Part shown: piece after piece, positions 1 through 64,000 of the stretch
Layout of the letters: each line of letters begins with the position of its first letter
Position numbering within the stretch: position 1 is the stretch's first letter
Origin: Chitinivibrionales bacterium
GTDB taxonomy: Bacteria > Fibrobacterota > Chitinivibrionia > Chitinivibrionales > WJKA01
Length of the DNA stretch: 64,000 bases
Assembly (NCBI GenBank): GCA_014728215.1
Contig: WJLZ01000185.1
Coordinates: 1 to 64,000 of the forward strand
Reading direction: 5' to 3'
Made by a program: the position numbers and the translations under genes
The notes under the pieces: model-generated
Database searches by the model: none
What the model saw: the letters and a program-made list of their open reading frames with translations, nothing else
Told to the model about the DNA's origin: nothing

Positions 1-368
1 ATACCATACCGTGTCATGGCCCATCCCCATAAACGCTTCCCGCTGGGCTCCCGACGGGTGACCTCGAAACCCTGTACAGGACGGTTTGGGTGGAGATCCG
101 GCGGTTGCCCGACCTCTTCGTGTATGCCGAGCCACTCCCTTACCGCCTTGATTTCACCGAAAGGAATCCCTGTCTGGGCCATTCCCCACGGTCCGGGATT
201 CATCCCTACCAGGAGTATTTCCTTTGGCGCTTTCCCATACCGGCGGAGATAGAGATCATAGGGACGGCGGGCATAATCGAGCGGATTATAAACATAGGCC
301 ACCGGTTTACCGAATTGTAACTGCTGAACGTCTCTGCTCAAGGTATCGGTGATTGATTTAAGATTCAT
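1..368 (-). CDS. SMUG1-type uracil-DNA glycosylase, 3' end cut by window
   Basis: The reading frame starts at an ATG at 368 and runs off the left edge after about 122 codons. It contains GMNPGPWGMAQTGIPFGE at about residues 54-71, which matches the catalytic motif of the SMUG1 family (the Asn in G-M-N-P-G-P activates water), followed by VREWLGI and EVGQPP and then HPNRPVQGFE, all in the family order. SMUG1 removes uracil and oxidised pyrimidines from DNA as the first step of base excision repair. It is the last gene seen of a minus-strand group; 123 bp separate it from the upstream P-loop kinase gene, and no sigma-54 type promoter is visible there. The family call is firm; only the C-terminal half is unseen. 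Confidence 0.88.
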   Translation of the reverse strand, partial: MNLKSITDTLSRDVQQLQFGKPVAYVYNPLDYARRPYDLYLRRYGKAPKEILLVGMNPGPWGMAQTGIPFGEIKAVREWLGIHEEVGQPPDLHPNRPVQGFEVTRREPSGKRLWGWAMTRYG

Positions 369-491
369 GATTACGCTCCTGGAAGAATTATATCCATAAC
401 TGCACGATTACATAATTCAGTCAATTTTCCACTTCAGCGATCCGTTTCGAGAACGATTGATTTACTGCACGTCTCCACTTGCCCACAGTCA

Positions 492-1013
492 CTATCGGGT
501 CTCCTCCGATTCTTCCATATGTCGAATCACAACATTTTCGGTCGAATAGAGAATATACACCTGCGAAAACCCTTCACCGGTAATGCCGTCAAGGGTAGCA
601 TGTAAACGCCGGATCTGCCGGGAAATAACATCGGTTTCAACCCGCCGGGTACGCTTTCTGTTACGTTCGACACAGACATTCCGGGGAACATCAAAGACCA
701 CCGCAATTACATTTTCGACACCATATCTCCCGGCAATCCCGAGTATATGACGTCTGATTCTCCTGGCCACATTAGTGGCATCTATCACCGTTGTCCGCCG
801 ATTCTTGAGGCGCTTGTGGATTATATGATACAGAAGCTCGAAGGCATCCTTGCTGACCTCCTGATTATCGGGATTATCACAGACCATCGCCCGGCAGCCG
901 TCGGAAGAAACGATTTCGGTGGATAGAAAATAATTCTCTGCAAATGTCGATTTCCCCGATCCCGCAGCACCAACCAGAGCAACCAGTACCTTATCAGGAA
1001 CTACAATCACCAT
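492..1013 (-). CDS. P-loop kinase of the polynucleotide-kinase (PNKP/zeta-toxin-like) type
   Basis: A 173-residue single-domain protein. Walker A GAAGSGKST is at residues 15-23, then a short lid-like region and TTVIDATNV at about 75-83; the D-A-T-N signature is typical of the 5'-OH polynucleotide kinase domain of bacterial Pnkp and PNKP-like AAA proteins. An Arg-rich stretch (RNRKRTRR) near residues 120-130 could be the lid that holds the phosphate donor. In known Pnkp proteins this domain is fused to a phosphatase and a ligase; here it stands alone. It may phosphorylate nucleic acid ends or a small molecule; the substrate is not readable. It lies between the activase operon and the SMUG1 gene on the same strand, so a repair link is possible but only inferred. 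Confidence 0.7.
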   Translation of the reverse strand: MVIVVPDKVLVALVGAAGSGKSTFAENYFLSTEIVSSDGCRAMVCDNPDNQEVSKDAFELLYHIIHKRLKNRRTTVIDATNVARRIRRHILGIAGRYGVENVIAVVFDVPRNVCVERNRKRTRRVETDVISRQIRRLHATLDGITGEGFSQVYILYSTENVVIRHMEESEETR

Positions 1014-1038
1014 ATATTAACAAACACGTCTTTTCGAT

Positions 1039-1302
1039 TTACTCTCGGCAATGCGGTTTTTCATCAAAGATATTATAGGCCCATGCATACAACGCACCGC
1101 CCAGAAGACCGTCGACAAAACCCCACAGCAAACCGATTATACTTCCCTTTGGACTTATCTCATACCCCCGGTACACTTCACCGATCAATAATTTTTCCCT
1201 GCTGATCCCTCTGAACATGATGAGCCACCATGTTAAAAAGAATATACCCAGCCCCCATACAAGGCCGAAACTCAGACCGCACGCTTTTGGATTCAGTTTC
1301 AT
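1039..1302 (-). CDS. small membrane protein (holin-like annotation class)
   Basis: An 87-residue protein beginning MKLNPKACGLSFGLVWGLG. The start at 1302 is chosen because GGAGG lies 4 bases upstream and the ATG overlaps the stop of the giant activase gene (ATGA); an upstream in-frame start at 1362 lies inside that gene. Two hydrophobic segments are visible (about residues 9-30 and 55-77), separated by a polar loop with EVYRGYEISPKGS. Similar short proteins are often annotated as bacteriophage holin family or unknown membrane proteins; there is no phage context here. Translational coupling to the activase gene suggests joint expression. The function is unknown. Confidence 0.6.
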   Translation of the reverse strand: MKLNPKACGLSFGLVWGLGIFFLTWWLIMFRGISREKLLIGEVYRGYEISPKGSIIGLLWGFVDGLLGGALYAWAYNIFDEKPHCRE

Positions 1303-4300
1303 TGGTCCTCCCTCTTTTTTTTTAGCAAATTCTCTGCGATATCTCTCTGCGTATCGGTACATTCATCTTTTTTCGATACAACAACGGCATCGATTACACC
1401 ATCCGCCCGGGACCGGTATTTTTTACCCTGTCGATTTTTGCCCTGCCCTTTCCGTAAGCTTCGGTGAATTGCCTTGACCCGCATGACAAAGGCCTCCAGA
1501 TTGGCTTCAACGCTCTGTGGGAACCGGTTCCCATCGGTTTCGATAGCCATAAAAGGAAGAATGTCCGAACCACCACTTACGGCAGCGCGACCATTACCTC
1601 CGGTCGACCGAGTTCTTCCTGCAGTATTCATCTCGTTTTTCAGAATCGATTCGGCAATTCTGGTCTGCATGCATCCGAAGGGCCCGATAGCAACTACTCC
1701 ACATGAACCGTTACGTATTTCATGCATCGATAACCCGACGGTCAAGGCATGTTCTCCATGAAACTGAGGATTTATAAGATGTTTTACTCCATGGATAGTG
1801 GCTTTGATATCAAGCGTACCCTTACGGCAGAGTCCCGATCTCGCGAGCTGGGATCGGATTGTACGGTCCCAGAACTGTTGAACACCGCCCACAAGCCCTG
1901 CACTCATGCGTGCGGGAAAAGTCGGCTGCTTTTCGCAAAGCTTATTCTGAATGACAAAATTGGAATAGAGCAGACATTCCGACATGGGCGCTACCTTGAC
2001 CATGATACCATTGGTTTCAAAATACTCCAGTATATTTTTCCGCGAAAATTCTTCCCTGCGTACAAATATCTCACCTGTCAGCGTCACAACCGGGATATCA
2101 TCAGGATCGCACCGCAGTGGAATCCTTCTCAACCGTTCACTAATTTGCCGAAGAAGTGCCACAAAGGAACCGTGATATTTCCGTTCAAAAAACTCCAGTA
2201 TCCGGTTCCATGATGAATCCAGCACTTTGTTTGCGGCTGCAGGATCGACCGCCGCGACATTGAGAAGGCTTCGTATGTCACTAAAAACGTCCGAGACAAC
2301 AATCACCTGCCAAGACCGCAAAAGGACTCCATACCCGAGCCCACTGAACCCGTCTTCATCCGAAATAGTCAGCACCGCAGCATCAGGGATACGCCATCGT
2401 TTAATAAGCAGCTCGAGTCCCCGGGCATACTGACCGAGCCTGCACGGCCCCCCGCCGGTGGCAACACTGAGCAAGCTGATTGTTCCCGGATCACGTGGTG
2501 CTTCCCGCAAAAACCGGGAATATGCTCCTGCGAGGAGAATAAAGGGAAAGCACTCTTTACAAGATGCATTCTTCCGGCCTTCCATGAGTGTCTGCTCATC
2601 GGGTACAGGAAGAGCCCGTGCCCGGATACCTCTTCCTCTCAACACCGACACAAGGCCTTGAGCATACCATTCACCCATCGGTGGAATGACAACCTCGACC
2701 CGTGGATGGGTTACAGGATAGATATGGCCGTCGCATGCAACCACTTTCATTTTACCCGGTACCATCTGCGCCCTGCGAAAAGTCGATTCTGAAATCTGTA
2801 CTTCGGGTTCGGATGTCCGGTAGTGGTTGATGATATCGATAGCGGCATCGATACGGGTGTCGATACCTGCATCGGCTGTATGTTGATCGAGTTCGAGAGC
2901 GAGTGATGGTTTTTGTCCCATAATTTCTCCAAACCAGGTAAGAAGAAAAGAATCGGGGCCACAGGAGAAATTGGTAATGTAGCAGGCATAGAGATTTTTA
3001 CGTTCCGCAACAAACCGGGCGCCCTTCATAATTTTTTGTCCCAGTGCCCAATAGTCTTTTGTATGGACCGGATAATTGTCAATCGGGAGCATGTCGAGGG
3101 GTATGACCATATGCCCCCGAGACGCGATTTTATGAGGAATCCCCATGTTGGCATCGCCTGCATAGGCATTATAGGACCGTCCGAAGAGTGCGATACCGAA
3201 GGTTTCGGGATGATCATCAAGAAAGGCAAGCGCTTTCTTTCCCTCCTGCCTGAGCCGTTGTTCGAATGTTTCCTGATAAGCACAGGCTTTGGTGAATGCA
3301 GCACGGGCCCGTCGTGCTCCAACTCCCATCTCCCGAGCGGCCGTAACAAATCCACTTTCGCCGTCCTGGTACGATGATTCCATTTGCACCACCGGAGAGA
3401 TAATTCTGGAACGTGAAGCTTCTATCTCGCGGCGAAATGTTGACTTAAGGTAATACGGTTCTCCCTGAGCGATAAAACAGACCCGCCCCTGGGCAGACTT
3501 CGTATTTACCGGCATGAGCATGATATGGGGAAGGAAAATATAATCGGGATTTCTTTTTAAAAGATGATAAAAACTTCCGTGTGCCAACTCGGCCGGTAAA
3601 CAGAATGATGCCTGGGTTCGGGAAAGCCCCCGGGAATCGATCTCATCGGAAAGAACAATCGAGAAGCCCAATTCGGAGAAAAAACGTGCATACAGAGGCA
3701 GCAGTGAATGGGTAAGAAAGGAATTGGAGATCCCCACGCTTTTTCTTGCATGTCTGTTGTAATGTTCGGCGGATGCACAGGCCGAATTGGCGGCTTCGAT
3801 AAGCATATGATGCCGTTTTGCCACAAGATCGAGAAAAGCTGTATCCACATTTTTATTCATCCTCTGGTTGTAATACTTGTCGCAGATACCGCCAAAGGGA
3901 TACCGACGGCCCTCGATGCGGATTTTGGCTATAGTACATTTCCGGTCGCACCGTTCTTTGCCGCCTCCGCAGGTAAAAACGCCTTCACGCGTGGCAGTAC
4001 GTTGCGCAAGTTGACCGAGGTCAAAAGGGGCGGGTGAACATTGTCCGGAATCCAGGCGCCGCGCAACTTCTAAAGCCGCACCAAAGGCGCCCATTAAACC
4101 CGGGTCGGGAGGAACAACAATTCGGGTTCTGATAAGCGACGCCATTGCAGCAGGAACAGCCTGGTTATAGCAGACCCCACCCTGCATGAAAATTTTGCGG
4201 CCCATCGGGCGGGAACCCTTTACCTTATTCAGATAATTGCAGCAGATTGAATAGACCAGCCCGGCAATGATATCATCACCCCTTAGGCCTTCCATGACAG

Positions 4301-5735
4301 CCCGTTTGATATCGCTTGAAATAAATGCCGCACACTGATCCGAAAAGTTGGGGGGACGCCTGCTTGCAAATGCATGATCGGCAATGTCTTTTGTATCAAC
4401 ACCAAGACTTTCAATAGCAGCTTCTTCCAGAAAAGAGCCGGTACCCGCGCTGCATGCTTCGTTCATGGCATAATTTGAAGGCACCCCATTTGTCAAATAC
4501 GTATATTTGGCATCCTGGCCGCCGATCTCGAAAATAGTATCGACATCACTGTCGAACCAGGCTGCTGCTGTTGCATGGGCGATAATTTCATTGGTAATAT
4601 TGTCGGTGAGGGCATGCAGCCCTGCAATCTGACGGCCCGAGCCGGTTACTCCCAACCCGATAATCGTCACATCGATTGCACCAAGATCACGGGCAATGGC
4701 CTCGTAACAACGGCGGGAGGCGCCTGTCGGATCGCTGTTGGTGCGCAAATAGACAGAAGAAATTATCATTTTATCTTCTGCACGAATAAGCACCGCCTTT
4801 GTTGTTGTAGAACCGACATCAAGCCCCAGAATATAAACATCCCCTTCCCGGGGGGTGCCGTGATTCTGTTCTTTATAATCAACCAGACTCAAGGCATTGC
4901 TGAGTGGAGGATGAAATCCGAATGATCCCTCTTTATTATTCGAAAACACCCGCCTGTTAGAATGAATCGGTTTGCACTCATTATGCATGGCCCATATGGC
5001 CGCTCCAAAAGCTTCGAATACATCGGCTTGAGCGGGAATATCCACCAGTGGATACCGTTGCTTGAGAATTTTGACAACAGCGGTGTTTTTCGAACCACCA
5101 CCGACAAGGGCGATGGATGAAGGGGCGGAATCTTTTGTCAACTCGCCTATTTTATCCGCAATCATCGAACAGAGCCCTGCGGCGACGTTTTCCTTTGGCT
5201 CCCCCTTATTAAGAGCATGGGTAACATCGCTTTTGCAAAAAACCGCACATCGGCCGGCAATCTTATGCGGTTCCCCCCGTTGCGCCAGCGAAACAGCTTC
5301 ATCGATATTCAAATCCATCCTACGAATCTGCTGCAAAAAGAATTCTCCTGTTCCCGAGGCGCATTTGGTTCCCGAATTAACACTCAGAATATCCCCCTTT
5401 TCGCCGATACGATAGGCCATATGCGTCTCGCCACCAAGGCTGATCACATACTCCGGAACCTGTTTATCGGCATAGACCTCCTTGAGCGCATATTCCATTG
5501 CTACCGGCTCTGAAATTTTCGACAAAGTAATCTGAGACCGGAGGTTTCTTCCGGTTACCGCAACGGCATCGTAGTGATGGATATTTTCTCCCTTCAGATA
5601 TTTGCTTGTCACCCCATGGGGATCTCCCTGATGAGCTATGCGGCGTGACAATTCAATCAGAATTCTATTCTTATCAATTACTAAACCGACAATTTGAACG
5701 GTTGTTGCACCAAAGCAGATTCCGAGTGTTTTCAT
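1299..5735 (-). CDS. giant fused 2-hydroxyacyl-CoA dehydratase activase (two BcrAD/BadFG ATPase domains, DUF2229, HgdB/D-like region)
   Basis: A 1478-residue fusion. The first ASKHA ATPase domain (about 1-260) has the Fe-S ligand region KCASGTGEFF (Cys125) and GRCAVFCKSD (Cys163). A second copy (about 300-570) starts LGLDVGSTTTKAVL and has ACSAGTGSFLEEAA and DQCAAFISSD. These cysteines normally hold a [4Fe-4S] cluster between subunits of the archerase that injects an ATP-energised electron into 2-hydroxyacyl-CoA dehydratases or benzoyl-CoA reductases. A Cys-rich hinge (CGGGKERCDRKC) follows, then a DUF2229-like region (about 655-760) and an HgdB/D-like region with further Cys. No separate dehydratase subunits are nearby, so the protein may be self-contained, with an unknown substrate. 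A sigma-54 type promoter is 51 bp upstream. The domain calls are firm; the reaction is unknown. Confidence 0.85.
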   Translation of the reverse strand: MKTLGICFGATTVQIVGLVIDKNRILIELSRRIAHQGDPHGVTSKYLKGENIHHYDAVAVTGRNLRSQITLSKISEPVAMEYALKEVYADKQVPEYVISLGGETHMAYRIGEKGDILSVNSGTKCASGTGEFFLQQIRRMDLNIDEAVSLAQRGEPHKIAGRCAVFCKSDVTHALNKGEPKENVAAGLCSMIADKIGELTKDSAPSSIALVGGGSKNTAVVKILKQRYPLVDIPAQADVFEAFGAAIWAMHNECKPIHSNRRVFSNNKEGSFGFHPPLSNALSLVDYKEQNHGTPREGDVYILGLDVGSTTTKAVLIRAEDKMIISSVYLRTNSDPTGASRRCYEAIARDLGAIDVTIIGLGVTGSGRQIAGLHALTDNITNEIIAHATAAAWFDSDVDTIFEIGGQDAKYTYLTNGVPSNYAMNEACSAGTGSFLEEAAIESLGVDTKDIADHAFASRRPPNFSDQCAAFISSDIKRAVMEGLRGDDIIAGLVYSICCNYLNKVKGSRPMGRKIFMQGGVCYNQAVPAAMASLIRTRIVVPPDPGLMGAFGAALEVARRLDSGQCSPAPFDLGQLAQRTATREGVFTCGGGKERCDRKCTIAKIRIEGRRYPFGGICDKYYNQRMNKNVDTAFLDLVAKRHHMLIEAANSACASAEHYNRHARKSVGISNSFLTHSLLPLYARFFSELGFSIVLSDEIDSRGLSRTQASFCLPAELAHGSFYHLLKRNPDYIFLPHIMLMPVNTKSAQGRVCFIAQGEPYYLKSTFRREIEASRSRIISPVVQMESSYQDGESGFVTAAREMGVGARRARAAFTKACAYQETFEQRLRQEGKKALAFLDDHPETFGIALFGRSYNAYAGDANMGIPHKIASRGHMVIPLDMLPIDNYPVHTKDYWALGQKIMKGARFVAERKNLYACYITNFSCGPDSFLLTWFGEIMGQKPSLALELDQHTADAGIDTRIDAAIDIINHYRTSEPEVQISESTFRRAQMVPGKMKVVACDGHIYPVTHPRVEVVIPPMGEWYAQGLVSVLRGRGIRARALPVPDEQTLMEGRKNASCKECFPFILLAGAYSRFLREAPRDPGTISLLSVATGGGPCRLGQYARGLELLIKRWRIPDAAVLTISDEDGFSGLGYGVLLRSWQVIVVSDVFSDIRSLLNVAAVDPAAANKVLDSSWNRILEFFERKYHGSFVALLRQISERLRRIPLRCDPDDIPVVTLTGEIFVRREEFSRKNILEYFETNGIMVKVAPMSECLLYSNFVIQNKLCEKQPTFPARMSAGLVGGVQQFWDRTIRSQLARSGLCRKGTLDIKATIHGVKHLINPQFHGEHALTVGLSMHEIRNGSCGVVAIGPFGCMQTRIAESILKNEMNTAGRTRSTGGNGRAAVSGGSDILPFMAIETDGNRFPQSVEANLEAFVMRVKAIHRSLRKGQGKNRQGKKYRSRADGVIDAVVVSKKDECTDTQRDIAENLLKKKREDQ

Positions 5736-5785
5736 AGATTTTTCCGTTGCATGAAGTGAATGATGTCTGATGAGAGGTTTTTACA

Positions 5786-5801
5786 GCAAAATGCGGGCCA
5801 G
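5786..5801 (-). promoter_or_regulatory. candidate sigma-54 promoter for the activase gene
   Basis: Read on the minus strand: TGGCCCG-CATT-TTGCT. The GG and GC dinucleotides are exactly spaced as in -24/-12 promoters. It lies 51 bp upstream of the start at 5735 and forms a divergent pair with the site at 5835. Confidence 0.65.
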
Positions 5802-5834
5802 AGAAAGAAGCGTTGGAGTACTCCCTCCCCATTC

Positions 5835-5850
5835 TGGTACGATATTTGCA
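5835..5850 (+). promoter_or_regulatory. candidate sigma-54 promoter for the cytochrome gene
   Basis: TGGTACG-ATAT-TTGCA, 58 bp upstream of the cytochrome start at 5908. It differs from the consensus TGGCACG only at position 4. It is the plus-strand half of a divergent pair. Confidence 0.7.
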
Positions 5851-5907
5851 GAGTTCAAGAAGCTGTACAGAAATATTCGTCTTTAAATGTTTCAAGGAGA
5901 ATCTTTT

Positions 5908-6471
5908 ATGAAAAAACCGTCACGGATCGTTATCTCCGTTCTTTCCACAATTGCAGTTCTTGCCATTATTGTGCTTATTTTCATATTTTCGGGTCTCTAC
6001 AATATTGCTGCTACCGAACCTCATAATCCATTAATCGGATGGGCATTTAGTACAATACAAGAGCGTTCGATTAAAACTCTTGCTCCTGATGATGCCGCAG
6101 TCCAGGCATCGGAGGAGCTATTTGAAGGCTATCAGAAATTTTCAGCCATGTGCGTTTTGTGTCACGGATCTCCGACCCGGACCCGGTGGGAACCGGCCCG
6201 GTATATGCTGCCCCAACCACCGAACCTGAAGGAAGAGGCTGCTGAATGGTCGCTTGCAGAACTCGTATGGATCGTGGAGCATGGCTTAAAAATGACCGGT
6301 ATGCCCGCCTTCGGTCCATCCCATTCGCCGGATGAGATTATACAGATAGCGACATTTGTGGATACACTTCCAGGCTTCAGCGTATCGGAGTATAAAGAAT
6401 TTACCCGTCATCCGCCCACGGAGGCGCCGATGGAGGAAGAGGAAGAGATTAAAGATTTCGAGAAGGAATAG
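5908..6471 (+). CDS. membrane-anchored mono-haem c-type cytochrome
   Basis: A 187-residue protein. The start at 5908 is supported by AAGGAG 9 bases upstream; an ATG at 5887 would place that Shine-Dalgarno inside the gene. Residues 9-31 form an uncleaved-looking N-terminal membrane segment. The haem motif CVLCH is at residues 82-86, and MTGMPAFGP near 130-138 supplies candidate axial Met ligands, giving the usual class I cytochrome c pattern. The end is acidic (EEEEEIKDFEKE). It probably carries electrons on the periplasmic side of the inner membrane. No oxidase or reductase subunit is adjacent, so its partner is unknown. It ends with TAG, which shows that TAG is a normal stop codon in this genome. 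Confidence 0.85.
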   Translation: MKKPSRIVISVLSTIAVLAIIVLIFIFSGLYNIAATEPHNPLIGWAFSTIQERSIKTLAPDDAAVQASEELFEGYQKFSAMCVLCHGSPTRTRWEPARYMLPQPPNLKEEAAEWSLAELVWIVEHGLKMTGMPAFGPSHSPDEIIQIATFVDTLPGFSVSEYKEFTRHPPTEAPMEEEEEIKDFEKE

Positions 6472-6495
6472 GGTTAAAGGTTGAAACGCACCAGC

Positions 6496-6513
6496 CCGGC
6501 ACTGAAGTGCCGG
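6496..6513. repeat. dispersed hairpin repeat, copy 1
   Basis: CCGGCACT-GA-AGTGCCGG, a perfect 8-bp stem with a 2-base centre, followed by GGCCACAC up to 6519. Related copies lie at 63229-63252 and 63346-63363, where the stem bases differ but stay paired. It lies in the convergent gap after the cytochrome gene and could also act as a terminator. Confidence 0.65.
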
Positions 6514-6642
6514 CCACACCTATACTGGAAATCCGAAATGAGATGGATCTATAGATAAATGCAATATTCTTATATGGGGGGCGTTGCCCGGTGAACATTG
6601 ATAGTTTAAAAAAAACCTCCCCTTAACCCTACCCGGCCTTTG

Positions 6643-9600
6643 CTAACCCAGCGTAAAGTAAAATACCGCTCCCTTGTCTTCTTCGCCTTCGGCCCATATC
6701 CGGCCGCCGTGGCGATTGATAACCCGCTGGACAATGGAGAGTCCCACGCCGGTTCCATGATATTCTTTTTCCTTGTGAACCCGCTTGAAAGGTTCAAAAA
6801 TGGTTTGTGCAAATTGCATATCAAACCCTGCACCATTGTCACGAATAAAAAAGACGGCTTCTCCGTCATGAGCGGTTGCACCGAATTCGATACGGGTTGT
6901 CTCTCTTTTGGAGGTAAATTTCCAGGCATTGCGGAGCAGATTTTCGATGGCAAGGCTAATCAGTCGCTTATCGGCATTGGCATGGAGATCATCCTGAACA
7001 ACAAATTCCGCTTTTCGATCCGATTGCGAAATGCCAAATTCCTTAAGAGACGTGCGGACAATGTTGCTCAGGTTCACATCCTTTCGGTTCATCTCCTGTT
7101 TGCCGATACGCGACAGGTTGAGCATGTCATCGATCAGCCGTCCCATTTTCTCTACTTCAACATCAATATGTTTTAAATGCTCCATGCATTCTTTACTGAT
7201 CTGGTCGGTGTATACTTCTTCAAGAAGGCTCGTATAGGCGGTGATAGTCTGGAGGGGGTTGCGAAGGTCGTGGGAAACCGAATAGGAAAAGGATTCAAGA
7301 TCGCGGTTGGCGGTGGCGAGCTGTTCGGCCCGGCGATTGAGTTCTTCCTCAAGATCTTTACGTTCGGTTATATCGAAACCCGTCGCAATAATATATTCCG
7401 GATTGCCGTTATCATCATACATTGCACTGTTTCGCCACCGTATAAACCGCTGTTCCCCCGACTTTGTCAGCCAATAGATTTCATTTTCCACAATCGATTC
7501 ACCGGCAAACAGACGCTCGACGACTTTATCATTCTTCTTGCGCTCCTCACCAGACAAAAGCTCAGAAAGTGAATGATTGTTAATCTCATCGGCACTGAAT
7601 CCTGTCGACTGCTCACAGGCCCGGTTACAGCGGACGATTTTTCCATTTTTGTGGATTACCATTATCAGGGCACCCGAAGTCTGCAATACCGCATCCATGA
7701 AATTTCTCTCATCTGCCAATCTTTCCTGAAGCTCATGGAGGGGCGAAATATCCACAAAGGCCATGACGGCACCTGATATTCCGGTATCCTGCTCGATAAT
7801 CGGTGATGCACTCACCGAGAGCCAGAAATCATGGTTTGCCCGGGGGCGGACTCTCATTATTTCATTCCTGACCGTCTCCCCTTTAAAGGCGCGGCGGACC
7901 GGTATCTGCTCCAGAGGAATCGGTTCCCCGTCAGGTGAGAACACCCGAAAAAGCTGGAGTCGCTGTGCAGAATCCTTATAAAAATCAGCTTCCGAAAAGC
8001 CCGACATCTCTTTTGCAATGTCATTCATACGGAGAATGGTTCCATCGGTGCTATACACCACATACCCGTGGGGTATGGAATTAATCGTCGCTTCGAGCTG
8101 CGCTGTTTTTTGCTGCAGTTCATCTTCGATCCGTTTCCGTTCGGTAATATCCATAAGGGTAATGACCCCTTCCACGATATTCCCCTCTGCATCCATGATA
8201 GGCGCCCCGCTGACTTCGGTATCGATCCATCCGGTGCCGCTTTTATGTTTGAACCGCATCTCCCGCCCTGTTGTTGTCTGTCCGCGTAAGGCTCTGGTCA
8301 GAGGAATATCTTCCAGTGGATAGGGACTCCCGTCACTATGATATGGTTTCCAACCATTGATATAATGTTCGATACCATCATGGGGGTATTCCGGCCCGAA
8401 AAGATTTTGGGCATACTCATTGGTATAGATAATTTCGCCTGAAGGTGCGACGGCAATCATCACCCCTGCCGGTAGACGACGCAGAATTGTATCAAGTCGC
8501 TGGCGTTCGGTGGCAATCTGGTTGAGCAGGTTTTCACGTTCCGCTTCAACTCGTTTGCGTGCGGTAATATCTTCTGCCACAAAGATTGCGCCACTGATTT
8601 CTTTTTTGTCACACCGGAATGGGACGGCTGATATTTTAACCCATTGATCCTCTCCTGTTCGGCTGGTATAGACAAATTCGACACCCGGCCTGACAGTTTC
8701 TCCCCGTAAAGCCCGGGCGTCCGGCCACTGTTCCGGAGGAAGTAACCGTCCTTCGTCATCGATCGCAAGCCACAGCTCTTTGAGTTCAGGATCCCGCGAG
8801 GGCATATACCGCTCGAGACCGAACTCCCGCGTAATCGAGTTGCTTAAGATAAAACGTCCTTCCTGGTCAAGAACACCAATACCTAAGGGCAATTGCTCCA
8901 GTATGGACGCCAATAGTGTTTCATTTTCCCGGAGGATCCGCTCCGCCTTCTTTATTTTGGTAACATCCCGCCACCCGCCGATAGCCCCCGTCACATTACC
9001 CTCGGAATCCCGAACCGGCGCTGCATTAACCGAAAACATTACCGTGGATCCATTCCGCTTCAGCATTATCTCAAAATCGGCATAGGCTTTGCCGGTAATA
9101 ATCGCCTTCGCCAGAGGAAGGTCTTGGGCGCACACCCTTTCGCCATCGGGCAAGTACAACTCAAGCATATCGAGGCGTGCCGTGTCGCTGGTATGAAGCA
9201 GTTTTTCCACCGGTACCCCGAACAATTCCGCCATCCGGCGGCTTGCATTTTGCACCCTGTGATCGCTGTCGGTGATAAGTATCCCTTCGGGAATGAAATC
9301 CAGCAGCACATCCAGTGTCGCTGATTTTTCTTCCAGTTGCCTCCGTGTTGCTGCAAGCTCGGTAATATCATTGCCGTCAATAAGGATTTCGACAGGAGTT
9401 CCGGAGTCATCATCTATAGCCCTTGCGCTCCAGGAAAACCATACTCGCCGGCCGTCTTTGCACATTCCTTCACTTTCCTGAGAATAATATCTCTTCGGAT
9501 GGGCAAAAATATCCCGCAGAATAGTACTGTTGTTGTTCCCCCGGGAATCGACCGTGGGAATAATCGTTCCGATCAGCGGCATGCCAAGAAGGTCGTTGCG

Positions 9601-10152
9601 CTCATAACCAAATATCTTTTCACTGAATCTGTTGAAAAAGGTAATCCTCCCCTTCCGGTCGAAACCGATAATAATGCTGTTCCCTTCTTCAACGAATTTA
9701 CGATACAATGACTCTGATTGCTCAAGTTTTCTTTGAGCATTATATTGTTCGGTAATATCTTCGATCGCCAGGAGAATCAACGCCGGTTTTCCTTCTTCTC
9801 GTATCATCCGACGGGCATTGAGCAGCATGACCTTTTCACCGATATGTTCAAACCGGTGTCGTACCTCGAAATTATCGACAACCGCCTGCCGGGGGATTAT
9901 CGTTTCGAGCAATTCCCGCAACTGCGAAATATTCCATTGCCCGTTCCCAAGTTCATAAATCACCCGTCCTTCGGTCTCCTCAGGTGATACCTGAAATTTC
10001 AGAAAAAAGTACCTGTTGGCCGATACCACGTGCATAGTATCGTCGAGCACTACTAGCGCCTCATGGGCCGAATCGATAATACTTTCCATATACGCCATTT
10101 TGTCCCGGTCATTAAAGGCTCCCCTGCCGATTGCATGAATGCCGTCACCCAT
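6643..10152 (-). CDS. soluble multi-PAS sensor histidine kinase
   Basis: A 1169-residue protein with no signal peptide or membrane segment. It consists of about seven PAS/PAC units in series (recurring DITERK-type PAC ends), then a HisKA domain with SYSVSHDLRNPLQ (phospho-acceptor His at about 961), then an HATPase_c domain with N-box NLLRNAWKF, G1 DNGAGFD and G2 GTGVGLS at the extreme C-terminus. The kinase core is of the phytochrome-like/LuxQ-related class with the D-L-R-N-P motif. No receiver or output gene is adjacent, so it is an orphan kinase. It is a close paralogue of the next gene upstream, with near-identical N-terminal PAS and kinase cores, which points to tandem duplication followed by gain or loss of PAS units. 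The ligands of the PAS domains cannot be read. Confidence 0.9.
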   Translation of the reverse strand: MGDGIHAIGRGAFNDRDKMAYMESIIDSAHEALVVLDDTMHVVSANRYFFLKFQVSPEETEGRVIYELGNGQWNISQLRELLETIIPRQAVVDNFEVRHRFEHIGEKVMLLNARRMIREEGKPALILLAIEDITEQYNAQRKLEQSESLYRKFVEEGNSIIIGFDRKGRITFFNRFSEKIFGYERNDLLGMPLIGTIIPTVDSRGNNNSTILRDIFAHPKRYYSQESEGMCKDGRRVWFSWSARAIDDDSGTPVEILIDGNDITELAATRRQLEEKSATLDVLLDFIPEGILITDSDHRVQNASRRMAELFGVPVEKLLHTSDTARLDMLELYLPDGERVCAQDLPLAKAIITGKAYADFEIMLKRNGSTVMFSVNAAPVRDSEGNVTGAIGGWRDVTKIKKAERILRENETLLASILEQLPLGIGVLDQEGRFILSNSITREFGLERYMPSRDPELKELWLAIDDEGRLLPPEQWPDARALRGETVRPGVEFVYTSRTGEDQWVKISAVPFRCDKKEISGAIFVAEDITARKRVEAERENLLNQIATERQRLDTILRRLPAGVMIAVAPSGEIIYTNEYAQNLFGPEYPHDGIEHYINGWKPYHSDGSPYPLEDIPLTRALRGQTTTGREMRFKHKSGTGWIDTEVSGAPIMDAEGNIVEGVITLMDITERKRIEDELQQKTAQLEATINSIPHGYVVYSTDGTILRMNDIAKEMSGFSEADFYKDSAQRLQLFRVFSPDGEPIPLEQIPVRRAFKGETVRNEIMRVRPRANHDFWLSVSASPIIEQDTGISGAVMAFVDISPLHELQERLADERNFMDAVLQTSGALIMVIHKNGKIVRCNRACEQSTGFSADEINNHSLSELLSGEERKKNDKVVERLFAGESIVENEIYWLTKSGEQRFIRWRNSAMYDDNGNPEYIIATGFDITERKDLEEELNRRAEQLATANRDLESFSYSVSHDLRNPLQTITAYTSLLEEVYTDQISKECMEHLKHIDVEVEKMGRLIDDMLNLSRIGKQEMNRKDVNLSNIVRTSLKEFGISQSDRKAEFVVQDDLHANADKRLISLAIENLLRNAWKFTSKRETTRIEFGATAHDGEAVFFIRDNGAGFDMQFAQTIFEPFKRVHKEKEYHGTGVGLSIVQRVINRHGGRIWAEGEEDKGAVFYFTLG

Positions 10153-10225
10153 CCCAAACCCCCAACTATATTACTTACAGTCAAGACTGCGTAGCTGTTT
10201 TGAATGCCTTTGTAAAGCTATTAGC

Positions 10226-10241
10226 AGCAAATAATGTGCCG
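10226..10241 (-). promoter_or_regulatory. possible sigma-54 promoter for the PAS kinase gene
   Basis: Minus strand CGGCACA-TTAT-TTGCT, 73 bp upstream of 10152. The GG/GC core and spacing are right, but the first T of the -24 element is C. This is weaker than most of the sites in the window. Confidence 0.4.
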
Positions 10242-10261
10242 CACGGGAAAAACGACACTAC

Positions 10262-10296
10262 GACGCGAGGACGCGAGGACGCGAGGACGCGAGGAC
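10262..10296. repeat. 8-bp tandem repeat (GACGCGAG) x4
   Basis: Four perfect copies of GACGCGAG followed by a partial GAC, in the gap between the two paralogous kinase genes. It may be a slippage-prone array. No coding function is seen. Confidence 0.9.
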
Positions 10297-10382
10297 AAAG
10301 GAAAAATTAACCGTTCATGGCCTGAAAGGCTATGGCACACATTATTAAACTCGAAACTCGATCTTGCACGAATTCGCCATTC

Positions 10383-13300
10383 TCACCCAAACGTAAAGTA
10401 AAAACAGGCTCCTTTTCCCACCGCGCCCTCGGCCCATACTTTTCCGCCGTGGCGGCTCACCACTCGATAAACAATGGATAATCCGACGCCGGTTCCACGA
10501 TATTCTTTTTCTGCATGCCCCCGTTTGAAGGGCTCGAATATTGTCTTTGCAATCTTCATATCGAACCCGGCCCCGTTATCGCGGATGTAAAATGCATATC
10601 CGTTATTATACGGGGTCGTGCCGAATTCGATGCGGGCTTTCTCTTTTTTGGAAGTAAATTTCCAGGCATTACGAAGCAGGTTTTCGAGGGCAAGGGTAAT
10701 CAACCGCTGATCGGCAAGGGCATGAACATCTTCTTCGATATTAAATTCCACATTCTTGCCGGATTGGTCTCTGTGAAGTTTTTCCAGATACTCCCTTACG
10801 ATGGCGCTAAGGTCCACTTCCTCACGAATTATCTCCTGCCGCCCTATCCGTGAAAGATTAAGAAGATCGTTTATCAGACTGCTCATTTTCTGGACCGCCA
10901 CCTCGATTTGGTTAAGAAAACTTACCCCTTCCTCAGTAAGTTGCTCGCCATACAGTTCTTTTACAAGTGCGGTAAAGGCGTTTATTGTCTGAAGGGGATT
11001 GCGAAGATCGTGGGAGACCGAATAGGAGAATGATTCCAGTTCGCGGTTTGTTGCAGCAAGCTCCTCGGCTCGTTGATGGAGTTCATCTTCAAGGCTCTTA
11101 CGGCCGGTGATATCCTGAACAGTCCCGAAACCACCCAGCAGTTCGCCAGATTCATCGAATTCGAGTTCCGCCAGTTCCCGGACCCATTTAACGGTTTTCT
11201 CGGCAACAATACGATGCTGAATATCGTAACTTTCTCCTTTCATTGCCGCATTCCACTTTTCATCGACAAATTCCCGATCGTCCGGGTGAATGAAAGACAG
11301 GAAGATTTCATAGGTAAGCGGTGTTCCCTTCGGAATACCAAACATATGGTAGACTTCATTCGACCACACCAATTCATTATGACGGGTATCCAGACGCCAG
11401 CTTCCGATATGAGCAACTTCCTGGGCCCGGTTCAGGTCCTTCCGGTTTTTTTGCAACTCATCCTCTACCCGTTTTCGTTCGGTGATGTCCCGTAAACTCG
11501 CCACCGCACCGGTTACCCGTCCTGATTCATCATGCACCGGAACGCTCCCCGCCAGAACAAAAACCTCTCTACCGTCTTTTCGCCGTATAATTATTTCCAT
11601 ATCACTGACCCGTTCGTCTGTCCGCACTGTCCTGATAAGGGGCATTTCTTCAGGCTGCAACGGTTCACCATCGGGTTTTAACAGCTCATATGACCCGGGT
11701 TCCGGTCCCTCTGCAGCACCGGTAACCGGACTGCCGAGAATGCGTTTCGCCGCCGGATTGAAAAAATTGATTTTGCCTTCACTATCGGAAAACACGATGC
11801 CGTCGGGTATGGCATTGAGGATAACCTCAAGGAGCACCTTATTCCGACGGATTTCTTCCTCTGCAAGTTTACGGTCGGTAATGTCGATGCCCGAGGCTAT
11901 CACATACTCCACATCGCCGGACTTAGCGCGCACGACACTGTTTCGCCATCGAACAAACCGTTTTTGCCCCGACTTTGTCAACCAATGATTATCATGCTCG
12001 ATCATTGATTCATCCGAAAGGAGTCGATTCGCCACCAGTTCCACTTCCTCGCGCTCTTCATCGGCGATAAAAAGATCTAATACCGATCGACCCTGTACTT
12101 CAGCCCCGGTATATCCGGTCGATTCTTCGCAGGCCCGGTTAAACTGAATGATTTTTGCCTCCCTGTCCAAAACAGTTATCAACGCACCTGTTGTTTGAAG
12201 GATCGTTTCCATGAAATTGCGCTCTGCTGCACACCGCTGCTGCAATTCATGAATATCGGTCACATCGGCAAACTCCATAACAGCGCCATACACGGTTCCT
12301 TCCGGGTCGGTAACCGGTGCGGCGCTTACCGATATCCAGTAATCGCGACTTTTTCGCCGAATTCTCATAATTACATCACGCGTCGTCTCACCATACGTCA
12401 GGGCCCGGTGTGAAGGTATTTGCTGAAAGGGGAAAGGATCCCCGGAGGGCGTCTCGATTCGAAGATTAGTCATTCGCTGTTCATAGGATAACTCATATTC
12501 ATTTTCAGTATACCCCAGGACATCTTCTGCAACAGTATTCATCCGCATTATGGTACCGTCACGATTATAGACGATGTATCCATCCGGAAGAGAATTCACG
12601 GTGGCCTCAAGTTGTGCGGTCCTTCGCTGCAATTCATCTTCGGCTCTTTTGCGTTCGGTAACATCATGAATAATCGAAAAAAGAAGATGTTTTTCTCCTA
12701 CATTTATCGGCGATGAGTAGACTTCCACCCAGCGGATGGATTTGTCTGCCAGGCGATGAGGGAATATATGATGATCGCGCTGCTGTTCGATTGTTGCCTG
12801 TATCTCTTTATGCACCTGATCCGGCAAAAGCTGATTGATTTGCTTAATACTCATTCCCCGCAGCTGTTCAGGGGAGTAGCCGTAGTAAAGCTGTGCAGCC
12901 CGGTTAGCGTCTTCGATAGCACCTGTTTCAGGATCGATTATAAGCATAACAGCGCGGTGTTCCTTGAACATGCTGTGAAATTGCTGTTCGCTCCGGGAGA
13001 GGGTTTCCTGAAGAGCGATTATCTCACTGATATCCGAGAAATTCATTACCGCTCCCGCGATGGTGTTCTCATCGGTCATAACCGGTGCGGCACTCAGTGA
13101 CAGCCAGCGAACTTTTTTTGCAGCGCCAAATTTGAGCACCTGATTCCGGACGACTTCGCCTTTGAGTGCACGAATAACCGGGTTGTTTTTTTTCTGCAGA
13201 GGACTTCCATCGGATTCCAGAATATTGAGTATACGCATTCGCTGAACCAGTGGACGATGAATAATCGAATCATCATAACCAAGAATAGCTTTTGCGGTAT

Positions 13301-14618
13301 CATTAATAATCTGAATACCCCCCTTTGTCGTATAAACGATAAATCCATTCGGCAAAGCTTTCATTGTTGCGTGGAAACGGGCAACCGATTCTTCGCATTT
13401 TGTAAGAAGTTTTCTCTGCTCGGTAACATCACGCCACCCGCCGACGGCGCCGGTAACCCGGCCTTTCGCATCACGGACCGGAGCGGCATTAATCGATAAT
13501 ATTTTTTGAATTTCATCATGGGTGTACACCAGTTCAACATTATCAAAACGTTGACCGGTTATTATCGCCTGGGATAAGGGGAGGTCATCAGGTTGAACCC
13601 GCTTCCCGGCAGGATAATGTAAATCGAGCATTTTCAGACGGTCCGGCTCATTGGCACTTAGCAGTTTTTCAGCAGGCATGCCGAATATTTCACTTATATA
13701 GCGGCTTACTTTTTTTATTTCATGATTGGCATCGGTAATCATAATCCCTTCGGGGATAAAATCGAGCAGCGTGTCGAGTGTGGCCGATTTTTCGACAAGT
13801 TCTCTTCGCAATGCAATGATCCCGGTTATATCATTGCCGTCAATAAGGATTTCTATAACCTCCCCCACCTCATTCCGTACACCTTTTGCGCTCCAGGAAA
13901 ACCATATGCGACTGCCTTCCCGGCATACCCCTTCATTTTCGTTTGCATAATACCTTGACGGTTCAATAAAGATTTCTTCTGCAATAGGTCTGTTATCATT
14001 GCCTTCCGAATCGACAGTGGGTATTATGGTGCCGATAAAGGGTCTTCCGATTACTTCATTGCGGTTATAGCCAAAGAGCTTTTCACTGAAATGATTGAAA
14101 AAGGTGATATTGCCCTGCCGGTCGAAACCGATAATGATACTGTTGATCTCTTCAACAAATTTATGATACTTCAATTCAGCCTCTTCAAGACGCACTCGAT
14201 TTTCGTATTGATCGGTGACATCTTCAATAGCGAGTAAAATCAGCGGAGATTTTCCCGGCCCCTGCACCATTTGCCGGGCATTGAGCATCATGACTTTTTG
14301 GCCGATATTTTCAAACCTGTGCTGTACTTCGAAATCTTCGATGGTTTTCTTCTCGGGAATAATCTCTTCGAGTAAATGTCGCAGATCCTGAATATCCCAC
14401 TGGCCGTTACCGAGATCATAGATCAGCCGGCCTTCGGTATCCTCCGGCACAACCTGGAATTTTTTGTAGAACGAACGGTTGGCCGATACCACATGCATTG
14501 CATTATCGAGCACAACAAGCGCTTCGCGCATAGAATCAATAATGTTCTCTGCATACTGACGGGCTTCAGTGTTACTTGTATCAGGTGCAGTAATCGCATG
14601 GTTGGCGTGTCTGTTCAT
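10383..14618 (-). CDS. soluble multi-PAS sensor histidine kinase, paralogue of the downstream gene
   Basis: A 1411-residue cytoplasmic kinase made of roughly nine PAS/PAC units, then HisKA (SYSVSHDLRNPLQ, His at about 1203) and HATPase_c (NLLRNAWKF, DNGAGFD, GTGVGLS). The first 120 residues (EALVVLDNAMHVVSANRSF and onward) and the kinase core closely match the 1169-residue paralogue, while the middle holds additional PAS units, including one before HisKA with the RAQEVAHIGSW type of PAS_3 start. The gap between the genes is 230 bp and contains a tandem repeat. I see no sigma-54 type promoter directly upstream of 14618. Having two such kinases side by side without cognate regulators suggests they feed into a distant shared response regulator. 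Confidence 0.9.
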   Translation of the reverse strand: MNRHANHAITAPDTSNTEARQYAENIIDSMREALVVLDNAMHVVSANRSFYKKFQVVPEDTEGRLIYDLGNGQWDIQDLRHLLEEIIPEKKTIEDFEVQHRFENIGQKVMMLNARQMVQGPGKSPLILLAIEDVTDQYENRVRLEEAELKYHKFVEEINSIIIGFDRQGNITFFNHFSEKLFGYNRNEVIGRPFIGTIIPTVDSEGNDNRPIAEEIFIEPSRYYANENEGVCREGSRIWFSWSAKGVRNEVGEVIEILIDGNDITGIIALRRELVEKSATLDTLLDFIPEGIMITDANHEIKKVSRYISEIFGMPAEKLLSANEPDRLKMLDLHYPAGKRVQPDDLPLSQAIITGQRFDNVELVYTHDEIQKILSINAAPVRDAKGRVTGAVGGWRDVTEQRKLLTKCEESVARFHATMKALPNGFIVYTTKGGIQIINDTAKAILGYDDSIIHRPLVQRMRILNILESDGSPLQKKNNPVIRALKGEVVRNQVLKFGAAKKVRWLSLSAAPVMTDENTIAGAVMNFSDISEIIALQETLSRSEQQFHSMFKEHRAVMLIIDPETGAIEDANRAAQLYYGYSPEQLRGMSIKQINQLLPDQVHKEIQATIEQQRDHHIFPHRLADKSIRWVEVYSSPINVGEKHLLFSIIHDVTERKRAEDELQRRTAQLEATVNSLPDGYIVYNRDGTIMRMNTVAEDVLGYTENEYELSYEQRMTNLRIETPSGDPFPFQQIPSHRALTYGETTRDVIMRIRRKSRDYWISVSAAPVTDPEGTVYGAVMEFADVTDIHELQQRCAAERNFMETILQTTGALITVLDREAKIIQFNRACEESTGYTGAEVQGRSVLDLFIADEEREEVELVANRLLSDESMIEHDNHWLTKSGQKRFVRWRNSVVRAKSGDVEYVIASGIDITDRKLAEEEIRRNKVLLEVILNAIPDGIVFSDSEGKINFFNPAAKRILGSPVTGAAEGPEPGSYELLKPDGEPLQPEEMPLIRTVRTDERVSDMEIIIRRKDGREVFVLAGSVPVHDESGRVTGAVASLRDITERKRVEDELQKNRKDLNRAQEVAHIGSWRLDTRHNELVWSNEVYHMFGIPKGTPLTYEIFLSFIHPDDREFVDEKWNAAMKGESYDIQHRIVAEKTVKWVRELAELEFDESGELLGGFGTVQDITGRKSLEDELHQRAEELAATNRELESFSYSVSHDLRNPLQTINAFTALVKELYGEQLTEEGVSFLNQIEVAVQKMSSLINDLLNLSRIGRQEIIREEVDLSAIVREYLEKLHRDQSGKNVEFNIEEDVHALADQRLITLALENLLRNAWKFTSKKEKARIEFGTTPYNNGYAFYIRDNGAGFDMKIAKTIFEPFKRGHAEKEYRGTGVGLSIVYRVVSRHGGKVWAEGAVGKGACFYFTFG

Positions 14619-14829
14619 CGCCGGTTCTCCTTCTCGGCTTTACTCCTTTTATTATCCTTGCGCATTTCCGAAGGCCAATAGCGAAGACTGGTGGCCGTTC
14701 GCTGTCCCCTTTTGCATATCCGCAAACATCGATTTCCGTATTCAGGAAAAATATCGAAGTAACAAAATACCGGAGTGGACGAAACACGGATATTCATTTA
14801 TGATGTTCCACTACCTTGACACCCCTTTG

Positions 14830-15858
14830 TCAGCAATCTCTGGCATGCTTTTTCGTAATACCTGCAAAAACTGCGCCCGCAATTCCGACACCGAGTGCAG
14901 CCACACCAAGAAGCGTTCTGTGCATGGTAACCCAGAGCTGATAGCTTCTATTGAGTGATCGGTCATCGAAAGGCCCGTGGGCGCCGAAATCACCTTTGAC
15001 CGGATCCCAGAGGTTGTCTGGCCGGTCTTCCTGGGGGCCGTCGTAGAACTGCGAATTGTAGCCGGTTTTGCCCAGATACTTGTCAACAAAACCGGGGATA
15101 CAATTATTCGCCCAGATCGCTTTCAGGGTACTTCCCCCAACATACACTTCCCTCCGTTTATGATGGGACGACCAGACAATCGCCTTTGCGGCTATTTCCG
15201 GCTGAAAGATCGGCGGTACCGGCTGCCATTTTTTTTCCCGGACCGTTGTCTTGCACCAGGTAAACTGGGGGGTATTGAGTCCCGGAAGTTGTACCATGGT
15301 AATATGCACACTGGAATGATCGTGCAGCAGTTCTTCACGGAGTGCTTCGGTAAATCCCTGAATGGCATGTTTTGCCCCCGAATAGGCTGTTTGAAGCGGG
15401 ATGCCACGATAGGCGATCGATGATCCGACCTGGACAATGGTTCCGCTGTTGCGCGGCAGCATGCGACGAAGAACCGCTTGCGTGGCGTACACATAGCCCA
15501 GGTAAGTGACTTCGGTTACACGACGGAACTCATCGGGATTGCTTCTCATAAAGGGTCCGAACACCGTAGTCATTGCATTATTGACCCATATATCAATAGG
15601 ACCCAGGTCCTGCTCGATTGTTTTGACGGCATCCTCAATCATATCGGCGTCTGCAACATCGAGGGGCAGCGCAAGGGCCATCCCCCCAAGCGCTTCTACC
15701 TCCCGACGGGCCGCCTCAAGACCTTCAGTGCCCCGGGCAATAAGACCGAGCTTGACCTTGCCGTTTAAATACCGTGTAAATTCCCTCACCGTTGCCCGCC
15801 CCACACCACCGGATGCTCCGGTTATGACAACAATTGGTGTATCTGGTAAACGACTCAT
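14830..15858 (-). CDS. short-chain dehydrogenase/reductase with C-terminal membrane segment
   Basis: A 342-residue protein. The start at 15858 follows AAGGAGACAGGC. The cofactor motif TGASGGVGRA is at about residues 13-22, the structural NNA at about 93-95, and the catalytic pattern S-x12-Y-x3-K appears as GSSIAY...TAYSGAKHA at about 150-170. It is therefore a classical SDR that oxidises or reduces a hydroxyl/keto group with NAD(P). After the Rossmann domain there is an 80-residue extension ending in a hydrophobic, Gly/Ala-rich helix (LLGVAALGVGIAGAVFAGI), so it may be membrane-tethered. A sigma-54 type promoter lies 60 bp upstream and fires divergently from that of the 16095 gene. The substrate is unknown. 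Confidence 0.85.
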   Translation of the reverse strand: MSRLPDTPIVVITGASGGVGRATVREFTRYLNGKVKLGLIARGTEGLEAARREVEALGGMALALPLDVADADMIEDAVKTIEQDLGPIDIWVNNAMTTVFGPFMRSNPDEFRRVTEVTYLGYVYATQAVLRRMLPRNSGTIVQVGSSIAYRGIPLQTAYSGAKHAIQGFTEALREELLHDHSSVHITMVQLPGLNTPQFTWCKTTVREKKWQPVPPIFQPEIAAKAIVWSSHHKRREVYVGGSTLKAIWANNCIPGFVDKYLGKTGYNSQFYDGPQEDRPDNLWDPVKGDFGAHGPFDDRSLNRSYQLWVTMHRTLLGVAALGVGIAGAVFAGITKKHARDC

Positions 15859-15917
15859 GCCTGTCTCCTTCCTTATCCTTTCCCAACGATTATCCTGAAG
15901 TTAAGAGAATATAACTG

Positions 15918-15933
15918 AGCAAAGGATATGCCA
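15918..15933 (-). promoter_or_regulatory. candidate sigma-54 promoter for the SDR gene
   Basis: Minus strand TGGCATA-TCCT-TTGCT, 60 bp upstream of 15858. It forms a divergent pair with 16029-16044. Confidence 0.75.
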
Positions 15934-16028
15934 TGCTTTAGGCGAGCGCATGAGGTAAAACAATGCTCTGGCCGAAATGTAAAGAATGGCATCTGTATGG
16001 CAATGGAGCCTCAGAGCCCCTTTTGCCT

Positions 16029-16044
16029 TGGCATAACATTTGCA
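16029..16044 (+). promoter_or_regulatory. candidate sigma-54 promoter for the 16095 gene
   Basis: TGGCATA-ACAT-TTGCA, 51 bp upstream of the start at 16095. It is a near-ideal -24/-12 match. Confidence 0.8.
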
Positions 16045-16094
16045 TTTTACAACAGACATCAGCGTCTCAATGTTACTTTTAAGGAGGTTATATT

Positions 16095-16649
16095 ATGAAA
16101 CGAAAAAATATCATTACAAATGTAATAATGATTGCAATGCTCTGTGCGGGGATGCTCATGCCCGCTATGGCATCTCCTTCTCTACCTACGAATGGCCGCG
16201 AAATTGCCTTTTCCGGATGTGGTTGCAAGGCTGATGTCGAACTTTTACGTTCAATTCGAGATGAGATTGCTGCAGCCGAAAATGTCCAGATGGCCCGGGA
16301 ACGGGCATTGTCTACCACGCAAAGCGCCCGCAAGGCTCTGAGCAAAGCCCGGTTAATGGCGCCCTGGAGCGAGGATCTTCGTGAAGCATACCGGCGGCTG
16401 GAAGCGTATGAAGAAAAAGTAATGGCTGCATCTGATTCTGAAGAAGTAGCCGAGGAATTCGAAACATTTGTCCGGCTTGTATCCGCAGGCAACACCATGA
16501 TGGTTGCCAATAATGATAACGATCTTGAACTCGATGAAGAAAACAATAACAACGGATGCGATTACTCTACCGGCGATGTCATCGCTATTATTGTCGGTTT
16601 CATTCTTGGAATTATACCGGGAATAATACTACTCTTTGTGCTCTGCTGA
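16095..16649 (+). CDS. exported small protein with coiled coil and C-terminal membrane helix, unknown function
   Basis: A 184-residue protein I do not recognise. AAGGAGG lies 9 bases before the ATG. Residues 1-26 are a signal peptide ending in AMA. A CGC motif follows at about residues 42-44. Residues 45-135 are charged and Ala-rich with heptad character (a predicted helical bundle or coiled coil). Then comes an acidic Asn-rich linker (NDNDLELDEENNNNGCD) and a strongly hydrophobic C-terminal helix (VIAIIVGFILGIIPGIILLFVLC). The likely topology is a periplasmic helical domain anchored by its C-terminus. Its last 90 bp overlap the tail of a truncated convergent gene. Control by the sigma-54 type promoter at 16029 is inferred. 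Confidence 0.7.
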   Translation: MKRKNIITNVIMIAMLCAGMLMPAMASPSLPTNGREIAFSGCGCKADVELLRSIRDEIAAAENVQMARERALSTTQSARKALSKARLMAPWSEDLREAYRRLEAYEEKVMAASDSEEVAEEFETFVRLVSAGNTMMVANNDNDLELDEENNNNGCDYSTGDVIAIIVGFILGIIPGIILLFVLC

Positions 16650-16885
16650 TTGTTCCGATTATGCGCCGTCCCGGTACGTAAAGGACGGGGCGGTTTCCAG
16701 CCCCTGTTTTGCATGTGAGCCGAAAGGTCATCAATATGGCGTTGATGATCGTTACGGCAATTATCGAGCCGATCGTGGATTTTCGAGTTTTCGATCCGTT
16801 TGATTGCGGTCCTGTAGGCATGAACGGCATCGGTGTCAAGCTTGATCAATGAACCGATCTTTTCTGCAATCTCCTTATCCTTCAC
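16562..16885 (-). pseudogene. truncated DUF2383 (PA2169-type four-helix bundle) gene
   Basis: The open frame (GTG start at 16885, overlapping the stop of the preceding gene as GTGA) gives 107 residues. Residues 1-67 (KEIAEKIGSLIKLDTDAVHAYRTAI and HQRHIDDLSAHMQNRGWKPP) match the N-terminal half of the intact homologue at 21399-21860 (LVSLIKIDIDASHGYSQAI, HERHIDDLSALLLDMG). From about residue 68 the homology stops, and the frame runs antisense through the 3' end of the 16095 gene, giving a low-complexity tail. The C-terminal two helices of the family are missing, so this is most likely a remnant that lost its 3' half. The junction coincides with a hairpin at 16666-16688. Confidence 0.7.
16666..16688. 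terminator. hairpin downstream of the 16095 gene
   Basis: CCGTCC (16666-16671) pairs with GGACGG (16683-16688), flanked by further G/C pairs. It lies 17 bp after the stop of the 16095 gene, at the point where homology of the truncated DUF2383 gene breaks off. There is no clear T-run on the plus side. Confidence 0.4.
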
Positions 16886-17196
16886 CGAGGCTCCTTTTCT
16901 GTTCTTTTCTTTTTGGCCTGTTCCGCGGCTTCCTCAGCTGTTTCCCTGTGCTCTTTCCGGTGACTGTCGGCATCCGGTTCAGCGGGCCGTCCACCGCGTT
17001 CGGTTGCCCTCCTCTCAGGCTCCTTCATGGCGGTTCGCACCTGGGTAGCCTGTGTTCCCTGGTCGGGTGGTTGATGAGCACCGCCAAGTCCCGGAGCCTG
17101 CTCCATTCGTATCATTTCTTCGGCTTTCTCTTTGCCATATTGCTCGGCAAGTCGCTCAAAACGTTCCTGCTGTTTGTCTTTTTTTGATTCGGACAT
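16882..17196 (-). CDS. short highly charged protein of unknown function
   Basis: A 104-residue protein starting MSESKKDKQQERFERLAEQYG at 17196; GGAGC lies a few bases upstream, and a longer in-frame start at 17322 is disfavoured because it would begin near the promoter. It is rich in Glu, Lys, Arg and Gln, with an amphipathic helical first 35 residues and a disordered remainder (EPERRATERGG, HRKEHRETAEEAAEQAKKK). There are no membrane segments and no recognised domain. Its stop overlaps the start of the DUF2383 remnant, so the two form an operon behind the sigma-54 type promoter at 17338-17353. It resembles the small hydrophilic, stress-induced protein class in composition only. Confidence 0.6.
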   Translation of the reverse strand: MSESKKDKQQERFERLAEQYGKEKAEEMIRMEQAPGLGGAHQPPDQGTQATQVRTAMKEPERRATERGGRPAEPDADSHRKEHRETAEEAAEQAKKKRTEKEPR

Positions 17197-17337
17197 AATA
17201 GCTCCAGCGTAGAAAGTTAAAGGTTTAAGGTTGAGAGCAGCGAAATAGCGGAAGTGAATACATTTTAAGCATTCTCTTTCGCCCGGCCCACACACGATCG
17301 GTGTTGTGCTCTTCCGCTCCAACTTTTCTGAAGAAAA

Positions 17338-17353
17338 TGCAAAATGTATGCCA
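17338..17353 (-). promoter_or_regulatory. candidate sigma-54 promoter for the 17196 gene
   Basis: Minus strand TGGCATA-CATT-TTGCA, 142 bp upstream of 17196. It is a divergent partner of 17388-17403, with 34 bp between the two. Confidence 0.8.
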
Positions 17354-17387
17354 AACCCCCCTTTTTTGAGACTGTTTTCTGATCTGA

Positions 17388-17403
17388 TGGCACATTTTTT
17401 GCA
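17388..17403 (+). promoter_or_regulatory. candidate sigma-54 promoter for the CBS gene
   Basis: TGGCACA-TTTT-TTGCA, 81 bp upstream of 17484. It matches the consensus at all conserved positions. Confidence 0.85.
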
Positions 17404-17483
17404 CCATTTTCAGGATAATTACTGAGATGATGCTGAGTGCAGTGGCCTTTTTACCATGAATCTTTATGAAAGGAGAAGCTTCT

Positions 17484-17912
17484 ATGAAAGCGGAAGAGAT
17501 TATGACGCACACGGCAGAAAGTGTCGGTGCTCTTGAGACGGTGCGCCGGGCAGCACAGCTGATGGAATCGATGAATGTGAGCGCGCTACCGGTTATCGAC
17601 AAGGGTACACCGGTTGGAATGGTTACCGATCGTGATATTATTGTACGCTCGGTTGCTCAGGACAAAAACCCTTCAACCACCACCGTGGGCGAAATTATGA
17701 CTCCTGAAGTGATTTTCTGCATGGTTGATGCCGACATTTCGGAAGTTGCCCATATCATGCAGTACAAAAAGATCCGCCGTCTTCTGGTAAAAAACCAGGA
17801 TGATCAGATCGTAGGTATTATCTCTCTTGGCGATCTCGCTATGAGTACTGAAGCAAACCTTACCGGAGAAGTCATGCGCGATGTAACCGGGGTGGCTCAT
17901 CCTGAACGATAA
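17484..17912 (+). CDS. tandem CBS-domain protein
   Basis: A 142-residue protein; the start at 17484 follows AGGAG with an 8-base spacer. It contains two CBS motifs in order: residues 5-60 (MTHTAESVGALETVRRAAQLM...ALPVIDKGTPVGMVTDRDI) and about 70-128 (IMTPEVIFCMVDADISEVAHIMQ...RLLVKNQDDQIVGIISLGDLA). The paired CBS (Bateman) module usually binds adenine nucleotides and acts as an energy-charge sensor. With no fused effector, it belongs to the stand-alone stress-type CBS proteins. It is expected to be cytoplasmic. It is preceded by one of the cleanest sigma-54 type promoters in the window and followed by a hairpin, so it is probably monocistronic. Confidence 0.88.
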   Translation: MKAEEIMTHTAESVGALETVRRAAQLMESMNVSALPVIDKGTPVGMVTDRDIIVRSVAQDKNPSTTTVGEIMTPEVIFCMVDADISEVAHIMQYKKIRRLLVKNQDDQIVGIISLGDLAMSTEANLTGEVMRDVTGVAHPER

Positions 17913-17940
17913 TAGTTTGAAAGCATGTAAACAACCTTAG

Positions 17941-17976
17941 GGTGAGTCGAAAGTGTAAAGGTTTTTTTGACTCACC
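17941..17976 (+). terminator. possible terminator after the CBS gene
   Basis: GGTGAGTC (17941-17948) pairs with GACTCACC (17969-17976) around a 20-base loop that contains a T7 run. The stem is perfect but the loop is long, and there is no T-tract after it. Confidence 0.4.
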
Positions 17977-18050
17977 TTCAATTCCCGGCCGATTCCCGGC
18001 TTTTTGTTATCGATAGAAAATGGAAGTAACTAATCTGTGAAGGAGAAAAA

Positions 18051-19820
18051 ATGAAAGTGTTTTTCACACGGCTTTTTATCGCACTCGGCGCAATAACCTT
18101 TATTCTTATTGTTGTGGGCATACTCTCAATGTTTTTTTTCCGTATGCGTGCCCGGGTATCGGACCGGACTATTCTGGAAATCGATCTTTCCAACGGGGTT
18201 ATCGAACATATTCCCGACCAGCCCATTGCCCGCCTGACGATAGGCAAAATACCACGGGTACTGACAGTGACCTCGGCGCTGCACAAGGCTGCGGATGACG
18301 ACCGCATCAAGGGAGCCATGGTAAAGCTTGGTCCTGCCGGTATCGGCCTGGGCCATGTACAGGAGATCAGGGATGCTGTCGCCACTTTCCGAAAGGGTGG
18401 AAAACCGGCATGGGTATTTTCCCCAACATTCGGTGAGCTGAGTCGTGGTAATGCGGCCTATTATCTTGCCGCCGCGTTCGATAAAATTTATACCCAACCC
18501 TCGGCATCGGTGGGGCTGACCGGTTTGATGGCCAAATCTGCTTTTTTAGAAGAGACCCTCACCAAACTGGGCATTAAACCCCGCCTCGATCATCGTGAAA
18601 AATACAAAACTGCATTGTATGTATTAACTGAAGACGAATATATCGAACCGCATGAGGAAGCACAGCGTGCTATTCTGAATTCCCTGTACGATCAGATGAT
18701 AACCGATATCAGCGAATCGCGAAAAATCCCAAAGGAAAAACTGTCATCGATTATTTCCGAAGGTCCCTATCTTGCCAAGGAAGCACTTGATTTGAATCTG
18801 GTCGATAAACTTACTTACGAAAGCGATGTTTTCAATGAATTACGGGATGCGACCAGCGGGCGGAAGAAAGCTTTGAGTGCCGCTCGGTATCTGAAACGAG
18901 CCGGAAGTCCCTATAATAAAGGAAAGACAATCGCCCTTATCCATGGCGTAGGATCAATTACCCTTGGGAAAAGTCGGTATGCGCCACTCAGCGGAAATTT
19001 TGTCATGGGAGCGGAAACCATTACTCGGGCATTCAGGGCCGCAGTTAATGATCGATCGGTGAAAGCGATCCTGTTCCGGGTCGAAAGCCCCGGCGGTTCT
19101 TATGTGGCATCCGATGCGATCTGGCGTGAAACTGTCCGTGCCAGGGAAGCCGGCAAACCGGTTGTTGTTTCCATGGCCAATGTTGCGGGATCGGGCGGCT
19201 ATTTTGTTGCCATGTCGGCCCATTCGATTGTCGCACATCGGGGAACGATTACCGGGTCGATCGGTGTTGTCGGCGGAAAAATGCTCACCACCGAATTCTG
19301 GAATAAATTCGGCGTGGCGTGGGACCAGCTTTACACCAGCGAAAATGCAACGATCTGGTCAACCACCAACGATTATACTCCCGAACAATGGAAATGGGTA
19401 CAGAATTGGCTCGATATGGCCTACAGAGATTTCATGACCAAAGCCGGCAAAGGGCGGAATATGATGCTCGAGGAAGTTCGTGAGGTTGCCAAAGGACGGA
19501 TCTGGACCGGAGAACAGGCAAAAGCCCGGGGGCTGATCGATGCAACAGGGAGTTTTGCGGATGCATTGCAAATTGCCAAGGAAGCCGCGGGAATCGATGC
19601 CGATAAACCGGTAAAACTGAAAGCCTTTCCGCGTCCTCGCACCTTTCTTGAACGCCTTGCTGCAGGAGAGCCTTTTACCGCCTTCGAAAGCAACGCCGGC
19701 GATGCAGCAGCAATAGAAACACTGCGAAAACTGCAGCCGATTATCGCCCGCCTCCGAAAAATGGGCCTTATCGAAGACCCCGGCGAACTCTCGATGTCGG
19801 AATTTGATATTCCTGAATAA
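18051..19820 (+). CDS. sppA: signal peptide peptidase SppA, 67K type
   Basis: A 589-residue protein of the long, two-domain SppA form. GAAGGAG precedes the ATG. Residues 7-30 are an N-terminal membrane anchor. The first domain (about 45-260) carries the catalytic Lys in HREKYKTAL (Lys184 or Lys186), and the second (about 290-520) carries the nucleophile Ser381 in NVAGSGGYFVAM, followed by GTITGSIGVVGGK. This Ser/Lys dyad across two repeated domains is the known architecture of the Escherichia coli enzyme, which degrades cleaved signal peptides in the inner membrane. It lies 138 bp after the CBS gene, separated by a hairpin. No sigma-54 type site is seen, so it is probably housekeeping-controlled. 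Confidence 0.93.
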   Translation: MKVFFTRLFIALGAITFILIVVGILSMFFFRMRARVSDRTILEIDLSNGVIEHIPDQPIARLTIGKIPRVLTVTSALHKAADDDRIKGAMVKLGPAGIGLGHVQEIRDAVATFRKGGKPAWVFSPTFGELSRGNAAYYLAAAFDKIYTQPSASVGLTGLMAKSAFLEETLTKLGIKPRLDHREKYKTALYVLTEDEYIEPHEEAQRAILNSLYDQMITDISESRKIPKEKLSSIISEGPYLAKEALDLNLVDKLTYESDVFNELRDATSGRKKALSAARYLKRAGSPYNKGKTIALIHGVGSITLGKSRYAPLSGNFVMGAETITRAFRAAVNDRSVKAILFRVESPGGSYVASDAIWRETVRAREAGKPVVVSMANVAGSGGYFVAMSAHSIVAHRGTITGSIGVVGGKMLTTEFWNKFGVAWDQLYTSENATIWSTTNDYTPEQWKWVQNWLDMAYRDFMTKAGKGRNMMLEEVREVAKGRIWTGEQAKARGLIDATGSFADALQIAKEAAGIDADKPVKLKAFPRPRTFLERLAAGEPFTAFESNAGDAAAIETLRKLQPIIARLRKMGLIEDPGELSMSEFDIPE

Positions 19821-20187
19821 GAAAAGATTGGAGTAGTGGAGTGGCGGAGTAATGGGTAGTTGCCATATTTCTATAGATCCTTTGCAAAAACGATAAAACG
19901 ATTTTCGGAATCGAGAAAAACACGTCGTTAAAATCGGATATTTTCCCGTTCTTATTCATGCTATTTGGATTTTATGGACAAAGAAGTGACAAAATGACGG
20001 GAGAAGATGAGGAGCGATCCGAGTCCCGAGATGCTATTGGGAGAGAGACAACAATTTGAGACAAAAACCTATACCCTGTATCCTGAACCCACTATTCTGC
20101 TCTATTATTGTTGCCGATTATCATACCCATCACCATCCTCTCTCCCGTAAACCGCCCCTTGCCCCAGACCTTCAGCGCATCCCGCTC
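19821..20187. other. 367-bp stretch without recognised gene
   Basis: It lies between the SppA stop and the end of the frameshifted unknown on the other strand. It contains purine-rich low-complexity runs (for example GGAGTAGTGGAGTGGCGGAG at 19830-19849) and no convincing reading frame, hairpin or promoter. Confidence 0.6.
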
Positions 20188-21212
20188 TCACCCGATTTCC
20201 ACACCGCACGACCTCAGAAACCGTGAAAGGTCCGGGAGTCCCACGGGTGGAGGAAAGGGATATCGGGGGCCGGGTATTTCGGTGGCGATACTGTCGTGGT
20301 AGAGAATATAGGAAGCGAAATCGCGGGGGTAAACCGAGGGGTCATTGCCTACGATCCGGCCACGAACTGATGCACGATTCACCACTGTATTCCACTGCTC
20401 ATAAGGTACATGCCCGATTCCTTCAACCCCGTGTGACATGAGGGAAATATAGATTTCGTCGATACCATTTCTCATATCAATATATCGTGTCAGCCATCCA
20501 GCGATCGTTTTGTATTGAATGCCATCCAGTAGGGAATCGAAGCAGTGTGTAATGCCCAGGAGGGGCTCATCTGAGAGAAGCAATCGGCCATCAGGCGCCG
20601 GGACTCAATCCCCCTTTCTTTATACCAGGCACGGTAAAAATCGGCAGTCGGCGCACTGAGTGATTCAGGATGATCGAAATACAGTCGGCAGACATTATAG
20701 CCATTGCGTTCGGCAAACACCCCGATGTCTTCATCAAGGTCTTCATCAAACCCCCACTCGGCTTCCGGGGCAACGACCTGCTTGAGATCGGGCATTTTCC
20801 AATAATGGAACCGGGAATTCTCTTCGGCAAGAAATTGTTTTACCCGGGGGCCGCCGTCGACATATTCCCGTATGTCGGTATCACCAAATCCGCCAACCTG
20901 AAAAAGGGAACGAGCTCCCAGGGAAAAGGAAGGCCACTTATAAGTACATTTCAATATTAAAATTGTTCCTCCCGGTCTCAGCGTACGGATGATATAGTTC
21001 TTATACTCCTCTCCCAGGCGCAGGCGTTTTACACGGATAAGCGCAACTTCATCGAGAAGATAACGGTCCTGTACCGGATCATGAATCAGATGTGCCATGA
21101 TATCGCGTGAGCGTTTTACTATATGATGCCCCGGCATGCGGGCCCACAAGTGTTCTTTGTAAAACGACATTGATTGATTCATCTGGAAGTCCGGCATGGC
21201 TGAGTTTTTCAA
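20188..21212 (-). pseudogene. frameshifted unknown gene with methyltransferase-like segment
   Basis: Two overlapping frames read as one protein. The upstream frame (from at most 21212 to about 20590) contains YIIRTLRPGGTILILKC, typical of motif IV/V of class I methyltransferases, then FQVGGFGDTDIREYVDGG and WGFDEDLDEDIGVF. It then turns into a nonsense tail. The downstream frame resumes as PDGRLLLSDEPLLGITHCFDSLL and runs to 20188 (ending SRFLRSCGVEIG). The switch lies between about 20575 and 20605, where the second frame has a stop just upstream. The N-terminal 40 codons of the first frame are antisense-free but overlap another gene fragment (21079-21264) in a different frame, so the 5' end is also doubtful. 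It is probably a decayed gene. The family is not recognised; a sequencing error at the shift cannot be excluded. Confidence 0.55.
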
Positions 21213-21264
21213 CAGCCGATTTTGCCGGATCGTAATTACGAAATGTGCAGAAAATCCTGTGCAT
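21079..21264 (-). pseudogene. N-terminal fragment of a YflT/general-stress-17M-like protein
   Basis: GGGGAGG lies 7 bases before the ATG at 21264, so this, rather than the overlapping frame from 21212, is the natural translation start. The 61 residues begin MHRIFCTFRNYDPAKSAVEKL and continue AGLPDESINVVLQ, the typical first beta-alpha-beta unit of the general stress protein 17M / low-temperature-induced family, in which small cytoplasmic proteins sense an unknown ligand. The homology ends at about residue 40, and the rest (HAGASYSKTLTRYHGTSDS) looks like random read-through into the neighbouring unknown gene. The likely cause is a deletion joining the two genes. Confidence 0.55.
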
Positions 21265-21365
21265 TACGAACCTCCCCTTGTGTGTAAATGCGGGTAAGAC
21301 AATTTAAACCGATACATACTTTTGTTCGGCTGCTTTTTCGGCTGCATTTGATCCTCAGCCAACAA

Positions 21366-21388
21366 CGGGCCGGTTAAATACCGGCCCG
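21366..21388 (-). terminator. strong hairpin after the DUF2383 gene
   Basis: CGGGCCGG (21366-21373) and CCGGCCCG (21381-21388) form a perfect 8-bp GC stem with a TTAAATA loop, 11 bp beyond the stop of the minus-strand DUF2383 gene. The T-run is poor, so termination efficiency is uncertain. Confidence 0.6.
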
Positions 21389-21398
21389 ATTTATCCGG

Positions 21399-21860
21399 CT
21401 AAACATGGGTCTTCTGCTCCCAGGTGCGCTTTTTGAGTGTCTCCTGGATGTATTTGAGATGCTCCTGTTCATCAGTAAAATTACGCTGGATTACCTCGTG
21501 TACCTCCTGAGGGACATCCCATTTTCGAGCATCACCATAGGTCTTGTTGGTAAGTTTTTCATTTTGTTCCATGGCCTTGAGCGCCTGTTCGGTTCCCATT
21601 CTGCTTCGCAGTGCGGTCATGCCTTCAATGAAATATCCTTTAATATCACGCGTCAGCTCCGGCGGTTCTTCTCCCATATCGAGCAGAAGCGCTGAAAGAT
21701 CATCGATATGACGTTCATGATCTTCCTGATACCGAATGAGTTGTTCCTGAATATCAGGATCCTCAACTTCGTCAATAGCCTGGCTGTATCCATGAGATGC
21801 ATCGATATCGATTTTTATTAATGAGACTAAATGTTCAGTTATTTGTTTTTCTGATTCCAT
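21399..21860 (-). CDS. DUF2383 / PA2169-type ferritin-like helical protein
   Basis: A 153-residue protein. The start at 21860 is set by AGGAGG 6 bases upstream. Four amphipathic helices are visible: LVSLIKIDIDASHGYSQAI, IQEQLIRYQEDHERHIDDLSALLLDMG, EGMTALRSRMGTEQALKAMEQNEKL and EVHEVIQRNFTDEQEHLKYIQETLKK. Conserved acidic and His residues (D-x-x-x-x-Y, E-D-H-E-R-H, D-E-Q-E-H) recall ferritin-like di-metal folds, and the family is placed in that superfamily. The function is unknown; homologues are stress-associated. A clean sigma-54 type promoter sits 91 bp upstream, overlapping the 3' edge of the VanX-like gene. A truncated paralogue lies at 16562-16885. Confidence 0.8.
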   Translation of the reverse strand: MESEKQITEHLVSLIKIDIDASHGYSQAIDEVEDPDIQEQLIRYQEDHERHIDDLSALLLDMGEEPPELTRDIKGYFIEGMTALRSRMGTEQALKAMEQNEKLTNKTYGDARKWDVPQEVHEVIQRNFTDEQEHLKYIQETLKKRTWEQKTHV

Positions 21861-21950
21861 TTGATCCTCCTTTAATAGAGTGCTCATATTTCTTGGTAAG
21901 TCAATACGACACCTGCGGACAAAAAAATCCGCCGGTGACTCAGATAAGAA

Positions 21951-21966
21951 TGCAAATTGCATGCCA
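21951..21966 (-). promoter_or_regulatory. candidate sigma-54 promoter for the DUF2383 gene
   Basis: Minus strand TGGCATG-CAAT-TTGCA, immediately beyond the stop of the VanX-like gene (21968) and 91 bp from 21860. It matches all consensus positions. Confidence 0.8.
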
Positions 21967-21967
21967 T

Positions 21968-22684
21968 TTATTCAACGATATCATATCGTTTACGCACGGC
22001 TTTTTTGTCGAAGGCATTAAAATGCCACCATTCGATTGCAAGGGGGAGAAACCCTGCTTGAGTCATGGCATCACGAAGGATATGACGGTTGGCGACTTGC
22101 TGTTTTGTGAGACGGCCTGATTGGAGATATTTTTTTTCGAGTCGGGGCTGGGAAAGGGGGCCGAAGTGATCGATGGGACATCCCATGTCGAGGCGGATGC
22201 CATTTGTATCGGCAATGGTGACATCGACCGCGCAGCCATAGTTGTGCATGGAGCCCCATTTCGGATTGGCGACATAATTTTGCATGGCTGTATTTTTCAC
22301 CAGATTCCACATTTTCCGCTGCACCCGACGAGGCCGGAATCCATCAGCCACAAGAATTCTCAAATGAGGATACTTCTGTTTCAGATATGCATTGGCAGCA
22401 GCCAGTATTTCTGCAGCCGGACGGCGGAGGTAACATTTTTTTAAACCACCATAAACATCGGCTTTCATGAAATTATCGGTACCGCCGTATTTGAGTTCCA
22501 CTCTGATTGTCGAATCGAGGGTGCGAACATCCACAAACCCCAGGCCAACAAGTTTTCTTTCATAAGCTGCGCTGTTGTCCTTGAGAGGAACTGTTTTCGA
22601 ATACGCCGGTTCGGCCGCGTTGAGATGCAATAGGGAAACAAAAATTGGAAGGATAGTAAAAAATGAAAAACCGGTTAATCTCAC
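21968..22684 (-). CDS. D-alanyl-D-alanine dipeptidase (VanX/DdpX, M15D)
   Basis: A 238-residue protein with an N-terminal signal sequence (about residues 1-23). The zinc-binding and catalytic signature is complete: SMHNYGCAVD at 145-154 (His147 and Asp154 as ligands), EWWHF at 218-222 (Glu218 as general base, His221 as third ligand), and DGFRP (Arg117) which holds the substrate carboxylate. The enzyme hydrolyses D-Ala-D-Ala. There are no VanH/VanA ligase genes nearby, and a secreted VanX homologue is usually for peptidoglycan recycling or scavenging rather than vancomycin resistance. It lies 23 bp after the alpha/beta hydrolase gene on the same strand, so the two are likely co-transcribed. 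Confidence 0.88.
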   Translation of the reverse strand: MRLTGFSFFTILPIFVSLLHLNAAEPAYSKTVPLKDNSAAYERKLVGLGFVDVRTLDSTIRVELKYGGTDNFMKADVYGGLKKCYLRRPAAEILAAANAYLKQKYPHLRILVADGFRPRRVQRKMWNLVKNTAMQNYVANPKWGSMHNYGCAVDVTIADTNGIRLDMGCPIDHFGPLSQPRLEKKYLQSGRLTKQQVANRHILRDAMTQAGFLPLAIEWWHFNAFDKKAVRKRYDIVE

Positions 22685-22707
22685 TGGCAGATAGCCCCTT
22701 TATGCGT

Positions 22708-23757
22708 TTAATCTTTTTTTTGCTTGCTTAACCAGAATAACCCTGCATTATAAATTACATCGTGACGGCCGTCGAATATTTTCAGGATTGCATTACGCGA
22801 TTTTTTCTCGAACAGCACGTATCGTCCGGCATCGGTATAGAGACTGTCGGCAAAATATCCTGTCATTGCAGGAGGGAGGCGGTGATTTTTATCGATAAAG
22901 GTATAATACTTTTCCGGTATTCTATCACGTCGATAGGCGAGATCATTAAATGCCCTGATCGAATGACTCGGGGGAACAAAATTATCTTCGATCCCCGTTG
23001 CGATATAGACATGCACCTCCTTTCGCCGGGCGTTACTCAGATAGCTGCTGACACTCCGTTTTCGACACTCCTTTTCAGCGCTGTTTCCGTTAACCGGCGG
23101 TCCGCCACAGGAATTTTCGATATATCCCGAATAATCGTGCCGTGCGCCTTTTGTGGTCTGATACCATTCCACCAGATCGTAGACCGGCACCCAGGCTGCG
23201 GCCGCTGTCCATAACTCCGGATACCGCCCTACCATAATAAGGGTAGTCATCGCCCCGCCCGAGAATCCCGTAATGTAGACACGGGTTGTATCAATCCGGG
23301 CATTTGCTTTTGCCCAGGCCAAGGCATCTAAAATATCCTGAATCGCAAGCTCCGATGCCGTTGATTTCGGATTGGTATAGGCTCCCCGGTAATCGGGATG
23401 AATAAACACCCAGTCGTTTTTTTCCGCCCATACTCCATAGGGGATGCTGAAATGCTGCATATAATCAGCGCTCCAGGAATGGAGCACCAGAAGCAGTGGT
23501 TTTGTATGTGATGATCCTGAGTTATAAAACAGCGCCCGCTGCATGGTGCTGTCGGCAGATGATCGTATTGTAATTTCCTCCACTCCCTGCGCCACCGTTC
23601 GCCATGCCCGAGCCTTTGACATCCGGGCTAAGGAGGAATACGCAATTTTGTAAAAGGTTTTATATCGGTCTTCCCTCAAAAGCTCAAGCTCCGATTCATA
23701 ACCGTTATCGGGAGCCGAGATCAGGAAAATCACCAGAAAAATAAAGTGTTTAATCAT
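22708..23757 (-). CDS. secreted alpha/beta-hydrolase (prolyl-oligopeptidase/esterase type)
   Basis: The protein is 349 residues from the ATG at 23757, which follows GAAAGGG and opens a signal peptide (IKHFIFLVIFLISA); an in-frame start 15 codons earlier gives an unlikely polar leader. The nucleophile elbow is GFSGGA, the acid is in ATGIEDNFVPP, and the His is probably in DGRHD near the C-terminus, giving a full Ser-Asp-His triad in the expected order. LLLVLHSWSADY supplies the oxyanion region. The family includes acyl-peptide hydrolases and feruloyl/PHB esterases; the periplasmic substrate is unknown. It is first in a two-gene unit with the VanX-like dipeptidase, which hints at a role in peptide or wall-fragment degradation. 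Confidence 0.8.
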   Translation of the reverse strand: MIKHFIFLVIFLISAPDNGYESELELLREDRYKTFYKIAYSSLARMSKARAWRTVAQGVEEITIRSSADSTMQRALFYNSGSSHTKPLLLVLHSWSADYMQHFSIPYGVWAEKNDWVFIHPDYRGAYTNPKSTASELAIQDILDALAWAKANARIDTTRVYITGFSGGAMTTLIMVGRYPELWTAAAAWVPVYDLVEWYQTTKGARHDYSGYIENSCGGPPVNGNSAEKECRKRSVSSYLSNARRKEVHVYIATGIEDNFVPPSHSIRAFNDLAYRRDRIPEKYYTFIDKNHRLPPAMTGYFADSLYTDAGRYVLFEKKSRNAILKIFDGRHDVIYNAGLFWLSKQKKD

Positions 23758-23944
23758 ATTATTTCTTACCCTTTCATCGTCATCGTTTTGTGACCTTGTC
23801 ATAATCTCGCACAGTGAGACGAAGAATCTGTTATCATTTTTTCGAGCACCAGGAACAAGGATGATTTACAGTAAATGGTCTCAGAACCCTGATCTTCAAC
23901 TATCAACCTTTAACTTTTAACCTTCACCTTGATCATACGCCCCC

Positions 23945-25027
23945 TTACGGCACAATCCACTTCACCCCCGGTACTTTTCTGATCACGATTATTATCATAA
24001 GCGAAATTGCGAAAACGACTCCTGCGAAAACCGGCACTCCAAGTGCCAGGGGCAATGATGATTTACTGAAACTGAAACCGGCCAGACCCCGCAGAAGCAT
24101 CGAAATAATCATGGCATGAATCAGATACATTCCCGGCACACATGCAGCAACGGCAATGGTTATCTGGTATCCTTTGGGCTTCACATGATCTGCAGTTACA
24201 ATGCCCTTTCCTTTCATCGCCAGAAATATGCTCAGCGCCATAACTATGACATTGATACTGTAATAATCGTAAAAGAGTGCATCGAACGTGCCGCCGTTGC
24301 GCACGATAGTCAGGTACCAGGTCCCCACCGTTGTAGCTCCAAAGGCAACGAACCATGCAATAATAAGCAGCAGCCGCTGCATAGGGGTTGGAACAACATC
24401 CCGAAGTGCACGGCCCAGCACAAAATAGCCAAAGTAAGCAAAAAGCGATTCGGCATTTCGTACCGTTGGATAGATACTGAAATGGTAAAATGATTCGACC
24501 ATGGGAAGAAGGGAGCCGAATAGTACCCATAAAATCAGGAAATAGAGAACACTCCGAGTGCTTGCATGCTGCATGTAAACATTAACGATGGGCGCAATCA
24601 GGTAAAGTCCGATAAGAATATACAGAAACCACAAGTGGTAATAGACAGGTTCCAGAAATATGAGCGTAAAGAAATTTTTAAAAGCGAGGGGCTCATGGTT
24701 GATATAAATGCGCCACAAGAAATACAATCCACTCCAGACAAGAAAAGGGATGAGTACTCGACGAACCCGGCGGCGGAGAAACCGGCCGAGAAGAGAGCCG
24801 TCCGCCTTATCAATAAGAAATGTACCGCTTAACATAACAAAAACCGGAATACACCATCGGGCTGCCGAATCGTAGAGATTGCCGATCCACCACGCAGTAC
24901 TTCCCACCTTCTGGTATCTCACCAGAAGCGGTGCGGCACTATGAATAAGGATGACTGCAAATAATGCGGCGATTTTCATAATCTCCGGCCAGAGAAGGCG
25001 ATCCGTTTCGTACGTATTGGAGTTCAT
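23945..25027 (-). CDS. membrane acyltransferase, acyltransferase-3 (OafA/NodX) family
   Basis: A 360-residue protein with about ten hydrophobic segments. The N-terminal segment has the family signature layout (LLWPEIMKIAALFAVILIHSAA, with the conserved His in helix 1), followed by RWCIPVFVMLSGTFLI and RRVRRVLIPFLVWSGLYF. The family transfers acetyl or succinyl groups from acyl-CoA to sugars or glycans at the membrane. Nothing beside it identifies the acceptor. A weaker sigma-54 type site is only 13 bp upstream of this start, so either the start or the promoter call needs caution; an internal start at the MKIAAL position (GGAG three bases upstream) is possible but would remove conserved residues. 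Confidence 0.85.
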   Translation of the reverse strand: MNSNTYETDRLLWPEIMKIAALFAVILIHSAAPLLVRYQKVGSTAWWIGNLYDSAARWCIPVFVMLSGTFLIDKADGSLLGRFLRRRVRRVLIPFLVWSGLYFLWRIYINHEPLAFKNFFTLIFLEPVYYHLWFLYILIGLYLIAPIVNVYMQHASTRSVLYFLILWVLFGSLLPMVESFYHFSIYPTVRNAESLFAYFGYFVLGRALRDVVPTPMQRLLLIIAWFVAFGATTVGTWYLTIVRNGGTFDALFYDYYSINVIVMALSIFLAMKGKGIVTADHVKPKGYQITIAVAACVPGMYLIHAMIISMLLRGLAGFSFSKSSLPLALGVPVFAGVVFAISLMIIIVIRKVPGVKWIVP

Positions 25028-25039
25028 ACGTAAAGGGAG

Positions 25040-25055
25040 TGCAAATTCTGTGCCC
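25040..25055 (-). promoter_or_regulatory. possible sigma-54 promoter for the acyltransferase gene
   Basis: Minus strand GGGCACA-GAAT-TTGCA. The core and spacing are right but the leading T is G, and it is so close to the start codon that transcripts would be nearly leaderless. Confidence 0.4.
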
Positions 25056-25151
25056 CCGGTAGGATCAGCGGATTGGGGGTGAGGATCAGAGGCCCACGGG
25101 GGAAGAGGGGGTCAAAGATCAAAGGTGGGGGATTTTTTCATAACCTCAACC

Positions 25152-25535
25152 TCAATTTTTCCTGCACTTGTTTTTACGAATAGCCATTGCTTTATCGATG
25201 GTTTCCAGGAATTGCTTGCGGCGGAATGATTTATGGAGAAAAACATCCCAGAGGTCATCACGGTCTTCAACCCTGGTAACTGAACTTATGAGAATAATCG
25301 GGATGTTATGGCAATGGGTTTCGGAACGGATTTTTGAAATAAGCTCGACACCGTCAAATACCGGCATCATCAGATCGGAAATGAGAATATCGGGACATTT
25401 ATTCGATGGATTGCTGATCCATTCCCAGCATTCCTCTGAATCGGAAAAGGTTTTTGTCGTATAGCCGTTTTTTTCAAGAATCAAGGTGAGTACTTCGAGC
25501 ATCCCCCAATCATCATCAACAATAGCAACCATCAT
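25152..25535 (-). CDS. single-domain response regulator (CheY-like receiver)
   Basis: A 127-residue receiver domain with no output domain. The acidic pocket is VDDD at 6-9, the phospho-acceptor is Asp54 in ISDLMMP, the switch residues are Ser84/Ser85 in ILISS, and Lys102 is in FLHKSF. It is probably a phosphorelay intermediate or a protein-interaction regulator. It starts 41 bp after the KaiC-like gene on the same strand, so the two are almost certainly one transcript; such pairing recalls KaiC-associated response regulators, but no KaiA or KaiB is seen. Confidence 0.88.
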   Translation of the reverse strand: MMVAIVDDDWGMLEVLTLILEKNGYTTKTFSDSEECWEWISNPSNKCPDILISDLMMPVFDGVELISKIRSETHCHNIPIILISSVTRVEDRDDLWDVFLHKSFRRKQFLETIDKAMAIRKNKCRKN

Positions 25536-25576
25536 AACAGGATTATCCCTTTCACAATATAACTACATATTACATT

Positions 25577-27016
25577 TTAGAATTGAATACTGGATCCATG
25601 CAACAATTCCTCCGTTTTTTCATCAATGTCGCAAATGCTCATCCCGCCTTTATCTATCCGGAAGCTTCTCGTGTTGGCGTGATACTCACTCTCCCGCATT
25701 TTGACAATTGAAAGAAACCTGCACATGTGCGCTTTATTTCTGAGATAGCGAAGGATAATTGTCGAATCGATGAGTTGATCGGTAAATTCGATCTGTCCCA
25801 CGAGCTGAGGCGGTGTGAAAAGCGGCATGTTTTTGCTGATAAGCGTCGTTGCGCGGCAATCGCGAAGATGAGCCAGAAAGGCCGAAAAGAAGAGCGGTAT
25901 CCGTTCCGAATAGATCGCGGCCATAGCAAAGCCTTCAATGCCATCGATAAACACCCGCATTTCCCCTTCACCGTTACGAGTTTTCAGAACATTGATAAGC
26001 CGCTCAGCCAGAGCATCGAGAATAAGCTCATGGGGAGCTTCCCAGAGCATATGAATTTTCCCCTTTTCGGTCATCGAGCGAAGCGGCATATTTAAACTAT
26101 CGGTCTTGCGCAGTAGTTGTGACGGCGTCTCGAGGAACCCCATATATACTCCCTCCTGCCCCCGACACGCGCCTTCCAGAAGAAAGGAAAGTCCAAGGGT
26201 GGTTTTTCCCACGCCCGGCATGCCCACAATGGTTGTGCTCGATCTTACAGGAATGCCCCCACCCATCATTTCATCCAATCCCCCGACACCGGTCGACATA
26301 CGGGAAGAGTTGCCGTTCTCGACTATACTTAACGGAACAATTTTTGATTCTATCTGCGGATACACCCGGAGCCCCTCGCTCGACAACTCCACTTCGTGCC
26401 TCCCGGCCATAAACGCGCTTCCCCGGGTCTTGTGAATCGTGACCTGCTTGGTGGCCCGGGGGCCGAGAATAATATCCGAAAGCTGGATAATGCTGTCGAC
26501 AACGGTTAACGCCGGATCAGGCTGCGGCTGCTTGTTTGTCAGGATTATCGTACAGGTGTGCATCTGTCCCAGCGACCTGATTTGCGTTATCAGATCCACG
26601 AATTCAAATTTGGAATTTGCCTGGTATAGGGCATTCCCTATTCCTTCAAATATAAAAATGTCTGCCTGCTTTAGCTGAATCGATTCACTGATCATCTTAA
26701 TCAGGCTCCGTACCCCATGCTTTTTTATCTGTCCCTGGGCCATTATGTAATAGAGTGACCCCGGAAGGCAATCTTTATCGTAAAAGGTAAATGGATCCAG
26801 ATGGGAAATAATTTCGTTGGGGCTCTCGGTGTGTAGGTTGAGATACAGACACTGCATATTCTGAGCCTTGATACAGTTAAAACATATCTGATGACACAGA
26901 ATAGTTTTGCCTGTGCCGGGGGTGCCGTATATAAGATGTGTATCATTGGCAATAAGACCGCCCATCAGTATTGTATCAAGCCCTTGGATTCCCGTTGGAA
27001 TTCGTTTGGTGGTCAT
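25577..27016 (-). CDS. KaiC-like double RecA-domain ATPase
   Basis: A 479-residue protein of two KaiC modules. Domain 1 has GIQGLDTILMGGL and Walker A GTPGTGKT (31-38). Domain 2 has GVGGLDEMMGGGIP and Walker A GMPGVGKT (265-272), and ends with IVKMRESEYHANTRSFRI, the K-M-R segment that in KaiC contacts ATP across the hexamer interface. The C-terminal Ser/Thr autophosphorylation pair of cyanobacterial KaiC is not evident. Stand-alone KaiC homologues in non-phototrophs are linked to stress and signalling rather than proven clocks. It is co-directional with a single-domain response regulator downstream. A weak sigma-54 type site is 164 bp upstream. Confidence 0.87.
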   Translation of the reverse strand: MTTKRIPTGIQGLDTILMGGLIANDTHLIYGTPGTGKTILCHQICFNCIKAQNMQCLYLNLHTESPNEIISHLDPFTFYDKDCLPGSLYYIMAQGQIKKHGVRSLIKMISESIQLKQADIFIFEGIGNALYQANSKFEFVDLITQIRSLGQMHTCTIILTNKQPQPDPALTVVDSIIQLSDIILGPRATKQVTIHKTRGSAFMAGRHEVELSSEGLRVYPQIESKIVPLSIVENGNSSRMSTGVGGLDEMMGGGIPVRSSTTIVGMPGVGKTTLGLSFLLEGACRGQEGVYMGFLETPSQLLRKTDSLNMPLRSMTEKGKIHMLWEAPHELILDALAERLINVLKTRNGEGEMRVFIDGIEGFAMAAIYSERIPLFFSAFLAHLRDCRATTLISKNMPLFTPPQLVGQIEFTDQLIDSTIILRYLRNKAHMCRFLSIVKMRESEYHANTRSFRIDKGGMSICDIDEKTEELLHGSSIQF

Positions 27017-27179
27017 ATGGTGTAATCTCCATTGTTAAAATCGAAACTCAATCCAGATGCATCTTTTTTGCAGGATAAAATCTGCAAAAAATCGATTGAA
27101 GATAGCCGGTGCAATTACGATGCATGAGTGTGATTCGAAAATCTCACCCGTGATTTCAACCATGTTCCTGATTTTCACC

Positions 27180-27195
27180 TGCAAACAGCATGCCT
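27180..27195 (-). promoter_or_regulatory. possible sigma-54 promoter for the KaiC-like gene
   Basis: Minus strand AGGCATG-CTGT-TTGCA, 164 bp upstream of 27016. The first T is A. It is paired divergently with 27396. Confidence 0.45.
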
Positions 27196-27395
27196 GTATT
27201 CCCTCTGCGGTTGTCACGAGCAGCTCCTCCAACAGGCTAATTTCACCATGCGTGTCGGTATGCTTCGTCCCGCCCTTACAAAATCAATGTATCAGATCAG
27301 CGCAACGATTCAGTGCCGGGGTAACAAGGCGGGTACACACCAGGAAATCCCCGAACTGAAGGGCTATACTGAGCGCACCTCCTCTCTCCTTTCAT

Positions 27396-27411
27396 TGGCA
27401 CGATATTTGTA
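27396..27411 (+). promoter_or_regulatory. candidate sigma-54 promoter for the exchanger gene
   Basis: TGGCACG-ATAT-TTGTA, 66 bp upstream of 27477. The -24 element is perfect; the -12 GC is GT. Confidence 0.6.
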
Positions 27412-27476
27412 GACAATTGCAGTTTATCACTACAAAGCTGTATTTCCATCAGCCGCTTCTCAGAAAGGTTGATCTC

Positions 27477-28511
27477 ATGTCCACCATAGGTTCGCAATGG
27501 CCGGTATTTGCCCATATACTCATCATTTGTATTGCAGCAGTGGCTATCGGTATTCTGGGAACTCATCTGAGTACAGTCGCCGACCGTCTTGCCGATAAAA
27601 CCGGTATGGGTGAGGCCCTGATGGGCGGTATTTTTTTAGGCGCAAGTACGTCACTGTCGGGCATAACTGCATCAGCAGTTGCGGCCGCGCACGGTTATGC
27701 CGAACTGTCTCTTTCCAATGCTATCGGTGGTATTGCGGCACAGATGCTCATGCTTGTCGTTGCGGATCTGGCCTATCCCCGTGTCAACCTGGAGCACGCC
27801 GCAGCATCGGTGGAGAGCATGATGCAGGGAGCACTTCAGATAACCATGCTCGGCCTTTTGCTCTTTGCATTTATCGGTCCTGATTTGTCGATGTTCGGTA
27901 TTCATTACATGACACCGATTCTTCCTATTACCTACATAGCCGGCATGCACTATATCTCCCGAGGCCTGAAAAGGCCCATGTGGCAGCCGAGGATAACATC
28001 AGAAACCAAAACCGATGAGCCCCAGGAAGCGCCCCAGGAGGGAAAATCACTGATAAAAATCTGGATCAATTTTATCGCAACCGCCATGGGTATTATGGCA
28101 TCGGGGTGGGCACTCACTGTTGCAGCTGAGGGCATTGCTGAAAAAACGGTCCTCTCTCAAAGCATTATGGGTGGCCTCTTTGTCGCGGTGACAACATCCC
28201 TGGCCGAACTGGTGACATCAATCGCTGCAGTACGTCGAGGCGCGCTTACCCTTGCGGTCAGCGGTATCCTCGGGGGCAATGCTTTCGATGCCCTCTTTGC
28301 TGCTATTGCCGATGTTTTCTATCGTGACGGTCCGATCTATGCTGCAGTATCGAAACGTGAAGCCGGTCTTCTGGCAATTACGATTATTATGTCGGGTCTT
28401 CTTTTACTCGGTCTCCTTCGAAGAGAAAAACGGGGAATTGCCCGAATCGGCTTTGAAGGGATCGGAATTATTATTGTATATGCGGTGGGGATTGTTGTGT
28501 TGGCGAGGTGA
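27477..28511 (+). CDS. calcium/cation antiporter (CaCA)-like membrane protein
   Basis: A 344-residue protein with about ten membrane segments and an internal duplication. The start at 27477 follows AGAAAGG. The two alpha-repeats read MGGIFLGASTSLSGITASAVAA (near residue 45) and MGGLFVAVTTSLAELVTSIAAVRRG (near residue 235), followed in the second by GNAFDALFAAIADV. The second repeat is canonical for Na+/Ca2+ exchangers, with the ion-binding Glu in S-L-A-E-L-V-T-S. The first has Gly where that Glu is expected, so ion coupling may differ. A cytoplasmic loop rich in Glu/Lys (SETKTDEPQEAPQEG) separates the halves. It is the divergent partner of the KaiC-like gene. Confidence 0.82.
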   Translation: MSTIGSQWPVFAHILIICIAAVAIGILGTHLSTVADRLADKTGMGEALMGGIFLGASTSLSGITASAVAAAHGYAELSLSNAIGGIAAQMLMLVVADLAYPRVNLEHAAASVESMMQGALQITMLGLLLFAFIGPDLSMFGIHYMTPILPITYIAGMHYISRGLKRPMWQPRITSETKTDEPQEAPQEGKSLIKIWINFIATAMGIMASGWALTVAAEGIAEKTVLSQSIMGGLFVAVTTSLAELVTSIAAVRRGALTLAVSGILGGNAFDALFAAIADVFYRDGPIYAAVSKREAGLLAITIIMSGLLLLGLLRREKRGIARIGFEGIGIIIVYAVGIVVLAR

Positions 28512-28544
28512 GGTGGAAACAGGGGTGAAAGGTTAAGGGCAAAG

Positions 28545-28691
28545 ATGAAAAGAAACGAGGAACGTAGACGAAAATCGTGGCTTAAGAGAAGGCTGGTCAC
28601 CGGCCGATGTGAGACAGATGAATACGGTGATGTATTTTACGATCACCGTCACCGAATACCGATCATTATCAATGGGAACATTTCGCAATGA
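28545..28691 (+). CDS. small basic protein, 48 residues, unknown
   Basis: An ATG at 28545 opens a frame of 48 codons (MKRNEERRRKSWLKRRLVTG at the start, ending INGNISQ) whose TGA overlaps the ATG of the methyltransferase gene. It is rich in Arg/Lys at the N-terminus, then has an acidic-aromatic segment (ETDEYGDVFYDHRHR). A weak AAGGG lies 9 bases upstream. Tight coupling to the next gene supports real translation, perhaps as a leader or partner peptide. I know no homologue. Confidence 0.4.
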   Translation: MKRNEERRRKSWLKRRLVTGRCETDEYGDVFYDHRHRIPIIINGNISQ

Positions 28692-29260
28692 GCAAGATAT
28701 TCAACCCCGAAAAAATGCATCGTCTTGACAGTAAGAACCGTAGACAGCTTATACCGCCCCAAAAAGTGCTGAAAATGCTCGATCTCAAACCCGGTGAGAC
28801 CCTTCTGGATATCGGCGCTGGAATCGGCTATTTCGCTATTCCGGCGCTCGAATTTGTGGGCAATACAGGAAAAGTCATTGCAGCCGATATCTCCTCCGTG
28901 ATGCTCGATGAACTCAAACGGCGGTCGGGAACCCGAAAAAACCTTGAGACCCTCCGGTGCAGCCCCGATGCGATCCCTCTACCGGACAGCAGTGCAAACA
29001 CAGTACTTTTTGCATTTGTCTATCACGAAATAGATGATCGGGTGGCCTACCTCAAAGAAATCCATCGATTGCTAAAGGACAACGGAGAAGTTGCAATTGT
29101 TGAATGGGACACGGTTGTATCTCCCGGAGGCCCGCCGCTTAACGACAGACTGGGAATGGACAGGGTGATTTCCGAAACACAAAATGCGGGACTCGTCCTT
29201 GTTAAAGGTGAAAGAATTAACGAGTATCAGTATCTTGTCCTTGCAAAAAAAAAGTACTGA
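28688..29260 (+). CDS. class I SAM-dependent methyltransferase
   Basis: A 190-residue protein. Motif I LLDIGAGIGYFAIPAL is at about residues 38-53, the acidic residue that holds the SAM ribose is in VIAADIS, motif II/III CSPDAIPLPDSSANTVLFAFVYHEI follows, and LLKDNGEVAIVEWD is motif IV/V. It is of the Methyltransf_11/25 type common in small-molecule methylation; the substrate is not evident. Two genes away on the other strand are arsenic genes, but the Cys residues of ArsM arsenite methyltransferases are absent, so that role is unlikely. Its start overlaps the small upstream frame. Confidence 0.82.
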   Translation: MSKIFNPEKMHRLDSKNRRQLIPPQKVLKMLDLKPGETLLDIGAGIGYFAIPALEFVGNTGKVIAADISSVMLDELKRRSGTRKNLETLRCSPDAIPLPDSSANTVLFAFVYHEIDDRVAYLKEIHRLLKDNGEVAIVEWDTVVSPGGPPLNDRLGMDRVISETQNAGLVLVKGERINEYQYLVLAKKKY

Positions 29261-29413
29261 TCAGAACACTGTCACAGTTTCTACTTGCGCGGATGTACTG
29301 CATGATTGTTCCGGAATCCTCTGTTTCGGGCGACCCGACGAGTATCGGTACGGTTGAATTATCTCTGCATCGGCCCGGCTCCGATCCGGTAGATGTTGGT
29401 ATCACCAGAAAGT

Positions 29414-29674
29414 TTATGGTTTTTCCTTTGGGAACCAGTTTTTGGTATTGGTGCAGATTTTTACGAGCATAAACATGACCGAGACTTCGATTATTGTAAC
29501 CGGTGTCAGGAACGGAAGGAACCTTTTATTGAACCATTCCTTTCCCTTAGCAGTGATTATCCATTTCCTAGAGAAATATCCGGCCAGAATGCACAAGCCC
29601 ACCCAAAGCGTTAAATAGCGCTCGAAGACGCTTTTCATTTTTCTTTCTTCAACTAATGTGACATCATAGTCCAT
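29414..29674 (-). pseudogene. remnant of an ACR3-type arsenite efflux pump
   Basis: The 86-codon frame joins two separate pieces of ACR3. Residues 13-36 (KSVFERYLTLWVGLCILAG) match the N-terminal helix of the family, and residues 42-70 (AKGKEWFNKRFLPFLTPVTIIEVSVMFMLV) match the central KGKEW...P-x-L/I-x-P-L-T-L-I region that normally lies some 190 residues later. The intervening helices are gone and the tail is nonsense. It lies 13 bp downstream of the arsenate reductase gene, exactly where an intact ars operon would have its pump. This is a deletion derivative that cannot transport. Confidence 0.75.
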
Positions 29675-29687
29675 TATGATTCTCCAT

Positions 29688-30113
29688 TCATTCTCTGTTC
29701 AATGAATCCGGCAATCTTTCCACAAACCACCGTATTTCATCACGTACCCGACGGTAGACATCAAGTTTTTCTTCTTCGCTTTGCACATCCTTCGCAAGCC
29801 TCGGCGGATCATCGAAACTGACATGATACCGCTTGACCTTTCCCGGAAAAACCGGGCAGGATTCATTTGCCGCATCGCACACCGTAATAACCCAGTCGAA
29901 CTCAATGTTTTTGAATTCATCGAGATGTTTTGACCGATGGCCCGAAATATCAACCCCGGCTTCGGCCATTACTTTCACCGCATATTCATTGAGCCCGTGT
30001 GTCTCGATACCTGCCGAAAAAGCGTCGATACGGTCGCCTTTAAGATGACGGGCCAACCCCTCAGCCATCTGACTCCGGCAGGAATTCCCGGTGCATAAAA
30101 ACAGGACTTTCAT
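29688..30113 (-). CDS. arsC: arsenate reductase, thioredoxin-coupled ArsC
   Basis: A 141-residue protein of the low-molecular-weight phosphatase fold. The start at 30113 follows CGGAG; the longer frame start at 30149 lacks a Shine-Dalgarno. The P-loop is CTGNSCRS (residues 7-14), and VCDAANESCP provides the second and third redox cysteines seven residues apart, as in Staphylococcus-type ArsC, which reduces arsenate to arsenite through a Cys relay fed by thioredoxin. DDPP supplies the general acid. The neighbouring efflux pump is a wreck and no ArsR is seen, so arsenite export must rely on another locus or the system is decaying. Confidence 0.88.
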   Translation of the reverse strand: MKVLFLCTGNSCRSQMAEGLARHLKGDRIDAFSAGIETHGLNEYAVKVMAEAGVDISGHRSKHLDEFKNIEFDWVITVCDAANESCPVFPGKVKRYHVSFDDPPRLAKDVQSEEEKLDVYRRVRDEIRWFVERLPDSLNRE

Positions 30114-30425
30114 AGTACTCCGCTTTATCCTTTCCGTTGATTGGTACATAACGATTCTGGATTTACCGCTTTGATCTTTTTCAGTCTTCGTTCATCAGCT
30201 CTGACTGTTGTATCATTTTCAAGAAATTCGAAAATGGTTTGGACCGTTTTTGATTCCAGTGTCTGCTTTTTGAGACATCGGCGTTTTATCTTTCGTTTTT
30301 CGCCACATATCGAAATATAGGATATGTAGAAAACCGGTACAAATCATATCATATCCTTCAACCGGCATTTTAAAATCCTTGATATTTGAGGGTTAAAAAT
30401 TGAGGAGTGAAAGTTTGAAAATGCC
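30114..30425. other. 312-bp stretch without recognised gene
   Basis: On the minus strand a frame stays open over about 70 codons here (with KTVQTIFEFLEND and RADERRLKKIKAVNPE) and ends just before arsC. It has no standard start codon and no ribosome-binding site, so I do not call it; it may be the 3' end of a lost gene. The stretch ends in the low-complexity run GGGTTAAAAATTGAGGAG. Confidence 0.5.
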
Positions 30426-30977
30426 TTACCACTTACCCTGCCCCTTAGTTCGATGGATATAATCATAACAAACCCCTGCCCCAAGAGCATACACAAAATG
30501 AAGCACTCCATCAATAGCGAGCGCCTTGCGGCTCCATTGCCAGGGCGGAGAAGATATTTTCATCCATGGAAGGATCATCATGCCGGTTATCCAGATCTTT
30601 AGAAAATGGATAAAAGTTGCAGGTATACCCCGTATTGCAAAGAGCGACAGTATTCCCCGGGGAATTCCCCAGATTATCCCGTAAAACCAGTGGACCATAT
30701 TCCCGAACCGTTTTCCTTTGGCGTTATTGATCGGTCTCACCCCAAGGACAATTTTCCCTGCTTTTTCGGGGGTATTGCTTGGTTTACGATCGGTTATTTT
30801 CATTTCTAAAAGTTGTGCGACGGTGATTGCTGCAGTCCCGGTAAGCCCTGCCAGAAGCCCCTGACCGATTGCACACCCGAGTTGCCCCAGAGCATCACCA
30901 AGGCCGCATGCACGCTTCTTCTTTGGCCGTCCCCAGGAAACAGCAAAATATTTCGTTTCCCGCTTTTTCTTTTTCAT
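30426..30977 (-). CDS. membrane protein of the DUF1440/YagU-like type
   Basis: A 183-residue protein. The start at 30977 follows AAGGAG. It has a basic N-terminus (MKKKKRETKYF), then LAGLTGTAAITVAQLLEMKITDRKPSNTPEKAGKIVLG, an A-G-x-x-G-T helix followed by a short loop with T-P-E; this order is familiar from small membrane proteins annotated as DUF1440 or unknown. Further hydrophobic segments follow at about 95-135 and 155-172. The function is unknown. It is transcribed divergently from the DUF362 gene, and each has its own sigma-54 type promoter within a 270-bp gap. Confidence 0.6.
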   Translation of the reverse strand: MKKKKRETKYFAVSWGRPKKKRACGLGDALGQLGCAIGQGLLAGLTGTAAITVAQLLEMKITDRKPSNTPEKAGKIVLGVRPINNAKGKRFGNMVHWFYGIIWGIPRGILSLFAIRGIPATFIHFLKIWITGMMILPWMKISSPPWQWSRKALAIDGVLHFVYALGAGVCYDYIHRTKGQGKW

Positions 30978-31119
30978 AGCTCTCTCCTTTTGTAGGCAAT
31001 GGAATTGTAGAGTAAGGGAGTATTGGTATTTCTCAGTGTCAGCTTTAATCTCAGAAATCAGCACTCAGCCATATTTTCCCAGATCGTTGTCTCCAATCGA
31101 ATATCCCTCAACCCCAACC

Positions 31120-31135
31120 TGCAAACCACATGCCA
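31120..31135 (-). promoter_or_regulatory. candidate sigma-54 promoter for the 30977 membrane protein gene
   Basis: Minus strand TGGCATG-TGGT-TTGCA, all consensus positions kept, 143 bp upstream of 30977. Confidence 0.75.
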
Positions 31136-31180
31136 CCGCTTTAGCCTGGAGACCGAAAACCTCTCCGGTCGGAAGCTTTA

Positions 31181-31196
31181 TGGCATGAAGATTGCG
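31181..31196 (+). promoter_or_regulatory. candidate sigma-54 promoter for the DUF362 gene
   Basis: TGGCATG-AAGA-TTGCG, 52 bp upstream of 31248. It is the divergent partner of 31120-31135. Confidence 0.7.
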
Positions 31197-31247
31197 CCTG
31201 TTAAGGGCAATGAGAACGATATACTCCAATCTGAAGGAGGACACACT

Positions 31248-32138
31248 ATGGCATCAAAAGTATCGATAGCACACAATCCCGATATTGCAAAGAGCGTTCC
31301 CCAGGCACTCGATATGCTGGGGGATTTAAGTGAGCTTTTTAAGGGCAAACACGTGGCGATCAAGCCAAACGATACGTGGGTGTCACCGGATGATACTACC
31401 GCCTGCACCCAGGCCGACACGGTACAAGCCGCGATCCGGTATGTCAAACAGTTCAGCCCGCGGGTCATAACGATTACCGGTGGCTCGGGTGACGGACAAA
31501 CTGATGAGGTTTTCCGTATTCTGGGAATCGATCGTATAATCAGAGAAGAACGGGTTGCCTTTTTTGACCACAACCGCCCTCCCTTCGAATCGGTGAGGCT
31601 CGATTCCGGCCCTCAGGAGGAGGTCATGGTCAATCCCCATATATTTTCCTACGATACCCTTGTTTCTTTGTCGCAGCATAAGGTACACAAGCATGCAACC
31701 GTTACGTTGACAATGAAAAATATCGGTATGTCTTATCCAGCGGCCGATTATTACGGGCATCCGCGCAGCAGGGGGTTGAATCCGCACAATTTCTTTGATG
31801 ATCTCCATGGGTTTATCGCCGCCATGTGCAAACGATTTCCGCCGCAGCTGGGAATAATCACAGGCCATCCGGCCATGACAGATACCGGCCCGATCGGGGG
31901 ATATACATTCGAATCGGACCTCGTTGTGGCCGGAACCGATTTCGTTGCAACAGATACAATCGGTGCATGGCTCTTAGGAAAAGAACATGTTGCCCATATC
32001 GAACAGGCTGCACACCTCGTCCTGGGAACGGCCGACATGAAGCAGATCGAGATAGCAGGGATGCCCCTCGATGATGCCCTGCAGATTATGACCGAAAAAA
32101 TTTCGGCTCCGGATGTTGCCGATATTCAGGGTAAGTGA
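31248..32138 (+). CDS. DUF362 domain protein
   Basis: A 296-residue protein. The start at 31248 (MASKVSIAHNPD) follows AGGAGG; the frame is open farther upstream, but that part contains the promoter. It shows the DUF362 pattern: VAIKPNDTW near residue 45, PRVITITGGSGDGQTDEVFRILG in the middle, then LVSLSQHKVHKHATVTLTMKN and DLVVAGTDFVATDTIGAWLLG near the end. No CxxCxxC ferredoxin segment is fused, unlike many family members. DUF362 proteins occur in anaerobes and have no settled biochemical role. The final TGA overlaps the GTG start of a dead ion-channel gene. Confidence 0.8.
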   Translation: MASKVSIAHNPDIAKSVPQALDMLGDLSELFKGKHVAIKPNDTWVSPDDTTACTQADTVQAAIRYVKQFSPRVITITGGSGDGQTDEVFRILGIDRIIREERVAFFDHNRPPFESVRLDSGPQEEVMVNPHIFSYDTLVSLSQHKVHKHATVTLTMKNIGMSYPAADYYGHPRSRGLNPHNFFDDLHGFIAAMCKRFPPQLGIITGHPAMTDTGPIGGYTFESDLVVAGTDFVATDTIGAWLLGKEHVAHIEQAAHLVLGTADMKQIEIAGMPLDDALQIMTEKISAPDVADIQGK

Positions 32139-32501
32139 TTCTGGGACTAGTATGGAATTGCTATGCTGAATTCCGAGCCCTATACCTGTCCAAAAGTAAC
32201 GTGGATTTATTGTTTATTGTTTCTGGAATTACGATTGCAGGTACAGGGCTAATCGATGTCTTTCTTACAGTTCTTCATTATGAAGCCGGGAGTTACTTTT
32301 CCCGCATCGGCTACCGAGTAGCATAGAAAATCATCCGGAAAGTGGGATTTCTGTTTTCAACGCACTACCGCCGAAACACCTACACCCTTACGGTGCCATT
32401 TTTTAATGACCCTTACCTTCTTTCTGTGGTTGTCCCTGGTAATCGTAGGATTTGCCTTTTTGTATATGGCAGGGATGGAGACCGGCATTCCCCTGATATA
32501 A
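32135..32501 (+). pseudogene. decayed two-helix ion-channel-like gene
   Basis: The frame from the GTG at 32135 contains VSGITIAGTGLIDVFLTVLHYEAG, typical of the first helix of two-TM potassium-channel-like proteins, and reaches GYRVA then TAG at 32324-32326. Reading on in the same frame gives KIIRKVGFLFSTHYRR, as expected after a Trp (R-V-A-W-K-I-I), so the TAG looks like a TGG-to-TAG mutation. The second helix (MTLTFFLWLSLVIVGFAFLYMAGM) is found in another frame from about 32400 to 32501. The pore and C-terminal part are absent. So there is an amber stop, a frameshift and a 3' truncation: a dead gene. Confidence 0.7.
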
Positions 32502-32535
32502 TCAAAGACAATCAGAAAAAAAGATCCCATCACGA

Positions 32536-33147
32536 TCATCTAATCATCGCCCCCATGGAAAGCGCGTGCTGGAACATTGTATAATGCATGCGGGTCTGGT
32601 AGAGAATGTCGCCAAGTATCTGCTGCACTTTTTCATTTTCCGCATTTTCAATCAGCCATTCATATTCGGGTATCAGCTCCTGCTCAAGCTCCATTCCCGT
32701 CCGGAGTGCATCCCTTCCCGAGGTCGTGTTTACCAAGGTAGGAATCGAATCGGGCACCTGCTTGCCGAAGGCCCGGTAAAGATCAGAAATCCATTCGATA
32801 TGATTTTCTTCCTGGGGTATTACCATATTATAGGGCATGTGCATCGCATAGGCCTCCGCATCTTTCTGATACTGCTGTTTTGATAACCGTTCCCTGGCCA
32901 ATACCTTATCGAGCCGGTTAATCCAGAGTTCGCTTTTGGGTGCGGGAAGCGTATCGGGAATCACCGGCCTATAGTAGTCGGTGCCGTCCCATGCCCGCCC
33001 GCACATGGGACAATGACCATCCATATCACCGTTCGATCCATGACCATGCCCCCGTCTTCCATGGCCGTGCATCTGGGCAGAAACAACAAATCCCGCAAGA
33101 ATCGCAAGCAGTGGTGATAGTTTCAATAAGCCGGTGTAAAACTTCAT
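32536..33147 (-). CDS. exported ferritin-like protein with His-rich N-terminus (DUF2202-like)
   Basis: A 203-residue protein. GGGAGGGAAG precedes the ATG. Residues 1-24 are a signal peptide, followed by a metal-binding-looking stretch (MHGHGRRGHGHG) and CPMCG at about residues 46-50. The remainder is a helical bundle with E/H pairs such as PQEENHIEWISDLYRAFG and MELEQELIPEYEWLIENAENEKVQQILGDILYQTRMHYTMFQHAL, resembling ferritin-like di-iron folds of the DUF2202 group. A role in periplasmic metal or redox handling is inferred. A weaker sigma-54 type site lies 129 bp upstream. Confidence 0.7.
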   Translation of the reverse strand: MKFYTGLLKLSPLLAILAGFVVSAQMHGHGRRGHGHGSNGDMDGHCPMCGRAWDGTDYYRPVIPDTLPAPKSELWINRLDKVLARERLSKQQYQKDAEAYAMHMPYNMVIPQEENHIEWISDLYRAFGKQVPDSIPTLVNTTSGRDALRTGMELEQELIPEYEWLIENAENEKVQQILGDILYQTRMHYTMFQHALSMGAMIR

Positions 33148-33275
33148 TTCTTCCCTCCCTCCGATTCAAAGCGCACATTTTATCATTTTTAATAACTGCA
33201 ATTTTCATAATCGATAAAAACTTAAACATATCGTTTATAAAGGCATTTTGTATCTGAATAGTTTGCGGCATAATG

Positions 33276-33291
33276 AGCAAACAACATGCCT
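33276..33291 (-). promoter_or_regulatory. possible sigma-54 promoter for the ferritin-like gene
   Basis: Minus strand AGGCATG-TTGT-TTGCT, with the leading T replaced by A and -12 TTGCT, 129 bp upstream of 33147. Confidence 0.45.
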
Positions 33292-33396
33292 CAAGTATTT
33301 GGAAGGACAATGATCTATCCAATCTAACGTAGTACATTACTAGATAAAAATCGTGTGAATCCGAATTTTTGCATGCTTTAAACGTAGCAAAGAATT

Positions 33397-34329
33397 TTGG
33401 CAACTATGAAAGCAAAAGAATATATACTCGCAATTATCGCAGGAATGGCAATGGGTATCCTCCTTGTCCATTCTCTAACAATGATTATTCGTGAGTTTTT
33501 TCACTGGCACGAAGGATATTGGCATCTCCATTGGTATGAGATTCCGGATGCGATCAACCAGGCCTATTCACTTGCCCATCTGCCTAATGCGATCACCTAT
33601 GGTATACTGACTTCCATAGTTTTTTATCTCTGGCGGAAATCCAATACTACCTATCGACGGATTGCCGGACAATCACTAAAGTTTGCCCTTATCGGCCGTG
33701 AAGCATCAACGATAATCCACGACATTAATAATCCTGTTTTCGGCATCCAGATGTTCGTCGATATTTTGAGGGAAGAATTGAACGATACAGAAAAGCGTGA
33801 TATTTGCCAAAAAATAAAATCGAGTGCAGAACGAATTTCGGGCCTTGTTGCGGAAATAAAGACACTGGCGTCAAGTGACGGACAAATGATTATAAATAAA
33901 ATGCCGAACAGAATGGACCAGCTTACAACAAAGGTATCGGAAGACCTCCGTCTTCATGCCAAACTGGAGATCGACCGGAGCCTGGCAAAGGAAGTGCCTG
34001 TTGATCCACTCTACTTTGAACGTGTACTTTTAAATATTATTAAAAATGCCGATGATGCTCTGCGTGGTCGACATGGCGGCGTTATTCGCCTCTCCCTTCA
34101 TTCTGAGAAAAACCGTGCCCTTATCTGGATCGCCGATAACGGCCCCGGCATTCAGCCTTCGATCAGAAAATGTTTATTTGAGTTCGGCGTAACCCACGGC
34201 AAAAAACATGGCACCGGCCTAGGTCTCTATGCAGCACATCGTATTACAGAAGCTCATGGCGGAACGCTAATGCTGAAGGATAGCAGCAACAGAGGCACCA
34301 TTTTCGAAATATCCCTGCCATTAACCTGA
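33397..34329 (+). CDS. membrane sensor histidine kinase (two helices, short sensor loop)
   Basis: About 310 residues; the first ATG is at 33406 and the frame is open from a TTG at 33397. I see no clear ribosome-binding site. Two membrane helices (about 7-31 and 65-80) flank a periplasmic loop unusually rich in aromatic and His residues (EFFHWHEGYWHLHWYEIP), which could bind a metal or haem. The kinase core has the acceptor His in STIIHDINNPVFG (about residue 105-108), the N-box NIIKNADDAL, G1 DNGPGI and G2 GTGLGLYAAHRI. It sits directly upstream of the BvgS-like kinase, so it may feed the same NtrC-type regulator. Confidence 0.85.
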   Translation: MATMKAKEYILAIIAGMAMGILLVHSLTMIIREFFHWHEGYWHLHWYEIPDAINQAYSLAHLPNAITYGILTSIVFYLWRKSNTTYRRIAGQSLKFALIGREASTIIHDINNPVFGIQMFVDILREELNDTEKRDICQKIKSSAERISGLVAEIKTLASSDGQMIINKMPNRMDQLTTKVSEDLRLHAKLEIDRSLAKEVPVDPLYFERVLLNIIKNADDALRGRHGGVIRLSLHSEKNRALIWIADNGPGIQPSIRKCLFEFGVTHGKKHGTGLGLYAAHRITEAHGGTLMLKDSSNRGTIFEISLPLT

Positions 34330-34375
34330 TTAAATGTCGTACTGAGCCCAGTCAACAACGTATTTTCTTACCGGT

Positions 34376-37285
34376 ATGAAATTGTCTCGATGGTTATTAA
34401 TTTACTGTCTTTTCCTGCTTATATTATCCCAAGCAGCTTCCGCTCGCCGGTCATTACCCCATTTTTCCGAGGCCGAGAGGCAGTGGCTTTCGGAGCATCC
34501 GGTTATCAGAGTTGCGCCCGACCCCTATTTTCCGCCTATCGAATGGTTCGATCACTCGGGCACCTTCACCGGTATAGCATCAGAATATGTGGCGATCGCG
34601 GAAAAGATGCTCGGGGTGCGGTTTGAAATCGTGCACTATGAATCCTGGGATGATTTGCTTGCCGGGGCACAGGCACGGGAGGTTGACCTGCTTTCCGCGG
34701 CAGCCCAAAGCCCCAACCGGAGCAACTATCTTTCATTCACCGAACCTCATCTGGTTTTTCCGGGCGTTATAATCACCCGCAAGGATGCACAAGACCAGCT
34801 TACAATCGATGACCTTCACGGCATGAAAGTGGCCATTGTCTCGGGATATGTCTGGCATGAAATGGTCGGTAAGGAGCACCCCGAAATCATGATCGACCCG
34901 GTCCCCGATATCCAGACCGGCCTTCGTAAAGTCTCCTTTGGTATTGCCGATGCCATGGTGGAGAATATCGCGACCGCCAGCTGGGGTATCGAACGTGAAG
35001 GGATCACCAACTTGATGATCAGCGGCAAGACGCCCTATACCTCCCGTCTCTCCTTTGCCTCTCGGAAAGACTGGCCCGAACTCAATTCGATCCTGAAAAA
35101 GACGCTTGCAGCTATCGACAGCAAAAAGAAAGATGAGATCTACCGCCGGTGGATCCGTCTTGACTCGGTTTCGGTACTGCGCCAGCCGATATTCTGGATC
35201 AGTCTTCTGAGCGTCCTGGGCGCTGCATGTATCATTATCCTTTTGGTGATAGGATGGAACCGGTCTCTTCAGCGAAAAGTCGAGCAACGTACCGCGGAAC
35301 TCAATTCGTTGCTCCACAAGCTCAGCGAATCGGAGCACAAATTTATCGAGATGGTCGAAAATGCCAACAGTATCATTCTCTGCATGGACCGTAGCGGCAG
35401 GGTGACCTTTTTCAACCGCTTTGCCGAAACCTTTTTCGGGTTCAGCTCAAAGGAAATTATCGGCAGAAATGTGATCGGCGCCATTGTGCCGCAACAGTCA
35501 ACCACCGGTGAAGAACTCGTGCAGCGAATGGCCGATATCGGCAAACATCCCGAGCGCTATGCCTCAAATGAAAACGAAAATGTCCGGAAAGACGGCTCCA
35601 GGGTCTGGGTGAGCTGGACTAATAAGCCGATATGTGATCTCAACGGCAACTTTTCGGAAATTTTGTGCGTGGGTAACGATATAACACCGCTCAAAGCGGC
35701 CCAGGAAGAGCTCCGGAAGGAAAGGGATTTTTCCGAAGCTGTTTTCCGGACCGCAGGAGCGCTGGTCTGCGTTTTAGACCAAAAGGGCAAAGTGGTGCAA
35801 TTCAATGGAACCTGTGAACAGATCTCGGGATACCGCTTTGCAGATATCAAAGGACTCAGTCTCTGGGAGACCGTCATTCCCGAAAATGAGCGGGCAAAAG
35901 TACAGGAGCGTTTCAGCCGGCTTGTTGCTGGAGATTTTCCCAATCATGGTGAAAATCGCTGGGTTTCGCGCACTGGAGAACCCCGTCTTATTTCGTGGCA
36001 TAACACAGCGCTAACTGCGCCCGACGGTACAATTGAGTATATCGTTGCAATTGGTACCGATATTACCGAAGCCCGCCGGGCAGAGAAACGGGCCGATGAA
36101 GCATTGGCCGAGGCCGAAAAACGGTACCGCTTTTTATTCGAGGAAAGCCCTGCCGGGGCATTGATCATGCGTTCGGATGGAATCATTATCGATATCAGCC
36201 GTTCTCTTGCCGATGCGCTCGGGTATGCCCGTGAAGAAATTATCGGCAATACCGCTGCACGCTTTGTGGCCGAAGAAGATCGCGAGGAACAGTTGCAGCG
36301 CCTTACCCGTCGGTTCCGCAATGAACAGACCGAACAGGCCGAAGTGAAAGTGAAAGCAAAAAATGGTGACATCCGCGTTATTCTCTTCTCGGCCGGTCAG
36401 GCGGTGCTTTACAAGGACGGCAAACCCGATGCGGTGCTGGTTGCGGGCATCGAAATAACCGACCGTAAAGCCGCCGAGACCCTTGCAAAACAACGGGAAC
36501 AGGAACTCATGCACGCCGACAAAATGGCAAGCCTCGGAATCCTTTCCTCGGGCGTAGCCCACGAGATCAACAATCCCAATAATTTTATCATTCTCAATGC
36601 CGATAACCTGCGCGATATCTGGCACGACGCCGACGGAGCACTCGATAAGCTCAATGATGACGGTTTTCCGATTACACTCGCCGGTATCCCCTGGAACGAT
36701 GTGCGTGATGAAGTGCCGCGGCTTATCGATGGTGTCAGTGAAGGCGCCAAGCGGATCCGGAATATCGTCGTGAATTTCAAAGACTTTGTCCGCCCCCAGA
36801 GTTCCGCCATGGACCAGCGGGTATGTCTCAACAAGGTTATCGACGCCGCCACGGTCATTGTGGCGAATCTGATACGAAAGTCAACCGATTGTTTCGAATT
36901 GTCGCTCGATCATTCACTGCCGAAAACCAAGGGTAATATGCAGAAAATCGAGCAGGTGGTGATCAATTGTATTACCAATGCCTGTCAGGCCCTGCCCGGC
37001 CGCGACCGGGCTGTCCGCATAACAACATGGGGAGCCAACAGTTCTGCAATCCTGGAAATCACCGATGAGGGCGAGGGGATCGCTCCTGAAGCTCTTAAGC
37101 ATGTTTTCGATCCTTTCTTTACCACCAAACGGGATAGCGGCGGGACCGGGCTCGGACTTGCGATCTCCTATACTATTATAAAAGAGCATAACGGCGATCT
37201 TACGATTACCTCAGAACCCGGTAAAGGTACAACGGTCAGAATCGTCCTGCCTGCCCTAACCGAACCTTCTGGAGAAGTGATATGA
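34376..37285 (+). CDS. BvgS-like hybrid sensor: periplasmic SBP_bac_3, membrane helix, three PAS domains, histidine kinase
   Basis: A 969-residue protein. The signal peptide (1-23) is followed by a solute-binding-protein-type-3 domain (about 30-265: LSEHPVIRVAPDPYFPPIEWFD and VDLLSAAAQSPNRSNYLSFTEPH), then a membrane helix (ISLLSVLGAACIIILLVIGW, about 278-300), PAS 1 (about 320-440), PAS 2 (about 455-570) and PAS 3 (about 590-705). The kinase core has MASLGILSSGVAHEINNPNN (His729), an HATPase with DEGEGIAP, and GTGLGLAIS. It probably senses an amino-acid-like or other small ligand in the periplasm. Its stop overlaps the start of the NtrC-type regulator gene (ATGA), so this is a cognate pair. 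Confidence 0.92.
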   Translation: MKLSRWLLIYCLFLLILSQAASARRSLPHFSEAERQWLSEHPVIRVAPDPYFPPIEWFDHSGTFTGIASEYVAIAEKMLGVRFEIVHYESWDDLLAGAQAREVDLLSAAAQSPNRSNYLSFTEPHLVFPGVIITRKDAQDQLTIDDLHGMKVAIVSGYVWHEMVGKEHPEIMIDPVPDIQTGLRKVSFGIADAMVENIATASWGIEREGITNLMISGKTPYTSRLSFASRKDWPELNSILKKTLAAIDSKKKDEIYRRWIRLDSVSVLRQPIFWISLLSVLGAACIIILLVIGWNRSLQRKVEQRTAELNSLLHKLSESEHKFIEMVENANSIILCMDRSGRVTFFNRFAETFFGFSSKEIIGRNVIGAIVPQQSTTGEELVQRMADIGKHPERYASNENENVRKDGSRVWVSWTNKPICDLNGNFSEILCVGNDITPLKAAQEELRKERDFSEAVFRTAGALVCVLDQKGKVVQFNGTCEQISGYRFADIKGLSLWETVIPENERAKVQERFSRLVAGDFPNHGENRWVSRTGEPRLISWHNTALTAPDGTIEYIVAIGTDITEARRAEKRADEALAEAEKRYRFLFEESPAGALIMRSDGIIIDISRSLADALGYAREEIIGNTAARFVAEEDREEQLQRLTRRFRNEQTEQAEVKVKAKNGDIRVILFSAGQAVLYKDGKPDAVLVAGIEITDRKAAETLAKQREQELMHADKMASLGILSSGVAHEINNPNNFIILNADNLRDIWHDADGALDKLNDDGFPITLAGIPWNDVRDEVPRLIDGVSEGAKRIRNIVVNFKDFVRPQSSAMDQRVCLNKVIDAATVIVANLIRKSTDCFELSLDHSLPKTKGNMQKIEQVVINCITNACQALPGRDRAVRITTWGANSSAILEITDEGEGIAPEALKHVFDPFFTTKRDSGGTGLGLAISYTIIKEHNGDLTITSEPGKGTTVRIVLPALTEPSGEVI

Positions 37286-38694
37286 CAACAGAACAATCAA
37301 AGCACCCCGATCTTCCGATTCTTTTTGTTGATGATGAAATGCAATTCCTGCAGAGTGCATCCTTTACCATGCGCACTGCCGGCTTTACTAATGTGGTCAC
37401 CTGCCCGGACAGCCGCACAGTCATGGACCAGCTCAAAAATCAGCAGGCCTCTTGTGTCGTGCTCGATATGATGATGCCCCATGTTACCGGTGAAGAGCTT
37501 CTGAAACTCATTGGCGAAGAGTGTCCGCAAACACCGGTTATCATGCTGACTGCAATCAACGAAGTCGCGACCGCGGTTGCCTGCATGAAATCGGGCGCCT
37601 ACGACTACCTGGTCAAACCGGTTGACAAAAACCGTCTGGTCACCTCGGTTAAAAAAGCTTTGGAAAGCCGGGCCATGATCGCGGAAAACCAGGCGCTGCG
37701 GGATACGCTTTTGAACGGTACACTTAAGCATCCGGAGCATTTCGAAGAAATTATCACCCACCACTGCGGTATGACGGCTGTATTCCGGTATATCGAAGCC
37801 GTGAGCAGAACAACGCTTCCTCTTCTGGTGACCGGTGAAACCGGTTCCGGAAAAGAGCTGATCGCGCGGGCCTTTCATGCCGCTACCGGCCGCAACGGCG
37901 AATTCGTTGCGGTCAATGCCGCGGGCCTTGACGACCAGATGTTTTCCGACACGCTCTTTGGCCATGAAAAAGGCGCCTTTACGGGTGCAACAACAAAACG
38001 GGCCGGCATGATTACGCGTGCCCGGGGAGGGACAATTTTCCTCGATGAAATCGGTGACCTCCGGATCGAATCACAGGTCAAACTGCTGCGGCTTATCGAT
38101 GATAAGACTTTTTATCCGGTAGGAAGCGACATTCCGCAGAAAACCGATGTCCGTATCGTGACCGCCACCAACCGCGATCTGTCGCTGGAGCAGGAGGAAG
38201 GTCGCTTTCGAAAAGATCTGTTCTATCGCCTTCAATGCCACCATGTCCACTTGCCGCCACTGCGGGAGCGGGACGGCGATATTGCCCTGCTTACCGATTA
38301 TTTTATCGAAGAGGCAGCTAAGGAAATTGTGATCGCGATCCCCACTGTTCCGCCACAATTATACATGCTCCTTAACAGTTACCACTTTCCGGGAAATGTG
38401 CGGGAACTCAGAGGTATGGTTTTCGATGCCCTCAGCCGCCACACCAAGGGCGTGCTCTCCCTCGATGCTTTCAAGTCCCATATCGACCGTGCAGCCACAG
38501 GAACAGAAAAGAAAAGTGCCGAAACTCCACCTTCCTCCCGAGTACTGTTCGGCGATCCTCTTCCCACCCTGAAAGAAATGGATTCCCTCCTTGTCGAAGA
38601 AGCGCTCCGGCGAAGCGACCAGAATCAGTCTATTGCAGCACGTATGCTGGGGATAACCCGTTCTGCGTTGAATAAGAGGATAAATCATGCTTGA
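37282..38694 (+). CDS. NtrC-type sigma-54-dependent response regulator
   Basis: A 470-residue protein with all three modules intact. The receiver (10-125) has Asp62 in VVLDMMMP and Lys112 in YLVKPVD. The AAA+ domain (about 155-390) has Walker A GETGSGKE (185-192), GAFTGA (231-236, the loop that contacts sigma-54), Walker B TIFLDE (251-256) and the sensor region ATNRDL. The C-terminal Fis-type helix-turn-helix (about 440-470) contains NQSIAARMLGITRSALNKRI. It activates RNA polymerase-sigma54 from distant enhancer sites when phosphorylated, here presumably by the coupled BvgS-like kinase. The window contains about two dozen sigma-54 type promoters, so it is a candidate activator for some of them; no binding site is proven. 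Confidence 0.95.
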   Translation: MTTEQSKHPDLPILFVDDEMQFLQSASFTMRTAGFTNVVTCPDSRTVMDQLKNQQASCVVLDMMMPHVTGEELLKLIGEECPQTPVIMLTAINEVATAVACMKSGAYDYLVKPVDKNRLVTSVKKALESRAMIAENQALRDTLLNGTLKHPEHFEEIITHHCGMTAVFRYIEAVSRTTLPLLVTGETGSGKELIARAFHAATGRNGEFVAVNAAGLDDQMFSDTLFGHEKGAFTGATTKRAGMITRARGGTIFLDEIGDLRIESQVKLLRLIDDKTFYPVGSDIPQKTDVRIVTATNRDLSLEQEEGRFRKDLFYRLQCHHVHLPPLRERDGDIALLTDYFIEEAAKEIVIAIPTVPPQLYMLLNSYHFPGNVRELRGMVFDALSRHTKGVLSLDAFKSHIDRAATGTEKKSAETPPSSRVLFGDPLPTLKEMDSLLVEEALRRSDQNQSIAARMLGITRSALNKRINHA

Positions 38695-38953
38695 ATAGGG
38701 GGCATGGGGAAGAATGAGTTTTCTTATGCCTCTTCGACACGATCCTGATTAGTGGAAAAATCGAATCAAATAATATCTTTCTTATTCTTTCCGAGCTTCG
38801 CTTCCACACAGCGCTCAACCTCAAGTTTCTTCTTGCTTTCCGTGAAAAAAATCAACAAAGCGTGAATTTTCTCACACCCCTTTTGTGCTCTTCTTTATAG
38901 TTTTTCTGCTTTGAATTGCCCTTTTCGGGCTCCTGGGGCCGATTTGTTGAGTT

Positions 38954-38969
38954 TGGCATGGTTCGTGCA
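38954..38969 (+). promoter_or_regulatory. candidate sigma-54 promoter for the ICMT-like/DUF116 operon
   Basis: TGGCATG-GTTC-GTGCA, 57 bp before 39011. The -24 element is perfect; -12 has GTGC for TTGC. Confidence 0.65.
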
Positions 38970-39010
38970 TTGGAAGACGGCTCAACACGATAACAGAAGA
39001 GGAGTCAGCC

Positions 39011-39481
39011 ATGACAAGGAACATGACACTATTCGGAGCTGGACATAAAATAGCGGCGCTTGCTTTTCCGGGCATTGCGCTGAGTTTGCTGATCGGTTTT
39101 TTGTTCAGGGATGTTTTCCGGTTTGGAACTATTCCTGCGCCGGTACTTGTGGGAAGTGGCATCGGCCTGATGGTAGTCGGGTTGAGTGTCAATTTCTTTT
39201 CCGCTTTTTCCATGATGCGTGCCTTTAAGGAGCACCGTCTTCTCACAAGCGGTCCATATGGTTTAAGTCGCAATCCAATGTATGCTTCGTTCATATTTCT
39301 AACAATTCCCGGCCTGAGCCTGGCGCTGAACTGCTGGGCCGTCCTGGCGGCGTCAGTCGCCTTGTATGCCGCCACAGCCCGCTTTGCTAAGGTTGAAGAA
39401 GAATGGCTGGCAGCACGGTTCGGCACAGAATGGGACGCATACGCGCACCAGGTCGGCCGGATTTTTCCAAAGGTATGGTGA
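39011..39481 (+). CDS. isoprenylcysteine carboxylmethyltransferase (ICMT/PEMT)-like membrane protein
   Basis: A 156-residue protein with four to five membrane segments. The C-terminal half has the family motif LLTSGPYGLSRNPMY (about residues 78-92, the R-x-P-x-Y SAM-binding turn), followed by VEEEWLAARFGTEWDAYAHQVGRIFP, where E-E-x-x-x-x-x-x-G-x-x-Y is the conserved cofactor-binding end. It likely methylates a lipid or a small molecule at the membrane; bacteria have no prenylated CaaX proteins, so the ICMT name gives only the fold. It ends 2 bp before the DUF116 gene, and both follow the promoter at 38954. Confidence 0.82.
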   Translation: MTRNMTLFGAGHKIAALAFPGIALSLLIGFLFRDVFRFGTIPAPVLVGSGIGLMVVGLSVNFFSAFSMMRAFKEHRLLTSGPYGLSRNPMYASFIFLTIPGLSLALNCWAVLAASVALYAATARFAKVEEEWLAARFGTEWDAYAHQVGRIFPKVW

Positions 39482-39483
39482 TA

Positions 39484-40581
39484 ATGACTACTGCAACAGA
39501 AACACTGAATCGGGCGGCAACCTATGATCTTCGGGCAAATCCGGCATGGACCGTCAGCCTGGGCATGCTTGCCGATGAATTTGTAATGGAGGGAAACAAA
39601 TACTGCGCGGAATTCCTTCGAGACTATTTCGCATGGAGTCCGAAATGGGCGCGCGGTATTGTCAATATCGAGACAATGCTGGAAGCGCTTACCTTTGGTG
39701 TTTTGTGGGACCTCTATGCAGAAGAATACCCTCATCAAAAGGCGGAAGACCGCATGGAAATGCATGAAACCGAAAGGACGGTGATTCCCGAGGGTCGTGC
39801 ACTTGCTGCAGTCAACCATTTTATCTCGCTTTTGCAGTTGATGGGAGAATTCGATGAAGAGGCGCGGCGGATCGAGCGGTTTGCAAAATTTTTTGCCGCT
39901 CGATCCGACACCGAAATCCGGCACTACCTCGATGCCATGACCCGGTTTGCCCGCTGGTTTCGCCGACGCGGGCAGGAGCTTTTAGGTGATATTACCGGAC
40001 ATGTTGAAGAATTCCGCATGCACGCGGCATTAGGTGATGAATACCGTGATGATGCCGCTCTCAGGAACCGTCATGAAGTCGAGTATCATCTCAACCTGCT
40101 CGCTGCAATTATTCTCAATTGCGCCTGGCACGACCGGTATACTGCCGAAAAGAAGAAGCTTCTGGTTCTTCCCGACTGTATGCGCCCCGATAACGGGAAA
40201 ACATGCCATGCTCTGAAAACCGGCCTTGGTCTGGTATGTATGGGCTGCACAAAAGAATGCGCGGTCAATCAGGCACAATGCTGTGCTGCCCGATTCGACA
40301 TTCCAACCGTTGTTGTCGAGCACCAGTCGGCAGTGTTTGCCGAAGAACATGTGCAAACCAATCGTAAAGAAGGCTATGCCGTTATCGGCGTCGCCTGCGC
40401 CCTGAGTCTTCAGGCAGGCGGATGGAAAGCACAGGATGCCGGGATTCCAGCCCAGTGCCTCCCTCTGAATTGCCCGGGCTGCACTCGCCACTGGACAGAG
40501 GGTGAACACCAGGCTACGGAAATAAACCTGGGACTTTTAATGGAACTCATGGAAGGGGCTAATTTTTCTCCTCAATGGTGA
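39484..40581 (+). CDS. DUF116 family protein
   Basis: A 365-residue protein starting MTTATETLNRAATYDL; an alternative ATG lies at 39475. The N-terminal two thirds are helical and charged, with RWFRRRGQELL. The C-terminal part holds many cysteines in the DUF116 arrangement: LLVLPDCMRPDN, C-H-A, VCMGCTKECAVNQAQCCA, then VGVACALSLQ and QCLPLNCPGCTRHW. The clusters suggest Fe-S or zinc binding. DUF116 genes are widespread in anaerobes and archaea, and their role is unsettled. It is translationally close to the ICMT-like gene, suggesting a shared modification pathway (inference). Confidence 0.75.
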   Translation: MTTATETLNRAATYDLRANPAWTVSLGMLADEFVMEGNKYCAEFLRDYFAWSPKWARGIVNIETMLEALTFGVLWDLYAEEYPHQKAEDRMEMHETERTVIPEGRALAAVNHFISLLQLMGEFDEEARRIERFAKFFAARSDTEIRHYLDAMTRFARWFRRRGQELLGDITGHVEEFRMHAALGDEYRDDAALRNRHEVEYHLNLLAAIILNCAWHDRYTAEKKKLLVLPDCMRPDNGKTCHALKTGLGLVCMGCTKECAVNQAQCCAARFDIPTVVVEHQSAVFAEEHVQTNRKEGYAVIGVACALSLQAGGWKAQDAGIPAQCLPLNCPGCTRHWTEGEHQATEINLGLLMELMEGANFSPQW

Positions 40582-40624
40582 AAAAGGATGCGGTGGTGGA
40601 GCATTGGGGAATGGAGGAAAAATA

Positions 40625-40849
40625 ATGACTCTTAAAAGAATAAAAGTGTTAATCAGGAGGTTGCAAAAAAGATCGAAATGGTCAGGAGAACAAAGTAACC
40701 ATAAAAGCAAACAGGAATTAGCAGAGACACGTGATAAAGAAATACAGGAACATCCCCCGGCACCACTCGCAAAGGAACAGCGCAGTTTATTAGATGACGA
40801 ATCGAAGCGCCAGTTGGATGAATTTTTAAATTGCCTCCATCTTCGATAA
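40625..40849 (+). CDS. small hydrophilic protein of unknown function
   Basis: A 74-residue frame. The start at 40625 is supported by GGAGG 7 bases upstream. It has a basic first third (LKRIKVLIRRLQKRSKW), then an acidic, Gln/Lys-rich middle (SNHKSKQELAETRDKEIQEH) and a C-terminal helix (SLLDDESKRQLDEFLNCLHL). There are no membrane segments and no recognised domain. It lies 43 bp after the DUF116 gene and 27 bp before a membrane-protein gene, so it is probably part of the same transcript. Confidence 0.5.
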   Translation: MTLKRIKVLIRRLQKRSKWSGEQSNHKSKQELAETRDKEIQEHPPAPLAKEQRSLLDDESKRQLDEFLNCLHLR

Positions 40850-40876
40850 TTTAATGCTTTTTAAAGAAAGATTACT

Positions 40877-41458
40877 ATGATTACACTTTTCCATTTACTT
40901 TGGATTCCTGCAGGTGCACTGGTCAGTTTTGCGACATCCTGGGTCTTCGGAGATTTACTGTTGTTGCAACCGGAACTTTGCAACGTGATCTATTGTGAGA
41001 TACTCATCTGGTTCTTTATTATCTATACCGAACAAACCAAACTCAGCATTTTTGTATGGATACCGAAAAGGATTACTCAACTTATTATTCCTGCATCAGC
41101 AGCCTGGTTTCTGATCACTACAATTATTCTATTCCAATCCACAGCATCCGGCCTAACGGGAGTCACAATGGTATGGGGCATTTTTCAGAACACCGCACAA
41201 ATAATTATCAATGGAATACTCTTGCTGATATTTCCTGTAATCGTTATCTTGCGTACTTATGCAGCTTCAAAGAAACAGGTCAGCTTCAGACCCAATCCGG
41301 CAGCAGTTGCCTGGGCATGTATGTTCATGGGTGCCATAGGTTGTCTGGGTGGACATAAAGTCTATACCTGTACTTCACCCTCTCTGGTTTTTAGAATTGT
41401 TTTCAGCGACAATACCCCTGCAACATCAGAAGGTGCTCAGTGCAGCGCAAAAAAATAA
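40877..41458 (+). CDS. polytopic membrane protein of unknown function
   Basis: A 193-residue protein with about five hydrophobic helices (roughly 5-30, 38-50, 66-86, 95-125 and 135-150) and a polar C-terminus containing VAWACMFMGAIGCLGGHKVYTCTSPS. I recognise no family. It has weak Shine-Dalgarno support (AAGAAAG). It lies downstream of the ICMT-like/DUF116/small-protein set on the same strand, so it may be the last gene of that transcript. Confidence 0.55.
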   Translation: MITLFHLLWIPAGALVSFATSWVFGDLLLLQPELCNVIYCEILIWFFIIYTEQTKLSIFVWIPKRITQLIIPASAAWFLITTIILFQSTASGLTGVTMVWGIFQNTAQIIINGILLLIFPVIVILRTYAASKKQVSFRPNPAAVAWACMFMGAIGCLGGHKVYTCTSPSLVFRIVFSDNTPATSEGAQCSAKK

Positions 41459-41799
41459 GAGTCTGACAATAATTGGGGCTGGGGTTGCGGGCTGTTCGGA
41501 ATATCGAAATCCCCTTGTCGGATCCAGGAAGAAGGAGTGCATGGACAACCAGCCTTGGGACAGCACTGGCGTTGCTCCACCGTGCGCCTGTTCCGGCAAA
41601 ATTCGGGCTCATCTCAATTCATCGGTTTGCCCGGGCCTTCAATCTCCTGGTCTTTCCTCATTCAAAAATCCTGGTTCCCGTCCTCCTGAAACACGCTGCT
41701 TGACAGCAGCAACACTGTTTATTGCTACTGCAATTCCCTATGGACTGAGGGCAAACCTCCGGTGCAAAACTATCTTACCGCCGGTGGCTCGGAGAGAAA
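41459..41799. other. 341-bp stretch without recognised gene
   Basis: It lies between convergent genes. Plus-strand frames stay open for 75-150 codons here, but none has a good ribosome-binding site or recognisable motif; base composition is unremarkable. I see no convincing hairpin. Confidence 0.45.
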
Positions 41800-43137
41800 T
41801 CACCAGCTGAAAAGCTCATGATGGATCTGCTCCGGCGGTACACCCGCTTGAGCAAGACTGGTTTCGAGTTTGGTAATCATGCCCGGGGGGCCGCAGAGAA
41901 GAAATTCGTATCCGGAAAAATCTCCGCTTAGATATTTACGCATCATCGATGTGGTAATAAACCCTTTCTCGCCGGGATACTCGGGCTCGCTGTTGAGCAC
42001 ATACACAACTTTCACATGTCTGCAGGAATCAAGTTTATCCCGGTAGACGACGTCTCCGGCTCGCTCGCATCCGTAAAATAGCCAGGCGGGCCGGTGACGG
42101 TCTCTTTCGAGCAGTCTGATTAAACGACGAAAAGGCGTAATACCGATCCCGCCAGCGATCATGACCAAAGGCAGATCACTCAGGAGCGCATGCCAGGTGA
42201 AAACACCATAGGGACCGTCAATGGCAATCCGCTCTCCGGGCTGAACTCCCTGCAGCTCCGTACTGGTAATTCCCTGTGCTTTAGCCGTAATCGCCAGTTC
42301 ACCGGTTTGGTGATTGAAATCCGATACGGTGTAGGCATGAGCACCTTGAAACGCTTTCCTTCTGATATAAATGAATTGTCCCATTCTGGGTACCACCGGT
42401 TTTTTCTCAGGACGCAACGAAATATCGATAACCTGTCTGGCTGCGGCTGCAACACGATTAGTTATGTACAAAGACGAAAATATCCCGAAACGGAACAGCA
42501 AACGGTACCCAAGAAATCCGGCCATTACTACAGTCAGTATAATCCAGAAAATTCGGAGTGATGTCTCACGGATAGTCATGCCGATGGCAAAACTGTGGAT
42601 AAAACCTAATGTTAACAGACAATAACTCGACAGATGAAAGGTAAACCATTTGCTCGCTGTGAGATATTTTCGAAAGGGAACACTGGTAAGGTAAATAAGC
42701 GCGACGATCACAAGCGCGATAATGCCCAGAATCACATACCAGTCAAAGGCCTCTGTCAGGTCGACAAAGATGATATTGCGGTCGAATTTATCGAGATAAT
42801 AGAGCGTTATAAACACCGGGTGAAGCAAAATCAGAATCGATGCTCCCTGCCCCAGACGCTTATGGAAATTGACTACCCAGACCAGATCTTTGATAACCAG
42901 GGATACCACGCCGCGAAATCCGAGCAGAAACTGCCATGCAAACAAGACCATACCTGCCAGGGATCCGGTCTTGGCAAGCACCTTAAACAGAAGAAGCCGG
43001 GAAGTAGGTTCACGGGTATCGATATACAACAGCGGAATCATCGAAGTGAGTACAATTATACTCATCAGAATTAATTTTCCCCACTCTATCCGTAAAAAAT
43101 CATCTCTCCGCGGCAACGAATTCAATTTGTTGTTCAT
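41800..43137 (-). CDS. ferric-reductase-like transmembrane flavoprotein (FAD/NAD(P)H oxidoreductase)
   Basis: A 445-residue protein. The start at 43137 (MNNKLNSLPRR) is preferred because the longer frame to 43200 begins only a few bases from the -12 element of the promoter. Six membrane helices cover residues about 18-210 (ferric-reductase/YedZ-like, with His such as ILLHPVFI and LGFIHSFAIG as candidate haem ligands). An FAD domain (AYTVSDFNHQ, GERIAIDGPYGVFTW) and an NAD(P) domain (VMIAGGIGITPFRRL, LLCGPPGMITKLE) follow, ending in the aromatic FSW. It would pass electrons from cytosolic NAD(P)H across the membrane. The acceptor is unknown. Confidence 0.87.
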   Translation of the reverse strand: MNNKLNSLPRRDDFLRIEWGKLILMSIIVLTSMIPLLYIDTREPTSRLLLFKVLAKTGSLAGMVLFAWQFLLGFRGVVSLVIKDLVWVVNFHKRLGQGASILILLHPVFITLYYLDKFDRNIIFVDLTEAFDWYVILGIIALVIVALIYLTSVPFRKYLTASKWFTFHLSSYCLLTLGFIHSFAIGMTIRETSLRIFWIILTVVMAGFLGYRLLFRFGIFSSLYITNRVAAAARQVIDISLRPEKKPVVPRMGQFIYIRRKAFQGAHAYTVSDFNHQTGELAITAKAQGITSTELQGVQPGERIAIDGPYGVFTWHALLSDLPLVMIAGGIGITPFRRLIRLLERDRHRPAWLFYGCERAGDVVYRDKLDSCRHVKVVYVLNSEPEYPGEKGFITTSMMRKYLSGDFSGYEFLLCGPPGMITKLETSLAQAGVPPEQIHHELFSW

Positions 43138-43205
43138 GTAAACTATTTTCTTCCGGATTAAAGGCACACGGCTCTCTGGTATAATACGTTTTTGACGCAT
43201 CTGAG

Positions 43206-43221
43206 TGCAATTGGTGTGCCA
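43206..43221 (-). promoter_or_regulatory. candidate sigma-54 promoter for the ferric-reductase-like gene
   Basis: Minus strand TGGCACA-CCAA-TTGCA, a perfect consensus core, 69 bp upstream of 43137. Confidence 0.8.
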
Positions 43222-43353
43222 TGATGAGGGGTAAGGGGAGTTGAAAACTGGGGGAAAAGAGACAAAAGTTAAGGAGCAAGATTACGGAGACACATGTAAA
43301 TACAGCAACTTTTCGTATTTGCCTACCCGTAATCTTACCCTCCTCTTCTCTTC

Positions 43354-43513
43354 CTAAACAAGCTGCCGCACCTGTCCTTCTTCATTGATAAAACGTAGGA
43401 AAATGTCATCGGTGGCTTCTTCGTCAAACTCCTTTTTCACCTTCGAAAAGACCTTGCTCTCTGATAAATTATCTTTTTCCCCACCTGGTAAGATTATTAC
43501 CGGCCTGCTCCAT
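43354..43513 (-). pseudogene. small frameshifted gene of unknown function
   Basis: An ATG at 43513, with GGAG 5 bases upstream, opens MEQAGNNLTRWGKR and then a stop. One base of shift in the homopolymer pair GGGG-AAAAA (plus-strand 43474-43482) restores a frame reading EKDNLSESKVFSKVKKEFDEEATDD and on to RFINEEGQVRQLV with TAG at 43354. The repaired product would be about 52 residues, acidic and helical. The sigma-54 type promoter at 43564 is 51 bp upstream of the ATG, the normal spacing in this window, which argues that this was a real gene. A sequencing slip in the homopolymer is an alternative. Confidence 0.5.
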
Positions 43514-43563
43514 TTTCACTCCGTAAGATTGGTACTCAATACATCGCAAGCACGACCATAAAT

Positions 43564-43579
43564 GGCAAATTTTATGCCA
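43564..43579 (-). promoter_or_regulatory. candidate sigma-54 promoter for the small frameshifted gene
   Basis: Minus strand TGGCATA-AAAT-TTGCC, 51 bp upstream of 43513. The site is nearly palindromic (TGGCAAATTTTATGCCA at 43563-43579), so a plus-direction reading also fits loosely. Confidence 0.6.
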
Positions 43580-43744
43580 ATACCGAAAAATAGTCTTCAT
43601 TGCACCCAGGGTGATTCCGATTTCCGGTTTGTGTCGTCAGCATATCGAACCGGGATTTTTTCACATCCGGCAATCACCATTCTTGTAAATAAGAATTTCC
43701 CAACAAAGAGTCGGTGACAAAAAGCCTTTGGAGTTTTCCGGTCT

Positions 43745-45268
43745 TTACACATTCAGGAGCATGCCGTTCTTTTGCAGAGAGATGCTGTTTTCTACCAGAA
43801 CTCGCAATTCGTCGCTCTTCCCTTTGCCGAGATGAATCAGTAAATCTATAATGCTCAGATTCGCACGGATACGAAACAAATCGATTTCCAGCTTGAACGA
43901 CTCGCAGGGAATTCCGCCGTATTCATCATAGTATTCATTTTTGAATTCTTCATCGGTGTACCATTCCAGAATATCCGGCCGATTCCTGAACTGATAACTG
44001 AAATGGGCAAGGAAAAACCCAATATCAAAGGAAGGTGGGAATTCGTAGGAGCTTCCAAAATCTATCGCCGCAACATAGAGGGTGCTGAAATCACGACTCT
44101 TATCCTGTCCCACAAGGATATTGTGAGGTTGATAATCGCCGTGACATTGAACGAATCGGTCCGGCGACCCGACAAAAAGCATATCTTCCGCTTCTTTGAC
44201 ATATGCAATCAGGTCCGCTATCTGTTTCTGGAAAGGACTGAACGTCCGCCGGGCATTATCGATGTAGGAATCAAAACGGGCATGTTCGATATTCATACTG
44301 AGACCAGCTCCAGCCACATGGAGCCGTTTTTTATGAAGTGACGCGGCCCAGCGAGCCGCCAGGCGGTAAACCTGCGCGCCGGATTCGCGGGATGAAGCCG
44401 ACAGCATCGAATACATGCATTTCCCGCGCATCCCTTCCTCGATTATCAGGTATTCTCTCTTGTCTATTTTCAGAATCGCCGGTATACGGTAAGGTCCGCG
44501 GTCAAAGCCGTTTTCATGAATAGTCTGCATCACCTGCACCCGGTGAAGAAACCCATTGAAATGTTTTTCATCCGCGGTTTTTCGAAGAACAAGGCGGTAC
44601 CGTCTTTCATCCTCACCCTTGGGTCCAATAGTCACCTTTGTTACCGAAGTGTCCCGGCCTGAACGAATTGTTTCTTTGAAATAGGGTCTACACCGATTGT
44701 GGCGTATCTCTTCGGCAATTTCTTCTATGCTTTCGACCGGATGATCGAAAAAGGTTGGGAGTATCCCCACCACCGATTCATCATGGGCATCGCTGCCTGA
44801 AGTGGCCGTGAATTTTATCCGGTGCCAGTCGGTGAGAGCGCGACAGTTTTCCCGCACGTTATGGTTGCTGCTGAACACTTCGATGCCGTCAAGGAGGCGA
44901 CTTGAAAGCCGTTCATCCGACGGGTGGGCGCCGCCGCGCCAGGGATGGGCCCACACAAGCGCAGCTTCCGGATAACGGGCCCGCAGATCGGCAACAGTTG
45001 TTCTTTGATGAATCGATTCACGGGCGCCGAATATGAGCACATGACCGAAATCGGTACTCACTTCCTGGGCAGAAAACAAAAGAAAATAGGGTTCCAGATC
45101 GGTCTGTTCTCGAAGCTCATGAAGCTCCTGCGGCTTCCAGAGATAATGATGTTCGGTGATTACTACGCCCTGGATATTCTTATCTTTCAGGCGATAGATC
45201 AACGCAACCGGATCGATTCTGCTGCAGCCCGAATGCTTTCTGGTATGACAGTGAAGTTCTATCAACAT
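43745..45268 (-). CDS. PHP-domain phosphoesterase fused to an aminoglycoside-phosphotransferase-like kinase
   Basis: A 507-residue protein from the ATG at 45268 (AGGA 9 bases upstream). The N-terminal PHP domain (about 1-215) shows its metal ligands in order: ELHCHTRKH, VVITEHH, SAQEV, WAHPWRGG and GSDAHDES. The C-terminal domain (about 215-490) is an APH/choline-kinase fold: it has Brenner's motif HGDYQPHNILV with the catalytic Asp, then AIDFGSSYEFPPSFDIG (the DFG-like metal-binding Asp), and an N-lobe with LVLRKTADEKHFNGFLHRVQVMQ. One half would hydrolyse a phosphoester and the other phosphorylate a small molecule. I do not know this fusion as a described family. It lies just downstream of a dead M48 protease gene and possibly under the same sigma-54 promoter. 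Confidence 0.8.
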   Translation of the reverse strand: MLIELHCHTRKHSGCSRIDPVALIYRLKDKNIQGVVITEHHYLWKPQELHELREQTDLEPYFLLFSAQEVSTDFGHVLIFGARESIHQRTTVADLRARYPEAALVWAHPWRGGAHPSDERLSSRLLDGIEVFSSNHNVRENCRALTDWHRIKFTATSGSDAHDESVVGILPTFFDHPVESIEEIAEEIRHNRCRPYFKETIRSGRDTSVTKVTIGPKGEDERRYRLVLRKTADEKHFNGFLHRVQVMQTIHENGFDRGPYRIPAILKIDKREYLIIEEGMRGKCMYSMLSASSRESGAQVYRLAARWAASLHKKRLHVAGAGLSMNIEHARFDSYIDNARRTFSPFQKQIADLIAYVKEAEDMLFVGSPDRFVQCHGDYQPHNILVGQDKSRDFSTLYVAAIDFGSSYEFPPSFDIGFFLAHFSYQFRNRPDILEWYTDEEFKNEYYDEYGGIPCESFKLEIDLFRIRANLSIIDLLIHLGKGKSDELRVLVENSISLQKNGMLLNV

Positions 45269-45295
45269 ACTGTTCATTCCTGTTTGGGGAAAATA

Positions 45296-45795
45296 TCATG
45301 GATCATAATATTCAAGAGCTTCAGGAATCATCTTTTTAAGATTCCGTATACGGCGTTTATCCCCTGGGTGGGTACTTAGAAATTCAGGAGGATGTGCTCC
45401 GTCTTTCGCCTCGATCATTCTCTCCTACAAATCAACGGCTTCCTGCGGGTCATATCCTGCCATGGCCATGAAAATAAGCCCCAGACGGTCGGCTTCGGTT
45501 TCTTGCAGACGGCCGTATGGAAGGAGTATGCCGACCTGAGTGCCCAGACCGAATGCGGCAAAGGCAAGCTGTCGCATTACCTGTGGGTGGTCCCACAGAG
45601 CAACATCAAGGGCAATTCCCCCCAACTGGGCCAGTAGAAGCTGACTCATTCGTTCGTTGCCGTTGTTTGAATGGAGAGTTTTCATACTGCTCCTGTTGTT
45701 CCATGTCGTTTGTTCAGAAATCAGCCCATTTTTCAATCAGAGGAAAACATCGTGAAACCAAAGAGTATTAGAAGAAGAATTTTTACACACTGCAT
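45296..45795 (-). pseudogene. decayed M48-family metalloprotease (LoiP/YggG-like)
   Basis: GAGAAGGAG precedes an ATG at 45795 that opens a signal peptide (MQCVKILLLILFGFTMFSSD) and then a stop. A second frame continues NGLISEQTT and then NGNERMSQLLLAQLGGIALDVAL, TQVGILLPYGRLQETEADRLGLIFMAMAGYDPQEAVDL, and meets TAG at 45425. Beyond it, in frame, come ERMIEAKDGAHPPEFLSTHPGDKRRI and KKMIPEALEYYDP with a TGA at 45296. In intact relatives a Trp joins V-D-F-W-E-R-M, so TAG probably arose from TGG. The HEXXH zinc motif is deleted; the third ligand region E-T-E-A-D remains. So there is a frameshift, an internal deletion and an amber stop, yet the sigma-54 type promoter at 45909 is intact. Confidence 0.8.
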
Positions 45796-45908
45796 AGCTG
45801 CTCCTTCTCTGAATCCGGTAACTCTGATTATCTTCCCATGTTCATTTATTCGAATTTTCAAATACCAGATGGATAAGCAAAAAGCTCGAATCAATTGCAG
45901 TTGATAGT

Positions 45909-45924
45909 TGCAAATTATATGCCA
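45909..45924 (-). promoter_or_regulatory. candidate sigma-54 promoter for the M48 pseudogene and PHP-kinase gene
   Basis: Minus strand TGGCATA-TAAT-TTGCA, a perfect core, 114 bp upstream of the old M48 start at 45795. Confidence 0.8.
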
Positions 45925-45997
45925 TACTATGGGATCGGAAAGAGAAGAATTTAGTCAATCCGGCAAAGCGCTAATTTCCATTATATTATTCAGGCAA

Positions 45998-46028
45998 GAG
46001 AGTTCTCTGCCTCATCTACAGAACTCTC
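45998..46028. promoter_or_regulatory. inverted repeat between divergent sigma-54 promoters, possible activator site
   Basis: GAGAGTTCT (45998-46006) and AGAACTCTC (46020-46028) form a perfect 9-bp inverted repeat with centres two helical turns apart. It lies 71 bp upstream of the plus-strand -12 element and about 100 bp from the minus-strand one, a usual place for an enhancer-binding-protein dimer. Function is inferred from position only. Confidence 0.4.
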
Positions 46029-46068
46029 AGGGCAGCTACCTTGACATAGTATTTCAAGTAAACTTTAT

Positions 46069-46084
46069 TGGCACATAACTTGCA
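46069..46084 (+). promoter_or_regulatory. candidate sigma-54 promoter for the lipoprotein gene
   Basis: TGGCACA-TAAC-TTGCA, all consensus positions kept, only 14 bp before the start at 46098; the leader would be very short and the AGGAG overlaps the -12 end. Confidence 0.7.
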
Positions 46085-46097
46085 GGAGCATCACTGC

Positions 46098-47282
46098 ATG
46101 AAAACGCAAATATTGATTGCAGTCGTTGCCTTGGTAATTGGTCCAAGCTGCGGAACCGATGACGGTATAGGCAGGCGTTCGGCCTGCAGCAGCAAATCGA
46201 TATTGAGTGGTAAAATCGCAAGCGCCCAGAGTAGCTTTACCCCTGATGGCGCGGGTGAAATAACCGATGACATGCGGGAGATGGCGGTCGATCTGGTCGC
46301 CTACAATGGGTGCGATTATCTGAAAAATACGTTTTTCACTCTTGTCGAAAAGTACGGCGCAACAAGCAGCGGAGATGCCTCCCCGACCGTGGGCACGTTC
46401 ATGATCAGGTCCTGTTCGATCAGTCAGGTCGATTCGTATCATATGGATATTGAAATATCGGGCATCGGATGGCGATGGGTTTCCCGCACCAGATCGCGTG
46501 CAGGAGCAGAGTTTGCCCTCAACGAAAATGTCAAATTTCAGGCGACGATGGTCACAACCGGGACGGTCAATATGGTATACGATCAGCAGGAGAACATTGC
46601 CACTGCCTATTTTGCGCCCACAGCACCGGTGGATATCGGGTTCAATGTTACGGCTGATATTGATATCCACAGCGAAGAATTATGGTCGTCTATCATGGGA
46701 ACCGCGGCATCGATAATCGGCGCCTCCCCTGAAAAACGGAGCCGTCAATCGATACGACAAGTATTCTCTCGACATTTCCAGTCGCGACTGAATCAGGGAT
46801 TCACGTTCATTATAGATTTATGCACCGGCCGGCGTTATACCCGTTTCGGCACGTTCCCTCCAGGAGAGATACCGCCGTCCGCAACACCGGAAAGAGGCAT
46901 GAATTTTCAGATAAACACTGCAGCCGAACTGCATGCCGGCTCGCTCCTTATGGCCGGACCTTATGCAACAAAAAAGGTGCTGGTTGCGGAGTTCACAATC
47001 GATAAGGGCGGCCCGGTAACTGCCCAATGGATATGCCGTAAGGATGCCAAAAGCATTGCAGAGGCCTATGTCTACAATCGTCCCCTGCCCGGCATACGGC
47101 CGATCAAACAGAAAATCGTGGGAAGGGGAAAAAACATTCATTTTCCTATCAGTCCTAAAACCGACTGCCCTGTCGTTCTTCTCATGGAACCTTTAGAAGA
47201 AGATCAGGCTACGACATCTTTTGTTTATCAGGTTTATTATGAGGGCGATGTAACCAGGCCGCTGACTGAGTGCAAAAATTGA
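46098..47282 (+). CDS. lipoprotein of unknown function
   Basis: A 394-residue protein. The ATG at 46098 follows AGGAG; the frame is open to 46068 but that part is promoter. The N-terminus MKTQILIAVVALVIGPSC is a lipoprotein signal with Cys18 as the lipid-attached residue. The mature protein has no recognised domain: it shows alternating beta-like segments (VGTFMIRSCSISQVDSYHMDIEISGIGWRW) and a C-terminal domain (about 290-394) beginning MNFQINTAAELHAGSLLMAG, which may be a beta-sandwich. It probably resides in the outer membrane or periplasm. The O-methyltransferase gene follows after 40 bp on the same strand. Confidence 0.7.
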   Translation: MKTQILIAVVALVIGPSCGTDDGIGRRSACSSKSILSGKIASAQSSFTPDGAGEITDDMREMAVDLVAYNGCDYLKNTFFTLVEKYGATSSGDASPTVGTFMIRSCSISQVDSYHMDIEISGIGWRWVSRTRSRAGAEFALNENVKFQATMVTTGTVNMVYDQQENIATAYFAPTAPVDIGFNVTADIDIHSEELWSSIMGTAASIIGASPEKRSRQSIRQVFSRHFQSRLNQGFTFIIDLCTGRRYTRFGTFPPGEIPPSATPERGMNFQINTAAELHAGSLLMAGPYATKKVLVAEFTIDKGGPVTAQWICRKDAKSIAEAYVYNRPLPGIRPIKQKIVGRGKNIHFPISPKTDCPVVLLMEPLEEDQATTSFVYQVYYEGDVTRPLTECKN

Positions 47283-47322
47283 TATCATTCACCTAATACG
47301 GATACGGATCAGGAGGTTTTGC

Positions 47323-48327
47323 ATGGATGTCTGGGAATGTGCGCTGGCCTTTATGGATTCACAGGCTCTTTTGACTGCGGAAAATCTTGACATATTTACT
47401 CTGCTTGACAGCGATCCGAAAAAAAGCGGGGAAATTGCCGATACTGTTGCTATCCCCTCCGATTCTGCGGAACGGTTACTCGATCTTCTCTGCTCGCTGA
47501 AAATCCTTACCAAGGATCCGGAGGGCCGGTACCATAATGACCGGCAAGCTTCCAATATACTGGTAAAGGGAAAACCGGGATATATCGGTAACATGTTTGT
47601 TCATCTGCGAGAAGATCTGTATCCGCTCTGGAGTCATCTCGGGGAGACGCTCGCTGCCGGTACTTCGCTCAAAGAGCGTTTTCTTACCAATGGCGGCACT
47701 GCCACGGGAACTGATCCCGATAAAATACGGGCATTCATTCTGGGTATGCACCCCCTCACCTATACTGCAGGGAAAGAATTTGCCGCCAATGCGCCTGAGC
47801 TGGATGAAATTGAATCCATCGTCGATATCGGAGGTGCGGGCGGCTCGTTTCTTATCGCTTGTGCAGAACGGTTTCCCCGGTTGAAAGGCACTGTCGTAGA
47901 TCTTACATATGTGGCTCCTACTGCGCAGGAGCTTTTCAGAGAGAATAATCTGGAAGACCGCCTTGATTTTAAAACCGCCGATTTTTTCAGAGATCCTCTT
48001 CCGAATAATGCGGATGCCTATGTTCTGGGCTTTATTCTTCACGACTGGAACGATGAGCAAGGCTCGCTTCTTCTCACAAAAATTGCTGATGTTTCCCATC
48101 CCGGCGCGCTATTAATTATTGGAGAATATCTTTTACAGCCCGATAAAACCGGCCCCCGGCATGTGGTTCGGGCCAATCTCAATATGCTGGTTGCCGCCAA
48201 AGGAAGAGAACGGACTGCAGATGAGTACCTGAAATGGATAGAACAGTACGGTTTTGAGCTTATGCGCATTCAGATGACCAAATCGCTGCGCGCATTTCTT
48301 GTTTGTAGAAGGAAAGTAGTCGATTAA
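47323..48327 (+). CDS. SAM-dependent O-methyltransferase, acetylserotonin/hydroxyneurosporene type
   Basis: A 334-residue protein with AGGAGG ahead of the ATG. The N-terminal winged-helix dimerisation domain (about 1-95, with DTVAIPSDSAERLLDLLCSLKIL) is followed by the catalytic domain: motif I SIVDIGGAGGSFLIACAERFP (about 165-185), GTVVDL (acidic ribose ligand), FFRDPLPNNADAYVLGFILHDWNDEQ (the HDW motif carries the catalytic His near 241) and GALLIIGEYLL. This family methylates hydroxyl groups of aromatic or polyketide substrates. The substrate is unknown and no biosynthetic cluster is present. It is probably co-transcribed with the preceding lipoprotein gene. Confidence 0.87.
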   Translation: MDVWECALAFMDSQALLTAENLDIFTLLDSDPKKSGEIADTVAIPSDSAERLLDLLCSLKILTKDPEGRYHNDRQASNILVKGKPGYIGNMFVHLREDLYPLWSHLGETLAAGTSLKERFLTNGGTATGTDPDKIRAFILGMHPLTYTAGKEFAANAPELDEIESIVDIGGAGGSFLIACAERFPRLKGTVVDLTYVAPTAQELFRENNLEDRLDFKTADFFRDPLPNNADAYVLGFILHDWNDEQGSLLLTKIADVSHPGALLIIGEYLLQPDKTGPRHVVRANLNMLVAAKGRERTADEYLKWIEQYGFELMRIQMTKSLRAFLVCRRKVVD

Positions 48328-48351
48328 CTGAGTAGTGAAAAGGAGGTTCGT

Positions 48352-49095
48352 ATGAATGAACGTCAAGAAACGGCTACAGCACGCAATACCGGTGACCGGT
48401 GGCCGCGAAGAATTTCATGGGGAGGAATTTTTGCCGGGCTCTTTGTTGCTCTGGGTGTACAGATGTTACTTGGTTTTTTAGGGGCGGCGATCGGGCTTGC
48501 CGTTGTAAACCCTGCCAATCCGGGAAAATTGACCATCGCCGTGGTGATCTGGCTAATTATTTCGGGCATTATTTCGCTTTTTATCGGCGGCTGGGTTGCA
48601 GGACGTCTTTCGGGCGAGCCCTCGGGTCTCGACCGAGGTATTAACGGGCTGGTCGTGTGGGGGCTGGTCAGTCTTTTTTCATTTTATCTGGCAGCGACCA
48701 CTGCCGTGGGAATTATTTCAGGAGCTTTCAGCCTGGTGGGGGCGACAGTAAGCACTGCAGGCAAGGCAATCGAAGCGGTAGCGCGGGAAGTAAGCCAAAT
48801 GGTTCAGAAACGACTCGGCGGGCCGGGCTCCACCCTCGAACAAATAAGAAGGCAGGCAGAACAACTGCTCGAGCAGACTGCCGACACGCTTCAATCCCCC
48901 GAAACCCGTCGTGAAATACAACAAGATCTGCAGGTGATCTATTCGGCACTCGGTCAACTGGTCACCGACGGTGAAATTCCGCAGCAGAAACAGCAGCAGA
49001 TCCGGCAGATACTGGTCGCCAGTCTATCATCACTTCATCCCTTCCCTACTCTTCCCGTATCTCAAAGGGAACAAAAAGTGTATTACCCTGCCTGA
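48352..49095 (+). CDS. membrane protein with glycine-rich helices and C-terminal coiled coil
   Basis: A 247-residue protein. AAGGAGG lies 6 bases before the ATG. Three or four hydrophobic, Gly/Ala-rich helices (about 20-52, 60-85 and 95-130) are followed by a cytoplasmic helical region with TLEQIRRQAEQLLEQTADTL and QQKQQQIRQILVASLSS. The last 17 residues (HPFPTLPVSQREQKVYYPA) are encoded antisense to the end of htrA, a 50-bp convergent overlap, and look non-native, so the gene may have lost its proper 3' end. Similar proteins are annotated only as hypothetical membrane proteins. The function is unknown. Confidence 0.65.
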   Translation: MNERQETATARNTGDRWPRRISWGGIFAGLFVALGVQMLLGFLGAAIGLAVVNPANPGKLTIAVVIWLIISGIISLFIGGWVAGRLSGEPSGLDRGINGLVVWGLVSLFSFYLAATTAVGIISGAFSLVGATVSTAGKAIEAVAREVSQMVQKRLGGPGSTLEQIRRQAEQLLEQTADTLQSPETRREIQQDLQVIYSALGQLVTDGEIPQQKQQQIRQILVASLSSLHPFPTLPVSQREQKVYYPA

Positions 49096-50608
49096 AAACC
49101 TGGAGCACCACGGTTGTGCCTGCCTTGAGGCCGTTGGTGAAGCGGTTGAAATCTCTGAGCGATTCGATATCCATCCATTTTTTCCCGCCGGCTTTGGCAC
49201 GCATGATAACATCACCGATCAGCAATCCAGCCCGTTCATCGGCAATATCGGGGGCAACCCGGGTGACAACGACACCATCGATATCGCCCGGCAGATCCAG
49301 TTGTCGCCGGATTTCTCTCGTTATTTTTTCTACGCCGATACCAAGTTTATTTTCCACCTTACCCGGCCGTCGTGCAGAAAGTGGCCGTTCCTGTTGTTCC
49401 TGCTCTCCCATGGCTTCTGCAGTCCGCTGGGCTATTTCAATGGTAAGTTCTTTTCGGTTGCCGTCACGAATGATTGTCACCGGCGCTTTTTCACCAGGCG
49501 GAAGCGTTGCCACGGCATTGAGCAGGTCATTGGGATCCTGCACCTGTATGCCGGCAATGGAAAGGATAACATCACCAGCCCTGATTCCTGCCTTATCCGC
49601 AGGGCCATCCTCGAATACATCGGCAATAAGCACCCCCTCGCGGACTTCGATCCCCATACCTTCCCGCAATTTGGGTGTCAGGGGCTGGACGCTGACACCG
49701 ATCCATCCTCGAACAACTTCTCCTTTATAAATCAAATCCTGTGCAACCCGCAGCGCCATGTTTATGGGTATCGCAAAACCGATTCCCAGGAATCCCCCGG
49801 TTTGAGAAAAGATGAGCGTGTTGACACCGATTACAGCACCGTAGATATTGACGAGGGGCCCGCCGGAATTACCGGGATTGATCGCAGCATCGGTCTGCAG
49901 AAAATTCTGATATAGTATGCCATTCTGCAACTGACGGCCTGTTGCTGAAATCACGCCGGTGGTAAAGGTCGAACTCAAACTGAACGGGTTACCCACAGCA
50001 GCAACCCAGTCACCGACCTGTATGTTATCGGAATTGCCAAGATATACAATGGGCAAATCATCCGGAACATCACCATCAATCTGAATCACCGCAACATCGG
50101 AAAGTGAATCGGTCCCCACGATTTTTCCCGGAAACACCCGCTCATCGGCGAGACGGATTTCAATCTGTTTGGCTCCGGCAACAACATGATAATTGGTCAG
50201 GATATACCCTTCGGGCGAAATAATAAATCCCGAACCGAGTCCCTGTACACGGCGTTCCCGCTTTTGCACCTGTGGCTCTCCACCATTGGGAGGACCGAAA
50301 AAGGGAATATCATCAAAAAAGCGATAAAAAGGATTACGGTAGTAAAGCACGGTATCGATACGGGTGGGAATGATCGACACCACCGAGGGGATCACTTCCT
50401 GACTCACGTTCCCGAACACATCGCGAAAAGGAGCGATCTCCTGTTCATCCCATTGGATCGGCGGAGATTTCCGTCCAAAATGCACGGAACCTTCGCGGGG
50501 AAGGTCATTCTTGTTTTGAGCATAACAATCCGGAGCAAACATCACCGCAACCAGAACTGTCAGAATGAATGGTAAAGATATATCGCGAAATGTGAGTATA
50601 TGCATCAT
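49046..50608 (-). CDS. HtrA/DegP-type periplasmic serine protease with two PDZ domains
   Basis: A 520-residue protein with a signal peptide (1-30). The trypsin-like domain (about 60-285) has the complete triad: His141 in LTNYHVVAG, Asp171 in SLSDVAV and Ser248 in NPGNSGGP. PDZ1 (about 290-390) begins GWIGVSVQPL and has GPADKAGIRAGDVILSIAG. PDZ2 (about 420-515) begins NKLGIGVEKI and has DERAGLLIGDVIMRAKAGG. This is the DegP/MucD layout, which degrades or refolds damaged envelope proteins. The start at 50608 is followed 53 bp upstream by a sigma-54 type site, so envelope quality control seems to belong to the regulon; sigmaE- or CpxR-type control is more usual elsewhere. Confidence 0.93.
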   Translation of the reverse strand: MMHILTFRDISLPFILTVLVAVMFAPDCYAQNKNDLPREGSVHFGRKSPPIQWDEQEIAPFRDVFGNVSQEVIPSVVSIIPTRIDTVLYYRNPFYRFFDDIPFFGPPNGGEPQVQKRERRVQGLGSGFIISPEGYILTNYHVVAGAKQIEIRLADERVFPGKIVGTDSLSDVAVIQIDGDVPDDLPIVYLGNSDNIQVGDWVAAVGNPFSLSSTFTTGVISATGRQLQNGILYQNFLQTDAAINPGNSGGPLVNIYGAVIGVNTLIFSQTGGFLGIGFAIPINMALRVAQDLIYKGEVVRGWIGVSVQPLTPKLREGMGIEVREGVLIADVFEDGPADKAGIRAGDVILSIAGIQVQDPNDLLNAVATLPPGEKAPVTIIRDGNRKELTIEIAQRTAEAMGEQEQQERPLSARRPGKVENKLGIGVEKITREIRRQLDLPGDIDGVVVTRVAPDIADERAGLLIGDVIMRAKAGGKKWMDIESLRDFNRFTNGLKAGTTVVLQVFRQGNTLFVPFEIREE

Positions 50609-50660
50609 AGACTCCTCACTTTCTCTGCAGGTTTATTGTTATTGTAGAGAATTTAACAAA

Positions 50661-50676
50661 AGCAATTTTTATGCCC
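50661..50676 (-). promoter_or_regulatory. candidate sigma-54 promoter for htrA
   Basis: Minus strand GGGCATA-AAAA-TTGCT, 53 bp upstream of 50608; the leading T is G. It is a divergent partner of 50737. Confidence 0.5.
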
Positions 50677-50689
50677 GTTTGGGAGTGCG

Positions 50690-50735
50690 ATACTATGCTG
50701 CACCCGAACCGGTATCAGTGGGATGGACATAGTAT
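50690..50735. promoter_or_regulatory. inverted repeat between divergent sigma-54 promoters
   Basis: ATACTATG (50690-50697) and CATAGTAT (50728-50735) form an 8-bp inverted repeat that fills the 60-bp gap between the two -24 elements. It may be an operator; there is no similarity to the repeat at 45998. Confidence 0.3.
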
Positions 50736-50736
50736 G

Positions 50737-50752
50737 TGGCGCAGGATTTGCA
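50737..50752 (+). promoter_or_regulatory. candidate sigma-54 promoter for the 50862 hydrolase gene
   Basis: TGGCGCA-GGAT-TTGCA, 110 bp upstream of 50862. Confidence 0.65.
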
Positions 50753-50861
50753 TAACGTACTAAGGAATCTATAATTGTTGACATTTGAACTAATATAGAT
50801 AAATTGAACATGTAAAGATATTAAATAACTACAACAACACGCTCCACCATAAAGAGGGCTT

Positions 50862-51545
50862 ATGGTTCATCGTACCGATGCACACATTAATCATCTGCTG
50901 CCAGTCACCATAGAGAATATCACCGAGTATCCCCTTTCAGGCAAGGAATGGCGTCCTGTGGAGATATTGACACATCGAGGTGCGATTCTCAGCCGATATT
51001 ATGAAGCCGATAAATCTCGATATGCTGCTGTGTGGATCGGTGGTATCGGAGGAGACTGGGATACACCCGCCCGGGGCCTCTATCCCCGTCTGTGTGATAA
51101 GCTGGTTTACGAACAGATTAGTTCGCTCCGGGTACGTTACCGTGATCCGCATGATCTTGATGAAGCCGTTCACGATACGGTTGCGGGTGTACTATTTTTA
51201 CAAAACCGCGGCATTGAACGTATTGGTGTAATTGGTCATTCTTTTGGTGGTGCTGTGGCAATACAAACAGCTTTGAGCAATGCTAATGTAAAGCTTGTGG
51301 TAACCCTTGCGACGCAGAGTTATGGTACAGGAATGGTTGGCAAAGTCGCTCATGACTGTGCCTTACTTCTTATACATGGAGAAAATGATGATATCTTGCC
51401 TCCGATTTCATCGTCCTATGTTCATAGACAGGCGCATAAACCTAAAAAGCTCGTTATTTATCCAAAGGCAACGCATAATCTGGATGAAGTTTCGGAGGAG
51501 GTATATGTGCTGGTGAAAGAATGGATAATGCGCTATGTAAAATAA
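50862..51545 (+). CDS. alpha/beta-hydrolase (dienelactone-hydrolase-like)
   Basis: A 227-residue cytoplasmic protein. The nucleophile elbow is GHSFGGA (about residues 124-130), the acid is in IHGENDDILPP, and the His is in PKATHNLDE, in the correct order and spacing for a small single-domain hydrolase. WIGGIGGDWDTPARGLYP forms the oxyanion side. It is related to carboxymethylenebutenolidase and serine-esterase-like proteins; the substrate is unknown. It is transcribed divergently from htrA with a private sigma-54 type promoter and appears to be monocistronic, ending at a shared hairpin with the RRM gene. Confidence 0.82.
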   Translation: MVHRTDAHINHLLPVTIENITEYPLSGKEWRPVEILTHRGAILSRYYEADKSRYAAVWIGGIGGDWDTPARGLYPRLCDKLVYEQISSLRVRYRDPHDLDEAVHDTVAGVLFLQNRGIERIGVIGHSFGGAVAIQTALSNANVKLVVTLATQSYGTGMVGKVAHDCALLLIHGENDDILPPISSSYVHRQAHKPKKLVIYPKATHNLDEVSEEVYVLVKEWIMRYVK

Positions 51546-51562
51546 ATCGGCAATACAAATAA

Positions 51563-51594
51563 GGCCGACCGGTCACCACTTGGTCCTGTCGGCC
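51563..51594. terminator. bidirectional hairpin between convergent genes
   Basis: GGCCGAC (51563-51569) pairs with GTCGGCC (51588-51594), lying 18 bp after the hydrolase stop and 23 bp beyond the RRM gene stop. It is short of T-runs. Confidence 0.55.
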
Positions 51595-51616
51595 CACACC
51601 ATAAACCCCTATTCTT

Positions 51617-51895
51617 TTAATCCGCCCATGACAATGACGGCTGGGCGCTTCGTCTCTCCTTTGCTTCACTTACTCTGATGATTCTGCCTCCCATCATCGT
51701 TCCATTTAAATTATTGATTGCCTTCTCCGGATCGCCCTGTTCAAATTCGACAAATCCGAAACCGCGCGACTTCTGAGTGTACCGGTCTCTGACGATGGTA
51801 ACCGATTTAACTTTTCCGTACATCGAGAAAAGCGACTCCACACCCTGTTCAGCTGCTGCAAATGGAAGATTCCCCACGTAAAGTTTCTTGTTCAT
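51617..51895 (-). CDS. single-RRM RNA-binding protein
   Basis: A 92-residue protein consisting of one RNA recognition motif: RNP2 KLYVGNLP (4-11) and RNP1 RGFGFVEF (44-51), with the usual aromatic residues on beta3, and a short basic tail (EAKERRSAQPS). Such bacterial Rbp-type proteins are induced by cold or other stress in cyanobacteria and are thought to bind single-stranded RNA. A 176-bp leader separates it from a sigma-54 type promoter; the leader has no clear structure that I can define. It is divergent from the GMP-kinase-like/PPK2 operon. Confidence 0.9.
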   Translation of the reverse strand: MNKKLYVGNLPFAAAEQGVESLFSMYGKVKSVTIVRDRYTQKSRGFGFVEFEQGDPEKAINNLNGTMMGGRIIRVSEAKERRSAQPSLSWAD

Positions 51896-52070
51896 AAGAC
51901 CTTCGATCCTTTGTTTAAAGTTAACAATGTTTCCTCTTCTGAGAATTCCGCTGCTTATACGAAATGATTTGCAGATATCCTCCTTTCTCTTGAGTGATTA
52001 TTAATATCCTGCAGCGGTGTATCGATATGCATGTCCATTTCCTTATGCCGGTAATCGGTATAGAAGCAGA

Positions 52071-52086
52071 TGCAAATTGTATGCCA
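52071..52086 (-). promoter_or_regulatory. candidate sigma-54 promoter for the RRM gene
   Basis: Minus strand TGGCATA-CAAT-TTGCA, a perfect core, 176 bp upstream of 51895. It is divergent with 52188. Confidence 0.8.
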
Positions 52087-52187
52087 AATGACTTTACTTG
52101 CAAAGGTTTATCAAAAATGCAGCAATAACGGCATTTTGAGGAAAGGATTGTATACCATATTATATAGCACGATAAATGTTGTTTGCG

Positions 52188-52203
52188 TGGCATGAATATT
52201 GCA
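52188..52203 (+). promoter_or_regulatory. candidate sigma-54 promoter for the GMP-kinase-like/PPK2 operon
   Basis: TGGCATG-AATA-TTGCA, a perfect core, 44 bp upstream of the GTG at 52247. An AAAATGC/GCATTTT inverted repeat lies at 52114-52137 between this site and 52071. Confidence 0.8.
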
Positions 52204-52246
52204 ATCCAGAGAATAAATATTTGAGGATTTAAGAAAGGATTTGCTT

Positions 52247-52981
52247 GTGGGACGACTAATTATTTTAACAGGACCATCATGTGCAGGCAAAACACCGCTT
52301 CGACGGTGCCTTGCCCGTCTGTATCCGGAATTGGACCAAACATTGAATAAAGTGGTCCTCTACAACAGCCGGCTTCCCAGAATCGGCGAAGTTGACGGAA
52401 AAGATTATCATTTTCGCACGCGTAAGAAAATCGAAGAGCATCTGCGTGCCGATAATTTTATCGGAAAGGATGTTCGCGGGGATTTGCAGGCCCTTAATGT
52501 AAAAAGCCTCAGCGAAAATCTCCATCAGAGCGATATGATGTATGAAGGGAACACCTTTATCGCCAACAAACTGGTGACGCATGCATCACTGGACCGTTTC
52601 AATAAGGTCAGTATAATGCTTTCGCCTTTGAACGGTGAAGAAATGAAGCTTATTCATGAAACCGAAACCATCGATCCCGGTCCATTTATTACCGAAGTAA
52701 TGCGAAAAAAGCTTTTGCGACGTATGCGGGCATACAAAGGTGAAATATCTATTAAAGATCTTGAAGAAGTCGAACGGCGGGCAGGGTCTGCCTACGAAGA
52801 ACTCAAGCTTGGGTATCATTTCGATCATGTTATGCCCAACCATGACGGTGAAGACAGCGAGAACTGGGAAGCCTTTTACTATCCCCTTGGTGATGCACGC
52901 ACGACCCTGCTTGCCTTCGTTGCTCTTCTGAAGGGTGAATCGTTTTCATCCGAGCACTGGGAGAAAGGGTCTTTCGCATGA
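52247..52981 (+). CDS. guanylate-kinase-like P-loop protein
   Basis: A 244-residue protein; the GTG at 52247 is chosen because AGAAAGGA is 7 bases upstream. Walker A is GPSCAGKT (residues 9-16). SRLPRIGEVDGKDYHFRTRKKIEEHLRADNFI corresponds to the GMP-binding region of guanylate kinases (T-R-x-P-R-x-G-E-x-x-G-x-D-Y-x-F). The protein is about 40 residues longer than a housekeeping Gmk and diverges after that region (VRGDLQALNVKSL, MLSPLNGEEMKL). It may phosphorylate GMP or a related nucleotide. Its stop overlaps the start of the PPK2 gene (ATGA), which links it to polyphosphate-driven nucleotide phosphorylation. Confidence 0.75.
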   Translation: MGRLIILTGPSCAGKTPLRRCLARLYPELDQTLNKVVLYNSRLPRIGEVDGKDYHFRTRKKIEEHLRADNFIGKDVRGDLQALNVKSLSENLHQSDMMYEGNTFIANKLVTHASLDRFNKVSIMLSPLNGEEMKLIHETETIDPGPFITEVMRKKLLRRMRAYKGEISIKDLEEVERRAGSAYEELKLGYHFDHVMPNHDGEDSENWEAFYYPLGDARTTLLAFVALLKGESFSSEHWEKGSFA

Positions 52982-53823
52982 ATAAAAAGCGGAACAATAC
53001 AAATAAATCAATGAAAATCGATGCAAATCAATATAAAGTAAAGGCCGTTAAAGGCCCCCATTTAACCGCGATTCCTTCAAGAGCAGGTAAAGACTCCTGG
53101 AAAAAGCCATATAAAAAGATTCGTTCCGATCTCCGAAACCAGTTGGTTGAACTCGAAGAACTGCTCTATGCCAATGGAGACAGAGCAATACTCGTAGTGT
53201 TACAAGCCATGGATGCCTGCGGCAAGGACAGTACGATCCGCAGATGTTTCGGGAAACTGAATCCGCAACGCTGCAGAACACATAGTTTCAAGGAGCCCAG
53301 CAGGCGGGAAAAGGCCCATGATTTTTTATGGCGTATCCACTATCGTACTCCGGCCCGGGGAACAATCGGCATTCTCAATCGTTCACATTACGAGTCGGTG
53401 CTGGTTGAAAAAGTAAAGAATTTAGCGCCTGAGAATGTTATCGAAAAACGGTACGATCACATCAATGCCTTTGAAAAGATGCTTGCGGATGAGGGAACTA
53501 TCGTGATCAAATTCTATCTTCATGCAAGTAAGCAATATCAAAAGCAGCGTCTGGAACGTCGTTTGCGTCGACCTGACAAACGATGGAAATTCAATAAGAA
53601 CGATCTGGTCGAACGAACACGATGGGATGAGTATAGTCAGGCCTACGAGGAAGTTTTTGATCGATGTTCAACTCCCTTTGCACCCTGGTATATTATCCCC
53701 GCCGAACGGCGGTGGTATCGTGATGTTATTATTCTTAAAACAATGGTAGAACATCTTCAGGCATTACAACTGAAGCTGCCCGAACCGGATGTGGATCCAG
53801 AATCGATTATTATTCCCGATTGA
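52978..53823 (+). CDS. ppk2: polyphosphate kinase 2 (PPK2) family protein
   Basis: A 281-residue single-domain PPK2. Walker A AMDACGKDSTIRR (77-89) differs slightly from the usual G-M-D-A-A-G-K. Then come HSFKEPSRREKAHDFLWRIHYRTPARGTIGILNRSHYESVLV (the family's lid and Walker B region, with N-R-S-H-Y-E) and KFYLHASKQYQKQRLERRL. Class I PPK2 enzymes use polyphosphate to phosphorylate ADP or GDP. Translational coupling to a guanylate-kinase-like protein suggests a two-step GMP to GDP to GTP route, possibly polyphosphate-driven, or the reverse. The operon is behind a perfect sigma-54 type promoter. Confidence 0.92.
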   Translation: MNKKRNNTNKSMKIDANQYKVKAVKGPHLTAIPSRAGKDSWKKPYKKIRSDLRNQLVELEELLYANGDRAILVVLQAMDACGKDSTIRRCFGKLNPQRCRTHSFKEPSRREKAHDFLWRIHYRTPARGTIGILNRSHYESVLVEKVKNLAPENVIEKRYDHINAFEKMLADEGTIVIKFYLHASKQYQKQRLERRLRRPDKRWKFNKNDLVERTRWDEYSQAYEEVFDRCSTPFAPWYIIPAERRWYRDVIILKTMVEHLQALQLKLPEPDVDPESIIIPD

Positions 53824-53877
53824 TTGGATCATATAAGAAATAGAGTATAATCATTTTTAAACAAAGGAGATTTATTT

Positions 53878-54129
53878 ATGGCCGATAGAAATAAACCCGG
53901 CTCAATCGAAGTCAACAGACAAATACGAGTATCAGTAGATCAGTCCCGCTGTAAAACAGTAGGTTCCTGTGTAAAAATTGCGCCTGAGATTTTCAGATTC
54001 CGATCGGGAGATAAAAAGGCCGAAGCGATCGTGGAGACTATCCCGCCCGCACTACTTCAGAAGTGCAAAGAGGCTGCGGACAACTGCCCCTATGATGCGA
54101 TTAACATAAGTGGCGAATCAGTCGAATAA
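53878..54129 (+). CDS. small ferredoxin ([3Fe-4S]/[4Fe-4S] single-cluster type)
   Basis: An 83-residue protein; AAAGGAG precedes the ATG. Cysteines are arranged as SRCKTVGSCVKIAPEIF and CKEAADNCPYDAI: the C-x5-C then C-x6-C-P pattern of small single-cluster ferredoxins such as those serving cytochrome P450s. There is one Cys fewer than in a classical C-x2-C-x2-C motif, so a [3Fe-4S] cluster is possible. It is cytoplasmic. It lies 54 bp after ppk2 on the same strand, so it may share its promoter. The redox partner is not evident. The end overlaps the GTG of the next frame by 20 bp. Confidence 0.85.
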   Translation: MADRNKPGSIEVNRQIRVSVDQSRCKTVGSCVKIAPEIFRFRSGDKKAEAIVETIPPALLQKCKEAADNCPYDAINISGESVE

Positions 54130-55336
54130 AAACATTAAGAACCAAACCGGCAGCGGTCGGCCGATTTTCCAGAATATGCAAATCGGTTTTGCAAAAATGA
54201 AAAAGGCGGTAACACAGGGTGCCTTTATGCAGCGGTGGAGGTTTTACTCCGGCCTGTGGCTATGCCTTGCCGCAGCAACCGGTTGTAATCGCCTGGACCT
54301 GCTCACCACAGATGCTGCAGATTCCTTGGCAATGCTTGATACTGCGATCAGCCGAGAATGTGAAAGTGACACTGTTCATACAGGTTCTTATGCCGAATAT
54401 AACCGTACTACAAGCTCTAGCTCCTCATGGCTCCGGTTTCCGGTTGCCGATAAGGATTGCCGCGATATCTCGTCGGGATATGGTGCATCACGTGAAGGAG
54501 GAAAACGCCATCATGAAGGTATCGACATACCCGCCGACCTCAATACCCCGGTAGTGGCGGTTGCGGATTGTGAAGTGATGCGCTGGGACAGTTCCAATTT
54601 AGCGGGCCGGGAACTCTGGTTGATTGATACCGCAACAGAACGCATGTATTATTATGCCCACCTCCACAAACGCCTTGTCTGGAAAAAGCAGCAGGTACAC
54701 AGAGGCGATACCATAGCACTGGTGGGAGCAACCGGTAATACACGAAATAACCCTCATCTCCATTTCGGAATCTATATAACTAATTTTATCGATCCAGCAC
54801 CATTTTTTCCGGATAAAGATGCGGCCCACTTAATAGAAAGTGCCCAGAGTCCCCGCATTCGGAAGGAAGTTGAAAAGGAGTTGAAAGCCCTGGCCCGGGA
54901 TTCAGAATTTTTCACGTATCAAAACTGGCATAGTAATTGCAAATTTTGGAAAAGTTTTTCACAAGACAGTTCTTCACTGCACTCACTGCAGCCATGTTTT
55001 TATTTCTGGGGGAATTATGAGAAAAGCGAATCCGGATTGGGTCCGATTGCATTTTTTGCTTGCCGTAACACTGATTCTAATCGTGATACTTGCCGGAGCG
55101 GCACTGGTCGGGACCGGGCTTTCGCCCAGGGCATTTTCACTGATAATTACGGCTATAATTCTGGCGTCAATAGCTTTTATAATCACGGCATTTCAGATAT
55201 ATCGGGGACGACAAGCGGCCGCGCCGCCTCAGGGGCCGGAACCGGCATTTCAGGCAGCACCGCCCCAGGCCGCAGCACAACAGAAACCCGCACTCATGCT
55301 CCTCTCCCTGCTGCAGGAAAAAGGACGCCTCCTTGA
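54110..55336 (+). CDS. M23 (LytM) peptidase, lipoprotein-like, with over-extended C-terminus
   Basis: The open frame runs from a GTG at 54110, but the protein probably starts at an ATG at 54197 or 54227, giving a lipoprotein signal (FYSGLWLCLAAATGC). The M23 domain has its zinc ligands in HHEGIDIPADLNTP and HLHFGIYI, with YYAHLHK between, so it should cleave peptidoglycan cross-links. After DPAPFFPDKDAAHLIES the sequence loses family character. From about 54940 onward it shares DNA in another frame with the promoter and first 320 bp of the DUF2760 gene, giving a Ser/Thr/Gly-rich nonsense-like tail. The natural stop was probably lost by a frameshift or deletion near 54880-54940. Confidence 0.7.
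   Translation: MANQSNKNIKNQTGSGRPIFQNMQIGFAKMKKAVTQGAFMQRWRFYSGLWLCLAAATGCNRLDLLTTDAADSLAMLDTAISRECESDTVHTGSYAEYNRTTSSSSSWLRFPVADKDCRDISSGYGASREGGKRHHEGIDIPADLNTPVVAVADCEVMRWDSSNLAGRELWLIDTATERMYYYAHLHKRLVWKKQQVHRGDTIALVGATGNTRNNPHLHFGIYITNFIDPAPFFPDKDAAHLIESAQSPRIRKEVEKELKALARDSEFFTYQNWHSNCKFWKSFSQDSSSLHSLQPCFYFWGNYEKSESGLGPIAFFACRNTDSNRDTCRSGTGRDRAFAQGIFTDNYGYNSGVNSFYNHGISDISGTTSGRAASGAGTGISGSTAPGRSTTETRTHAPLPAAGKRTPP
54926..54941 (+). promoter_or_regulatory. candidate sigma-54 promoter for the DUF2760-Hsp70-Hsp70 operon
   Basis: TGGCATA-GTAA-TTGCA, a perfect core, 76 bp upstream of 55017, lying inside the extended M23 frame. Confidence 0.75.
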
Positions 55337-55664
55337 TTTCCTGATGGAGGATATCGACAGCTATTCCGATAAACAGGTAAACGCAGCCGCCCGGGTTGTT
55401 CATCAGGGGTGCCGCGAGGTTATCAATAATGCATTCGAACCAGTGCATATAACCGAGCAGAAAGAAAAAAGCGAAATTACACTTCCGGCAAATTATTCAT
55501 CCGATGAATTCAAAATCACCGGTTCGATGCCCAAAGAACCGCCTTATAAAGGAACACTTCTTCACCGTGGATGGCGTGCCAGCAAAATGAAACTTCCCCA
55601 AAGAACCCGCAACACTCAGCCATCGAATTCACCGGTGATTATTCCCGCAGAAGTGGAGGTATGA
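55017..55664 (+). CDS. DUF2760 membrane protein
   Basis: A 215-residue protein; GGGGG and an AT-rich spacer precede the ATG. Two hydrophobic helices (about 10-30 and 40-60) are followed by an Ala/Pro/Gln-rich linker and the DUF2760 domain (about 90-215: ALMLLSLLQEKGRLLDFLMEDIDSYSDKQVNAAARVVHQGCREVI and GTLLHRGWRASKMKLP). DUF2760 genes are regularly found next to unusual Hsp70 genes, as here, so this protein may tether or regulate the chaperones at the membrane. Its exact role is unknown. It is first gene of a three-gene unit with 3-bp spacing to the next. Confidence 0.85.
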   Translation: MRKANPDWVRLHFLLAVTLILIVILAGAALVGTGLSPRAFSLIITAIILASIAFIITAFQIYRGRQAAAPPQGPEPAFQAAPPQAAAQQKPALMLLSLLQEKGRLLDFLMEDIDSYSDKQVNAAARVVHQGCREVINNAFEPVHITEQKEKSEITLPANYSSDEFKITGSMPKEPPYKGTLLHRGWRASKMKLPQRTRNTQPSNSPVIIPAEVEV

Positions 55665-55667
55665 TCG

Positions 55668-57512
55668 ATGGCAAAAGACCATACTATCGGGATCGATCTG
55701 GGCACCAGTAATTGTGCCCTTGCCCTTGCTCTTCCCGATTCTATTCAAGTCCTTCCAGTTCCACAGATATCCGGTCAGGACAGAATCAGTGAAGAATCAA
55801 CGTTCGCTTCAGCGCTCTATATCCCCTGGGACAAGCAGTTCACAGAAGGCAGCATCAATCTTCCCTGGAGCACCGGCAATGAAAAGTATCTGGCCGGCAA
55901 TTTTGCCCGTGAAACAGGCGCGCGGATGCCCGACCGGCTGATAACATCGGCAAAATCATGGCTCTGCCAGGGAACAATCGATCCACGTAAACCGGTCCTT
56001 CCCTGGGACTCCAAAACGGTAAAAGATAAACTCTCTCCCCTGGAAGTCTCCCGTTATTTCCTCACCCATTTAAGGAATGCTTTTCTGATGAAATGCAGCG
56101 AATTCGGCGTTTCTGAAGACCTTGCTTCTGCACAGGTCGTACTCACCGTACCGGCATCGTTCGATGAAGCCGCACGGACTGTCACGGCTCAGGCTGCGGT
56201 TGAAGCAGGATGGGGTGAGAATACTGTTTTGCTTGAAGAGCCCCAGGCGGCATTTTATTCCTGGCTCCACGTTGCCGGAAATCAATGGCGTGACCAGGTA
56301 GCGCCGGGAGAATTGATTCTGATTTGTGATGTCGGCGGCGGAACCACCGATTTCAGCCTTATTGCCGTTGGTGAACACGAAGGAAATCTTGAACTTGAAC
56401 GGATCAGTGTCGGCCGTCACGTGTTGTTAGGCGGTGATAATATGGACCTTGCACTGGCCCATGCGCTCCGGATGAAACTGGAGGAAGAGAACGAATCTAT
56501 CGAAAGCAACCGTTTTTTAGCGCTCATACACTCGACACGGAAAGCAAAAGAAAGCCTCTTTGAAAAGGAAGATCTGGATGAAATACAGGTAGCGGTCGCC
56601 TCCAGCGGTTCCGATCTCTTTGCCGGAACATCATCGACAACTCTTACCCGGAATATGCTGACATCGGTTGTTCTGGATGGTTTTTTTCCACTCACTGGAG
56701 CCGATGACCTTCCTGCGGAGTTACCACGGACGGGCCTTCACGAATTCGGTCTTTCCTATGAGCCCGATCCGGTGATCAGCAAACATCTGGCCCGGTTTCT
56801 TACGGCAAGCCTCGCAAGTGTCAAATCAAGCGAATCACTCAGTGAACTGGTGACAATTTCCGACAAACAGCGTCTTGACAAATCGTGGCTCTGTCCCGAC
56901 GCGGCGGTATTTAACGGCGGAGTTTTTCGTGCCGCACCGTTGCGACGCCGGGTTTTGGATCTGATCAATTCATGGGCGCCCCAAAAAGAGATTCGGGAGC
57001 TTGCCGGAACCGATCTGGACCTGGCTGTGGCCCGCGGGGCCGCGTTATATGGCCGATTGAAAACAACCGGAAAAGGCGTGCGAATTCGCGCCGGGGTTTC
57101 ACGAAGCTACTATATCGGACTCGAACCATCTATGCCCGCAATCCCCGGTTATCGGCCGCCGGTCAAAGCAGTCTGCGTTGCAGAACTGGGCATGGAAGAA
57201 GGCGAAGAACGTATTCTCCAAGACAGACTATTCGGCCTCGTTGCAGGTACAACATCGATGTTCCGTTTTTTCAGCTCTTCGCAGCGGGCAGGAGACCGGG
57301 TTGGATCCATTATCCAGAATGCCGAAAAGGAACTGGAAGAAACCGCAGGCCTCGAAATGCTCATCCCTGCCGAAGAAGGAAAAGAGCCGGGGCATACCAT
57401 TCCAGTCAAACTCCACACCGTGCTCAGTGAACTGGGCATGCTTCGCCTCTGGATGCAGCATACCATTACCGGTAAGAAATGGGAACTTACGTTTAGTGTG
57501 AGAGATGAGTGA
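55668..57512 (+). CDS. Hsp70-family chaperone (DnaK-like, short C-terminus)
   Basis: A 614-residue protein. The Hsp70 ATPase core is clear: phosphate-1 TIGIDLGTSNCALAL (residues 5-19), phosphate-2 LILICDVGGGTTDFSLIAVG (about 218-237), connect and adenosine motifs (LLGGDNMDLALA, AVFNGGVFRAAPLRRRVLDLI). The C-terminal 150 residues form a reduced beta domain without the long DnaK lid. Such proteins (HscC/YegD-like) act as specialised chaperones without the GrpE/DnaJ set. It overlaps the next Hsp70 gene by 8 bp, so the two paralogues are probably made in equal amounts and might work as a pair. Confidence 0.92.
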   Translation: MAKDHTIGIDLGTSNCALALALPDSIQVLPVPQISGQDRISEESTFASALYIPWDKQFTEGSINLPWSTGNEKYLAGNFARETGARMPDRLITSAKSWLCQGTIDPRKPVLPWDSKTVKDKLSPLEVSRYFLTHLRNAFLMKCSEFGVSEDLASAQVVLTVPASFDEAARTVTAQAAVEAGWGENTVLLEEPQAAFYSWLHVAGNQWRDQVAPGELILICDVGGGTTDFSLIAVGEHEGNLELERISVGRHVLLGGDNMDLALAHALRMKLEEENESIESNRFLALIHSTRKAKESLFEKEDLDEIQVAVASSGSDLFAGTSSTTLTRNMLTSVVLDGFFPLTGADDLPAELPRTGLHEFGLSYEPDPVISKHLARFLTASLASVKSSESLSELVTISDKQRLDKSWLCPDAAVFNGGVFRAAPLRRRVLDLINSWAPQKEIRELAGTDLDLAVARGAALYGRLKTTGKGVRIRAGVSRSYYIGLEPSMPAIPGYRPPVKAVCVAELGMEEGEERILQDRLFGLVAGTTSMFRFFSSSQRAGDRVGSIIQNAEKELEETAGLEMLIPAEEGKEPGHTIPVKLHTVLSELGMLRLWMQHTITGKKWELTFSVRDE

Positions 57513-60312
57513 GAGTGAGTTAAGAGTTGAAGAAAAGGATACAGAATTCTCAGGAATTTCCATGGCAAATCAGCATACCTTTGCAATAGGAATCGATCTT
57601 GGCACGAGTAATTGTGCCATGGCATATATCGACCTTCGCAATCCCGATAGCGGCTCCCATATTTTCGAGATACCTCAGTATGAAACGCTCGACCGTATTG
57701 CACGTCATTCAATGCTACCGTCCTTTGCTTACTATACGCAACCCGGTGAGTTGCTTGAACGGGGGCCGTCAAGCGAGGCCGCAGATAAAGTTGTGGGCGT
57801 CTTCGCCCGGTCGGTCGCCTCGAATCGTCCAGAGCGGGTTGTCCATTCTGCAAAATCGTGGCTTTGTCATATGGGAATTGACCGGGAAGCCGGAATTCTT
57901 CCGTGGCAATCCGATGCTCTCGATCAGCATGACAAATTATCACCGATCGAAGCAAGCGCCTTGTTTCTTGGTTATCTTCGGAGGGTCTGGAATGAAACCA
58001 TGGCTCGGGACAATGACGATTACCGGTTCGATAACCAACAGATTATTATTACTGTGCCAGCATCCTTTGATCAGGATGCCCAGCGGCTTACTCTTGAAGC
58101 AGCATATCTTGCCGGCTTTCCCCGTACGGTCCGTCTTTTAGAAGAACCTCAGGCTGCATTCCATGCATGGCTCGAGCAACATCCCGACAGTGAGGCACTG
58201 CAAAAGGCAGTCGGCGCCCAGAAAAGCAATCGTCCCTACCGTGCCCTTGTCTGTGATATCGGCGGGGGGACTACCGATATGAGCCTCTTTTCCATTACCT
58301 TTTCCGAAGATCAGCAGCCCAAAATAGAACGCACCGCAGTAAGCGAACATATCTTATTGGGTGGCGACAACGTGGATATTACCATTGCGCAATTGATGGA
58401 GAACAGAATCAGCAGCGAGCAGAAAGCCCCGGCATCCTACCGTTTCTGGCAAAGTCTGATCAACCGCTGCCGAGAGCTGAAAGAACAGGCTCTGGCAGAT
58501 ACGGGCAGAGAAGATGCCGAATTCAAGGTGGCCGTGGCCGAACCCGGCGCCTCGCTTTTTACAGAAACCCGCCAGGCAGTGATCAGCCGCAGCGAAATAC
58601 TCGAAATTGTTAATGAAGGCTTTTTTCCTCGATGTGAAATTTCCGACCGACCACGGGCCCCCGAAGGCGGGTTGCGGGAAGCCGGATTACCCTATGCCCA
58701 TGATCCTGCGGTCACGCATTATATTGCCGATTTTCTTAGTAACCGCCTTCCGGTAGATGTTGTTTTATTCAACGGGGGAACATTAACGCCACTCCATTTA
58801 CGTGACCGGCTGATAGACCAGATCGCCCATTGGCAGGAGGGGCAACGCCCTTCAGTGCTGGAAAACAGCGAACTCTATTTTTCAGTCGCAAGAGGCGCGG
58901 CTCATTTCGGGCGTGAAATTGCCCTGGGGGAATTCAGACTCATAACTGCAGGTGCCTCCCACGGCTACTATCTGCAAATCAACCCAGAACAGGATAAGGA
59001 AGCCACCTATCTTGTGTGCATCCTTCCACTGGGTACCGATATCGAATCTCCCGTACGTGTTCGCAAGCTCGACCTGCACCTCCTGGTTAATCAACCGGTC
59101 GAGTTCAAAGCACACTCGACGGTTAAAAGGACGAAAGACCATACCGGGCAGCTTATCAAACATAACGAGCAGGAGTTTACTCCCCTTCCACCGCTCCAGA
59201 CCATAGCCCGTCTGGATGCCCGGGCCTACAAGCTCAGATCACCAACAATTCCTGTGGATATCGAAACCCGTCTGAACGCTCTTGGCCTGTTGCAGGTCTA
59301 CCTGGTTAGTGCCACAAAGGCAATTGCTTCCTCACAGCACTGGAAACTCGAATTCAATATTCGGGCCGGGGCGCCAAAAGAGCGCACGGTTCGAGCAACA
59401 GCCCCCCTTCCTGAGGATATCAGGGAAAAGGCTTTCAAGCTGCTCGAGTCCCGATTCGACCTCTCATTAATCAAGCAGCTCGAAAAAATCACCCGGAGCA
59501 GGAAAAACAAGTGGAGCCCCGGTTGGCTCCGAGAGTTCTGGAAACCGCTCTCTGAAACGGTGGCCCGTCGTAAGCAGGGAGAAGAATACGAAGCGGCGTG
59601 GCTGAATGCAGCAGGTTTTTTTCTCCGCCCGGGCTATGGGGTTGCCCTCGATGATTTCCGGATGGACCAGTTCTGGGCAGTCTATGATCTCGGTCTCGAC
59701 TACCCTTCGGTTAAAAGCGTCCGCGAACAGTGGTATGTCATGTGGCGCAGGGTAAGTGGCGGTCTCGATTCCTCCCGTCAAACAATACTCTATCGCGATG
59801 TCAAAGAGCTTCTCACCAGCCATATTAAAGCTGCCGTCGAGGCATTCCGGATGGCGGCCTCTTTCGAATATCTATCCTCTGGTGAAAAACGGGAGCTTTT
59901 TTGTATTCTCATGGAAGGCGTTCAGCACAAACGACCCAAATTACGGGGGCCTTATCTCTGGTCGCTCGGAAGACTTCTTGGGCGGGTTCCCCTATACGCC
60001 GGGGAACAGGCCGTGATGTCTCCCGAACTTGTTGAGCAGTGTTTTACCACGATGAAAGAATGGGACTGGCGGGAGCCGGGTATGGAATACACCTCAACCC
60101 TTTTCGCCCTGGCCTGCCGGAAAACTGCCCGACGCGAACTCGACGTTTCCCAGGATCTGCGCAATGCTGTAGCCGACAAAATGCGCCATGCAGGGGCACG
60201 GGAAGAACTGGTCCGGCAGGTTATCCAGTTCATTCCCCTCGAAAACGAAGACTATAAAGTCATCTACGGCGAAAGTCTCCCGGTGGGACTTGCTATACGT
60301 GAGTTTTCCTAA
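57505..60312 (+). CDS. large Hsp70-family protein with C-terminal DUF3731 region
   Basis: A 935-residue protein. The start may be the ATG at 57505, overlapping the previous stop, or the ATG at 57562 (AGGA upstream), which begins MANQHTFAIGIDLGTSNCAM directly at the phosphate-1 loop. Phosphate-2 is ALVCDIGGGTTDMSLF, then HILLGGDNVDITIA and VVLFNGGTLTPLHLRDRLID. A beta domain follows to about residue 650, and the last 280 residues (RKNKWSPGWLREFWKPL, YSSGEKRELFCILMEGVQHKRPKLRGPYLWSLGRLLGRVPLY) match the DUF3731 region characteristic of this Hsp70 subclass. It is known from DUF2760-linked operons; clients are unknown. Confidence 0.9.
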   Translation: MSESELRVEEKDTEFSGISMANQHTFAIGIDLGTSNCAMAYIDLRNPDSGSHIFEIPQYETLDRIARHSMLPSFAYYTQPGELLERGPSSEAADKVVGVFARSVASNRPERVVHSAKSWLCHMGIDREAGILPWQSDALDQHDKLSPIEASALFLGYLRRVWNETMARDNDDYRFDNQQIIITVPASFDQDAQRLTLEAAYLAGFPRTVRLLEEPQAAFHAWLEQHPDSEALQKAVGAQKSNRPYRALVCDIGGGTTDMSLFSITFSEDQQPKIERTAVSEHILLGGDNVDITIAQLMENRISSEQKAPASYRFWQSLINRCRELKEQALADTGREDAEFKVAVAEPGASLFTETRQAVISRSEILEIVNEGFFPRCEISDRPRAPEGGLREAGLPYAHDPAVTHYIADFLSNRLPVDVVLFNGGTLTPLHLRDRLIDQIAHWQEGQRPSVLENSELYFSVARGAAHFGREIALGEFRLITAGASHGYYLQINPEQDKEATYLVCILPLGTDIESPVRVRKLDLHLLVNQPVEFKAHSTVKRTKDHTGQLIKHNEQEFTPLPPLQTIARLDARAYKLRSPTIPVDIETRLNALGLLQVYLVSATKAIASSQHWKLEFNIRAGAPKERTVRATAPLPEDIREKAFKLLESRFDLSLIKQLEKITRSRKNKWSPGWLREFWKPLSETVARRKQGEEYEAAWLNAAGFFLRPGYGVALDDFRMDQFWAVYDLGLDYPSVKSVREQWYVMWRRVSGGLDSSRQTILYRDVKELLTSHIKAAVEAFRMAASFEYLSSGEKRELFCILMEGVQHKRPKLRGPYLWSLGRLLGRVPLYAGEQAVMSPELVEQCFTTMKEWDWREPGMEYTSTLFALACRKTARRELDVSQDLRNAVADKMRHAGAREELVRQVIQFIPLENEDYKVIYGESLPVGLAIREFS

Positions 60313-60485
60313 AGTCGCCGGATAAGTGTATGAGGGTTCAGGGTAAAAAATAGCGTTTCCTCTCATTTGTCGTAATCGTTGTCTTTAGCTTTTGTCTTTT
60401 TCTTACCTTTTTTCTTCCTCATCAATATTGATCGTTCTCCTAATCGTTAAGCTGCTTTTCTCTAACCTTCGCTTTTTTTATCCCC

Positions 60486-61145
60486 TCATTTCACCGCAAT
60501 ATGATTCACCACATCCCTGACTCCAGCCGTGTGGTTGGCAATCTGCTGTGCAGCGATTTTGTCGGCCCAGATAGGAACCGTCCCTGAGAGAATGACCACA
60601 CCGTTTTCCACGCGGACATCGATGAACTCTGCATCAAGTGAGGGGTTCCGTTCAAGGGCACTGACAATGTTGTCTGAAATTGCCTTATCGAGATGGTTTC
60701 CGGTGGGTACCACGGCGAGTTCATTGGTGATACCGATAACACCCCGTACATCGGCAGCCAGATCCTCCGCCTGCATTTTCTTCCAGTAGGCGGTAACCGA
60801 ACCACGCAGGGTAACCCATCCATTGTCAACGGTTATTTCTATTTCCGCGGGGTCGACAGTGCCGTTCCATTGGAGAAAATCTTTGATCCGGGATTTGATC
60901 TCTTCATCGGACGGCACTTCGGGCGGAGAAAGCGGCTTGACATCAATATTATTGTCCACCACATGGACTCCGGCCACGCTGAATGCATCCGCATAGGCCG
61001 CTTTTCGAGCTTGATAGGTGGGTACCGAACCGGTCAGTTTTACCTTGCCGTCACTCGCTTCAACCTGCACCTTCGATGCATCCACCGTATCATCCCAATA
61101 GAGCGCATCAAAAACATTCTTTTTGATTTCTTCACTTACAGACAT
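60486..61145 (-). CDS. triple BON-domain protein
   Basis: A 219-residue cytoplasmic or periplasmic protein without an evident signal peptide, made of three BON repeats: about 5-70 (VQVEASDGKVKLTGSVPTYQARKAAYADAFSVAGVHVVDNNIDV), 78-145 (IEITVDNGWVTLRGSVTAYWKKMQAEDLAADVRGVIGITNELAV) and 150-219 (IDVRVENGVVILSGTVPIWADKIAAQQIANHTAGVRDVVNHIAV). BON domains bind phospholipid or act as scaffolds in osmotic-stress proteins such as OsmY. AAAGGAG precedes the ATG. I find no sigma-54 type site upstream, unlike many neighbours. Confidence 0.92.
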   Translation of the reverse strand: MSVSEEIKKNVFDALYWDDTVDASKVQVEASDGKVKLTGSVPTYQARKAAYADAFSVAGVHVVDNNIDVKPLSPPEVPSDEEIKSRIKDFLQWNGTVDPAEIEITVDNGWVTLRGSVTAYWKKMQAEDLAADVRGVIGITNELAVVPTGNHLDKAISDNIVSALERNPSLDAEFIDVRVENGVVILSGTVPIWADKIAAQQIANHTAGVRDVVNHIAVK

Positions 61146-61283
61146 AAAGACTCCTTTCGGTGCAAAATTCGAAATTCGAGATAGTACAGGTCTCTCTCTT
61201 CTGGTCTCTGGATTTTGAATCCATCATCCTCATCTAACAGAAGTCAGCGGTTGGCAGTCAGATCCATTATCCTAATCCACTCC

Positions 61284-61715
61284 TCACACATCCAGCACCA
61301 CCGTGGCCGTCCATGCATTGTCTGTATGCTCCACCGCAAACCGGTGGAGGGTTACCGCCTTGACATCCACGTTCATAGCGTGCCGGTCAAGGTCCATTTC
61401 TTCTCCGTATGCTTCGGCTTCAAGCCGCAGCTTGTTTCCGGTTTTTATGATATGCACATTCCGGAGACGGAACAGGAGTTGATAGGCATCTTTGAGAAAG
61501 ATCTGTTCCTGCAGTGCTCCAAACAGCAGCATGTCCTCACGCTCGTCTTCAATAACGACCCTGCGATCTTCTTTTTCGGTTATACTGGTGAGTTCATCGA
61601 CCATGACATTCATGAGTGCATCACCGGATTCGACAACAAGCTGCTCGAGGGTCGATGCGCGGGCTTCAAAACCGATATCCGCGGTGGCGATATCATCTAA
61701 ATAACGGTACGACAC
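61284..61715 (-). CDS. archease, activator of RtcB
   Basis: About 143 residues from a GTG at 61715, which follows AGGGGTGA and lies 2 bp after the RtcB stop; a longer frame reaching 61748 would overlap rtcB. The archease signature is clear: YRYLDDIATADIGFEARASTLEQLVVESGDAL at the N-terminus (metal-binding Asp) and VDVKAVTLHRFAVE with a final TATVVLDV. Archease promotes guanylylation and multiple turnover of RtcB. This tight operon with rtcB is the common arrangement and supports both calls. Confidence 0.92.
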   Translation of the reverse strand: MSYRYLDDIATADIGFEARASTLEQLVVESGDALMNVMVDELTSITEKEDRRVVIEDEREDMLLFGALQEQIFLKDAYQLLFRLRNVHIIKTGNKLRLEAEAYGEEMDLDRHAMNVDVKAVTLHRFAVEHTDNAWTATVVLDV

Positions 61716-61719
61716 AGGT

Positions 61720-63177
61720 TCACCCCTTAATATTTCCCACAGGAACAAGTTTTACCACAGCTTTACTTATCCCGGCCAGGGTCGCAGCCTCGACCACGGC
61801 ATCGATATCCTTGTACGCTGCCCCTGCCTCTTCGGCCAGGCCTTTTGATGAAGCGCTCCGGATATAAATCCCCCTGCTGCGCATGCTGTCCTGAAGTTGC
61901 CGTCCGTAAAACTGATGTCTTGCCTTACGTCGGCTCATCACCCGGCCACTTCCGTGGGCAGTGGAAAAGAACGTCGAGTCGCCGGTTTGCGTACCGGCTA
62001 AAAGAAAGGATCCCGTTTCCATGCTTCCGCCGATAATCACCGGTTGACCGGTTTTTAGATATCGTTCCGGAAGTTCAGGATTTCCCGGACCGAATGCCCG
62101 GGTTGCCCCTTTGCGGTGCACCAACAGTTCCTTCTGTTCGCCGTCAACGGTATGCGTTTCGAGCTTTGCCGTATTATGGGCAACATCGTACACCTGATCC
62201 ATGCCCAGCGATTCCTCACTTTTTCCCAGCACCTCCGCAAAAACCTCACGAGCATGGTGGAGAATTACCTGACGGTTGGCAAAGGACATATTGATTGCAC
62301 ATTTCATGGCGGCAAAATAATCCCGGCCGTCCTGCGAGTCGAAGGGTGCGCAGGCGAGGTCCCGGTCGATAACCGTGATGCCGTATTTGGGGCCCATGGC
62401 CTTGACAAATTTCTGAACATAATCGGTTGCCACCTGATGACCGAACCCGCGACTGCCGCAATGAAACATCACCACAATCTGGTTGGGTTTGGTAATACCA
62501 AACGCCCGCGCCAGTTGGGTATCGAAAATATTCTCTTCTCTCACCACCTGTATCTCGAGGTAGTGATTCCCCGAGCCCAGGGTCCCGATCTGATGATATC
62601 CCCGCTCTATTGCTCTTTCGCTTATTGTGGAGGCGTCCGCGCCTTCAACGCAACCACTCTCTTCGGTGCGCTCAAGATCCTCGGGCCGTCCCATACCGCG
62701 CTCCACGCACCATGTGGCGCCGCGTTCGATTACTCGACGAAACGTATTTTGCGAAATATCTAAAAGACCTTTTCGCCCAACCCCGGCGGGAATTCGTTCG
62801 TACAGACGGTCGACCAGACGGTTCATCTTTGGCTCAAGTTCATCGTAGGTAAGATTGGTAACCGCCAGCCGCATGCCGCAATTGATATCAAACCCAATCC
62901 CACCGGGAGAAATTACGCCGGTCGAGGGGTCCATCGCGGCCACCCCACCGATCGGAAATCCATACCCCCAATGACCATCAGGCATACAAAATGAGTACTT
63001 GGTAATTCCAGGAAGCGTCGCTACGTTGACAGTCTGATCGAACACCCCTTTATCCATGGCTTCAAGAAGCTTATGGGTGGCAATGATACGAGCCGGTACC
63101 CGCATTCCGCTCTTATGCCCCCTGTCCAGCTCCCAGACCGCCTCGGATATCTGCTTGATATTTTCAGGTACTGCCAT
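61720..63177 (-). CDS. rtcB: RtcB RNA ligase (3'-phosphate/5'-OH)
   Basis: A 485-residue protein; the ATG at 63177 follows GGAGG by 8 bases. The metal and guanylylation residues are in place: GGIGFDINCGMRL (metal Cys), GSGNHYLEIQ, VMFHCGSRGFGHQ and STAHGSGRVMSRRKARHQF (the nucleophile His is in A-H-G-S-G-R). It joins RNA 2',3'-cyclic phosphate or 3'-phosphate ends to 5'-OH ends and can repair broken tRNA or rRNA. In E. coli it is controlled by sigma-54 with RtcR; here no RtcR gene and no -24/-12 site are visible upstream. A hairpin repeat (63229-63252) lies in the leader. Confidence 0.95.
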   Translation of the reverse strand: MAVPENIKQISEAVWELDRGHKSGMRVPARIIATHKLLEAMDKGVFDQTVNVATLPGITKYSFCMPDGHWGYGFPIGGVAAMDPSTGVISPGGIGFDINCGMRLAVTNLTYDELEPKMNRLVDRLYERIPAGVGRKGLLDISQNTFRRVIERGATWCVERGMGRPEDLERTEESGCVEGADASTISERAIERGYHQIGTLGSGNHYLEIQVVREENIFDTQLARAFGITKPNQIVVMFHCGSRGFGHQVATDYVQKFVKAMGPKYGITVIDRDLACAPFDSQDGRDYFAAMKCAINMSFANRQVILHHAREVFAEVLGKSEESLGMDQVYDVAHNTAKLETHTVDGEQKELLVHRKGATRAFGPGNPELPERYLKTGQPVIIGGSMETGSFLLAGTQTGDSTFFSTAHGSGRVMSRRKARHQFYGRQLQDSMRSRGIYIRSASSKGLAEEAGAAYKDIDAVVEAATLAGISKAVVKLVPVGNIKG

Positions 63178-63228
63178 GACAAACGCCTCCATGGGTATGA
63201 TTTTTCAAAAATCAATGTAGCGTAAACG

Positions 63229-63252
63229 CCTGAACTGAAGTTCAGGCCACAC
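63229..63252. repeat. dispersed hairpin repeat, copy 2
   Basis: CCTGAACT-GA-AGTTCAGG (63229-63246), then GGCCACAC (to 63252). The same layout as the copy at 6496, with two compensated base-pair changes in the stem. Confidence 0.65.
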
Positions 63253-63345
63253 ACTATTATCAGACACACAACAGTATCATAAAACAATTAACAATCAACC
63301 GCTACCAGTTGTTGATATTCCAAACGGCCTGCTCAGCTCGTGTGC

Positions 63346-63410
63346 CCGGTACTTCAGTGCCGGTAAGGGTAGTTCTCAAGCAACGGTAAACCCCTGAACT
63401 GAAGCGCCAC
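63346..63410. repeat. dispersed hairpin repeats, inverted copy and degenerate copy
   Basis: At 63346-63363 CCGGTACT-TC-AGTGCCGG is the same hairpin in the opposite orientation (one mismatch in the stem). At 63393-63410 CCTGAACTGAAGCGCCACAC keeps only the left half and the CCACAC end. Together with copy 2 they crowd the 300-bp gap between rtcB and the MgtC gene, which otherwise holds no recognised gene. Confidence 0.55.
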
Positions 63411-63486
63411 ACTGAGCGTGTCGAAGGGTCTGTTGCCTCTTTTCTTCCCCCTCAACCTCACCTTTAGCTTTAAACCTTAAACTAAT

Positions 63487-63984
63487 TCACTCCTCACCAC
63501 ATTCTTCATTCATCTCCGAATCTTTTCTGATTTTCTTTTCGAACCGGTGAAAAACGAGCAACACAATAATCCCCAGCAAAGCGATACCGCCTCCCAGGAT
63601 AAACTGACCCGCGCCTATCGCAATACCGATACCGCCCGAAAGAAGAAGACTGACCATGCTGGTAAGCCCCTTTACCGTGTAGGTGCTTTTATCACGGATA
63701 ATTGCCCCCCCGGCAAACACGCTGATCCCCATGATTAACCCCTGCATGATCCGCATGGGATCCATATCAATCGTGTTAACGGCGTTGAGTCCCGCAGCCA
63801 TCTGATACCGATGAACAAGAAGGTCACTCAGTCCCATCAGCAAAGCCGATGCTGCGGCGATAATCATGTGGGTCCGTAGACCGGCCTGCTTTCCTCCCAG
63901 TTCACGTTCCAATCCAATAAGGCCCCCGAAAAACATGGCAACGGCAGTCTTTCCTAGAACAATCAGTTGCGGCATAAAATCCAT
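63487..63984 (-). CDS. MgtC/SapB-family membrane protein
   Basis: A 165-residue protein with about five membrane helices. The family signature is present: FFGGLIGLERELGGKQAGLRTHMIIAAASALLM at about residues 18-50, then RIMQGLIMGISVFAGGAIIRD and the ending with Lys/Glu-rich RFEKKIRKDSEMNEE. It is the short form lacking the ACT-like C-terminal domain of Salmonella MgtC. Family members affect Mg2+-limited growth and ATP synthase, but short homologues are mostly uncharacterised. The gene is complete within the window; the last 16 bases of the window lie upstream of it. Confidence 0.9.
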   Translation of the reverse strand: MDFMPQLIVLGKTAVAMFFGGLIGLERELGGKQAGLRTHMIIAAASALLMGLSDLLVHRYQMAAGLNAVNTIDMDPMRIMQGLIMGISVFAGGAIIRDKSTYTVKGLTSMVSLLLSGGIGIAIGAGQFILGGGIALLGIIVLLVFHRFEKKIRKDSEMNEECGEE

Positions 63985-64000
63985 AATCCATAATCCTTTA

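Follow-up and report, generated by a model that had tools for sequence, protein, structure and literature searches.

A conserved, apparently undescribed fusion of PHP and APH/choline-kinase-like domains in two environmental bacterial phyla

Introduction

PHP proteins, which include phosphatases and phosphodiesterases (PMC11656708), hold their metals with nine ligands that canonically read H, H, D/H, H, E, H, C/H, D/N and H (PMC3666897), the third, fourth and ninth of which bind the gamma metal (D68, H93 and H262 in Sb-PDE/No-PDE; PMC11656708). Described phosphoesterases of this kind (PF02811/PF13263) include TM0559 (2anu), the BAD-type 3e0f and No-PDE/Sb-PDE, and solved PHP proteins also include PsfC, a dinuclear non-heme iron enzyme (PMC12871164). 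CehA/McbA metallohydrolases (NF038032), a carbamate-hydrolase family, are a further point of comparison. The APH/choline-kinase superfamily (PF01636, PF01633), which comprises APH(2'')-IVa, choline and ethanolamine kinases and PsiK, is recognized by a kinase-like fold and by the HGDxxxxN and DF(G/D) motifs.

Several enzymes carry two successive or opposing activities in a single chain, among them PNKP, 6-phosphofructo-2-kinase/fructose-2,6-bisphosphatase and AAC(6')-Ie/APH(2'')-Ia. Their partner domains are different and none combines PHP with APH; the likeness to the protein described here is one of analogy, not kinship. A preliminary description of this DNA knew of no described family with a PHP–APH pairing, and our searches agree: the two domains in one chain were found neither in the open-licence literature, where a single paper has both terms but in separate contexts, nor among the curated models of Pfam and NCBIfam. 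Here we report a real and conserved family of such fusions, apparently undescribed, in two environmental bacterial phyla. Each of its domains is well known; what is new is the architecture, together with an unusual substitution in the metal site.

Results

The window analysed here is a stretch of 64,000 nucleotides from a Chitinivibrionales bacterium (contig WJLZ01000185.1). On its minus strand, which carries all features of the fusion gene given below, positions 43745–45268 encode a protein of 507 amino acids in which an N-terminal PHP domain is followed by a domain of the APH/choline-kinase fold at the C-terminus. The longest reading frame (45277–43745) opens with the first in-frame ATG at 45277 and spans 510 amino acids; residues are numbered from this codon. 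Judged from the sequence, translation more probably begins at the second ATG (45268): a Shine–Dalgarno-like AGGA (45278–45281) precedes it at 9-nt spacing, and at this point most of the Omnitrophota homologues open, with MLLE. The PHP domain, including its PHP_C end, covers residues 4–199 (44681–45268) according to Pfam, NCBIfam, Foldseek and the family alignment, and the kinase-fold domain covers about residues 203–490 (43808–44671) according to Pfam, the structural model and Foldseek. Together with the predicted secondary structure, these two domain matches take up the whole chain, which has no sensor or regulatory domain. In the family alignment the junction (residues 196–232) is 32% invariant compared with 18% overall, a difference that partly reflects the conserved PHP end, common to a stand-alone PHP relative.

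Identical architecture was found in 18 full-length proteins: that of the window, one from another genome of the same order and 16 from Omnitrophota. The second copy in the order, also full-length, comes from a genome of a different family and is 61% identical to the first. Among 384 sampled Omnitrophota genomes there were 13 full-length copies, three of them in seed genomes, and three more were found later; the named Omnitrophota records are L003–L005. In the window's phylum, 2 of 168 genomes carry the fusion, as do about 3% of the sampled Omnitrophota. Profile searches covered these two phyla, and for all others the coverage was a single pattern scan from one query, so occurrence may be wider. 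Within the genomes searched in the two phyla, no strong relative was split into separate PHP and APH genes. A full-length relative was likewise not found in collections of phages, plasmids and viruses, where the matches were partial, confined to the PHP half and located on three plasmid records. In the tree, the window protein pairs with that of G012 with full support, and a long branch sets the two apart from the Omnitrophota members; midpoint rooting was for drawing only, and the direction of descent is therefore not readable from it. The patchy presence suggests horizontal transfer or repeated loss. A shortened copy in G615 (L092, 219–524) lacks the middle of the protein, with the residues up to about 82 followed, in one reading frame, by roughly 20 from the C-terminal end, and arose either by deletion or by mis-assembly.

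Codon comparisons of the five pairs with measurable dS gave dN/dS values of 0.054–0.175 for the PHP half and 0.079–0.166 for the APH half, indicating that both are under purifying selection. Together with the 18 homologues of the same architecture, these low values exclude a chance join. An assembly or contamination artefact in the window's genome might be suspected, because the fusion was not found in one other genome of the genus (77% complete) nor in most of the order. We consider this extremely improbable: the full-length copies in 17 other genomes are independent and already refute an artefact of architecture, and each of 21 genomes searched has a homologue of a DegP-type gene that neighbours the fusion on its 130,928-base contig, from which we conclude that the contig belongs to the window's genome.

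An AlphaFold2 model of the full-length protein, built from 15 homologues, reached a mean pLDDT of 89.1 and a pTM of 0.75. The folds of both halves are predicted with confidence (pLDDT 88–89). For the PHP half of the window protein, Foldseek returned 2anu and 7rty (E about 1e-7, probability 1.00) among solved PHP proteins including TM0559 and PsfC, the latter also a weak profile match. Pfam PHP_C matched residues 143–196 above its cut-off (3e-5) and Pfam PHP matched below its own (0.011); across 15 members, APH was detected in 15, PHP_C in 13 and PHP in 13. In each of nine PHP halves scanned, CehA_McbA (NF038032) was the best NCBIfam match (E values down to 2.4e-16), and models for RNase RNM and nucleoside-bisphosphate phosphatase matched as well. 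The window protein nevertheless scores under the CehA_McbA cut-off (1.1e-10; 41.5 bits against 80), matches only positions 5–195 of the 315 in the model and, unlike the CehA/McbA enzymes, carries a kinase.

The preliminary description credited the protein with a full set of PHP metal ligands. Eight of the nine canonical ligands are indeed in place (H9, H11, H43, E72, H79, H111, D163 and H165), whereas the motif-I Asp is replaced by an invariant cysteine, Cys18. In the alignment of 15 members, H9, H11, H43, E72, H111, D163 and H165 are invariant, and H79 is His in 14 and Asp in one. Cysteine is able to ligate zinc or iron. The alignment places the HxH ligands H9-C-H11 at 45245–45253 and Cys18 at 45224–45226, the third PHP position and that of a gamma-metal ligand in the published lists (PMC3666897, PMC11656708). 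The substitution runs throughout the fusion family; of eight stand-alone PHP relatives inspected, seven keep the motif-I Asp and the eighth lacks the motif. On the predicted fold, membership of the PHP superfamily stands, although the ligand set falls one short of the canonical nine. The fusion thus resembles the PHP phosphoesterases in fold, in eight of nine ligands and in the PHP_C end, and differs from them in Cys18 and in its C-terminal kinase domain.

The kinase half belongs to the APH superfamily by its predicted kinase-like fold, its Pfam profile and its HGDxxxxN and DF(G/D) motifs. Pfam APH matched residues 204–434 of the window protein above cut-off (1.2e-8), Pfam PF01633 (choline/ethanolamine kinase) fell below (19.7 bits against 29), and choline kinase alpha gave a weak profile match (E 0.0024). 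Foldseek retrieved PsiK, choline and ethanolamine kinases and APH(2''), and the half modelled alone (pTM 0.87) retrieved the same kinase neighbours. The catalytic loop HGDYQPHN (residues 379–386; 44120–44143) and the DFG-like IDFG (residues 405–408; 44054–44065, within IDFGSS, 405–410) occur as first described. All 15 aligned members have D381, N386 and D406, and the motifs HGDxxPxN and DF(G/D) are invariant in the family, the latter reading DFG or DFD. The phosphotransferase core is complete in the C-lobe and atypical in the N-lobe, where the VAIK-type position 232 is Lys or Arg and no column is invariant between R228 and G257, a stretch that includes the predicted alphaC helix; the helix thus has no conserved acidic residue, Glu included. 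The protein is 12–18% identical to solved members of the superfamily, from which it further differs in the N-terminal PHP domain. NCBIfam was of no use in naming a kinase substrate: its matches were weak and mixed (Bud32, PRK11768, CotS, AmgK and homoserine kinase).

In the window, the fusion gene is flanked by a ferric-reductase-like gene on one side and the remnant of an M48 peptidase gene on the other. The remnant (45321–45736, minus strand), directly upstream of the fusion, holds only the C-terminal part of its domain; an in-frame TAG lies at 45425–45427, and peptidase-like sequence runs on past the stop. Elsewhere in the window, genes for a PAS histidine kinase and a sigma-54 response regulator lie upstream of one for a DUF116 protein (39403–40581, plus strand) whose C-terminal half is rich in Cys. 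The main Omnitrophota clade keeps the fusion in a block with genes for thioredoxin reductase (TrxB), a ZIP-type transporter, thiol peroxidase (Tpx), a desulfoferrodoxin-like protein and 2-oxoacid oxidoreductase (Kor); neighbour names outside Pfam are read from the sequences. Around the diverged members the neighbours differ (methyltransferase/ABC, FecR, MipA, HD, hydrogenase and trehalose-phosphatase genes, and elsewhere a rubrerythrin gene or unrelated ones), so no partner is constant across the family, and we rejected the gene neighbours as a guide to the substrate. We take the redox block to reflect one shared ancestry; it is weak evidence for a redox role of the fusion. Beside the fusion in G401 lies a gene joining a HAD hydrolase domain to a trehalose-phosphatase domain (L050, 7041–8678, minus strand).

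No kinase gene was found among the immediate neighbours of stand-alone PHP relatives in Omnitrophota, and these therefore provide no Rosetta-stone link. Three of these stand-alone genes (L086, 5575–6234; L087, 5359–6021; L088, 323–988) adjoin a polysaccharide-deacetylase-like gene in an arrangement upstream of ribosomal protein genes; those of L086 and L087 are also near UDP-glucose dehydrogenase- and epimerase-like genes, again named from the sequence.

Discussion

With catalytic residues conserved and purifying selection acting on both domains, the two halves look like working enzymes, as was first proposed from the DNA. We tentatively favour, at a probability of about 0.45, an enzyme with two active sites that would hydrolyse a small-molecule phosphoester and phosphorylate the same molecule or the alcohol set free. 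The protein is probably cytosolic. Its PHP domain, whose metal site carries Cys where the gamma-metal Asp would stand, would cleave a phosphomonoester or phosphodiester, and its APH/choline-kinase-type domain would transfer phosphate from a nucleoside triphosphate to a hydroxyl on either that molecule or the alcohol released. Catalysis by both halves, the phosphoester chemistry, a shared or consecutive substrate, its nature as a small molecule and the order of steps are what we infer; the overall role would be a two-step salvage or a relocation of phosphate, by a logic resembling that of polynucleotide kinase/phosphatase and acting on a small metabolite. Several observations weigh against this proposal. 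The motif-I Asp is Cys in every member, and the change of Asp to Asn at this position (D23N) abolishes the exonuclease of another PHP enzyme, Mtb DnaE1 (PMC5636811). The alphaC region of the kinase has no invariant acidic residue, the closest PHP profile is that of CehA/McbA and one of the fold matches is a dinuclear-iron enzyme. Moreover, no constant gene neighbour backs any particular pathway, and fusion alone does not prove a shared substrate.

The main rival to this two-site phosphoester reading keeps the kinase and changes its partner: the PHP half would be a carbamate/ester hydrolase of the CehA/McbA type, or a PsfC-like metal oxidase, whose product the kinase half phosphorylates. The leading rank of CehA_McbA in every PHP half scanned, the fold and profile matches to PsfC with its dinuclear non-heme iron (PMC12871164), the Cys in place of a canonical ligand and the redox genes beside one Omnitrophota clade all speak for it. 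The CehA_McbA score of the window protein is nevertheless below the model's cut-off, the RNase RNM and nucleoside-bisphosphate phosphatase models match too, and the redox neighbours form a single syntenic block that is not constant; on balance we think this rival unlikely. A different use of two conserved catalytic sites in one chain would be an on/off switch, in which the halves act in opposite directions on a single phosphorylated metabolite, in the manner of 6-phosphofructo-2-kinase/fructose-2,6-bisphosphatase; this is the self-contained cycle raised in the preliminary description. Sequential salvage or relocation is favoured over such a cycle because the chain has no sensor or regulatory domain, and opposition without regulation would presumably waste ATP; we regard the switch as improbable. 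It is also quite improbable, in our judgement, that one half is catalytically dead and serves a structural or regulatory role. E. coli DNA polymerase III, with a PHP domain of this kind, sets a precedent (PMC3666897), and such a loss would fit both the presence of Cys18 where a ligand is required and the unusual N-lobe of the kinase. That dead example, however, has five of nine ligands altered (PMC3666897), whereas the fusion family keeps eight of nine together with all C-lobe catalytic residues of the kinase, across proteins only about 40–60% identical.

A bolder reading, which we advance with considerable doubt, is that these proteins make up a new class of bifunctional metabolite hydrolase/kinases. 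Such enzymes would pair a Cys-liganded PHP metal centre, whose metal or chemistry may have changed, with an APH kinase, the two acting sequentially on one metabolite of an as yet undescribed pathway. The constant fusion of two enzyme types is in itself a functional clue, as the kinase half likely uses what the PHP half makes or takes. The family offers a natural test of how a PHP site behaves once its gamma-metal Asp becomes Cys, and the fusion provides a tractable handle on the metabolism of the largely uncultured Omnitrophota and of the window's order.
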